Of a stretch of DNA of 31,270 nt, positions 1 through 31,270 are shown piece after piece. Both the position numbers and the translations under genes were made by a program. The stretch's first letter is position 1, and the number at the start of each line of letters is the position of its first letter. Below the pieces are notes generated by a model. The model was not told where the DNA came from. It saw only the letters and a program-made list of their open reading frames with translations, and did no database searches. Location: positions 1 through 31,270 of IMG/VR virus record IMGVR_UViG_3300020195_000118; one strand, 5' to 3'. Origin of the DNA: a virus.

Positions 1-5
1 CCTCA

Positions 6-152
6 GATATTATTCTGGATTTCAGAGTAGCACCCCCACAGAGCATCAATGAATGAGAGCTCTGTCGATATTATTCTGGATTTCAGAGTAGCACCCCCAC
101 AGAGCGACCTCTAGATATTTTTATTGCCTCCTATGATTGCACCCCCCACACC
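6..152. repeat. 39-bp direct repeat, two exact copies plus a degenerate third
   Basis: Positions 6-44 and 67-105 are identical over 39 bases, from gatattattctgg to acccccacagagc, and start 61 bp apart. Positions 114-152 keep the two ends (gatatt and gcaccccccaca) but diverge in the middle. An inverted repeat, ACAGAGC 38-44 with GCTCTGT 59-65, could form a hairpin between the exact copies. The first 196 bases contain no gene that I can support. The repeats lie downstream of the minus-strand gene ending at 197. Function is unknown; a terminator or regulatory cluster is possible, and the array may continue before the window. Confidence 0.85.
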
Positions 153-196
153 CACACTTCTCCACTGCTGATTCCCACGTAATACATATCACAATC

Positions 197-493
197 CTAT
201 ATTAAGAGCTTAGACAGGAACTCCCAGTGAGGAGAATCCTTGTAACGCTCTAAGACTTCGATTTCAGAATCGAATCTCTCACACAGCTTAGAGTTCCCAG
301 ATATCGATTGCAGTTCTTCGGGGCTGAACCCTGAGAGCCTGACACTCCATGGCGGAACACTATTGATGCGGTTATCGGTGAGAAGTAGGTCGGAGCCGAT
401 TCCGTGCTTATAGATCTCAAAGAAAGGAATGGGATTATCCTCTGTTTCAGGATACTCAAAGACGTAATAAGTCACCACCACCACCACCACCAC
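197..493 (-). CDS. small paralogous-family protein, GTG-repeat start
   Basis: A 98-residue protein of unknown function. Its C-terminal tail (EVLERYKDSPHW..LSKLLI) matches the tail pattern of the neighbouring small proteins (compare ELLEKYKDHE..YRGLI at 1125), so I place it in the same family. It opens with a run of seven GTG codons directly after the preceding TAA, giving an N-terminal poly-valine stretch. The only plausible ribosome site is AGAGG at 506-510, about 12 nt before the first GTG, so the exact start within the run is uncertain. It is the last gene of this minus-strand cluster visible here. Confidence 0.6.
   Translation of the reverse strand: MVVVVVVTYYVFEYPETEDNPIPFFEIYKHGIGSDLLLTDNRINSVPPWSVRLSGFSPEELQSISGNSKLCERFDSEIEVLERYKDSPHWEFLSKLLI
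473..493 (-). repeat. (GTG)7 trinucleotide repeat at a gene start
   Basis: Seven CAC triplets on the plus strand read as seven GTG codons on the minus strand. They form the start and first residues of the gene 197-493. Gain or loss of units would keep the frame but alter ribosome-site spacing and N-terminal length. Confidence 0.9.
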
Positions 494-754
494 TTAGATC
501 AATATCCTCTCATAATGTGATTTCATTATTTGGGCAGTCTCTGCTCCGTACACGAGAATGGATGTAGACTCTAAAAGACGAGAGACTAAAGCGCCAATTA
601 CGAAAGGACTTAAGATGAAAGCGAATGCCGCCAATAAGAAGAAAAGTATTGTCATTAAAGCCGTCCACTTGGAGACTGGAAAAGAGTTAATATTTGAGAG
701 CAAAGCCGCAGCCGTCAAAGCTGGGTTCGATAAGTCGAGCATAGAGCGTTGCAT
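494..754 (-). CDS. putative small membrane protein with family C-terminal tail (antisense to the NUMOD gene)
   Basis: An 86-residue open frame with one strongly hydrophobic stretch (about residues 31-57) followed by a tail, SILVYGAETA..YERILI, like the tails of neighbouring small proteins. The ORF at 3107-3295 has the same layout of membrane segment plus tail. The last codons carry AGAGG, which would serve the next gene. Against it, residues 1-46 lie antisense to a convincing plus-strand gene (615-803), and antisense of Lys-rich codons tends to look hydrophobic. A likely alternative start is the ATG at 742. It may be a real overlapping gene, or only the 3' remnant of a family member displaced by the NUMOD gene. 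Confidence 0.4.
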   Translation of the reverse strand: MQRSMLDLSNPALTAAALLSNINSFPVSKWTALMTILFFLLAAFAFILSPFVIGALVSRLLESTSILVYGAETAQIMKSHYERILI

Positions 755-803
755 CCTGGGTCACGTGAATCACCACAAGGGCTACAAATGGAGCTTAAAT
801 TAA
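615..803 (+). CDS. stand-alone NUMOD1-like DNA-binding domain protein
   Basis: A 62-residue protein with a short Lys-rich leader and one domain of the type found beside homing endonucleases. It has a beta hairpin around HLETGKELIF, a helix-turn-helix-like part (ESKAAAVKAGFDKSSIERC) and the terminal GYKW. NUMOD1-type modules are known to bind DNA next to HNH or GIY-YIG nucleases. No nuclease domain is attached or adjacent here. I chose ATG 615 because AAAGGA at 603-608 precedes it by 6 nt; the ATG at 558 lacks a comparable site. It runs against all neighbouring genes, which suggests insertion from elsewhere. It may be a regulator or a homing-endonuclease remnant. Confidence 0.75.
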   Translation: MKANAANKKKSIVIKAVHLETGKELIFESKAAAVKAGFDKSSIERCILGHVNHHKGYKWSLN

Positions 804-845
804 GAGAGAGAGAGAGAGAGAGGTCCTCGGTGTGGGTTCTCTCTC
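803..845. repeat. (AG)10 microsatellite with complementary TC tract
   Basis: Ten AG units at 803-822 begin inside the stop codon of the plus-strand NUMOD-like gene. A pyrimidine tract (tctctctc, 838-845) that can pair with them overlaps the stop of the converging minus-strand gene. An 8-bp stem with a loop of variable register is possible. It may act as a two-way terminator, but there is no U tract. Confidence 0.7.
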
Positions 846-1125
846 ATATGACATGTGCATAGACTTGCTCCATCAGATCAGGCAGTGCAGAGTAGGCCTC
901 TAATACTTCAATGAAAGTAGCTTGCGAATACCCTCTGCCAAGCACTGTTTCCGTGGTGTTATATCCATTCTGTCCCACGTAGTCGACTCTCACCCATGAC
1001 TGGTTACTGATCTTGACAGACCAGAAACGAGCGACATAGAATTCACCTCGTACCATTTTGTACAGAGTTCTTGGATAGCTCTTAATATTGATGAAGTAGA
1101 TCGTTTCTTCAAAATCTACACTCAT
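844..1125 (-). CDS. small paralogous-family protein
   Basis: A 93-residue protein of unknown function. It shows the family's aromatic core, FWSVKISNQSWVR, with two tryptophans seven residues apart, and the helical tail IEVLEAYSAL..VYAHVI. Its start overlaps the upstream gene's stop (TGATG). Its ribosome site, GAGGG, lies within the last codons of that upstream gene, so translation is probably coupled. No signal peptide or membrane segment is seen. Confidence 0.75.
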   Translation of the reverse strand: MSVDFEETIYFINIKSYPRTLYKMVRGEFYVARFWSVKISNQSWVRVDYVGQNGYNTTETVLGRGYSQATFIEVLEAYSALPDLMEQVYAHVI

Positions 1126-1382
1126 CAGATCAGCCCTCGATATAGTTTCTCAGTGAGCTCGTGATCCTTGTATTTCTCTAGCAGCTCTAATGGAGTATAG
1201 ACCTGGAATCCCCTTGCTAATAGCTTGTCTCTTGTCAGGTAAGACACCGCCCAGGCGCTTCGCATTTCTGATGAGCCTACGGGAAATGAATGCATAAGCC
1301 CAGATTGCTTACCGAATCTGAATAGATACCAATTCGAGGCCTCATTCCACAGATACTCACAGTCTTCAGGAGGAATCACCAT
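1125..1382 (-). CDS. small paralogous-family protein
   Basis: An 85-residue protein of unknown function. Aromatic residues are frequent in the first half, and the tail TPLELLEKYKDHE..YRGLI is one of the clearest family tails. The ATG overlaps the end of the upstream gene (ATGGTGA). Its ribosome site GAGG lies about 20 nt upstream, separated from the ATG by a (GTA)4 tract, which is unusually far. The tail's CGAGGG codons provide the ribosome site for the next gene. Confidence 0.75.
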   Translation of the reverse strand: MVIPPEDCEYLWNEASNWYLFRFGKQSGLMHSFPVGSSEMRSAWAVSYLTRDKLLARGFQVYTPLELLEKYKDHELTEKLYRGLI

Positions 1383-1648
1383 GTTGTTACTACTACTACT
1401 GCCTCACAGAAAGCTCGAGCGTACTCAGTGCTTTCGAACTTCTCCAGGAGCTCTAGATCGGAAAAGACAGAGCAACCGTAGATACTCTCGAGGTCGCCGA
1501 TCGTCATCATCGCTAAAGGCGACATATCGTACCAGCCTAGTTCTGGATCCCAGATGTCAAATGCCTCTATCAGACTACCATCTACAGACTTATACAGAGT
1601 GTCGTCGTCTTCGGACTCTAGAAGAGAAACATTGAGATAGTATTTCAT
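1376..1648 (-). CDS. small paralogous-family protein with trinucleotide-repeat C-terminus
   Basis: A 90-residue protein of unknown function with the family core IEAFDIWDPELGWYD and the tail LELLEKFESTEYARAFCEA. The normal tail end is extended by VVVVTTW, of which four Val codons come from a (GTA)4 tract (1388-1399). The repeat therefore changes both this protein's end and the distance between the next gene's ribosome site and its start. The ATG overlaps the preceding gene's stop (ATGA), and GGAG in that gene is its ribosome site. Confidence 0.7.
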   Translation of the reverse strand: MKYYLNVSLLESEDDDTLYKSVDGSLIEAFDIWDPELGWYDMSPLAMMTIGDLESIYGCSVFSDLELLEKFESTEYARAFCEAVVVVTTW

Positions 1649-1878
1649 ATTATTGCTCCATATATCATTGACGTCATTGGATGATCCTTATACTTTACTA
1701 GAATCTCTATAGCAGGAAGTTCTTCATATCCCTCAGCCAGCAATATCTCGACAGAGATAAGTTTCGGATACCATCCTCTGCTAGAAACCCAGGAATGGAA
1801 GATTTCTAGTCTACAGCCCATATCCTGGCGCACAAGGACTGTAGAGGATGAGGATTCTTTTATGAAATATCTAATCAC
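1645..1878 (-). CDS. small paralogous-family protein
   Basis: A 77-residue protein of unknown function. The family core is LEIFHSWVSSRGWY and the tail is AIEILVKYKDHP..IYGAII. It starts with GTG at 1878, and a GGGAGG motif about 11 nt upstream lies inside the 19-codon reading frame at 1882-1941. It overlaps the following gene by ATGA. Confidence 0.75.
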   Translation of the reverse strand: MIRYFIKESSSSTVLVRQDMGCRLEIFHSWVSSRGWYPKLISVEILLAEGYEELPAIEILVKYKDHPMTSMIYGAII

Positions 1879-1881
1879 GCC

Positions 1882-1941
1882 CTACACTACCTCCCGCAAT
1901 ATCTGATCCTGCAAGGGCCAGACGTAGTAGATGTATTCCAT
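1882..1941 (-). CDS. 19-residue micro-ORF resembling a shortened family member
   Basis: Reads MEYIYYVWPLQDQILREVV. The start resembles the MSYVYTVW start of the gene at 4166-4405, and the end (ILREVV) resembles that gene's end (VLRDLV), as if the middle had been deleted. AAGGAG at 1954-1959 lies 12 nt upstream, and the gaps to the genes on both sides are short. Its last codons include the ribosome site of the gene 1645-1878. It could be a leader peptide, a degenerate gene or chance. Confidence 0.35.
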   Translation of the reverse strand: MEYIYYVWPLQDQILREVV

Positions 1942-1957
1942 GGTCTCTCACGTCTCC

Positions 1958-2197
1958 TTATCTAAATAGATCCATTACCATCTGACGCCTCTTCGACCTA
2001 TCCTGTTGCCGGGATAAGAGCATCTTAGAGATCAGTTCTACTTCCGATACCGGACCATGGATCTTTTTAGCCTTTAGTCTCTTTTGATCGGGGAACTCCC
2101 AAGTTTTCGAGAACCAGTTAAACCAGCCTAAGGACTTGTTCGCTCTCGATACTCTAAAGACGAACGTAAAACTATCTGAATGGTAATACTCGTACAC
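1958..2197 (-). CDS. small paralogous-family protein (diverged)
   Basis: A 79-residue basic protein of unknown function. The core GWFNWFSKTWEFP fits the tryptophan pattern of the neighbours. The C-terminal helix is more basic (SRQQDRSKRRQ..MDLFR) than in the other members. It starts with GTG at 2197, 5 nt after the upstream gene's stop. Confidence 0.65.
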   Translation of the reverse strand: MYEYYHSDSFTFVFRVSRANKSLGWFNWFSKTWEFPDQKRLKAKKIHGPVSEVELISKMLLSRQQDRSKRRQMVMDLFR

Positions 2198-2202
2198 CGG
2201 GG

Positions 2203-2544
2203 CTACCTCATAATAATTACTTCAGACAGGAATCTGCGAACCTGATACATGGACATGCCAACTTCTTTATCTCCCATGTGAGAGCAAACAAACACATTGC
2301 CGCAGATGAATTGGTTGATGTTCGGTAGAGCTAGAGTCGGATGAGCGTTAGTCGCCTCTAAATCTTCTCTGTAGTAGATAACCACAAATGGATCTTGAGT
2401 TGCTCCAGCGAGGAGAGCTAAGTCCCCGCCTACAGATTCGCTAATGGTCTCGTAAGGGATAAGCCCTGGCTTCACTTCTAATGTCTTATAGGAACCTTCC
2501 TCGGTTATCAATAGAGCGTACAGTGTCAGAGGTCTAGTCGGCAT
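2203..2544 (-). CDS. DUF3846-like protein (tentative)
   Basis: A 113-residue protein. The pattern YETISESVGGDLALLAG, then a VVIYYRED strand, then ICGNVFV, and a terminal helix resembles DUF3846, a family of unknown function common in phages and plasmids. The match is from memory of the family pattern and is not strong. It does not share the tryptophan core and tail of its neighbours. AAAGGAG precedes the ATG, and a sigma70-like promoter lies just upstream (2585-2612), so it appears to begin its own transcript. Confidence 0.55.
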   Translation of the reverse strand: MPTRPLTLYALLITEEGSYKTLEVKPGLIPYETISESVGGDLALLAGATQDPFVVIYYREDLEATNAHPTLALPNINQFICGNVFVCSHMGDKEVGMSMYQVRRFLSEVIIMR

Positions 2545-2584
2545 ATTTTGGACTCCTTTAAGGCGGGCGTGTGTATACCTGCTA

Positions 2585-2612
2585 TTTATACAGTAGCAAG
2601 CCCTTTAGCCAA
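2585..2612 (-). promoter_or_regulatory. sigma70-like promoter, minus strand
   Basis: On the minus strand, TTGGCT (2612-2607), a 16-nt spacer and TATAAA (2590-2585) lie in the only sizeable gap of this cluster, upstream of the gene starting at 2544. A TTGTCC hexamer just upstream (2618-2613) matches the -35 type seen elsewhere but is badly spaced. Confidence 0.5.
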
Positions 2613-2619
2613 GGACAAC

Positions 2620-2868
2620 CTAAATTAGGTGTTGGAGGAGCTCTGGATAATGCGCCAACTGTTCCCTATAAACAAATAAGGTCTCTATAAGACTGGAATG
2701 GAAGACAGACACATTAGATTCCACCACCCATTGAGAGATATAGAAGCGCATCCAGGTTCTAGACTTTACGTCCCAGTATTCCCATATCTCCTCTTCTCTA
2801 TCCCGTCTAATGAGAGACGCGTGTTTTTCTGTGTAAAGAGGGGAATATACTCCGTACTCGACGCTCAT
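2620..2868 (-). CDS. small paralogous-family protein
   Basis: An 82-residue protein of unknown function. The core EYWDVKSRTWMRFY and the tail LIETLFVYREQL..LLQHLI are good examples of the family pattern. The start overlaps the previous stop (ATGA), and GAGGT in the previous gene's last codons is its ribosome site. It is the last gene before the promoter gap. Confidence 0.75.
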   Translation of the reverse strand: MSVEYGVYSPLYTEKHASLIRRDREEEIWEYWDVKSRTWMRFYISQWVVESNVSVFHSSLIETLFVYREQLAHYPELLQHLI

Positions 2869-3110
2869 ATGAAATACCTCATTACAAGGTCTAAGTTGGA
2901 TATCTCCGTACTGTACTCGGCAATAAAATCTATTATGTCGCGTATCATTGGAGGATCATCCCATACGCCTCTGATGACATTACGGTTGATGACCCAAGAC
3001 TGATTAATTGGACTAAACCAATAGCTATTCTCTAAACTGTTCATATCGTAACGAATTATGACCTTACGCATAGAGATCGCATGCTCCCCAAGTAAATAGA
3101 CGTAGCTCAT
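2865..3110 (-). CDS. small paralogous-family protein
   Basis: An 81-residue protein of unknown function beginning MSYVYLLGE, close to the start of the gene at 4166 (MSYVYTVWN). The core is SYWFSPINQSWVI and the tail DIIDFIAEYSTE..MRYFI. The ATG overlaps the preceding stop, and GGAGGT 7 nt upstream lies within the preceding gene. Confidence 0.75.
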   Translation of the reverse strand: MSYVYLLGEHAISMRKVIIRYDMNSLENSYWFSPINQSWVINRNVIRGVWDDPPMIRDIIDFIAEYSTEISNLDLVMRYFI

Positions 3111-3295
3111 AGTAGGACCTCCAAGATTTTATCTATTTCCTCGATAGATGAACTATGCTCTACAACACACTCCAGTACACTCTGATGGTTCCTAGCATCT
3201 GGATGACGCGCGACAGACAAGATTGTAGAGATATTTAAAATCGGCAAGAGCAGAGTGAGAGCCAACGCTATATATACTATTGTGCTGTTTGTCAC
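3107..3295 (-). CDS. small membrane protein with family-type tail
   Basis: A 62-residue protein with one N-terminal transmembrane segment (about residues 6-26) and then a soluble tail, SVLECVVEHSSSIEEIDKIL, of the same kind as the soluble family members. It starts with GTG at 3295 behind AAAGG. It is the first gene of a minus-strand operon driven by the promoter at 3322-3350. Membrane insertion is predicted only from hydrophobicity. Confidence 0.65.
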   Translation of the reverse strand: MTNSTIVYIALALTLLLPILNISTILSVARHPDARNHQSVLECVVEHSSSIEEIDKILEVLL

Positions 3296-3317
3296 TTGTA
3301 TGCCTTTATGTTACATA
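3289..3317 (+). promoter_or_regulatory. sigma70-like promoter, plus strand (divergent pair)
   Basis: TTGTCA (3289-3294), 17-nt spacer, TACATA (3312-3317), upstream of the plus-strand gene at 3367. It is back to back with the minus-strand promoter at 3322-3350. Confidence 0.55.
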
Positions 3318-3321
3318 ACCT

Positions 3322-3350
3322 ATGGTACCAACACCAAACCCTATTGACAA
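3322..3350 (-). promoter_or_regulatory. sigma70-like promoter, minus strand (divergent pair)
   Basis: On the minus strand, TTGTCA (3350-3345), 17-nt spacer, TACCAT (3327-3322), upstream of the gene starting at 3295. The two -10 elements of this divergent pair are only 4 bp apart, so simultaneous occupancy should be difficult. Confidence 0.55.
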
Positions 3351-3366
3351 CAAGGAGATTTCTTGT

Positions 3367-3633
3367 ATGGGAGTTAACGTAGAAGACGCAATCAACGAGC
3401 TAATCGATATTCGCTTTGCAGACATGTTCGAAGACATGAAACCAGAGGATCTAATAGAGCTCAGGAATCGCGTAGACGATATGGATCAACGTTTGACAGA
3501 CTTCTTCCAGCTAGTCAACAAGATTGGAGAGTCTTCAGATAAGAGCCGAGGCCGAGGTAGTCGCAGTGGTGTTCTGAGCGGCGGCGGAGCGGCTGGATCT
3601 GGAGGCGGCGAAAGAGGCGGCAAGAAGGAATAA
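3367..3633 (+). CDS. acidic helical protein with Gly/Arg-rich tail
   Basis: An 88-residue protein of unknown function. I chose ATG 3367 because AAGGAG at 3352-3357 lies 9 nt upstream; the upstream in-frame ATG at 3322 overlaps promoter elements and has no ribosome site. Residues 1-50 are acidic and helical, rich in heptad-like Leu/Ile (EDLIELRNRVDDMDQRL). The last 35 residues are a low-complexity Gly/Ser/Arg tail with RGRGSR and a GGERGGKK end. Such tails often bind nucleic acid or act as linkers in other proteins; no function is known here. It stands alone on the plus strand inside the minus-strand cluster. Confidence 0.65.
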   Translation: MGVNVEDAINELIDIRFADMFEDMKPEDLIELRNRVDDMDQRLTDFFQLVNKIGESSDKSRGRGSRSGVLSGGGAAGSGGGERGGKKE

Positions 3634-3645
3634 GCCGGTAGATGT

Positions 3646-3687
3646 CGTTGCGGCACAACGTTATCCAGACATTACCAAGATGGTAAT
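3646..3687. terminator. hairpins between convergent genes (possible two-way terminator)
   Basis: CGTTG/CAACG (3646-3650 with 3656-3660) and ATTACC/GGTAAT (3671-3676 with 3682-3687) form two small perfect stems with 5-nt loops in the gap between converging genes. Neither has a clear U tract, so intrinsic termination is uncertain. Confidence 0.35.
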
Positions 3688-3716
3688 ACCCCGGAACTAT
3701 TGAGGTATTTGGCCGC

Positions 3717-4169
3717 TTACGGATGGTCTTTACAGTGCAGCGACGGTATCCCCAACTCTCGCCACATTCCAATAACGCTCGCCCGATCGTCTAGAGCAAA
3801 CAAAACATCGTAGGTATCCTTGATATATAAATCGTAGATATCCTTTTTAACCTCACAGTCAGGTCTAAAGTCTCCTGGAGTACGCATCAGTAACATATAG
3901 CTGCTGTGGCCGAGGAGAATATGCTTCATTAGCCAAGTGCTCGTAGCAGCCATCGTCCTCTTAGAGGACTGGCGACCAGTAACGAACAGAATCTCGTAGT
4001 CTGGAGCAAACCTATTCACAATCTCTAAACACCACTGGAATGCAGGCGCTTGAATGTTAAACTCGTTCACTTCATCCCAGTCTACCTCTCCATAGAGGTC
4101 TTGAGAGTAAGACTGAGTGTTGGCGAGGCATCCGTCAATATCTACAATAATGGCTTTCTGTTTCGTCAT
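3717..4169 (-). CDS. HAD-superfamily phosphatase, T4 PNK 3'-phosphatase-like
   Basis: A 150-residue protein with all HAD motifs: motif I DIDG with D10 and D12, motif II FVTGR (T64), a basic VKKD segment (K108/K109) after GDFRPD, and motif IV LDDR with D127 and D128, followed by VIGMWRELG. The spacing and the MRTPGDFRPD..VK..I stretch match the C-terminal 3'-phosphatase domain of T4 polynucleotide kinase, which removes 3'-phosphates from nucleic acid ends. The kinase domain is absent. It may take part in nick or tRNA repair, or in nucleotide metabolism. AAGGGA in the upstream gene's last codons is its ribosome site, and the start overlaps that gene by ATGA. Confidence 0.85.
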   Translation of the reverse strand: MTKQKAIIVDIDGCLANTQSYSQDLYGEVDWDEVNEFNIQAPAFQWCLEIVNRFAPDYEILFVTGRQSSKRTMAATSTWLMKHILLGHSSYMLLMRTPGDFRPDCEVKKDIYDLYIKDTYDVLFALDDRASVIGMWRELGIPSLHCKDHP

Positions 4170-4405
4170 ACTAGGTCCCTTAAAACGTTACGGAGAAACT
4201 GGCCTTGATAGTTGGCCAGGACAAAAACTATACATTCATGAATATCGTTAAAAATGAGAACGTTTTCTTGGAGAATATGGTCGAATCTACCTTTCTGGCC
4301 CTGTCTCGCCCATTTCTTGGTCTCCCAACTAAAGATACACCAAGTATTCCTGTTCGTCGAGTATCTCAGTATTCGATTGTTCCAAACAGTGTAAACATAG
4401 GACAC
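4166..4405 (-). CDS. small paralogous-family protein
   Basis: A 79-residue protein of unknown function. It begins MSYVYTVWN, carries the core WCIFSWETKKWARQ, and ends with the tail IHECIVFVLANYQ..VLRDLV. It lies between two enzyme-like genes in one operon and overlaps the HAD phosphatase gene by ATGA. This overlap shows that the family is not limited to 197-3295. Confidence 0.75.
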   Translation of the reverse strand: MSYVYTVWNNRILRYSTNRNTWCIFSWETKKWARQGQKGRFDHILQENVLIFNDIHECIVFVLANYQGQFLRNVLRDLV

Positions 4406-4417
4406 GCCTTACCTCTC

Positions 4418-4975
4418 TTATGGCAGCAAGTTGGGGTCCATGTCCTCTCCGTACACGAGCATCATCGCTAGGATATAGCCATGGCTTAAGGGAGAGTCAA
4501 TGTCCTCAATGGCCTGCCGAACGGTGCGATTATCAGCCTTTACGGCAGAATCCCACAAGACTAAATTCGGATTCTGAGCGTAAGCTGTCTTGAGCGCTGC
4601 CCAGGCTCTACTGTTCTTAACGGTGTCGCGGTACAGCGGAATATACACCTGAGTCCTGGCTTCAACTGCTGAATATCTTTTGCCGTCCCAGAGGATAAAC
4701 TCTCCACCTTCTACCTTCGCTAGTCTCTTATAGCTCCAGCCCTTCTTCGCCCACTTGAAATAGGCAGGAAGGACGCTTCCTTCTTTTATGAATTCAGGCA
4801 GGACCTTACAGAACTGATAGGCGTTTTCTACGTTAGAAGATGAATGGCCGCCATAGAGAGCAACGGGACCGCAATGACTAGGAGCCAGACCATTTGCCCA
4901 GCCACGAGCTCTTACGGAGACGTCTATGACAGTAGGCTCTCGACGAGAGCCAGGACCTATGATTTTAATGGGCAT
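4418..4975 (-). CDS. NADAR-like protein (putative N-glycosidase fold)
   Basis: A 185-residue protein. NVENAYQFCKVLPEF (E50) resembles the vEhayqaqK motif that holds the catalytic Glu of NADAR/YbiA proteins. A later R..W..LK.AYAQNP.L segment and the closing SHGYILAMMLVYG resemble the NADAR helix pattern (Kf.qNp.l, then G..lG..Lm). NADAR enzymes cleave N-glycosidic bonds of riboflavin intermediates or remove ADP-ribose from DNA and other targets, which is relevant to NAD-based phage defence. The assignment is from motif order only; the N-terminal part differs from canonical members. It belongs to the same minus-strand run as the HAD phosphatase. Confidence 0.5.
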   Translation of the reverse strand: MPIKIIGPGSRREPTVIDVSVRARGWANGLAPSHCGPVALYGGHSSSNVENAYQFCKVLPEFIKEGSVLPAYFKWAKKGWSYKRLAKVEGGEFILWDGKRYSAVEARTQVYIPLYRDTVKNSRAWAALKTAYAQNPNLVLWDSAVKADNRTVRQAIEDIDSPLSHGYILAMMLVYGEDMDPNLLP

Positions 4976-4990
4976 TGGAGCCTCCTACAC

Positions 4991-5260
4991 TCAGACTTCA
5001 CTCAACAGGATGAAATCTAAGAGATTCTTGATGTCGTAATGGTGTTTTTGAGGCTTGTCTTCAACATAAACCAATATAGCTTCACAGAGTGTTCTTGCGC
5101 AAGGGTATTTAACTCCTACTGAAAACGGCCCAGCATTCAGGTTAGACCAGCAGATAGGAGTGCAGCCGTCTCGGATCAGGTACTGGTGATGATTTCCGGT
5201 TTGTTTGAAGACACATACAATAATGTCATTACGAATACCAGCAAAACTGATCGTGTACAT
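4991..5260 (-). CDS. small paralogous-family protein (diverged, longer tail)
   Basis: An 89-residue protein of unknown function. The tail CEAILVYVEDKPQKHHYD..LLDFILL follows the family pattern. The aromatic core is weaker (CWSNLNAGPFSVG). It is the first gene of the minus-strand operon 3717-5260, with promoter-like elements upstream at 5301-5329. Confidence 0.65.
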   Translation of the reverse strand: MYTISFAGIRNDIIVCVFKQTGNHHQYLIRDGCTPICWSNLNAGPFSVGVKYPCARTLCEAILVYVEDKPQKHHYDIKNLLDFILLSEV

Positions 5261-5300
5261 TTGATTCCCCGTGCGCTTTTTTTATATAGTGCTTGTAACA

Positions 5301-5329
5301 AACATACATTGCCGTAACAAATGGGACAA
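5301..5329 (-). promoter_or_regulatory. promoter-like element, minus strand
   Basis: On the minus strand, TTGTCC (5329-5324), 17-nt spacer, TATGTT (5306-5301), upstream of the gene starting at 5260. Two direct copies of AGTGCTTG (5288-5295 and 5332-5339) flank it and could be operator half-sites. The rest of the 5261-5428 gap is AT-rich with no ORF. A plus-strand promoter must also lie here, but I see no strong match. Confidence 0.35.
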
Positions 5330-5428
5330 CAAGTGCTTGCATAAAAAGTGAACTTAAACACTTGCTCTATACCTGGCCTTGCTTTAAATTGTACTTAGTA
5401 CCTACCACCACCGCCACTAGGAGACTGT

Positions 5429-5944
5429 ATGTCAAGTAAAGTAGTTATTTTAAACACAACCCCAGAGCAATTCTTGTCAGAAAAGGCCAGAGAAAGCCTC
5501 AGCACCGGACAAACAGTAGAAGGTGTCTCGGAAGAAATTGAAAAAGCGAAAGAGTTCTTTGGAGTTGAGCTCATCAGTGAGCCAGTGCAATTGTCGTTGA
5601 AGCTTGAAGACTTCTTATGGAAGCTGTTCACTGCTATTAAGGCTCCCGAGAGTCCTTTGCGCTTACGTGCCCATGAGCGTTTCTTGGGAGAGGTTGCCGC
5701 CAAGTTACAGAGTACCATTGAACAGACTGAAGAGCATCCTAAGCTGGATGCGAATGAATTGGGACAAATCCATAAGTTCGTGGATGATCCCAAGGAGTTT
5801 GCTGAGCTCGCCTTTAACTTTGAATTCAAGTCAGGGGCAGGTTTGTCCAAGAGTATCCCGTTGCCATCTAGCAATGTACTTCGTAGCGCCGAGTTCCTTG
5901 ACACTCTAGACACTCTCTTTAATTCCGTAGTAGTTCCATCGTAA
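5429..5944 (+). CDS. hypothetical acidic helical protein
   Basis: A 171-residue protein that I do not recognise. It is acidic and mostly helical, with no membrane segment, cysteine motif or nucleotide-binding loop. GGAG lies 5 nt before the ATG. It is followed after 11 nt by the gene 5956-6330, so the pair is probably one transcript that converges on the minus-strand virion operon. Its position next to the portal/terminase block hints at a virion or regulatory role, but nothing in the sequence proves this. Confidence 0.7.
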   Translation: MSSKVVILNTTPEQFLSEKARESLSTGQTVEGVSEEIEKAKEFFGVELISEPVQLSLKLEDFLWKLFTAIKAPESPLRLRAHERFLGEVAAKLQSTIEQTEEHPKLDANELGQIHKFVDDPKEFAELAFNFEFKSGAGLSKSIPLPSSNVLRSAEFLDTLDTLFNSVVVPS

Positions 5945-5955
5945 GAGGCAAACCA

Positions 5956-6330
5956 ATGAGCGCCAACAACGTAGTCGAAATGTCTAAATACCTTCTAAAC
6001 AAGAAATCCATTCTTGGAGCTGTAGATGAAAAGGGCCTGCTGCGTCAACAGTACGCTGCTGCTCAGACTCAAGAAGCAATTCGTCTGGCTTATAAGCAAG
6101 CAATCGTGTTGCATCATAAGAACAATTACCTCGTGGTGCTCAATCTGAGCATATGGAATTATTTGAGGTTTTTTGTTCTTTGCTTCAAGACGTTTGGAGA
6201 GTTTCCCTCTACTCTCTTGAGAGGGAAACTTGGTAGGTATGATTCAGATTTGAAACAGGTCGTGGTGCTGAGGAAAGGTCCCAGTGCTCGTAAATTCAAG
6301 AACCTGCTCAGGGCTTTTGGCGGGATTTAG
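5956..6330 (+). CDS. hypothetical protein, hairpin within the gene
   Basis: A 124-residue protein that I do not recognise. Residues 1-55 are helical and soluble (LLRQQYAAAQTQEAIRLAYKQA). The second half changes character, with a hydrophobic Phe/Leu-rich segment (NYLRFFVLCFKTF) and a basic end. AGAGG precedes the ATG. The hairpin at 6200-6230 lies in this second half, and the -1 frame is open across 6120-6236 with soluble-looking codons, so a frame disruption is possible. It overlaps the end of the converging gene 6308-6862 by 23 nt. Confidence 0.55.
   Translation: MSANNVVEMSKYLLNKKSILGAVDEKGLLRQQYAAAQTQEAIRLAYKQAIVLHHKNNYLVVLNLSIWNYLRFFVLCFKTFGEFPSTLLRGKLGRYDSDLKQVVVLRKGPSARKFKNLLRAFGGI
6200..6230. 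repeat. perfect 11-bp stem hairpin inside a gene
   Basis: AGTTTCCCTCT (6200-6210) and AGAGGGAAACT (6220-6230) pair perfectly around a 9-nt loop. There is no U tract on either side. It sits about 80 bp from the convergent gene ends, so it could slow polymerase or protect transcript ends. Confidence 0.6.
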
Positions 6331-6862
6331 AAGGCTTCTGAGCTACGGTTTCAGCTAAAACAGATGCACTGTCTTCCACTTCCCCGTCTTTACTTACCCC
6401 ATCTGCAGAAAACCCATCAGAAAAATAAATATCCTGATCAGAAATGTCTGGTACATCATCAAAGAGCCCGCCTTCTTTATGCAGAGCCTTTAATTCTATA
6501 ATTAAAGGCTCTTTGATGAGTTTCTTGATGGCAGTTTCCTGTATTTTCTTTATCTGCTCCTTAGAGAGACCTAGCAGCAAAGCCATTTCCTGCTCAGAAA
6601 ACGCTTGACCATCAGTCAGAGCCATGAGCTTAAAGAAACAGTAGCTATGCTTATCCTCAGTGAGAATCCCCCACGTACAGCCTGAAGCTATTTTTTCTTG
6701 AAATGGAAGGTACCCGGCGTTATCTCTAGTCCAACGAGCTCTTTGGAGCCCAAATGGACAGATAGCGTCTGGTAGTTTCTCGAGTTTGCGAGGACAACAA
6801 TCCTTGAAACGATCGACCTCGACCTTATTCTTGGGGAGCGACGAACCCGCTGGCTTGCTCAT
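6308..6862 (-). CDS. Cys-rich protein with sigma-region-4-like helix-turn-helix
   Basis: A 184-residue protein. Its start is ATG 6862, because AAGGAG lies just upstream; longer in-frame readings lack a site. Residues 88-117 (FSEQEMALLLGLSKEQ, then IQETAIKKLIK) match the region-4 helix-turn-helix of sigma factors (..EIA..LG.S...V..IE..A..KL). Before it, Cys 22, 23, 35, 62 and 75, in CCPRKL, ICPFGL, GCTW and YCFF, could bind zinc. The C-terminus is acidic and disordered. It is likely a phage transcription regulator or sigma-like factor, placed last in the virion operon. No regions 1-3 of a true sigma factor are present. It overlaps the upstream gene by 38 nt. Confidence 0.6.
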   Translation of the reverse strand: MSKPAGSSLPKNKVEVDRFKDCCPRKLEKLPDAICPFGLQRARWTRDNAGYLPFQEKIASGCTWGILTEDKHSYCFFKLMALTDGQAFSEQEMALLLGLSKEQIKKIQETAIKKLIKEPLIIELKALHKEGGLFDDVPDISDQDIYFSDGFSADGVSKDGEVEDSASVLAETVAQKPSKSRQKP

Positions 6863-7076
6863 GTTGTTCTCCTTCCTTAGCCATGGCCGCTTGATAGCCT
6901 GCCATCCACTCGACGTCTTTAGACAGCAGGTAACCGACAGCCTTTTCAAGCTCAAAGAGGCGTCCTTCGAGCTCTAAAGACTTGATATGTGATGCTTCTG
7001 AGTTCTTGATTAATTGATCAAACTGAGCTAAGAATTTTTCAAGCACTTCATTTGAATCTACTTCTGTGTTTTCCAT
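6825..7076 (-). CDS. small coiled-coil protein
   Basis: An 83-residue acidic protein that I do not recognise. Residues 5-55 form a probable coiled coil (LEKFLAQFDQLIKNSE.., LELEGRLFELEKAV). GGAG precedes the ATG. Its end overlaps the start of the regulator-like gene 6308-6862, whose ribosome site lies in this gene's codons, so the two are probably translated together. Confidence 0.7.
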   Translation of the reverse strand: MENTEVDSNEVLEKFLAQFDQLIKNSEASHIKSLELEGRLFELEKAVGYLLSKDVEWMAGYQAAMAKEGEQHEQASGFVAPQE

Positions 7077-7086
7077 TTCGATCTCC

Positions 7087-7548
7087 TTAAAATGGTGAGA
7101 ATTCGTCGTCTGAGGGGTCGTTAGATAGTTCGTCCATGTGCAAAGCTGAAATAATTGACTGAGCTGCCTTCTTTTTACATCTGTCGAACTCTTTTAACTT
7201 GATATCACCGCAAAAGCCGAGGCTTGTGAGCTCGTCTGAGGAGGCGTCAGCTAGGGTCTGAACTACTAGAGTGGCGAAAATAGGGCTAAATCCGGAACTT
7301 TCGTGTGCTTCGTAGACGCTGGCTTCAATTTTCTGAAGCAGCTCCTGCACGATCATGATCCAAGTAGCGCCAGTGTCCGTAGAAATGCCAAGATCTTTGA
7401 CAACCTTCTGTAAAGAAGGGTCTGAGGCAATCATTTGCTTTGCAATTGTGATATCGAACTTTGGGGGCTTAGCTTCTTGTTTACTGGCGATCTTGAGGGT
7501 CTTTTCTCGCTTACGTTTTCTGAAGTCTACTACGTTGTTATCGGTCAT
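7087..7548 (-). CDS. hypothetical protein of the portal operon
   Basis: A 153-residue protein that I do not recognise. I start it at ATG 7548, since GGAGG lies 5 nt upstream; the TTG at 7560 would place that site inside the gene. It has a basic N-terminus (RKRKREK), a helical middle and an acidic end (NDPSDDEFSPF). It lies between the portal gene and two small genes. Part of the mRNA leader is a 13-bp perfect hairpin (7561-7604). Confidence 0.7.
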   Translation of the reverse strand: MTDNNVVDFRKRKREKTLKIASKQEAKPPKFDITIAKQMIASDPSLQKVVKDLGISTDTGATWIMIVQELLQKIEASVYEAHESSGFSPIFATLVVQTLADASSDELTSLGFCGDIKLKEFDRCKKKAAQSIISALHMDELSNDPSDDEFSPF

Positions 7549-7560
7549 CTGAACCTCCAA

Positions 7561-7604
7561 GTTTGTTCTTAAGAGTGATTTTCATCAAAGGCTTAAGAAC
7601 AAAC
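7561..7604. repeat. perfect 13-bp inverted repeat upstream of a ribosome site
   Basis: GTTTGTTCTTAAG (7561-7573) and CTTAAGAACAAAC (7592-7604) are exact inverted repeats with an 18-nt loop. They lie between the portal stop and the next gene's GGAGG. The stem is AT-rich without a U run, so it fits an mRNA processing or stability element, or a protein-binding site, better than a terminator. Confidence 0.7.
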
Positions 7605-7610
7605 AAGGCA

Positions 7611-9581
7611 TTAAACCGGATTATTGAACAATTCTGAGAGTGTTTTAGGCGCTTCTTGAGCTTTTTGCTCTTTTTCTGTCTTATAGCGTTGTAAAAACTC
7701 CATTGCCTTCTGTTTAGTCTCTGTAGACTTCTCTACAGTTTCCTGCTGCTGGGCTTGTTGATCCATTCCCATCTGTTGTTCGGCCTGAGCTTGCTCCATT
7801 TCAGCCTGAACAGGCATTTGTTGCATCTGCTGCTTGGTCATTTCGAGCTGCAGCCTAAGCTGTTCAGTCTGGATCTGCAATTGTTCAGCCTGCATCTTCA
7901 CAACACCGAATTTCATGTTCTGGTAAGCCTGATCAAGGCCTACGTCAAGCAAGAAATCGTATTCTGGCTTGTCAAGAGCGTCTTTGACCCCAAAAAAGTA
8001 GTACATCATGTGACCGTAGGTCATGAATTTAGCCACTGAATTGACAAAAAGTGGGCTGGTAGGCACATTTCCACCAAAAGGGAAGGCTTCTACGCGCTCA
8101 GAGTCCGCCCACAGCTTGCCGAACGTACCAGTCGTCTGTAATTCTTCTTTGTAAACAGCCAAATCAGCTTCACGAGTGTTTTGTCCTAAGCCGATTGCCT
8201 CGAACTCGAACATTCCAGCAGATTCTGCAAAAGTTTCGTGAATTACCTTGTTCAAAACCGCAAAAAGCTTCTCAATAATCTGCCTTAGGCCTCTTTCTTC
8301 GCCTTGAACGATCTGATCCTGCTTAGAGGAGTCTCCAAGAGAAGGTTGGGCTGAATCTAAGTTGCCAAAGCCGATTTCCTGGGGGCTAATCTGGAAACTG
8401 GAGCACAAAATCATGATTGCTTTGTTATAGAGGTTCAAAAACTCTAAATCATGGACAGTGGCGTTCAGTTCTATGAAATTAACGTCAATTGGGCCTGAAA
8501 TAACGGGAATTGTGGCCGAGTTATCGTTGCGAGCGACATAGTTGCTGAACATCTTGCGAAAATGCTCAGACTGTTCGGGGCTCACGACGCCACCGTCTGG
8601 AGTCTTTAGGCTAATGATCCCTTTAGAGGCTAAACCCTTGGTCATGGAGTTTTGCATAAAGTTTTGAGCATGAAAGTGCAAGCCAATCATGTAAGTCGCT
8701 TGCTCAATTGGCGCTAAAGGATAGCCGTCCAAGTTCTCATATGCCTGCTTCTGATGATAAGTCAAGATGATGTCTTGGTCAGTGAAGAAGCTTACGTTCT
8801 TGCCGTCCATACGTTGAACGTAGGCAATTGGACGCCTACCTTTTTCGATGGCAGCGTATTCATCTGCGTCTAAAACGGCTTGCTGGCTTACGTCTCTGTC
8901 AGAGCCAGAGATAGACACAATGCGCTGGTCAATTACCCTAAAAAGGCTCTCAACAGGAACAGGCCTGAACATGATAGGGACGCCAGCGTTATTTCTGATA
9001 ATCTGTGTCGCACATCTACCGAATACAATCAAGTTACGCGACTGAGCTGCCAAGAACTCTGACAGAGAGCATTCCTTGAAGAAACTGTCAGAACCACTGA
9101 AGGCATAGTCAACTACAAAGCGGTTTGCCGTTCCACAAGTCTGGACCCACTTACAAATATGATTAGATAGTTCTGTACGACTACGGGCTTCTTGCTCGCG
9201 ATCCTCACTCTTGGTGTACATGTCTTCCTGAATAGGAATACGCTCACGAAGGATAAAGCCTCTATCGTATTTACTGCGAGACTTGCGACCAAAGACGCTC
9301 GATTGCTCGGCTCTGGTGTTGACAATCAAGCTAATGATGCTGTCATACTGTGAGAGCTCGCGAAGGTCTTTGTCCTGTAGACGCCCCTTCTTCTGATAGA
9401 TGTTATCTACATTGACACTCTTGCTGTCAAGGCTGAAAATCGCCTTACTTTTATCAATCTGCTGATCAAGGAAGGAAGTGTTAGGAACTGGCTTGACTGA
9501 CTTTTCTAGATCATCTCCAGATAAGCCGATCTCTATGTGAGCCGGTTCCTTTGTTTTCTTGAACCTATCGAATAATCCCAT
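7611..9581 (-). CDS. portal protein
   Basis: A 656-residue protein of portal size. The long alpha/beta body includes RNLIVFGRCATQIIRNNAG and a VPIMFRPVPVESLFRV stretch typical of portal wing/stem regions, then a helical stem area (GLRQIIEKLFAVLNKVI) and a C-terminal Gln/Met-rich coiled coil (about residues 555-625). The portal forms the dodecameric ring at one capsid vertex, through which terminase pumps DNA. It lies three genes downstream of TerL in the same operon, separated by the protein 9594-10577. GGAG precedes the ATG. The Gln-rich tail is longer and more repetitive than I would expect. Confidence 0.85.
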   Translation of the reverse strand: MGLFDRFKKTKEPAHIEIGLSGDDLEKSVKPVPNTSFLDQQIDKSKAIFSLDSKSVNVDNIYQKKGRLQDKDLRELSQYDSIISLIVNTRAEQSSVFGRKSRSKYDRGFILRERIPIQEDMYTKSEDREQEARSRTELSNHICKWVQTCGTANRFVVDYAFSGSDSFFKECSLSEFLAAQSRNLIVFGRCATQIIRNNAGVPIMFRPVPVESLFRVIDQRIVSISGSDRDVSQQAVLDADEYAAIEKGRRPIAYVQRMDGKNVSFFTDQDIILTYHQKQAYENLDGYPLAPIEQATYMIGLHFHAQNFMQNSMTKGLASKGIISLKTPDGGVVSPEQSEHFRKMFSNYVARNDNSATIPVISGPIDVNFIELNATVHDLEFLNLYNKAIMILCSSFQISPQEIGFGNLDSAQPSLGDSSKQDQIVQGEERGLRQIIEKLFAVLNKVIHETFAESAGMFEFEAIGLGQNTREADLAVYKEELQTTGTFGKLWADSERVEAFPFGGNVPTSPLFVNSVAKFMTYGHMMYYFFGVKDALDKPEYDFLLDVGLDQAYQNMKFGVVKMQAEQLQIQTEQLRLQLEMTKQQMQQMPVQAEMEQAQAEQQMGMDQQAQQQETVEKSTETKQKAMEFLQRYKTEKEQKAQEAPKTLSELFNNPV

Positions 9582-9593
9582 TTCAGTAACTCC

Positions 9594-10577
9594 TTACAGC
9601 GTACAGCTTTGAAGATTGACGGCAATTGGAGAGGACGTTGAGTTCACTGCCGTCACGGAAGTGGCCTGCACCGTAGCCGCAAACAGAGCCTGACCTGGAG
9701 AATGCTCATGAAGCTTAAGGACTTCTGAACCACCATTAAACACGAGGCCAATAGGACCATTAGCTTCAACTACTAAGAAGTTGATAAGCCTGTCGTAGAT
9801 ACTGAATGGTACTGCAGTCCCACTAACGACTGTCTCAGGTACTGCTTGATAGTTGATGAAATGCAAGTCCCTATCGGTAACTTCTAACACTTCCACAATG
9901 TTGGCTCTGTTTTCTGAGTTGAGGCCAGAGGCGTTGAATTTAATCTTGTCTCCAATCTTAACTCCAGAAGTGCTAAACACTCTGAATGCAGAAGCAAAGC
10001 CCGAACCGAGAGTCACGCTTTCCGCCACGATGTTTCCAGGATGGCGTACCGTGATGCTCGTAGCTGTTACTCCAATAATCTGGTATTTTCCTGCAGAATT
10101 TACGTTAAAAGGGGAAGTGAAGGAGTCGTCTGTAGGTTGGATATAAAGCTCGTCACCGACAACTACTCCGCCTGCAATGAAGCTGCAGACAGTGCCCGAG
10201 GAGCTAGTCATGAGGGCTGCTGTGCCAGAGAGTTCAGTGATAGTAAGAACGCTAGTGGCATCATGCCCAGGTGTCCGGAGAGCCCTGAAAGCCGGAGCTG
10301 TGCCTGTGCCTGTATGACGGAGTCTGGCTGCATCGCTCAGAGCGCTAGGCCTGCCGATGACGAATTCAGAAGTGGACATGTTAGCGGCTAGAGTACGAGC
10401 CGTTGAGTCCAGGAGAACTGATTCTCCTGGCTGGATAATCTTGCTACTACTGACTGGATAAGAGACCTCTACGCCTTCACGCTTAGTCAAGAAGTCAAAG
10501 CTACGTTGCTGAGGGTTACTGGTGGCGTAAGTGTCCTGGTAGCTGACACGACCGAAGTAAAAATTCAATAATGACAT
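9594..10577 (-). CDS. beta-rich virion structural protein (unassigned)
   Basis: A 327-residue protein rich in Ser, Thr, Val and Gly, without membrane segments. Two stretches, VVVGDELYIQP..AGKYQIIGVTATSITV and VKIGDKIKF..ANIVEVLEVTDRDLHFI, look like two copies of a small beta domain. They resemble the duplicated unit in the tail sheath (14286-17147). The position between TerL and portal, with GGAGATGG before the ATG, suggests a head, neck or decoration protein. It does not look like an HK97-fold major capsid protein. Confidence 0.65.
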   Translation of the reverse strand: MSLLNFYFGRVSYQDTYATSNPQQRSFDFLTKREGVEVSYPVSSSKIIQPGESVLLDSTARTLAANMSTSEFVIGRPSALSDAARLRHTGTGTAPAFRALRTPGHDATSVLTITELSGTAALMTSSSGTVCSFIAGGVVVGDELYIQPTDDSFTSPFNVNSAGKYQIIGVTATSITVRHPGNIVAESVTLGSGFASAFRVFSTSGVKIGDKIKFNASGLNSENRANIVEVLEVTDRDLHFINYQAVPETVVSGTAVPFSIYDRLINFLVVEANGPIGLVFNGGSEVLKLHEHSPGQALFAATVQATSVTAVNSTSSPIAVNLQSCTL

Positions 10578-10589
10578 TTACCATCTCCA

Positions 10590-12479
10590 TTAGAAAGAAA
10601 ATATAACGTTTCCTGTTTTAACCTGAGCACCATCTTCTGTCGGTTCCTCTAGGTCTACGCCGAACTCTGTTCGCCAGTGTTCGGACATTAGTTTCTTGAG
10701 CTCGTATTTCTGCTTTTCAACAGTATCTCCGCTGATGACTGTCCGCCGAGCAGGCTCGGACTGATTAGCACTCAGCACTGCTGAATGGTTCATAATAAAC
10801 GGATCAATGGCGTAGCGCAACGCATCTAAATGGTGAGTCCATTCGTCATCTGCAAACCGGGTATAGTCGAATCCCATTGGCAAGCGCAGATACTGCCAGC
10901 TCTCAAAGCTTTTCACTAAGTAATGGTTAGAAGGATCATCTAATACAATAAGCTGCGCTTCTTGCTTAGAGGCATTCCAGATTCGAGTACGCAGCCAGCT
11001 CACACCAGTCTCAATTCGAGCAGGTTTGCTAGAACGTGCTGGCATCCCCATTCTTGCCGATACGGATGGTGAGGACTTATCTGCAGTATCTGGACATAGT
11101 AGGTCAAAGCCGTATGGCTCGTAAATCCTCTCCTTCACGTAAGCCAGCCAGTCTGGATTCGAAAGTCCGGGACTGTACTCACAATGCAGCACAATGACCT
11201 TTTCGGTAGATTTTTCATAAGCGATTAAGACGCCAGTGGCGATGTCAATCCAACCAAAGTCAACTCCGCAATGTAAGCGCCAGCCTACACTCCTGAGCTC
11301 TCTGATAAGCTCTTCCTTAAACACTGGCCTGTCAGCTGGGACACCAAAGGCGTACTCCCAAGCTTCGTTTACGCTCTTAATGTGTTGACGTCTATTGAAT
11401 TTCGCAAACACGGTACCAGAAGACTCAGGCTTTAAGTTGAGTAGCTGGGCGTTAATTTTATCTGCATCGCCAACGTTACGAAGGGTGGCGCCAATGAACG
11501 AAATATCGCGTAACGCAGGACTAGTCGAATTCTGCCCAGGAGATCTAGCTTGACATACTACGAATGCCGTACATCCTACGCATCCAGCGTAAGCGTTCAC
11601 TTCTTCATACGCTTCTTTGTGACCAGGAGAAACAAATGCCATTTCTTCTGTATCTTTAATTTCAAGAGTTTCCAAGTTTAGGAAAATCGGCACTCTTGGC
11701 TCTTCCGGCTTATGGATAGCTGGAGGACATTTCTTCATAAAGTCGAGAGCAGACCACGTATGCAGTCTGACGCTATTTTTACTGTCTTTTGATTCGTCTA
11801 TCTTCCTCTGAATAGGACCAGAAGCAGACTTACGGGAAGACAAGTACACAAAGATAGGCGGCTTACCTGTTTTGTCAGGGTCGGCAATAAACGATGCCTC
11901 AGAGAGGATTTGCGGGTCAATTAAATCTAATTCATCAAAGAAAAGAGCGTTTGCACGTTGGGCGTTTGCAGATTTTGCAGTGGCCACGATTACCAGGAGT
12001 TTTGCCGTGTCTGATGGCTTATGAGGCGCAGTTGGCATCCCATGGAGCTCTTTGGCCCTCTGATTATCCACTTTGCTGTATCGCTGCATGGCGGGAAGCT
12101 GGAGGAATTTACTCAGGTAGCGTACAGAGGCTAGAGACTGGTCAAGAATTGCCGACATATGGACGATATCACGCCCAAAATGTAGCATTAAGATGAACTC
12201 TAAAATGGCGGAACTAAGCGTTTTCATCGAGTTTCTTGACGCTGCAACTACAAAGGTCGTCCTGTTAGGATCTCCTAACATCGCTGCTTCGTAAACGTCC
12301 CAAATGAACTCTAAGGGGTTTGAGTTCGAGTTAGGGTCTACGGTGTAATCTGGTAAGTCGATCTTTAAGAATGTCTTAATCCATTGCTTAAGCTCGGCCT
12401 TACTCCTGCATAGAGAGAATAACTGCTTGAGGTAGATTTCGTCTATGCCGGTTTGTATCTCTTCCTGAGTTCTTTCCAT
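10590..12479 (-). CDS. terL: terminase large subunit
   Basis: A 629-residue ATPase-nuclease that packages DNA into the prohead. It has a variant Walker A, AASRNSMKT (K86, T87); Walker B LFFDELD (D182, E183); and a coupling motif YLSS (213-216). The C-terminal RNase H-like nuclease residues are D407 (GVDFGW), D464 (CPDTAD) and D552 (HLDALRY). A segment between the domains contains C251, C300, C303 and C309 (GCVGC), which could hold zinc. It starts 9 nt after the stop of the ADDT-like gene. Only a weak AAGAG ribosome site is visible. Confidence 0.93.
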   Translation of the reverse strand: MERTQEEIQTGIDEIYLKQLFSLCRSKAELKQWIKTFLKIDLPDYTVDPNSNSNPLEFIWDVYEAAMLGDPNRTTFVVAASRNSMKTLSSAILEFILMLHFGRDIVHMSAILDQSLASVRYLSKFLQLPAMQRYSKVDNQRAKELHGMPTAPHKPSDTAKLLVIVATAKSANAQRANALFFDELDLIDPQILSEASFIADPDKTGKPPIFVYLSSRKSASGPIQRKIDESKDSKNSVRLHTWSALDFMKKCPPAIHKPEEPRVPIFLNLETLEIKDTEEMAFVSPGHKEAYEEVNAYAGCVGCTAFVVCQARSPGQNSTSPALRDISFIGATLRNVGDADKINAQLLNLKPESSGTVFAKFNRRQHIKSVNEAWEYAFGVPADRPVFKEELIRELRSVGWRLHCGVDFGWIDIATGVLIAYEKSTEKVIVLHCEYSPGLSNPDWLAYVKERIYEPYGFDLLCPDTADKSSPSVSARMGMPARSSKPARIETGVSWLRTRIWNASKQEAQLIVLDDPSNHYLVKSFESWQYLRLPMGFDYTRFADDEWTHHLDALRYAIDPFIMNHSAVLSANQSEPARRTVISGDTVEKQKYELKKLMSEHWRTEFGVDLEEPTEDGAQVKTGNVIFSF

Positions 12480-12488
12480 AATCAGCTC

Positions 12489-13412
12489 TTATCTTTTATA
12501 TAGTCTAATGCGAGGCTTTTCGCCCTTTAGCCCCATAGAGTTTTTCAAGTTATAATATTTTCTGAACTCACAGCAGACGCCTTCTAGGTTTGCTACGGTC
12601 AAGAGAACATTCTCGCCATTAACCTTAAGGTAAGGAATATCCGACACTGGCTGATTCTTATACAGAGTTTTGAGAACAGACTGTGTGTCAGCTTTAGGGT
12701 TTAGTAGCTTGATAGAAGGAACCGCTCCTGGACCAATGAACATGCCTTTGTTTTCGTCAATGAGTTCTGGGAACTGGTATCCCATGTCCATTAAGATTTC
12801 CACACACATGAATCGAGCATTAAAGCCAAACATTGGAGCCATGATCTCTGTGAGCTCTTGGAGGTCGGCTTCTTTCTGTTCTGTCAAGACCTTAGCTAGA
12901 GCAGGAATCACTGATGGCAGATGCTTGAAGATGAACTCTTGCCTGTCCTTGCAGCCTGTGCTAAGGATACCGGCTATTGCCGAGTTATAGGCAGAAGTAA
13001 ACCGGACACCTTCAATGGTGTTAAACTTCTCCCAACACTGCTTCAAATGAGCCTCATCGAAGCTCAAGAGACCTATCTGATCCACTATTTGGGGTAAACC
13101 TACCCACCTGAAATAAGCGAAGTTCAAGAGGGTTAATTCGAGGTCTTCGGCTACTGGCATAATCAGCTTATGCAAGGCAATTGTAGTCTTGTCTAGCTCG
13201 CGGTACGGATGAGTGAAGTGATTCTTCTTCAGGAGCTCATCTTCAGTCCATGGGAAAGGCAACCCTGCTGCCTTCTTATGGTAGATGCTCATGCGCTCAA
13301 TAACCCATTCCCATAGCTGACTCTCAATAGAACTATCTAGAGCAACGTCCTTGAATTCCTGGGAAGGCAAGGCCTGGTACTTTGGCCAATGACGATATAG
13401 TTCTGAAATCAT
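12489..13412 (-). CDS. thymine-hypermodification enzyme, aGPT-Pplase/ADDT type
   Basis: A 307-residue protein matching the alpha-glutamyl/putrescinyl-thymine pyrophosphorylase clade (amino acid:DNA transferase). Motifs in order are ERMSIYHKKAAG (39-50), FPWTEDELL (53-61), HFTHPYRELD (65-74), FRW (101-103), GPGA (227-230), CCEFRKYYN (280-288) and a closing RLYKR. In known phages such enzymes replace a pyrophosphorylated 5-hydroxymethyluracil with an amine or amino acid on DNA. The partner kinase and hydroxymethylation enzymes are not in this window. It overlaps the putative small terminase gene by ATGA and precedes TerL, which links modification with packaging in one operon. Substrate unknown. 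Confidence 0.82.
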   Translation of the reverse strand: MISELYRHWPKYQALPSQEFKDVALDSSIESQLWEWVIERMSIYHKKAAGLPFPWTEDELLKKNHFTHPYRELDKTTIALHKLIMPVAEDLELTLLNFAYFRWVGLPQIVDQIGLLSFDEAHLKQCWEKFNTIEGVRFTSAYNSAIAGILSTGCKDRQEFIFKHLPSVIPALAKVLTEQKEADLQELTEIMAPMFGFNARFMCVEILMDMGYQFPELIDENKGMFIGPGAVPSIKLLNPKADTQSVLKTLYKNQPVSDIPYLKVNGENVLLTVANLEGVCCEFRKYYNLKNSMGLKGEKPRIRLYKR

Positions 13413-14143
13413 ATTTTTTGAGCCTCTTCAAGTAAACGTAATATCTTTAGTTTTTCATCTTCAGTAGGCTCTTGCAATAGGTCTACAGTTTGTCCATCGA
13501 TATAAGATGTAGAGCGATTTTGACCTCCGCTTGGGAGATTAGCAATGTTCACAGTCAAAGCCGTCGCTGCCGGTCTATTGCCTAACTCTATTTCCTTAGT
13601 CTGTAATGACATCAGCATTTGCGAAAGGGTCATCAAGTCTTTAAAATTCTTAGGAATAAGGGCACAGTCTTTCGCGGTACTAGGGTCCTTAACGACCTGA
13701 GCAATCTGCTGCTTATACAGAGCGGTAGTGACTACCATGATGTCTGTGAGCAAGTCGATCTGAGCAGCATCTGAGCGTGTGATCTTGTCGCCCGCACGAA
13801 CGCTCTTCATCTGTCTACGACGAGTAGACCAGTCATAGAAGATTGCTGAGTAGGCCAAGAGGCCAAGAGGGATACTGAGCTTGTCAGCTATTTCATCCCA
13901 ATCTGCTCCCATGTAATACCAGTAGAAGGCCGCTTGTTCCACTTGCTGAGGCAGCCTGATTCCTACCTTCTCCGCAGTCTCTTTAGCTTGATTCCAAATA
14001 TGTTCTGGCATATCTTCAGGACGACCAACGTTAAAGCAGGCGAGCTTATCATCAGGCAAGAATGAACTGTTAGAAGAACGAACTGACTGGATCTGCTTGT
14101 ACTGAGGCTTTATTTGATTTGGTGGTTTGTTGTTGTTAGACAC
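13409..14143 (-). CDS. putative terminase small subunit
   Basis: A 244-residue protein. Residues 85-112 (QAAFYWYYMGADWDEIADKL then SIPLGLLA) fit a DNA-binding helix-turn-helix. A long helical middle (DLLTDIMVVTTALYKQQIAQ) could oligomerise. The position two genes before TerL suggests the DNA-recognition subunit of the packaging motor; I see no diagnostic motif. It starts with GTG at 14143 behind AAGAGGT. The 142-bp leader region holds the sheath terminator, and transcription probably restarts there, although no clear -35 is visible. Confidence 0.55.
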   Translation of the reverse strand: MSNNNKPPNQIKPQYKQIQSVRSSNSSFLPDDKLACFNVGRPEDMPEHIWNQAKETAEKVGIRLPQQVEQAAFYWYYMGADWDEIADKLSIPLGLLAYSAIFYDWSTRRRQMKSVRAGDKITRSDAAQIDLLTDIMVVTTALYKQQIAQVVKDPSTAKDCALIPKNFKDLMTLSQMLMSLQTKEIELGNRPAATALTVNIANLPSGGQNRSTSYIDGQTVDLLQEPTEDEKLKILRLLEEAQKI

Positions 14144-14235
14144 ACTGGACCTCTTAAAAAGGTAATATCGCTATACTAATTTTATCATAGTGCAAGATGT
14201 ATTTGTGAGGGAACTAAAACTGAGTAATAAAGACG

Positions 14236-14259
14236 AAAAAGCCCAGAATTAACCGGGCT
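14236..14259 (-). terminator. intrinsic terminator after the tail sheath gene
   Basis: On the minus strand, AGCCC (14259-14255), a 10-nt loop and GGGCT (14244-14240) are followed by TTTT. It lies 27-50 nt past the sheath stop codon and would separate the sheath transcript from the terminase genes. Confidence 0.65.
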
Positions 14260-14285
14260 CTTTAGTTAGTAGGAACGAGGAAGCC

Positions 14286-17147
14286 TTAACCAACGTCTCT
14301 ACGGGAGAGTACATTCAGTTCAAGAAATTCAACGGCTTCCACAGGGAATACACTGACCGAGCACTTGTAGGTGTTACCGACTAAAGAGAGAGCGTCAATC
14401 GAGAAAGCCTTAAGCGAGCCATTGCTCAGGAAGTTCCCAAGAACATCGCCAAGAGCCTTACGGATAACCGCAGGAGAAACATCAGTGGTCCTAGAACCAA
14501 TGTAGTTATCCAAGGTTGAACGCAAAGTCTTAACTACTTCATCAAGAACGAACTGAACGTTTACGCGCTCGTAAACCCAAGCCTTAGGGTCGTTATCTCT
14601 AGAACGGCTAGAGAGGTCGGGGCTTTCCAAGCGAACGCCAAACCCAGTTACGGGACGGAGAACAAGAAGTCCAGACTCAATAGCTTCGTCGAGGTCTTTG
14701 GTATCTGGATCAAAGTCAGGAACAAACACATCCGAGAACAAGCTGAGAGCACCAACGTGTTTGACGCTAGCGACCTGGAAGCTCTTACGGAGCATAGAAG
14801 TACCGAGCTGAGCCTGAACGCGACCAGCAGCAAAAGCGGAAGCAAACATCCAAGGCAAGAACCACTTGATGTTACCATCAGAAGCTACTGCTCTAACCTG
14901 TTGAAATGCAACTTGAACACGCTCATGGCTGAGTTCAGAAGCTTTTTGTTTGGAAGTAGAGAAAGAGCCATGGATACTAACAACTCCAAATCTTTCCTTC
15001 TGGTAAGCGACAGTGTTCGCAGTAGCGACATGTGACTTAATCGAAGCATTGATCGAGTCAATCGTATAGTTCGAAGAAGAATCTGTCAAACCGTCAGTGA
15101 TATCTTCTGCAGCGTCGCGGCTAAACAGAGGAACTACCTGAGTAACTTCAATCTTAAGGGCAGCGTCTAAGCCACTTGCGATTGCAGCGTTATTAGTAGA
15201 TCCGATAGAGCCGCCCGCCAAGAAGGAAGGCAGAGTTTCGGTGTCAGGGAGACCAGCTTTGAGCAAGAGAGCGTCACTAACCCTGAACGCCAACAGACCG
15301 AAGTTGTTGTCGACAGTAGACTTAAAGTCGTAGTAGTCAGCTTTTATGCGTCCTGCATAGGAAGCAACACTGTGACCAGAACAGATGGTAACGGCACTTA
15401 CTTGGTCTAACACGAGCTTAGGAGCAAGGCTTTTGAAGCGGTTGTCAGAGACCTTAGCAGCGTAGCCAGTCTTGGTGTTGATATAAGCAAGCAGATCACC
15501 CATGGTAGCGAACTGAGCTAGATTGATCGAGAGGTCTGCACCCGAACCGCCAGTGATGGAAGTCGTGAGCATTCCTGCTTTGCTGATAGAGAGAGTTGCA
15601 GCAGAGCCAGCGTAGCTGACTTCCAGAACAACACGTCCACCGATGCTCTCAGCAGGGAAGCTTAGGCCATCAGATTGACGGCTAGATTCGAGGATCACTT
15701 TACGCTCAGCAGCCGATGTATGGAGTTTGGCTCCAGAAGCCGTAGAGGCAATTGCAGATTGAATTTGGAATGCTGTTTCAGTTGCAGAGACCGAAGATAC
15801 AGAAGCTCCTGCTCCTACAACCTTGGTAGCCACGATGCTAGTCGAACCAGCCGAAGTAACAATCCATGCTCCAACGTTTTCTTGAGATGCTCCAGCAAGG
15901 ATGCTTCCAGGCTTAACCCAGAGAACAGCGCCTGCGCTTGGTAGATTCTGGAACGAGCCAGAGGTAATCGAGAAGGACCCAATTCCACTTGAAACACTGA
16001 GAGCCACGCTAGCCGAGAGGGCAGCGGTAGCGGATACAGGATTCAAGAGCGTGTTAGACCAGAAGCGTTGAGCGAGGTTATTGCCTCCAGAAGCCATGTA
16101 GACTTCCAAGCTTTCACCAGTACCAATGGCAGTCGTGTGGTTAGATTTAACAGAGATTGTGATTGGGCTAAAAACCATTAATTCAGCAGAAGCAACAGCG
16201 GTCTGAACACCAGCGAGAACCACTGAAGAGACTGCGACTGGAGCAACGTAAGCGACTTCAACGCCAGAAGCGGTGTGGCTGAGCTTAAGAGCTTTGATTT
16301 GTGTCGTAGAAACCGCAGTGATTACATAAGCACCGACGTTTTCGTTAGAAGCACCTTTGATTGCGGAAGCAAGAGGGATATAGAGGATTTCGCCAACTGC
16401 TACAGATGCAATGTCTGCACCCTGGAACGTAGAAGCAGATCCACCACCCGTCAATTTAGGAAGAATTGTAATTTCTTGTCCGCTGATAGTCACAGCGAGT
16501 TCGTCAGCAGATGTCACTTGTCCTGCGCTGATAACTGCTCTCAAAACACCGCCAGAAGAATTGAACTCAGCGTTCGCGTTGATGGAAGTTACGATTGCAG
16601 AAGGAAGAGCTTCAGCAGCGACTGTGATGGTGCGTTCAACACCGCCAGAAGCACGAACGTAGAAGGTACTTGACTGATCACGCATCAACCAGCTTGCAGT
16701 GAAGGTAGGTTTGATTTCAGCAGTGCCAGTCTTTATTTGAGCGCTGATGAGGTTGCCTTCTTCGCCGTACTCAGCAGCCACGATGCTTGCATAAGCAGCA
16801 GCGCTGGCGAGCAAAGCCTTTTCAGAGCGAGTGGAGCTGTTTGTCTTATAGACATAGAGCCTACCAATCGAACCAGTGAAAACAGGAGAAGCTTGGTTTG
16901 AAAAGATCATACGAGCGGAGTCCACAATAGGACCGCTCCCGTAGAAAGCTTTTACGCTCTGATAGTCATTGAAGAAGACGTTGCTAATGTCCAGCTCAGA
17001 ACCAGGCACGCCTTTGAGAGATTCGCCGAGGATTACGATATTACGTGCACCAGGAGCTACGTTAGCGAGATTGTCTTCCACAGTGACGCTGCTGCGAACA
17101 CTGGGAACCACTACTCTTGATCCGTTTATTACGGCAGCAATTGTCAT
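14286..17147 (-). CDS. contractile tail sheath protein with inserted beta domains
   Basis: A 953-residue protein. The N-terminal part (GARNIVILGESLKGVPGS, then DSARMIFSNQ) and the C-terminal part (KAWVYERVNVQFVLDEVVKT..LDNYIGSRTT, with SPAVIRKALGDVLGNF) match sheath subunits, which polymerise around the tail tube and contract. Between about 150 and 590 lies a Ser/Ala/Val-rich beta region with two copies of one unit: residues 251-290 (GEILYIP..GASNENVGAYVITAVS) and 405-443 (AVLWVKP..GASQENVGAWIVTSAG). Most sheaths are shorter, so the inserts probably form surface domains. It has its own extended -10 promoter and terminator, which fits high late expression. Confidence 0.85.
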   Translation of the reverse strand: MTIAAVINGSRVVVPSVRSSVTVEDNLANVAPGARNIVILGESLKGVPGSELDISNVFFNDYQSVKAFYGSGPIVDSARMIFSNQASPVFTGSIGRLYVYKTNSSTRSEKALLASAAAYASIVAAEYGEEGNLISAQIKTGTAEIKPTFTASWLMRDQSSTFYVRASGGVERTITVAAEALPSAIVTSINANAEFNSSGGVLRAVISAGQVTSADELAVTISGQEITILPKLTGGGSASTFQGADIASVAVGEILYIPLASAIKGASNENVGAYVITAVSTTQIKALKLSHTASGVEVAYVAPVAVSSVVLAGVQTAVASAELMVFSPITISVKSNHTTAIGTGESLEVYMASGGNNLAQRFWSNTLLNPVSATAALSASVALSVSSGIGSFSITSGSFQNLPSAGAVLWVKPGSILAGASQENVGAWIVTSAGSTSIVATKVVGAGASVSSVSATETAFQIQSAIASTASGAKLHTSAAERKVILESSRQSDGLSFPAESIGGRVVLEVSYAGSAATLSISKAGMLTTSITGGSGADLSINLAQFATMGDLLAYINTKTGYAAKVSDNRFKSLAPKLVLDQVSAVTICSGHSVASYAGRIKADYYDFKSTVDNNFGLLAFRVSDALLLKAGLPDTETLPSFLAGGSIGSTNNAAIASGLDAALKIEVTQVVPLFSRDAAEDITDGLTDSSSNYTIDSINASIKSHVATANTVAYQKERFGVVSIHGSFSTSKQKASELSHERVQVAFQQVRAVASDGNIKWFLPWMFASAFAAGRVQAQLGTSMLRKSFQVASVKHVGALSLFSDVFVPDFDPDTKDLDEAIESGLLVLRPVTGFGVRLESPDLSSRSRDNDPKAWVYERVNVQFVLDEVVKTLRSTLDNYIGSRTTDVSPAVIRKALGDVLGNFLSNGSLKAFSIDALSLVGNTYKCSVSVFPVEAVEFLELNVLSRRDVG

Positions 17148-17201
17148 GAGGAATGCCCTTCATAGAAGTTAAATTGGTCTACCCGTTAGGTATATGCGGC
17201 C

Positions 17202-17210
17202 ATTATAGCA
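17202..17210 (-). promoter_or_regulatory. extended -10 promoter for the sheath gene
   Basis: On the minus strand, TGCTATAAT (17210-17202) is a perfect extended -10 element. No good -35 is spaced correctly (TTGAGC is 20 nt away). It lies 55 bp upstream of the sheath start codon. Confidence 0.6.
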
Positions 17211-17229
17211 GCGAGTAAGCAGGATAGGC

Positions 17230-17526
17230 TCAAATTTTATATCCATAGGCCCTAAGAACGTCAGACATTTCAGCAATTGAGCCGACTACTTTGAGTCCAT
17301 TGGAGCGTGCGAACGCTAATATTCCCGGTAAATGATGGCTACGAAACCCCTTCACTAAGGACACTGCAACTTGCTCAATAGCTAAAGAAGGTTCCTCTAC
17401 GACTGCAACGGTAGCCTCTAGGATCTCTGCTGGTTCTTCAGGCAAGACCCATTCAGATTCCATGAGAGCTTCTTCGGAAATCTCTGCTTCAGTGGGATTG
17501 GTGTGTTGATACTTCTTCTTACTCAT
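17230..17526 (-). CDS. small hypothetical protein upstream of sheath
   Basis: A 98-residue protein that I do not recognise. The first 60 residues are acidic and low-complexity (SEEALMESEWVLPEEPAEI). The last 35 look folded, with HHLPGILAFARSNGLKVVGS and a closing AYGYKI. It overlaps the ClpP-like gene by 8 nt and is likely translated with it. It could be a small tail or chaperone-type protein; nothing here decides. Confidence 0.65.
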   Translation of the reverse strand: MSKKKYQHTNPTEAEISEEALMESEWVLPEEPAEILEATVAVVEEPSLAIEQVAVSLVKGFRSHHLPGILAFARSNGLKVVGSIAEMSDVLRAYGYKI

Positions 17527-18082
17527 TTGCGTCTCCTTCGATATAAAACGGCTCTATAGACCCTATAGATTGCACGATATTGAATTCTACAGCTTTCTTG
17601 GCGTCAAAGTAGAAATCAGCACCGTTCTTCTTCTTAAATTCCTTAACAAAGCGAGAGTATGATTCATCTCCCATCCTGCTTCTTAGATATTCCATAGCAG
17701 CCTGCTCGTCTGTTTCTACCGACTTCAGCTCTTTTTGAAGCTTCTCTAGGCTCACAGAACCGCCAAAGTCTAAGTGGAAGCTATGGTGCATGAATCTAGC
17801 TTTAGGCCAAGCCACACGCTCTTCACCGACACAAGCAAACAGGATACCAAATGATTCTGCAGCGGTGATGATCTGAGTCTTTATGGGCTTAGGGGAGTTA
17901 ATGAGCATCTCCAGAACAGCATCGCTGTAACTGGCATCACTAGAACATCCACTACATAGGTTGACTAAAATCCAAGGTATTCGTGGATTTTTGATCAGCG
18001 AGTTGAAACGACTGTAAAAGGCTTGGAAGCCTTCTAAAGAGTCTGAATTATCCGCTATCCAGATAATATTATTCTCTAACAC
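17519..18082 (-). CDS. ClpP-fold serine protease
   Basis: A 187-residue protein with the ClpP/crotonase-like fold pattern and an apparently complete triad: S77 in AAESFG (compare AASMG), H100 in ARFMHHS (compare MIHQP) and D156 in NGADFYFDAKKAVEFNIVQSIG, which aligns with [20 protein letters not shown] of ClpP. Known ClpP-like phage proteins often process head proteins. This one lies between tail genes, two upstream of the sheath, and a separate prohead protease is at 23527. It may cleave tail or neck proteins, or act on host substrates. It is slightly shorter than bacterial ClpP, and I see no Clp ATPase in the window. Confidence 0.72.
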   Translation of the reverse strand: MLENNIIWIADNSDSLEGFQAFYSRFNSLIKNPRIPWILVNLCSGCSSDASYSDAVLEMLINSPKPIKTQIITAAESFGILFACVGEERVAWPKARFMHHSFHLDFGGSVSLEKLQKELKSVETDEQAAMEYLRSRMGDESYSRFVKEFKKKNGADFYFDAKKAVEFNIVQSIGSIEPFYIEGDANE

Positions 18083-18095
18083 GATAACACGTCTC

Positions 18096-18995
18096 CTAAC
18101 TACTGCTGATAATTACGCTTTCGGATCCCTCTGAGCTAGCCGACACTTCTAGACTGTGTCTATCGGGCGCCTGGCTTTCAGAAATTATCCACTGATCTAT
18201 CAAAGAACCTCTGATCATAAATTCCATAACCCAGATATTCTGTTCATCATGGTCTGCCGACCTAGCTAAGGCTCCGTGATGGAAGGTAGAGTTTTCTAGC
18301 CCACTATTCGCAAGAGCTAACCGGCTTTGCTTTAAACAGTACCGAACTATCGTACTGAGCATCTCGCAAAGCTCTGGATCCCCGGCAACTGTCAAGTAGA
18401 CCTTTATAGCCACTGAATCCATGCTCGAGCCTATAACATAGTTCTTTTGGTTGACGCTTGAAACGACTCTCCATTCATGCAATGCAGCGTCTTCTGGCAA
18501 AGCTTCATCCAAAAGTATAGTCATTACTCGACTATCTGTTTTATCGAACCCTTTGATTATCCTACTTACTGTCCCGTTGGTCATAACTAAAGACCGCCAA
18601 ATCTTTGTATCTAGCTGTAATCTTGAAGACACCGTAGGATTGCCATTATCGTCTAGATATCCAATCTTGAACCTGGCGTATTCCTTTGGTTCAATGGCCT
18701 GATATCTCATAGAGCCGTAGTCTCCCAAGAACTGTTCAGTCTCCTTACCGCCTTCATAGACGACAGCAATGTTAGGGAGTTTAGCACTATCCAGTCGATA
18801 GCCAGTCACATATTGGAAGTCGTTTTTCTCAAGCCACTCAATAGCCTGGTCCACGTACTTAGCTCCAAACACTCCTTCAAGAGCATCGGAGTTGTAGCCG
18901 TCAAGCAGGAACGTTAAGTGGTCGGGTCTACGACGTAATAAGTCAATTCGGGCTTTGAGGTCTTTGAGTACGGTTAAGTGAGGCAGTATGATCAT
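18096..18995 (-). CDS. tail-completion or neck protein (putative)
   Basis: A 299-residue soluble protein with mixed alpha/beta pattern. It has an N-terminal helical part (LTVLKDLKARIDLLRRRPDH), a beta-rich middle and a Ser-rich end. Its position between a gp10-like protein and the sheath genes resembles the tail-terminator/neck region of myoviruses. No diagnostic motif is seen. Its ATG overlaps the preceding stop (ATGA). Confidence 0.55.
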   Translation of the reverse strand: MIILPHLTVLKDLKARIDLLRRRPDHLTFLLDGYNSDALEGVFGAKYVDQAIEWLEKNDFQYVTGYRLDSAKLPNIAVVYEGGKETEQFLGDYGSMRYQAIEPKEYARFKIGYLDDNGNPTVSSRLQLDTKIWRSLVMTNGTVSRIIKGFDKTDSRVMTILLDEALPEDAALHEWRVVSSVNQKNYVIGSSMDSVAIKVYLTVAGDPELCEMLSTIVRYCLKQSRLALANSGLENSTFHHGALARSADHDEQNIWVMEFMIRGSLIDQWIISESQAPDRHSLEVSASSEGSESVIISSS

Positions 18996-19729
18996 TGGAA
19001 GTACATCTCCATTAGCGAATTGACAACTTGGTTGAATATGAGGACTTCATTTTCAGTTTGCCATTCTTGTATGTGTTTCAGCAAGTGCTTTCCTTCAAAC
19101 CCTGGATGCTGCCACGAGGCCGAGCCAGGTTTAGTGGACATTGTCCTGAAGAGGACGCCACCAGTCTTCTTGGGAGCATCTCCACTCAAGTAGGAGGCCT
19201 TGGAATCAAACTCTCTCACTCGTAACAGGCCACCAACGTCTGACTTATCTACCACGTTGTAAGTCTTGCCTCTATTGAAAGCGGCTTTAAAGCTGAACTT
19301 AGCGTTCTTTAGTATTTCATGGACTTCTTGTTGCACTTCCTGGTTACGCACTCCCTTGACTCCAGATGGACCCTTAGAGAGGTCTTTAGGCAGAGGTACA
19401 GTTCTGTATAGATCTCCAGCCTTACTAGTCTTCACTCCCTTACGCCCACGAACCAGCATCTTTTCTTTGATGCTGTAGCTAGGGATTCCCTTTTCTATTG
19501 AGAGGATCTTTTGGTTGGATGTGGCAAAGGCGACAAATACCTCGGCACCTTCCAGGTAGACCTTGAAAGCCTCCTTATAGGCGTCTCTGAGCCCAGGTTC
19601 CACATTTTGGGTAATTATGGACGTTATGGCTGCTCGAGTGGCTTCTTCAGCTGCTTCTGCGGCTGTCGCCAGGACTGCTTCTAGGTCTTTCTGTAGCTCC
19701 GCTATTTTTGCGAGGTCGAGTTTGTCCAT
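18992..19729 (-). CDS. HK97 gp10-like head-tail connection protein (putative)
   Basis: A 245-residue protein with an Ala/Glu-rich N-terminal helix (residues 1-45). Near the C-terminus (194-213) it has FRTMS..SASWQHPGFEG, a pattern I associate with gp10-like neck proteins (TVSd...sWihPG), followed by a long helix. Such proteins form part of the tail-completion ring between portal and tail. It overlaps the next gene by ATGA. Confidence 0.6.
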   Translation of the reverse strand: MDKLDLAKIAELQKDLEAVLATAAEAAEEATRAAITSIITQNVEPGLRDAYKEAFKVYLEGAEVFVAFATSNQKILSIEKGIPSYSIKEKMLVRGRKGVKTSKAGDLYRTVPLPKDLSKGPSGVKGVRNQEVQQEVHEILKNAKFSFKAAFNRGKTYNVVDKSDVGGLLRVREFDSKASYLSGDAPKKTGGVLFRTMSTKPGSASWQHPGFEGKHLLKHIQEWQTENEVLIFNQVVNSLMEMYFQ

Positions 19730-19794
19730 TTACTATCCCCGTTTTCTCTTCTTCTTACTCTCTTACGTATTTCAAAGGCAACTGTGAAGTAACG

Positions 19795-20748
19795 TTACTG
19801 TTTTTGGCGTACTTTTTCATCGACTCCCCTATATCCATCAAAACCACCAGCAGTCTTCTTCTTCTCAGAAGCAGAGCGCATATTCTCAAGAGTCTGGACA
19901 GCAGGACGGTGATTTTGACTATTGATCTTCCAAGAGTACTTTTCAGGTTCGTAAGAGCTTAGGTGGTTATGCCAAGAGTGTTTTATGTCATATGGCCGGG
20001 AGATCCCATACTTCTCTGCAAGCTTCTTAGGGTTAATCCCCTTGACTTGATCACCTTCCTTGTAGCTCTCGGCGGCTCCCTTAATCTTGTTGTAAATCTG
20101 TTTAAGCCCAGCGGAATACGTAAAGAAATTCTCATGAGAAGGCAGCTTGAAGTCACCGGCATTGGCGTTCTTGAAACGCTCAAAGCGCTTAGCGTAGCCG
20201 CCATTCATCGAGCCAACTAGATTGGACACCATTTCATCTGGATCCTTAATAGGATGGTATCCGAGAGTAGCAGTGTGATGATACAGCAAGGCCATTTCTC
20301 TAGGATTAAGATCGGCTTTGTCTATAAGCGCAGACGCTAATTGAGCGTGCATTCCTGTTTGCGTTTTAGCTCTAGTCTTAAAGTTGCCAGCTTCAATGGA
20401 TTGATCAAAGACTTGATGCTGAGCTTCATGATTCGATACATTATGAAAGTGCTCTGGAGAGTGAGGCTTCTGGTTAATGACCTCTCCGTCTACGTAGGCT
20501 CTTCCTCCTTGAGCGCCGATGCTAGCGCCCCCTAGGTTGCCAGCTCCTGCTGCATTAGAGCCCCAGATCATACTGGAGCGAGCATCGCCTTGAGTTCTAG
20601 TTTCAGTGGCGTATGGTGTCTTGTTTTTCAGAGAGAACTGACCAGCGTTCTGTGGCTGGTCAGTTCTCTGTTCAAGAGCAGGGATCCTAATAGGAGGTCT
20701 GTCCTTTTGTAGTTTCATGGATTTAAGTAGATTTAGGCTGTTTTTCAT
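19795..20748 (-). CDS. virion-operon protein with HEXXH zincin motif
   Basis: A 317-residue protein of unknown family. SNHEAQHQVF contains an exact HEXXH (H107, E108, H111), and KDPDEMVSNLVGS about 60 residues later gives a candidate third ligand, E172. This layout fits a gluzincin metallopeptidase. The N-terminal 90 residues are Gly/Ala/Gln-rich and the C-terminus basic. HEXXH occurs by chance, so activity is only inferred. Its genomic place among neck genes suggests that it is packaged in or assembled with the virion. GGAGG precedes the ATG. It overlaps the previous gene by 26 nt. Confidence 0.55.
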   Translation of the reverse strand: MKNSLNLLKSMKLQKDRPPIRIPALEQRTDQPQNAGQFSLKNKTPYATETRTQGDARSSMIWGSNAAGAGNLGGASIGAQGGRAYVDGEVINQKPHSPEHFHNVSNHEAQHQVFDQSIEAGNFKTRAKTQTGMHAQLASALIDKADLNPREMALLYHHTATLGYHPIKDPDEMVSNLVGSMNGGYAKRFERFKNANAGDFKLPSHENFFTYSAGLKQIYNKIKGAAESYKEGDQVKGINPKKLAEKYGISRPYDIKHSWHNHLSSYEPEKYSWKINSQNHRPAVQTLENMRSASEKKKTAGGFDGYRGVDEKVRQKQ

Positions 20749-21298
20749 TCTTTACCTCCAGGCCAAAATGTCTGCTGATAAGTTCAATGATGTCCTTTTC
20801 CTGTTGGCTGAGCCCACTGGCACCGGACTTCATCTGCTCAAATACGGACTGGCTCGCAACGCCAGCTTTGATGAGCTCCAGGATCATATTCATTACGTTA
20901 GAGGTTGGCGTACCAAGCGGCTGTTCTGCCTCCTCAGAGCTCTTAGCGACAGGCTCTGCTTGCATGACAGCCTTAAGCTTCTGCACTTCGTTCTTGAGTA
21001 TCTGAATCTTTTGATAAAGCAGGTCTAGCTCTCCAGGAATGAGGTTCTTACTCTTTAGAGCAACAAAGTCCTCCAGGCTTAGTAAGTCGTGCATGATGAT
21101 TTCTGCCAAGTCTAAAGGCAGGAGCTCACGACTAGTGAATGCGCCGACATATGAGGGCTTAGGCGTCCATTGCTTGTCATGTAAAGAGTAGCATTGCTCT
21201 TCATCTTCGTACCCGTAGAGCACTGGCTTCTCGTTAACCATATACGCTCTCATCCCCAGAATACGGGGAGCCTGTTCCATTTGAGTAAGCGGATCCAT
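20723..21298 (-). CDS. helical neck-operon protein
   Basis: A 191-residue protein that I do not recognise. It has an N-terminal beta segment (CYSLHDKQWTPKPSYVG), a coiled coil around 107-127 (LDLLYQKIQILKNEVQKL), and a second helical domain (NVMNMILELIKAG.., SQQEKDIIELISRHFG). The W-containing beta segment loosely recalls the small accessory family at 197-5260, but this may be coincidence. GAGGT precedes the ATG. Confidence 0.65.
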   Translation of the reverse strand: MDPLTQMEQAPRILGMRAYMVNEKPVLYGYEDEEQCYSLHDKQWTPKPSYVGAFTSRELLPLDLAEIIMHDLLSLEDFVALKSKNLIPGELDLLYQKIQILKNEVQKLKAVMQAEPVAKSSEEAEQPLGTPTSNVMNMILELIKAGVASQSVFEQMKSGASGLSQQEKDIIELISRHFGLEVKNEKQPKST

Positions 21299-21301
21299 AG
21301 T

Positions 21302-22168
21302 TTATGACCTCGTGTTATTAGTCTTATTGAGTGGGTTCTTTTCTCTAGGCCAATTTGGAATACTTATTGACCCAGCATCCTCTAGCCATAGCATTTGCAC
21401 GATAGCAGAGCCAGGTAGATACGTAGGTACTGAAGGTAGAGCTGCGTTGCCAGAAGCATTCGTATAGACCGTCCTGAACACTCTCGGAGTGGCGGCTACC
21501 ATGTAGTAAGGATAGGTCCAATAGACCACACTGAGAGGCTCTCCACGAGCTTTGGAAGTGTCCCAAGTAGGTCTGTTTTGTCCAACCCATTCAAGCATAC
21601 CGTCCTGGATGATAAAGTCTGAACCCTCTTCAAAGCGTACATTCTGGCCGTTTGCCATGTAATCGATACTTACAATCGGAAACTTAAGTCTCATGAGTCC
21701 AGCAGGCTTATACTCCACCATTTCGGTAATCATTACAGTCAGGCCGTTATTCACCAGGATGATGTCATTCGGACGCAGGTAGACTCTGGTACGCAGAGGG
21801 TCATCATAGTAGCCCGTATGCAAGATACTAGCCGAGTGCTTGCCGTACAGTCCTTGAGTGACAAATGTGTCTTCCCAGTTCTGATTGGTAGGGACTATAT
21901 AAAACGGTCTGGGGTCGTATAGGTTGTAGCCGTTGATGTCAGCGGACTGGCTCAGGTCTACCCCGCCTTCTATCGTTGTTCTGTTTGGATTAAGAGCGTG
22001 ACGCCAATGAATTGCTGGCATGCCCTTAGTCTTGATTTCTGATTCGTGAGCGTCTGTGCTAAAAATCCCAGCAGGGGCGATTGGGCCAAGCGGATGCAAT
22101 CCCGCTGATATCTGTGGCTGGTCGGTCGGTAATTTTAGACCCGTTAATGAATGTGGTGGCTTAGACAT
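21302..22168 (-). CDS. virion structural protein, neck-type (putative)
   Basis: A 288-residue protein, the first of the minus-strand virion block. Its N-terminus is Pro-rich, followed by beta strands with many aromatics (DPRPFYIVPTNQNWEDTF, VYLRPNDIILVNNG, LSVVYWTYPYYMVA). It has no membrane segment. It is probably a head-tail connector or collar component, by position. GAGGTAACG precedes the ATG. No convincing minus-strand promoter is visible in the 172-bp divergent gap upstream. Confidence 0.6.
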   Translation of the reverse strand: MSKPPHSLTGLKLPTDQPQISAGLHPLGPIAPAGIFSTDAHESEIKTKGMPAIHWRHALNPNRTTIEGGVDLSQSADINGYNLYDPRPFYIVPTNQNWEDTFVTQGLYGKHSASILHTGYYDDPLRTRVYLRPNDIILVNNGLTVMITEMVEYKPAGLMRLKFPIVSIDYMANGQNVRFEEGSDFIIQDGMLEWVGQNRPTWDTSKARGEPLSVVYWTYPYYMVAATPRVFRTVYTNASGNAALPSVPTYLPGSAIVQMLWLEDAGSISIPNWPREKNPLNKTNNTRS

Positions 22169-22220
22169 TTATCGTTACCTCGTATAAGAACTATTTTCCC
22201 CGCAAACAGACACTGGTTGC

Positions 22221-22249
22221 TTGTCGATTTAGGCAAACTCGGGCATAAT
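22221..22249 (+). promoter_or_regulatory. sigma70-like promoter for the plus-strand virion block
   Basis: TTGTCG (22221-22226), 17-nt spacer, CATAAT (22244-22249). It lies in the divergent gap 22169-22340, about 90 bp upstream of the first plus-strand gene. The -35 matches the TTGTC type at 3289 and 3345. Confidence 0.6.
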
Positions 22250-22340
22250 AAGAATATCCTTACGAACACCTTAGAACTAAGTACATGTTATTAGAGTGAT
22301 CAAGGGCAGAGAGCCGCATTCGTTACCGCAATATTAGAGA

Positions 22341-22979
22341 ATGGGAGCTGAACTACTAATGGAGGCCCTACCTGTGAGCCATAAAGCTGACCGATATGAA
22401 CTGTTCCTTGTTCACCACAATCTTTTATACCCCGACACCCCTAGAGTTTTCATCGCCAAGATGAGTAAAGCCAGTAAGGTCCTCTGGGCGTACGAGATAG
22501 ACGAAATAGAAGAGCGTATTCTCAATACTGAGTTTCTCCAAGAAGAAGCGGAATTCTTTGGCGTAATCACGAGATTCGAAGAAAACGTAGCGACCATAGA
22601 AGTAGAAGGCCACTCTAAAGACTTCGACTTCCCGCCTAAGCTTGGCTGGTCTCTCGAGACTCTGATGACTAGTACCAGGGGCCTGTCTACTCATAATGGT
22701 GTGGTCCATATACTGAAGCCAATCACTAGAGACAAGTACGCAGAAGATGAAAAGTGTGTTCAATCTGAAAAGGACCACATTGCTCGTCTAGCTGGCGCTC
22801 ATTTCAAAGAAATAGAGAAACGTGCTCCTCCTTCTGCTCCAACCAAGGAAAAGAACAACTGGACTCCTGTAACTAGAGACACTTCTTACGAAGAAAAGGA
22901 AAAGGAACCATCTTACGACTCAGAACGTGTGCACAGAAACAAGTCTAAAAAGAAGATGAGTAGTGGCGGACGTAAATGA
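22341..22979 (+). CDS. hypothetical protein with basic disordered tail
   Basis: A 212-residue protein that I do not recognise. A folded alpha/beta part (about 1-135) is followed by a Glu/Lys/Ser-rich disordered tail ending KKKMSSGGRK. ATG 22341 has a poor ribosome site; ATG 22359, with GGGAG 10-11 nt upstream, is an alternative start and would remove six residues. The stop overlaps the next gene by ATGA. As first gene of the head-protease operon it could be a scaffold or assembly factor; this is inference only. Confidence 0.6.
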   Translation: MGAELLMEALPVSHKADRYELFLVHHNLLYPDTPRVFIAKMSKASKVLWAYEIDEIEERILNTEFLQEEAEFFGVITRFEENVATIEVEGHSKDFDFPPKLGWSLETLMTSTRGLSTHNGVVHILKPITRDKYAEDEKCVQSEKDHIARLAGAHFKEIEKRAPPSAPTKEKNNWTPVTRDTSYEEKEKEPSYDSERVHRNKSKKKMSSGGRK

Positions 22980-23473
22980 GTTATTCCAAAACAGCGGAAA
23001 ACATTGTTGGCGCTATCATCAAGGAAATTCAAACCGCAGGCCATACCCTGGTTATTGACGACCTTATTGAGCAAGGTGTTACGGGGTCCCTGTTGAACGA
23101 GGTAATGAAGCTTCTAGACAGAACTAACCTAGTCATCGATACCCAATACCCAGAATACTTTGAAGAGCTGGTGGAGAAAAACGTTAAAAGATGTCAGCAG
23201 GAGCTTCTTTCTGACATACAGGCTAAGACTTTGGCAGAACTTGCTATGCTCACAAACAAAGGTGCAACCTTGATTGGGCTCTTTTATGATCGTCAATGGG
23301 AACAAAGGTTGGTGGAAGCCGACTCAGGGCGTTGTGTGGTCAGTAAAAGGTTCTCTGAGTCAGCTAAACAGCTATTCTCATTCGCCTCAGAAGGCAGAGA
23401 CACCATATGCGAGCTGGATGGTGAGATTGTAGGGGTAGACAGGTCTGGCATCAGCATAGACAACATTAACTAA
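22976..23473 (+). CDS. hypothetical helical protein
   Basis: A 165-residue protein that I do not recognise. It is helical through about residue 95 (IIKEIQTAGHTLVIDDLIEQ.., LVEKNVKRCQQELLSDIQ), then a beta-rich end with VVSKRFSESAKQLFSF and a closing DRSGISIDNIN. No catalytic motif is evident. It is translationally coupled to the previous gene and followed by a promoter before the prohead protease. Confidence 0.65.
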   Translation: MSYSKTAENIVGAIIKEIQTAGHTLVIDDLIEQGVTGSLLNEVMKLLDRTNLVIDTQYPEYFEELVEKNVKRCQQELLSDIQAKTLAELAMLTNKGATLIGLFYDRQWEQRLVEADSGRCVVSKRFSESAKQLFSFASEGRDTICELDGEIVGVDRSGISIDNIN

Positions 23474-23495
23474 TTGGCTCATAAGCAGATATAAT
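23466..23495 (+). promoter_or_regulatory. promoter upstream of the prohead protease
   Basis: A perfect TATAAT (23490-23495) in the 53-bp gap before the protease gene, with TTAACT 18 nt upstream as a weak -35 overlapping the previous stop. Confidence 0.5.
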
Positions 23496-23526
23496 CGTCC
23501 GGAAGCCCTAATTCGGAGATTATATC

Positions 23527-24288
23527 ATGCAAATTTATGGCATTGGAGCCACGGAAAGTCTAGACCGCACAGGAGAACGCATTAGTCTCCAAGGTATGGA
23601 CATTTCTGAGATCAAGCTCTTTAATGACGAACACGAAAGTAACACGTTCTTCCAAATTCTTGGCAGAATTCACCTCTCTAAAAAGATTTTCAGCCAGAAA
23701 GACTGTGACGACCAGTATCAGCTAAAATGCTGGAACCTCGTTCAGAAGCCTTTCTTATACGTATTCGGTGAACTAGCTGGACCAGAGCATCCTAATGCAG
23801 CGGCGGCCGGTGCTCTTATCAGATATAGCGTCAAACATCCTCAGTATCCAGTCGGCCTCTCCGTAGAAGGCGGAACTGTCCGGAAAAACGGTAACGTATT
23901 AGAAGAGACTAAGGTCATGAACATCTCTCTTACGGTAAAACCTGCCAACACTGAGTGTCGAGTCTTTCCTGTAATGGACTTGAATAAGTCTTTTGGCACC
24001 CCAGAACTCCCAGAAAAGTATAAAAACGTCATAGGCCGTAAACAATTTAGGAACAAGCCTACTAATCATCAGATCTTGCTCGCTAAGTCTGAATTAGCGA
24101 CTGATCTGAAGGAACTGGCTACTTTACCAGAGCCTGAGATTAAGGGAGCGACTATAATCAGATGCTGGAACTGTGGCTGTGGCAAACTCTTCATGAAGAG
24201 CAGACTGCCGAACCGTTGCGTCGCCTGTAGTGAAGCGTTTACTATGAGTGATATATATAAAGCCAGGATTCAGACTCCACAATATTAA
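23527..24288 (+). CDS. prohead protease with C-terminal zinc ribbon
   Basis: A 253-residue protein. The first 150 residues follow the phage prohead protease pattern: GATESLDRTGERI at the start, H36 in FNDEHES, QKPFLYVFGEL, EHPNAAAAG and the serine motif PVGLSVEGG (S112), then MNISLTVKPAN. H36 and S112 are the likely catalytic pair. Such enzymes cleave scaffold and capsid proteins during head maturation. Residues 211-240 add CWNC-GC and, 14 residues later, CVAC, a clear zinc ribbon that I do not expect in this family. The linker (150-210) is Lys-rich. It has its own TATAAT promoter. Confidence 0.75.
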   Translation: MQIYGIGATESLDRTGERISLQGMDISEIKLFNDEHESNTFFQILGRIHLSKKIFSQKDCDDQYQLKCWNLVQKPFLYVFGELAGPEHPNAAAAGALIRYSVKHPQYPVGLSVEGGTVRKNGNVLEETKVMNISLTVKPANTECRVFPVMDLNKSFGTPELPEKYKNVIGRKQFRNKPTNHQILLAKSELATDLKELATLPEPEIKGATIIRCWNCGCGKLFMKSRLPNRCVACSEAFTMSDIYKARIQTPQY

Positions 24289-24300
24289 GGGAACGCTTCA

Positions 24301-24666
24301 ATGATGAAACTTTTTAAAGGCAATAGCACGAATATCCGTTCTCAGTATGCCGAGCGCACCGGAACCGAGCTGGCATCAGCTGCAAATGCGTCTACAGCAG
24401 TGAGATTAATCGTATTGAATCAGTCTTCACACGCTTTTAACCTAGACAACGGCCTGAACGTTGAAATCCAGCTACTGGTTGTGAATCCAGAAGACACGAC
24501 AAAGACTAAGGTGCCGTGGCTCGCTCTTGGAGCAAGTAAGAACCTAAATTTAGAGCTTTTTCACTTAAATATGCAGCTTGAAGCTGGGCTTGAAATCTGG
24601 GCCTACTATCCAGGCGGCGTTGCACCGACTACGACTCTGAAATTAAGAATGTTCACCTGGGGTTAA
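24301..24666 (+). CDS. small beta-rich virion protein (putative)
   Basis: A 121-residue protein. Beta strands such as VRLIVLNQSSHAFNL and VEIQLLVVNPE and an aromatic C-terminus (IWAYYPGG..LRMFTWG) suggest a jelly-roll or fibre-like fold. It lies 12 nt after the prohead protease. It may be a head decoration or fibre-base protein; family not recognised. Confidence 0.55.
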   Translation: MMKLFKGNSTNIRSQYAERTGTELASAANASTAVRLIVLNQSSHAFNLDNGLNVEIQLLVVNPEDTTKTKVPWLALGASKNLNLELFHLNMQLEAGLEIWAYYPGGVAPTTTLKLRMFTWG

Positions 24667-24702
24667 TGCTAGACCGCACTTGCGAAAAGGAGGAGACAGA
24701 CT

Positions 24703-25416
24703 ATGTCACTCGTTGGCGGTACTGGTCAGCCGAACATTGATTTTTATGGCGTCCAATATCAGGGCAATATCTCTGCGTCTGGCTTCATTGTTCAGCTGAA
24801 TAACGAAGGCACCGGCAGTTTACGTATTCAAACCGTAGGAGCTGGAGCAAGCAATCAGGTATTAGCTGAAGGCACTCTAGACGGCTTGAACTGGACAAGT
24901 TTGGGCGTTGTCGTCGGTAGCGATCTTGCTCTGATAGACACACAATCATATGAATACATCAAATTGTCGTGTTCGGTATATGGTGGTACCCCATTTACGC
25001 TCTATTGGAAGGGCAACCCTTCAGTTCCTCCTGCTAGCCTCAATCTTTCTGGCACCGGGCTGGCTACATCGGTTAACCAGTCAACTCAGATTGCTAGCCT
25101 TAATGAGATAGAGGCAAATACAGGCTCTTTAGTGGCAGTGAATCCCCTGATTACGGGAGTTTCGCTGACTTCTAGTGCTTCTGTTTATACGCACGTCCTG
25201 CCGATAAATACTGTTAGATTTTTGATAAGAATTCGTAGCGGAGAGGCTTCTTTTAAGATGAGCTTCGCCTTGGGCGGCATAGGGAGCGGGAGTTTCCTTA
25301 CCGTTAATAGAGGGTGTGTCTTCACGGAAGAGAACTTGATGCTTGCTTCTACTCTTACACTTTATATGCAATCTAACAAAGATAACCAAGTAGCAGAGAT
25401 ACTGTCTTGGACTTAA
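24703..25416 (+). CDS. beta-rich virion surface protein (putative)
   Basis: A 237-residue protein. Residues 1-105 read as a beta sandwich (SASGFIVQLNNEGTGSLRI, LDGLNWTSLGVVVG), a pattern common in phage surface proteins that contact ligands. A Ser/Asn linker leads to a second beta domain (VRFLIRIRSGEASFKMSF). It has a strong site, AAGGAGGAG, before the ATG. Likely a decoration or fibre component. Confidence 0.55.
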   Translation: MSLVGGTGQPNIDFYGVQYQGNISASGFIVQLNNEGTGSLRIQTVGAGASNQVLAEGTLDGLNWTSLGVVVGSDLALIDTQSYEYIKLSCSVYGGTPFTLYWKGNPSVPPASLNLSGTGLATSVNQSTQIASLNEIEANTGSLVAVNPLITGVSLTSSASVYTHVLPINTVRFLIRIRSGEASFKMSFALGGIGSGSFLTVNRGCVFTEENLMLASTLTLYMQSNKDNQVAEILSWT

Positions 25417-25466
25417 TCTTCATAGTAATCATCTAAAATAAAGCACTCCAATCTATTGTCCCTGTA

Positions 25467-25486
25467 GAATAGGACAGAACCTATTC
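25467..25486 (+). promoter_or_regulatory. 5'-leader hairpin before a virion gene
   Basis: GAATAGG (25467-25473) and CCTATTC (25480-25486) form a perfect 7-bp stem with a 6-nt loop, 5 nt before the AAGGAG site of the next gene. There is no U tract; an mRNA-stabilising or processing hairpin is more likely than a terminator. Confidence 0.5.
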
Positions 25487-25506
25487 CCACTAAGGAGACA
25501 TGCATA

Positions 25507-26499
25507 ATGCCTTTGATGAAAGACAAATTGATTTACGACCCAGCTGACGTTGCAGATAGCGACGAAGTAGGCGTGTACCTGAAAGATGGCGCTGGTACCG
25601 CCCTGACTTCCACTCTTAACGGTGCGAAGCAGTCTCTAGACGTTCACATTTCTGGCTCTGGCACCTTGAGTGTAGACCCTGCAACGGCTGCAAGCTGGGG
25701 CATCCACGCTGAAGATAGCGCCCATGCTTCTGGTGCGCTCGGCTCTTTGGGCTTAGCTGTCCGTAACGACGCTGGCTCTGTATTAGCAGGAACCGACGGC
25801 GACTACATTCCTTTGAGTACCGACTCTACTGGTGCGCTCCGCGTTGCCATTCAGTCCAGCTCGAGCTTCGACTTCGCTGAAGATAGTGCTCATGCTTCTG
25901 CTGACATTGGTGCGTTTGTTTTGGCGGTACGCCAGGACACCCTCGCTGCTTCGACAGACGCTGACGGCGACTATGCTGCGTTTAAGGTAGACGCTAACGG
26001 ACGTTTGTATAGCACCTCGATCGTTACCAACACTGTAACCGTCGACATCGGCGCTCAGTCTGTTGGCGCTCTTGATGTTGAAGGCAACGTTGCTGATGAC
26101 GCTGTAGACTCCGGTAATCCTATCAAGATTGGCGCAGTTGCCGTCGGAGCTGCCTTGTCGGCTGTTTCTGCTGCCGGTGACAGAACTAACGCTGTTTCTG
26201 ACATGTATCGCCGTCTTTTGATCAACCAAGCCGCTAACCGTGCTGTTTCTTCGACTGTGACTGCCGTGACTGCTACTGCTGCTGTAATCGTTGCGACCAC
26301 CCTTGCCGGTCGTACTCGCGTGATCATCCAGAACACTTCTAGTGGTGCAGTGTACATCGGTGGCTCTGGCGTCTTAACGACGACTGGATTCACTATCGCT
26401 AAGGGTGCGTCCTTGGAACTCGAAGCAGGAGAGTTTGTGGCACTATACGTAATCGCTTCTGGCGCTAACGGCGATATCCGCGTATTAGAGCTCGCGTAA
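25507..26499 (+). CDS. repeat-containing fibre or decoration protein
   Basis: A 330-residue virion-type protein. Two copies of a unit beginning EDSAHASG (about residue 69) and EDSAHASA (about 125) each continue with a LAVRxD strand, a (A/G)xxDGDY turn and a DxxGxL strand, a repeat common in phage surface proteins. The C-terminal 90 residues (AGRTRVIIQNTSSGAVYIG, ending DIRVLELA) form a beta domain also found in the gene ending at 27209. Codon use is unusually rich in GCT and GGC, AAGGAG precedes the ATG, and an own terminator follows, all fitting an abundant product. I would not call it the major capsid protein. Confidence 0.6.
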   Translation: MPLMKDKLIYDPADVADSDEVGVYLKDGAGTALTSTLNGAKQSLDVHISGSGTLSVDPATAASWGIHAEDSAHASGALGSLGLAVRNDAGSVLAGTDGDYIPLSTDSTGALRVAIQSSSSFDFAEDSAHASADIGAFVLAVRQDTLAASTDADGDYAAFKVDANGRLYSTSIVTNTVTVDIGAQSVGALDVEGNVADDAVDSGNPIKIGAVAVGAALSAVSAAGDRTNAVSDMYRRLLINQAANRAVSSTVTAVTATAAVIVATTLAGRTRVIIQNTSSGAVYIGGSGVLTTTGFTIAKGASLELEAGEFVALYVIASGANGDIRVLELA

Positions 26500-26522
26500 G
26501 CCTTTTGCTCTGATAAAATTAA

Positions 26523-26551
26523 GGAGAACCGCCAGGGTTCTCCTTTTTTTT
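26523..26551 (+). terminator. strong intrinsic terminator
   Basis: GGAGAACC (26523-26530), loop GCCAG and GGTTCTCC (26536-26543) are followed by eight Ts. It lies 23 bp after the stop of the gene 25507-26499. Confidence 0.92.
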
Positions 26552-26566
26552 ATTTGGAGCGATACA

Positions 26567-26809
26567 ATGGAATTCACTAACAAAGACGTAAGCCAAATCC
26601 AGAACCTAATCACAGCCTTTAAAAGAGCTAAAATGGAGCTCGAAGGCGTAGAAGTAATTGCCATGGCAGAAGCTTATCGCTGGCTAAGCAACTTGCTCAA
26701 GACTGCCGAAGCAGAAGCCGCGGCACCAGCTACTCAGGCTGTTCCAGCGACTGCGCCAGAACCTGTAGCCGCTACTCGGCCCACAAGGAGCTCTAGAAGG
26801 AGAAGCTAA
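26567..26809 (+). CDS. small protein with Ala/Pro-rich tail
   Basis: An 80-residue protein. A helical first half (SQIQNLITAFKRAKMELEGVEV, AYRWLSNLLKTAE) is followed by an Ala/Pro/Thr-rich linker ending in RSSRRRS. It may be a small capsid-associated protein. Its stop overlaps an ATG (TAATG, 26807-26811) that carries a perfect AAGGAG site, so the next gene was probably translationally coupled to it. Confidence 0.6.
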   Translation: MEFTNKDVSQIQNLITAFKRAKMELEGVEVIAMAEAYRWLSNLLKTAEAEAAAPATQAVPATAPEPVAATRPTRSSRRRS

Positions 26810-26897
26810 TGCCTTTTTCGACTCCAATGCCACAGACAGTAACGATAACACTGTCATAGTCATAGCGGACACAACTACTCCCGCCAATAAGGCAAAA

Positions 26898-27209
26898 GTG
26901 AGTTCTAATAGTGATCTGGCAGTCTCTGACGTGCTAGACACAGCTGGAGTCAATGGAGCTATCACTGTAGGTACTTCTGCAGCGGCTGCTAGAGTCGGGG
27001 GAAGCAATCACGCAAACCGTAAAACTCTATCCATTCTGAATAACGGTACGGTCACGATGTATTGGGGCTTTAGCGCCGCCGTCACTACAACTTCGGGGAT
27101 GCCTATCTTCAAGGGACAGGAAGCTGTCTGGGAAGTAGGGCCAAATATCACCATTTGGCTGATTTCGAGCGCTGCCAGCCAGAACGTTAGAGTGGTGGAA
27201 GCCTCATGA
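26898..27209 (+). CDS. fibre/decoration protein, probably 5'-disrupted
   Basis: 103 residues from GTG 26898. A beta domain (RKTLSILNNGTVTMYWG.., SQNVRVVEAS) matches the C-terminal domain of the gene 25507-26499. The frame is open and protein-like upstream from 26811 (AFFDSNATDSNDNTVIVIAD), but it has no start codon there. The strong start, ATG 26809 with AAGGAG, is in the neighbouring frame and stops after 16 codons. One more T in the run at 26813-26817 would join them as MPFFDSN... TAAGG before GTG 26898 gives a possible internal start. Its end overlaps the next gene by ATGA. Confidence 0.6.
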   Translation: MSSNSDLAVSDVLDTAGVNGAITVGTSAAAARVGGSNHANRKTLSILNNGTVTMYWGFSAAVTTTSGMPIFKGQEAVWEVGPNITIWLISSAASQNVRVVEAS

Positions 27210-27688
27210 TAGGTAAAGTCAAACATTGGGTCAGCGCCGTAGCAAGGTCTATCTTTTATGACAACTCAGTCAGTGGATTAATATCAACCAATGCTCAGGA
27301 CGCCATTGACGAACTTAATACGACGGCAGCCGTATCTGCTTCACCAGGTTTCACATGGGGGAGGTCTGGTAACTCTACAGCAGGAGCGTATCTGCAAAAC
27401 GACACCGTGCCGAGTAACGTCTCTGGCCGTATCGTTCCGTTATCCTCTGGTAACATCACAAATGTTTTCATTGCTTGTGACGTTACCGCAACATTTTCTA
27501 TTAAGATACAAAAGAGATCTGGAGCAAGCTTCGTAGATCTCACGACAGTCACGATTACTGCTGCGAGGACCGGGACCTTTACGGTGACCGGAGTGCCTGT
27601 GGTACTCAACGACGAAATAGCTGTCCAAGTCAGTTCGGGTTCTGCTCAAAACGTAGTGGTCGGTATAGTGATAAAGGGTTCGTTATGA
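27206..27688 (+). CDS. virion fibre-like protein
   Basis: A 160-residue protein. IFYDNSVSGLISTNAQDAIDEL near the N-terminus is a motif commonly seen in phage tail-fibre and head-fibre proteins, forming a short coiled segment. The rest is a beta domain (FSIKIQKRSGASFVDLTTV, LNDEIAVQVSSGS). It overlaps genes on both sides by ATGA. Confidence 0.6.
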   Translation: MIGKVKHWVSAVARSIFYDNSVSGLISTNAQDAIDELNTTAAVSASPGFTWGRSGNSTAGAYLQNDTVPSNVSGRIVPLSSGNITNVFIACDVTATFSIKIQKRSGASFVDLTTVTITAARTGTFTVTGVPVVLNDEIAVQVSSGSAQNVVVGIVIKGSL

Positions 27689-28062
27689 GCTTACAGTTAA
27701 AGAACGCAACGGTGTCGAACGTCTTTATACGAGATGTTGGTCTGACATTGATAGCAAGTTCCACGTATACCATTGGATTGCAGGAATACGCCATTTGGGC
27801 TGGCTCTGATGATGTGGAACCTTATCTTACAGACGGTTCGCTGACTGTGGTGTTCGAAGGCTCGGAATTACCGTATCTTGATGGATTAGATGTATTACGC
27901 TATATGCGAGCGGGTTGGCAGAATTACGGCATGCATCAAGTGCGAGATTTAATCCCAGAAAACCGTAAGTTATTGGTCCCAGCGGACCGTCAATTCTTGG
28001 TGTTAGACGCCTTGACCATAGAAGGTGAAGTAGAAATCATAGGAACATTAGGAGTCCTGTAA
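27685..28062 (+). CDS. small virion protein (putative)
   Basis: A 125-residue protein. It opens with VSNVFIRDVGLTLIA, then IWAGSDDVEPYLTDGSLTVV, a pattern I have seen in phage structural clusters without known function. The C-terminus has short hydrophobic beta strands. It overlaps the preceding gene by ATGA and abuts the following one. Confidence 0.55.
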   Translation: MSLQLKNATVSNVFIRDVGLTLIASSTYTIGLQEYAIWAGSDDVEPYLTDGSLTVVFEGSELPYLDGLDVLRYMRAGWQNYGMHQVRDLIPENRKLLVPADRQFLVLDALTIEGEVEIIGTLGVL

Positions 28063-28638
28063 ATGGCTAAGATTATATTAAACAAGTCGGTCAGCGCTCC
28101 AGACGCACCATCAACGAACAAGATCTGTCTTTATCCTGTAGGTAACGACATCTTCTTAAAACGCGAGGATGGCTCTACGGTCAAACTCAATATAGACGGC
28201 AATACCACTACAAATCTAGCAGAAGGTAGCAATCTATACCATACGAACGCAAGAGTAGATGCTCGCATTGCTGCAATCAGCAAGACACAACAAGAAGTGA
28301 ACTCGACGGACACCTCAACTACGACTAGTTCTTCATTAGTGGACATGAACTCCATGACTCTAACGGCGACAGCCGCTGGCACAGCTTTGATTATGTTCGG
28401 AGCTTCAGTGACGAGCTCCCATTCCAACCGCGATATTACGATTAGTATCAGTGTCGCAGGCTCCCCGATTACGTCCACTCGACGTTATACTCGAATTGCC
28501 TCCGAAAGTACCGCACAGACCATGAGCGTCCATACTGTCCGTACCTTAGCGGTGAATGATATCGTCAAGATTCAATGGTCGGTATCTGGAAGTACAGGCT
28601 CGGTGTACGAACGAACACTTTCCATAATCTACTTATAA
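28063..28638 (+). CDS. fibre-like protein with LAEGSNLYHTNARVDAR motif
   Basis: A 191-residue protein. Residues 49-70 contain LAEGSNLYHTNARVDAR, a widespread tail-fibre linker motif that forms trimeric coiled segments. Before it is a short beta domain (DIFLKREDGSTVKLN). After it is a Ser/Thr-rich beta domain (LTATAAGTALIMFGASVTSS to ERTLSIIYL), possibly a TNF-like or adhesin tip. Likely a trimeric surface fibre; receptor unknown. Confidence 0.65.
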   Translation: MAKIILNKSVSAPDAPSTNKICLYPVGNDIFLKREDGSTVKLNIDGNTTTNLAEGSNLYHTNARVDARIAAISKTQQEVNSTDTSTTTSSSLVDMNSMTLTATAAGTALIMFGASVTSSHSNRDITISISVAGSPITSTRRYTRIASESTAQTMSVHTVRTLAVNDIVKIQWSVSGSTGSVYERTLSIIYL

Positions 28639-28647
28639 GAGGTTCTT

Positions 28648-29283
28648 ATGTCTCAATATAGTTTTGTCAAAGCTGCGAATACCGATCGACTTACACAAGA
28701 GATTCAACAAAGCTCTATCGTCACGGCCTTAGACTACATTTCTACGGTAGGGACAGCTTTGAGTGTATTCTTCAAGGCTGCGTTATCCGCGTCTGATGAG
28801 ATCACCTTGAGCGCCTTAGTCAGTTCTCACGTCGATGCTCCATTGATTTTTACTGTCCCACCACAGGACGTAGTAATTACCGGGGATAAGCCATTTAGAG
28901 ATACGTCAGGCTTCAGGGCTCGCTTCAAGGGATATAGCGGAGTTGCAACAAAAACTACCACAACGAATATCGACTTCCAAATACCCGCCGAACGCTACAT
29001 CAACGGAGCAACCATACAGGTCGTGAATCAAGTCATGGGAGACTACTTCTCCTTCCAGATAGTTGACATCGCCGGTCTTTATTCTACAGCTGGGACCGTG
29101 TTAGACATGTTCGCCGAACGCTGGTACTTAGATCCATTAAGGTGTAATCAGGGTGAAGTTGTGGCAGAATATCCTGCTCGTATTTATCCAGGACTATACA
29201 TCAGAATCATATATGTTTCAGTAGGGACAGTGACAGATCCGATTATTAATCTGAATATGCGCCTGCACAGCAAAACTACTTAA
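28648..29283 (+). CDS. virion structural protein (putative)
   Basis: A 211-residue protein. The start (YSFVKAANTDRLTQEIQQSS, VFFKAALSASDEITLSALVSSH) is a recurring pattern in phage virion operons, with no function that I know. The C-terminal 120 residues are a beta domain with aromatics (RWYLDPLRCN, IYPGLYIRIIYV). GAGG precedes the ATG. It lies upstream of the hydrolase and the head-tail adaptor. Confidence 0.6.
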   Translation: MSQYSFVKAANTDRLTQEIQQSSIVTALDYISTVGTALSVFFKAALSASDEITLSALVSSHVDAPLIFTVPPQDVVITGDKPFRDTSGFRARFKGYSGVATKTTTTNIDFQIPAERYINGATIQVVNQVMGDYFSFQIVDIAGLYSTAGTVLDMFAERWYLDPLRCNQGEVVAEYPARIYPGLYIRIIYVSVGTVTDPIINLNMRLHSKTT

Positions 29284-29297
29284 GAGGCTTTTAATCT

Positions 29298-29780
29298 ATG
29301 CAAGAAGTAGTAGTCGGGTTTAGTAGAAATAGGGGTCCGTTTTCCTGGTTGATCAGATATGCCACTGATTCTGGCATCAGCCATGTGTATGTCAAAATTA
29401 CAGACGAAAGCGGCAAAGTCAAAGTATTCCAGGCAAGTGGATTAAAGGTTAATGAGGAATCGTATGAATCATTTCTCACACACGCTACCGTAGTCGCAGA
29501 GATTCCAGTCAAGATATCTGACGAGCACGCAATGTTTTGTGAAGACTTCCGTAAGGCTGCACTGAACAAGCCTTATTCCGTGATGCAGATTGTGGGATTT
29601 GCGTGGGTGCTGTTCTGGCGTCGTATGGCGCATGTTAGAGTCAGCAATCCTTTCTCGAATGGCTCACAAGCCTATATCTGTGTGGAAATCGGTGCTATAT
29701 ATGCCAATATCTCTAACTCAGAAGATCTGACACCAGTGGATCTCTATAACATATTGACTGGAGAAGTAATTGGACATTAA
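29298..29780 (+). CDS. permuted NlpC/P60-like hydrolase
   Basis: A 160-residue protein with the circularly permuted papain-fold pattern. PFSWLIRYATDSGISHVYV carries the His (H29), a VFQASGLKV strand follows, and the nucleophile Cys comes late in SQAYICVEIG (C128). Members cleave peptidoglycan peptides or act on lipids. In a virion operon, a cell-wall endopeptidase used at entry or lysis is plausible. A hydrophobic stretch (VMQIVGFAWVLFW, 95-107) lies before the Cys, unusual for a soluble enzyme. It overlaps the next gene by 11 nt. Confidence 0.62.
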   Translation: MQEVVVGFSRNRGPFSWLIRYATDSGISHVYVKITDESGKVKVFQASGLKVNEESYESFLTHATVVAEIPVKISDEHAMFCEDFRKAALNKPYSVMQIVGFAWVLFWRRMAHVRVSNPFSNGSQAYICVEIGAIYANISNSEDLTPVDLYNILTGEVIGH

Positions 29781-30594
29781 TCAGCCATTTCCATTTAGAG
29801 TAGATTCATCATCAGCGTCCCCTGAGCTAGAAGGCGGCTTTGTTCGCTTCAAGACTATGGTGACGCCATCGGATGTTCTTAAATTTGGGCTCATCGGTAT
29901 TCCCAAGATGTTTCCAATGACACAAGAGCCTCTTTCAGAAGAGTACGTTGCAGTGCATCTGCAATCCACTATAGCTCAGCTAGAGATGTCTGGGATGTGT
30001 CTGAGCCCAATCATTGCCACCCACATTGACGATTGGCATGGCTCTTCAGACTGGAACAGATACTTTGCGATAAACGTCCATAAGTATCCTGTCTCTAGAA
30101 TCGAGAGCATCATACTCACATATCCTAATGCTACTACCTCTAACCCATCTCTGACGTTCACCATACCGGCAGAATGGATCACTCACGAAAGAGGCAAGGT
30201 CAACGTCGTAGCTACGACCGGCACTATCTCTCCTGTAGTCCAGGGTAATAGAGGAGGCTATCCGATGCTCTCACTTGGCTCCAATGGCTACCGGCCTAGC
30301 GCCTACCGCCTGACATATCAAGTAGGATTTGAACAAGATAAGCTCCCTGCAAACGTCTGGCAGCTAATCCTAGACATGACGACCTATAACCTCTTAGGCG
30401 AAGTAGGACCTCTTTTGTTCCCCACGTCAGGCATATCTGTAGGAATAGACGGCTTAAGCCAGTCTGCTCAATTGCCAGGAGCAAGGATATTCGAAGGCAG
30501 AATCAAACAGCTTGAAGCAAAGATTAAAGCTAACAGAGACGCAATCAGTTCTTACTACGGCCAGATGATGACACTAGAGTTTGCAGGACTTTAA
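29770..30594 (+). CDS. head-tail adaptor (gp6-like) protein (putative)
   Basis: A 274-residue protein. The sequence order YPVSRIESIILTYPNA, FTIPAEWI, GKVNVV, YRLTYQVGFEQDKLPANVWQ, a helical region, SVGIDGLSQSAQLPG and a final helix (IKQLEAKIKANRDAI) matches a family of phage head-tail adaptor/connector proteins that attach below the portal. It starts with TTG at 29770 behind GGAGAAG. The match is by pattern only. Confidence 0.6.
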   Translation: MDINQPFPFRVDSSSASPELEGGFVRFKTMVTPSDVLKFGLIGIPKMFPMTQEPLSEEYVAVHLQSTIAQLEMSGMCLSPIIATHIDDWHGSSDWNRYFAINVHKYPVSRIESIILTYPNATTSNPSLTFTIPAEWITHERGKVNVVATTGTISPVVQGNRGGYPMLSLGSNGYRPSAYRLTYQVGFEQDKLPANVWQLILDMTTYNLLGEVGPLLFPTSGISVGIDGLSQSAQLPGARIFEGRIKQLEAKIKANRDAISSYYGQMMTLEFAGL

Positions 30595-30619
30595 TGCCCG
30601 TTGCCTGCGCTGTATTCTG

Positions 30620-30640
30620 TTGTTAAGCTTACAATAACAA
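30620..30640. promoter_or_regulatory. inverted repeat over a promoter-like -10, possible HigA-type operator
   Basis: TTGTTA (30620-30625) and TAACAA (30635-30640) form an inverted repeat that spans TACAAT (30630-30635), a -10-like hexamer, just upstream of the HigA-like gene. No good -35 is seen. Autoregulation through such repeats is usual for antitoxins of this family. Confidence 0.4.
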
Positions 30641-30659
30641 AATCGGAGAACCTAATATT

Positions 30660-30917
30660 GTGGAACAGACCAGAGAGCCGACAACAGTCGGAGCAACGCT
30701 GAAGTACGAGTTCATGCCTGACCGTGGAATGACCACAAAGCAGCTCGCTAAACAGCTTGGAATGCATCGTCCAGCTTTACGTCGAATGCTAGAAAACGAG
30801 ACCCATATAGATGCCAAGATTGCTCAAAAACTAAGCAACATATTCGACACTGAGCCTCAGTTTTGGTTGAACCTTCAGAAGGCGCATAGAGCATACGTGA
30901 AGACTTTAATCAAATAA
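30660..30917 (+). CDS. HigA/VapI-like antitoxin or repressor, no toxin partner
   Basis: An 85-residue helix-turn-helix protein of the HigA antitoxin type: TVGATLKYEFMPDRGMT, the helix-turn-helix KQLAKQLGMHRPALRRML, then HIDAKIAQKLSNIFDTEPQFWLNLQKAH, with the family's terminal FW.NLQ. In bacteria HigA neutralises and represses with the HigB RNase toxin. No HigB-like gene lies before it (unrelated adaptor gene) or after it (RNase HI). It may be a transcriptional regulator or a decoy antitoxin against host HigB. It starts with GTG at 30660, with GGAGAA 9 nt upstream. Confidence 0.85.
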   Translation: MEQTREPTTVGATLKYEFMPDRGMTTKQLAKQLGMHRPALRRMLENETHIDAKIAQKLSNIFDTEPQFWLNLQKAHRAYVKTLIK

Positions 30918-30931
30918 CAAGGACATTTCCT

Positions 30932-31270
30932 ATGCCTTACATCTTGTATACAGATGGCAGTTGTGGCCCAACTAATCCAGGTCCCGGAGGTTGGGCCTTT
31001 ATTGTTTTAGAAGGCGAGGAGCTAGTCAGAGAGGGCTCCGGAAGGGCTCTGACGTCTACTACGAATAACCGTATGGAACTTAATGCTGTACTCTGCGGCC
31101 TTGCTTCTCTGGAGCCAGGAGCAGAGGTCTTAGTAGTCACGGATAGCCAGTATGTGGTGAACGGTATCGTCAAGGGATGGGCAGCAAGATGGGAACAAGA
31201 GCAATACTTGAACGCTCAAGGAGAAGAACGAGTCAACACTGATCTATGGAAGGCTTTGTTGGTTCTGGTC
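30932..31270 (+). CDS. rnhA: ribonuclease HI, cut by the window end
   Basis: The first 113 residues of a type 1 RNase H. YTDGSCGPTNPGPGGW with catalytic D8, NNRMELNAV with E49 and VTDSQYVVNGI with D71 are visible, then W..RWEQ and VNTDLWK. The fourth catalytic Asp would lie beyond 31270. The enzyme cuts the RNA strand of RNA-DNA hybrids and would serve primer removal in replication. AAGGA (30919-30923) precedes the ATG. No stop codon is in the window. Confidence 0.93.
   Translation, partial: MPYILYTDGSCGPTNPGPGGWAFIVLEGEELVREGSGRALTSTTNNRMELNAVLCGLASLEPGAEVLVVTDSQYVVNGIVKGWAARWEQEQYLNAQGEERVNTDLWKALLVLV

Follow-up and report, generated by a model that had tools for sequence, protein, structure and literature searches.

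Diverged mini-proteins with one predicted fold in coupled operons of a myophage record

The window analysed here (the whole stretch of DNA, 31,270 bases) is the entire IMG/VR virus record IMGVR_UViG_3300020195_000118, which is classed as linear and is probably a fragment of a larger phage genome. Its genes include the portal, large terminase, tail sheath and ClpP-like protease of a myophage, and a HigA-type antitoxin gene is located elsewhere on the contig, outside the mini-protein array described below. The nearest annotated genome was that of Myxococcus phage Mx1 (24% identity for the portal, 32% for the terminase, 33% for the sheath), the portal was distantly similar to SPO1-like portals, and a search with the tail sheath retrieved seven distant relatives of this phage. 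No DNA-level relative of the record was found in INPHARED.

An earlier note on this DNA had described one array of about eleven diverged, paralogous mini-protein genes between positions 197 and 5,260. All the open reading frames (ORFs) that it listed were recovered at their coordinates and on the minus strand. The genes and ORFs of the region, designated hereafter by their first coordinate, are as follows (coordinates, strand, description and main evidence; "core" refers to the six ORFs with the strongest sequence evidence):

197..493, minus: core member, 98 amino acids as listed (leave-one-out profile)
494..754, minus: ORF, probably not a gene (on the strand opposite the NUMOD-like gene; Shine-Dalgarno site lacking)
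615..803, plus: NUMOD-like/HTH DNA-binding protein, 62 amino acids, between 844 and 197 (Shine-Dalgarno site present)
844..1125, minus: core member, 93 amino acids (profile 23.0 bits; z 4.8 with 1125 and 4.1 with 2620)
1125..1382, minus: core member, 85 amino acids (profile 26.6 bits, with 0/33 window genes and 0/1709 Mx1 ORFs as good; z 11.5 with 1645)
1376..1648, minus: core member, 90 amino acids (pair scores and leave-one-out profile)
1645..1878, minus: core member, 77 amino acids, modelled as b-b-b-b-a-b-a-a with pLDDT 87.5 (profile, pair scores and model)
1958..2197, minus: possible family member, 79 amino acids (hairpin and h-h-R motif only, tail diverged; z 3.2 with 4166)
2203..2544, minus: DUF3846-like protein, 113 amino acids, within the array (Pfam E 1.3e-4, below the gathering score)
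2620..2868, minus: core member, 82 amino acids (leave-one-out profile, p 0.0003-0.002)
2865..3110, minus: probable family member, 81 amino acids (p 0.03; p 0.001 when trimmed by six C-terminal residues)
3107..3295, minus: 62-amino-acid protein with an N-terminal hydrophobic segment and a 2865-like tail (pair z 3.7)
3367..3633, plus: 88-amino-acid gene with an AAGGAG site, splitting the array (highest codon-usage score of the region)
3717..4169, minus: stand-alone PNKP-type HAD polynucleotide 3'-phosphatase (PF25109, E 2.1e-27; phrog_415, E 1.4e-30)
4166..4405, minus: probable family member, 79 amino acids (model built without core sequences, same element order, pLDDT 76.4)
4418..4975, minus: DUF6939 protein, 185 amino acids (PF22075, E 1.1e-7, above the cut-off)
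4991..5260, minus: doubtful member, 89 amino acids (three-element motif only, second aromatic residue Phe; no profile support)

The mini-protein run is not a single array, the plus-strand genes 615-803 and 3367-3633 dividing it into three blocks and the unrelated genes 2203, 3717 and 4418 lying within it. The product of 615-803 matched PF22083 (E 1.8e-6), phrog_20162 (E 6e-9) and phrog_3855 (E 9e-9). Lying antisense to this NUMOD-like gene and lacking a Shine-Dalgarno site, ORF 494 is unlikely to be a gene; the codon-usage score separated genes from antisense ORFs poorly in this region and was not used to judge it. In the 3717 phosphatase the DxDG motif is intact. Phage polynucleotide kinase/phosphatases mend nucleic acid ends, including those of tRNA cleaved by host defence nucleases, and by analogy the 3717 phosphatase may carry out such nucleic-acid-end repair. 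Relatives of the DUF6939 protein occur in huge and medium phages. A suspected resemblance of this protein to NADAR was not supported, PF08719 giving no match at E-values up to 10, and no ADP-ribose role is claimed. The PNKP-type phosphatase, DUF6939, DUF3846-like and NUMOD-like genes are features of an accessory region. The poly-Val ends of two mini-proteins are trinucleotide repeats: the N-terminal MVVVVVV of 197 derives from a (GTG)7 repeat that contains the start codon, and the terminal VVVTTW of 1376 from a GTA repeat and read-on.

Pairwise scores against shuffles were highest for 1125/1645 (z 11.5), followed by 1376/1645 (z 5.5), 844/1125 (z 4.8), 844/1645 (z 4.5) and 844/2620 (z 4.1), and pairs that included one of the region's three recognisable unrelated genes gave a mean z of 0.1. 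In leave-one-out profiles, scored against a background of 1709 ORFs from Mx1 loci and the 33 other window genes, 197, 844, 1125, 1376, 1645 and 2620 each outranked all 33 window genes and all 1709 Mx1 ORFs; the core set was picked after the pairwise result, so that these tests are not fully independent, and each member was absent from its own profile. When the last six residues were trimmed, p stayed at 0.0002 or better for five of the core six. For 2620 the profile gave p 0.0003-0.002 at full length, 0.001 with the sheet part alone and 0.03-0.08 without the last six residues, and for 2865 the p-value was 0.03 at full length and about 0.001 when trimmed. By the same test 4166, 1958 and 4991 were not separable from chance, whether full-length or trimmed, and 494 and 3107 had no significant profile similarity to the core. 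Pairwise identity in the family is 18-33 percent and its members measure about 77-98 amino acids. On these sequence comparisons the six core ORFs are paralogs.

The paired tryptophans reported in most members were borne out, a W-x(4-8)-W pair occurring in 8/12 small ORFs where 3.0 were expected from shuffles (p = 0.0004); in 197, 1125 and 4991 one position of the paired-Trp hairpin is Phe. A three-element motif (N-terminal Y/F; h-h-[RK]; aromatic-x(4-10)-aromatic), which was defined after viewing the sequences, was present in all ten non-membrane members against a shuffle expectation of 0.9, and was found in 11/672 Mx1 ORFs and in none of the 33 other window genes. The mini-proteins arose by duplication and divergence, and there are at least seven copies of one small-protein gene, probably nine in all. 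Of the eleven or so paralogs first proposed, seven are thus supported by profile similarity (the core six and 2865) and about nine are probable, with 494 removed and 4991 doubtful.

The tail described in the earlier note (E-h-h-x-x-Y followed by a terminal h-I) held up in its helical part and less so at its end. Six gene junctions overlap by 1-7 bases (3107/2865, 2865/2620, 4166/3717, 1645/1376, 1376/1125 and 1125/844), and the final codons of 1125, 1645, 2865, 3107 and 4166 hold the Shine-Dalgarno site and start overlap of the next gene; the terminal hydrophobic h-I is partly a nucleotide effect, since these last codons carry both signals. The E-h-h-x-x-Y helix is a protein-level feature because most of the signal remained after the last six residues were removed. 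The family as a whole survives the ribosome-site caution by virtue of the trimmed profiles of the core members and because LI or VI also closes 197, 844 and 2620, none of which has an intact overlapping downstream gene. The tail is the somewhat better conserved part (mean identity 29 percent vs 23 percent in the head), with z-values of 2.4-6.5 across the six core members. The membrane anchoring proposed for 3107, the first gene of operon 3295-844, agrees with its N-terminal hydrophobic segment, behind which lies a tail resembling that of 2865 (ungapped score 40 against its best partner; p 0.013 for the mean tail score).

Two AlphaFold2 models were obtained. Model 1 (1645, from an eight-row family alignment that included 4166 and 2865; pLDDT 87.5) has strands at residues 2-8, 13-19, 26-31 and 35-39, a helix at 43-48, a strand at 52-54 and helices at 56-62 and 69-76. 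Model 2 (4166 aligned with 2865, 1958 and 4991 only; pLDDT 76.4) has strands at 3-8, 11-16, 21-26 and 31-37 and helices at 38-46, 55-65 and 70-78. Because the alignment of model 2 has no core member, its fold was not inherited from the core. The two models follow one order of elements (a four-stranded beta-meander, a helix, a short strand and two helices), which is an agreement in order and not a superposition of coordinates, and the Trp-x(4-8)-Trp pair forms the hairpin of strands 3 and 4. A single fold is accordingly predicted for the family, in agreement with the earlier note. In this predicted fold an antiparallel four-stranded meander, the third and fourth strands of which bear the paired tryptophans, leads into one helix, then a short strand and a pair of C-terminal helices. 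Structural searches returned no confident relative for either model. The best match of model 1 was 2ra8 residues 1-111 (Z 6.1, 66 residues aligned), followed by single propeller blades (Z about 4), the matches of model 2 had Z 4.2 or less, and viral Foldseek matches all had E-values above 0.1.

No relatives of the mini-protein family were found in Pfam, PHROGs, PDB (including a PDB profile search), INPHARED, IMG/VR or five related phage records. Single queries of IMG/VR with the portal, the terminase and two mini-proteins, a tail pattern search of IMG/VR, a terminase alignment with Mx1 as query, and genome-contig scans all returned no relatives, and tblastn of four members against INPHARED gave chance-level matches or none. 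The core profile, run against Mx1 (169.6 kb) and four of the related contigs (164.9, 30.2, 74.0 and 11.2 kb), detected nothing above shuffled controls, and in the unfiltered search of these five records shuffled ORFs scored about equally. Exact-pattern scans miss most diverged relatives, so that these results indicate only that the collections searched contain no close relative. The similar arrays in other phages that the earlier note had envisaged were thus not found by profile or tblastn searches, and its statement that no named family has this layout agrees with Pfam and PHROGs. Literature searches returned no paper describing this mini-protein family. The family has no name in any library searched, and belongs to a known kind of thing, the accessory array of fast-evolving small phage genes.

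We favour, with confidence that is about evenly balanced, the explanation that the array represents a lineage-specific expansion of small host-interaction proteins with one predicted fold, encoded in coupled operons of a large myophage. The copies would be small cytosolic proteins. In each, the aromatic face of the meander may bind a target of its own or its own variant of a common target, and the somewhat better conserved helical tail would serve all copies alike, for instance in packing, in oligomerisation or in docking to a shared partner. The putative targets are host or defence proteins, and translational coupling within the operons would have the copies made together, during host takeover or counter-defence, beside a nucleic-acid-end repair phosphatase. 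The accessory-region context, including the HigA-type antitoxin gene elsewhere on the contig, operon coupling, lineage restriction, paralogy, fold and tail conservation support the host-interaction reading; fast divergence, on the other side, would equally fit small phage genes that are structural or under weak constraint. The link to defence is its weakest step. An anti-defence role is plausible from genomic context and general precedent; no homologs of known function were found for the members, and the members scanned gave no match to defence or anti-defence families in Pfam, PHROGs and PADLOC (the last covering defence rather than counter-defence). A promoter scan of the region showed no excess above chance and hence no promoter support for early expression.

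A variant of the host-interaction reading, to which we give little credence, is a phage-specific system with a constant tail and a variable head, in which a shared helical C-terminal module would recruit a common partner and swappable N-terminal modules (the aromatic beta-meander in most copies, a membrane anchor in 3107) would pick host or defence targets. The tail of 3107 behind its hydrophobic segment fits a modular tail, as a single case whose tail partly coincides with an embedded ribosome site. It is unlikely, in our judgement, that only six or seven core genes are related and that the remainder owe their resemblance to composition and to ribosome sites or start codons in overlapping C-terminal codons. 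Such sites do lie inside the last codons of the five genes named above, the same mechanism gives 16 diverged small proteins of phage CVT22 a common LENE end, and 4166, 1958 and 4991 failed the profile test; the endings of 197, 844 and 2620, the element order of a 4166 model built without core sequences, and the motif test, which favours all ten members, argue against it.

The structural matches bear on three further explanations. It is improbable that the paralogs are subunits of a hetero-oligomer, with propeller-blade-like or Sm-like units of different paralogs in one ring (cf. the multi-chain Ralstonia lectin propeller), as might be suggested by their location in one operon and by the first 40 residues of both models, which match RSL lectin blades (1.8-2.2 A over 41-43 residues, Z about 4), Kelch blades (1.1-2.2 A over 37-42 residues, Z about 3.2) and Sm proteins (Z about 3.2). 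The four-stranded meander is, however, very common, every such Z was below 8, and no Kelch or lectin profile of Pfam matched at E-values up to 1 (eight members) or 0.1 (4166 and 4991). It is quite improbable that the family consists of virion or accessory structural proteins (decoration, neck, chaperones) whose duplication had structural grounds: structural genes are present on the same contig and the phage 812 neck protein 8qkh_s appeared in the structural list (Z 3.6), but opposite-strand genes separate the array from the portal operon, enzymes and not virion genes share its transcription blocks, and no structural family matched. WGR-like nucleic-acid-binding mini-domains would account for the best structural match of model 1 (2ra8 1-111) and for PARP-1 residues 553-700 (Z 3.8), which we take to cover most of the PARP-1 WGR domain. 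This explanation is highly unlikely: the best matches of model 2 were other folds with WGR not listed, the W-x-W spacing is unlike the WGR motif, and PF05406 gave no match in the window at E-values up to 10 though it was found in control genomes, on which profile result WGR membership of the mini-proteins was rejected.

The small genes of large phages mostly lack an explanation, and paralogs that have diverged usually escape annotation. Here, leave-one-out profiles combined with predicted folds revealed a family missed by Pfam and PHROGs, and about nine proteins are now defined for host-target screening.

Among known systems, the WGR domain (PF05406) has a weak structural match to model 1 only, with the profile match absent. 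Single propeller blades of the RSL lectin and Kelch types share with the mini-proteins a meander of four strands, the outer ones bearing aromatic residues; they differ in lacking a helical tail and in being repeated within a chain or trimer, whereas here there is a single meander per chain. The anti-CRISPR and anti-defence genes of archaeal viruses (PMC11065993) likewise comprise several functionally uncharacterised small-protein paralogs per virus, in other hosts and with other proteins; no sequence relationship is expected. The host-takeover module of Bacillus phage SPO1 (PMC6873191) resembles the present array as a cluster of small accessory genes packed closely in a large myophage, but is not described there as one diverged family, and tblastn of four members against INPHARED gave no link to its proteins. 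Citrobacter phage CVT22 (KP774835) has about 20 coupled genes for diverged, often Trp-rich proteins of 63-88 amino acids, with Shine-Dalgarno sites in the last codons as in the present array. It differs in that the profiles of this family had no significant match there and many of these proteins resemble other small folds; a protein of CVT22 gave a weak fold match to model 2 (E above 0.1), from which no link is claimed. Besides the 16 CVT22 proteins that end in LENE, two more end in LINE or LENK, and the LENE ending arises because each gene closes on a TTGGAGAATGA-type sequence that also serves the start of the next. The CVT22 genes thus provide a caution for coupled small-gene arrays, in which conservation at the C-terminus may reflect an embedded ribosome-binding site and not a protein motif.

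The gene edges of the mini-protein region carry short tandem repeats, which are given here with the minus-strand open reading frames (named by first coordinate) that they touch:

473-493, (GTG)7 repeat, with the start codon of 197 inside it
803-822, (AG)10 repeat, immediately downstream of 844
about 1381-1399, GTA repeat at the 3' end of 1376, separating the start of 1125 from a Shine-Dalgarno-like GAGG

Slippage at these repeats could alter translation.

Mini-protein gene 844 is closed by ATATGA, the same ending as in the coupled genes, in which stop and start codons overlap and the Shine-Dalgarno site lies in the last codons of the upstream gene. The frame of the start that this ATATGA would overlap now enters the (AG)10 repeat and then meets a stop. 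This stretch (803-846) adjoins the gene for a NUMOD-like DNA-binding protein (615-803, plus strand) and is possibly the remnant of a coupled gene that has since been disrupted.

An exact 39-nt direct repeat (copies at 6-44 and 67-105, 61 nt start-to-start), with no further copies in the rest of the window, may be regulatory. Similarities of other genes were as follows:

6308-6955, minus strand, weak similarity to sigma-70 region 4 (E 0.026)
29298-29780, plus strand, match to NF008552 at E 0.007, which falls well short of the cut-off
30660-30917, plus strand, HigA-family antitoxin gene (TIGR02607, E 1.8e-18)

Judged by its sequence match, the product of 29298-29780 is a possible permuted papain-like enzyme. 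The HigA-family gene, which ends about 350 bases from the contig end, could encode a phage-borne antitoxin countering a host toxin.

In Citrobacter phage CVT22 (KP774835), the region 28002-42614 looks like a cassette array; 16 diverged small proteins encoded there share the C-terminal end LENE because their last codons hold the ribosome-binding site of the next gene, which is of the TTGGAGAATGA type.
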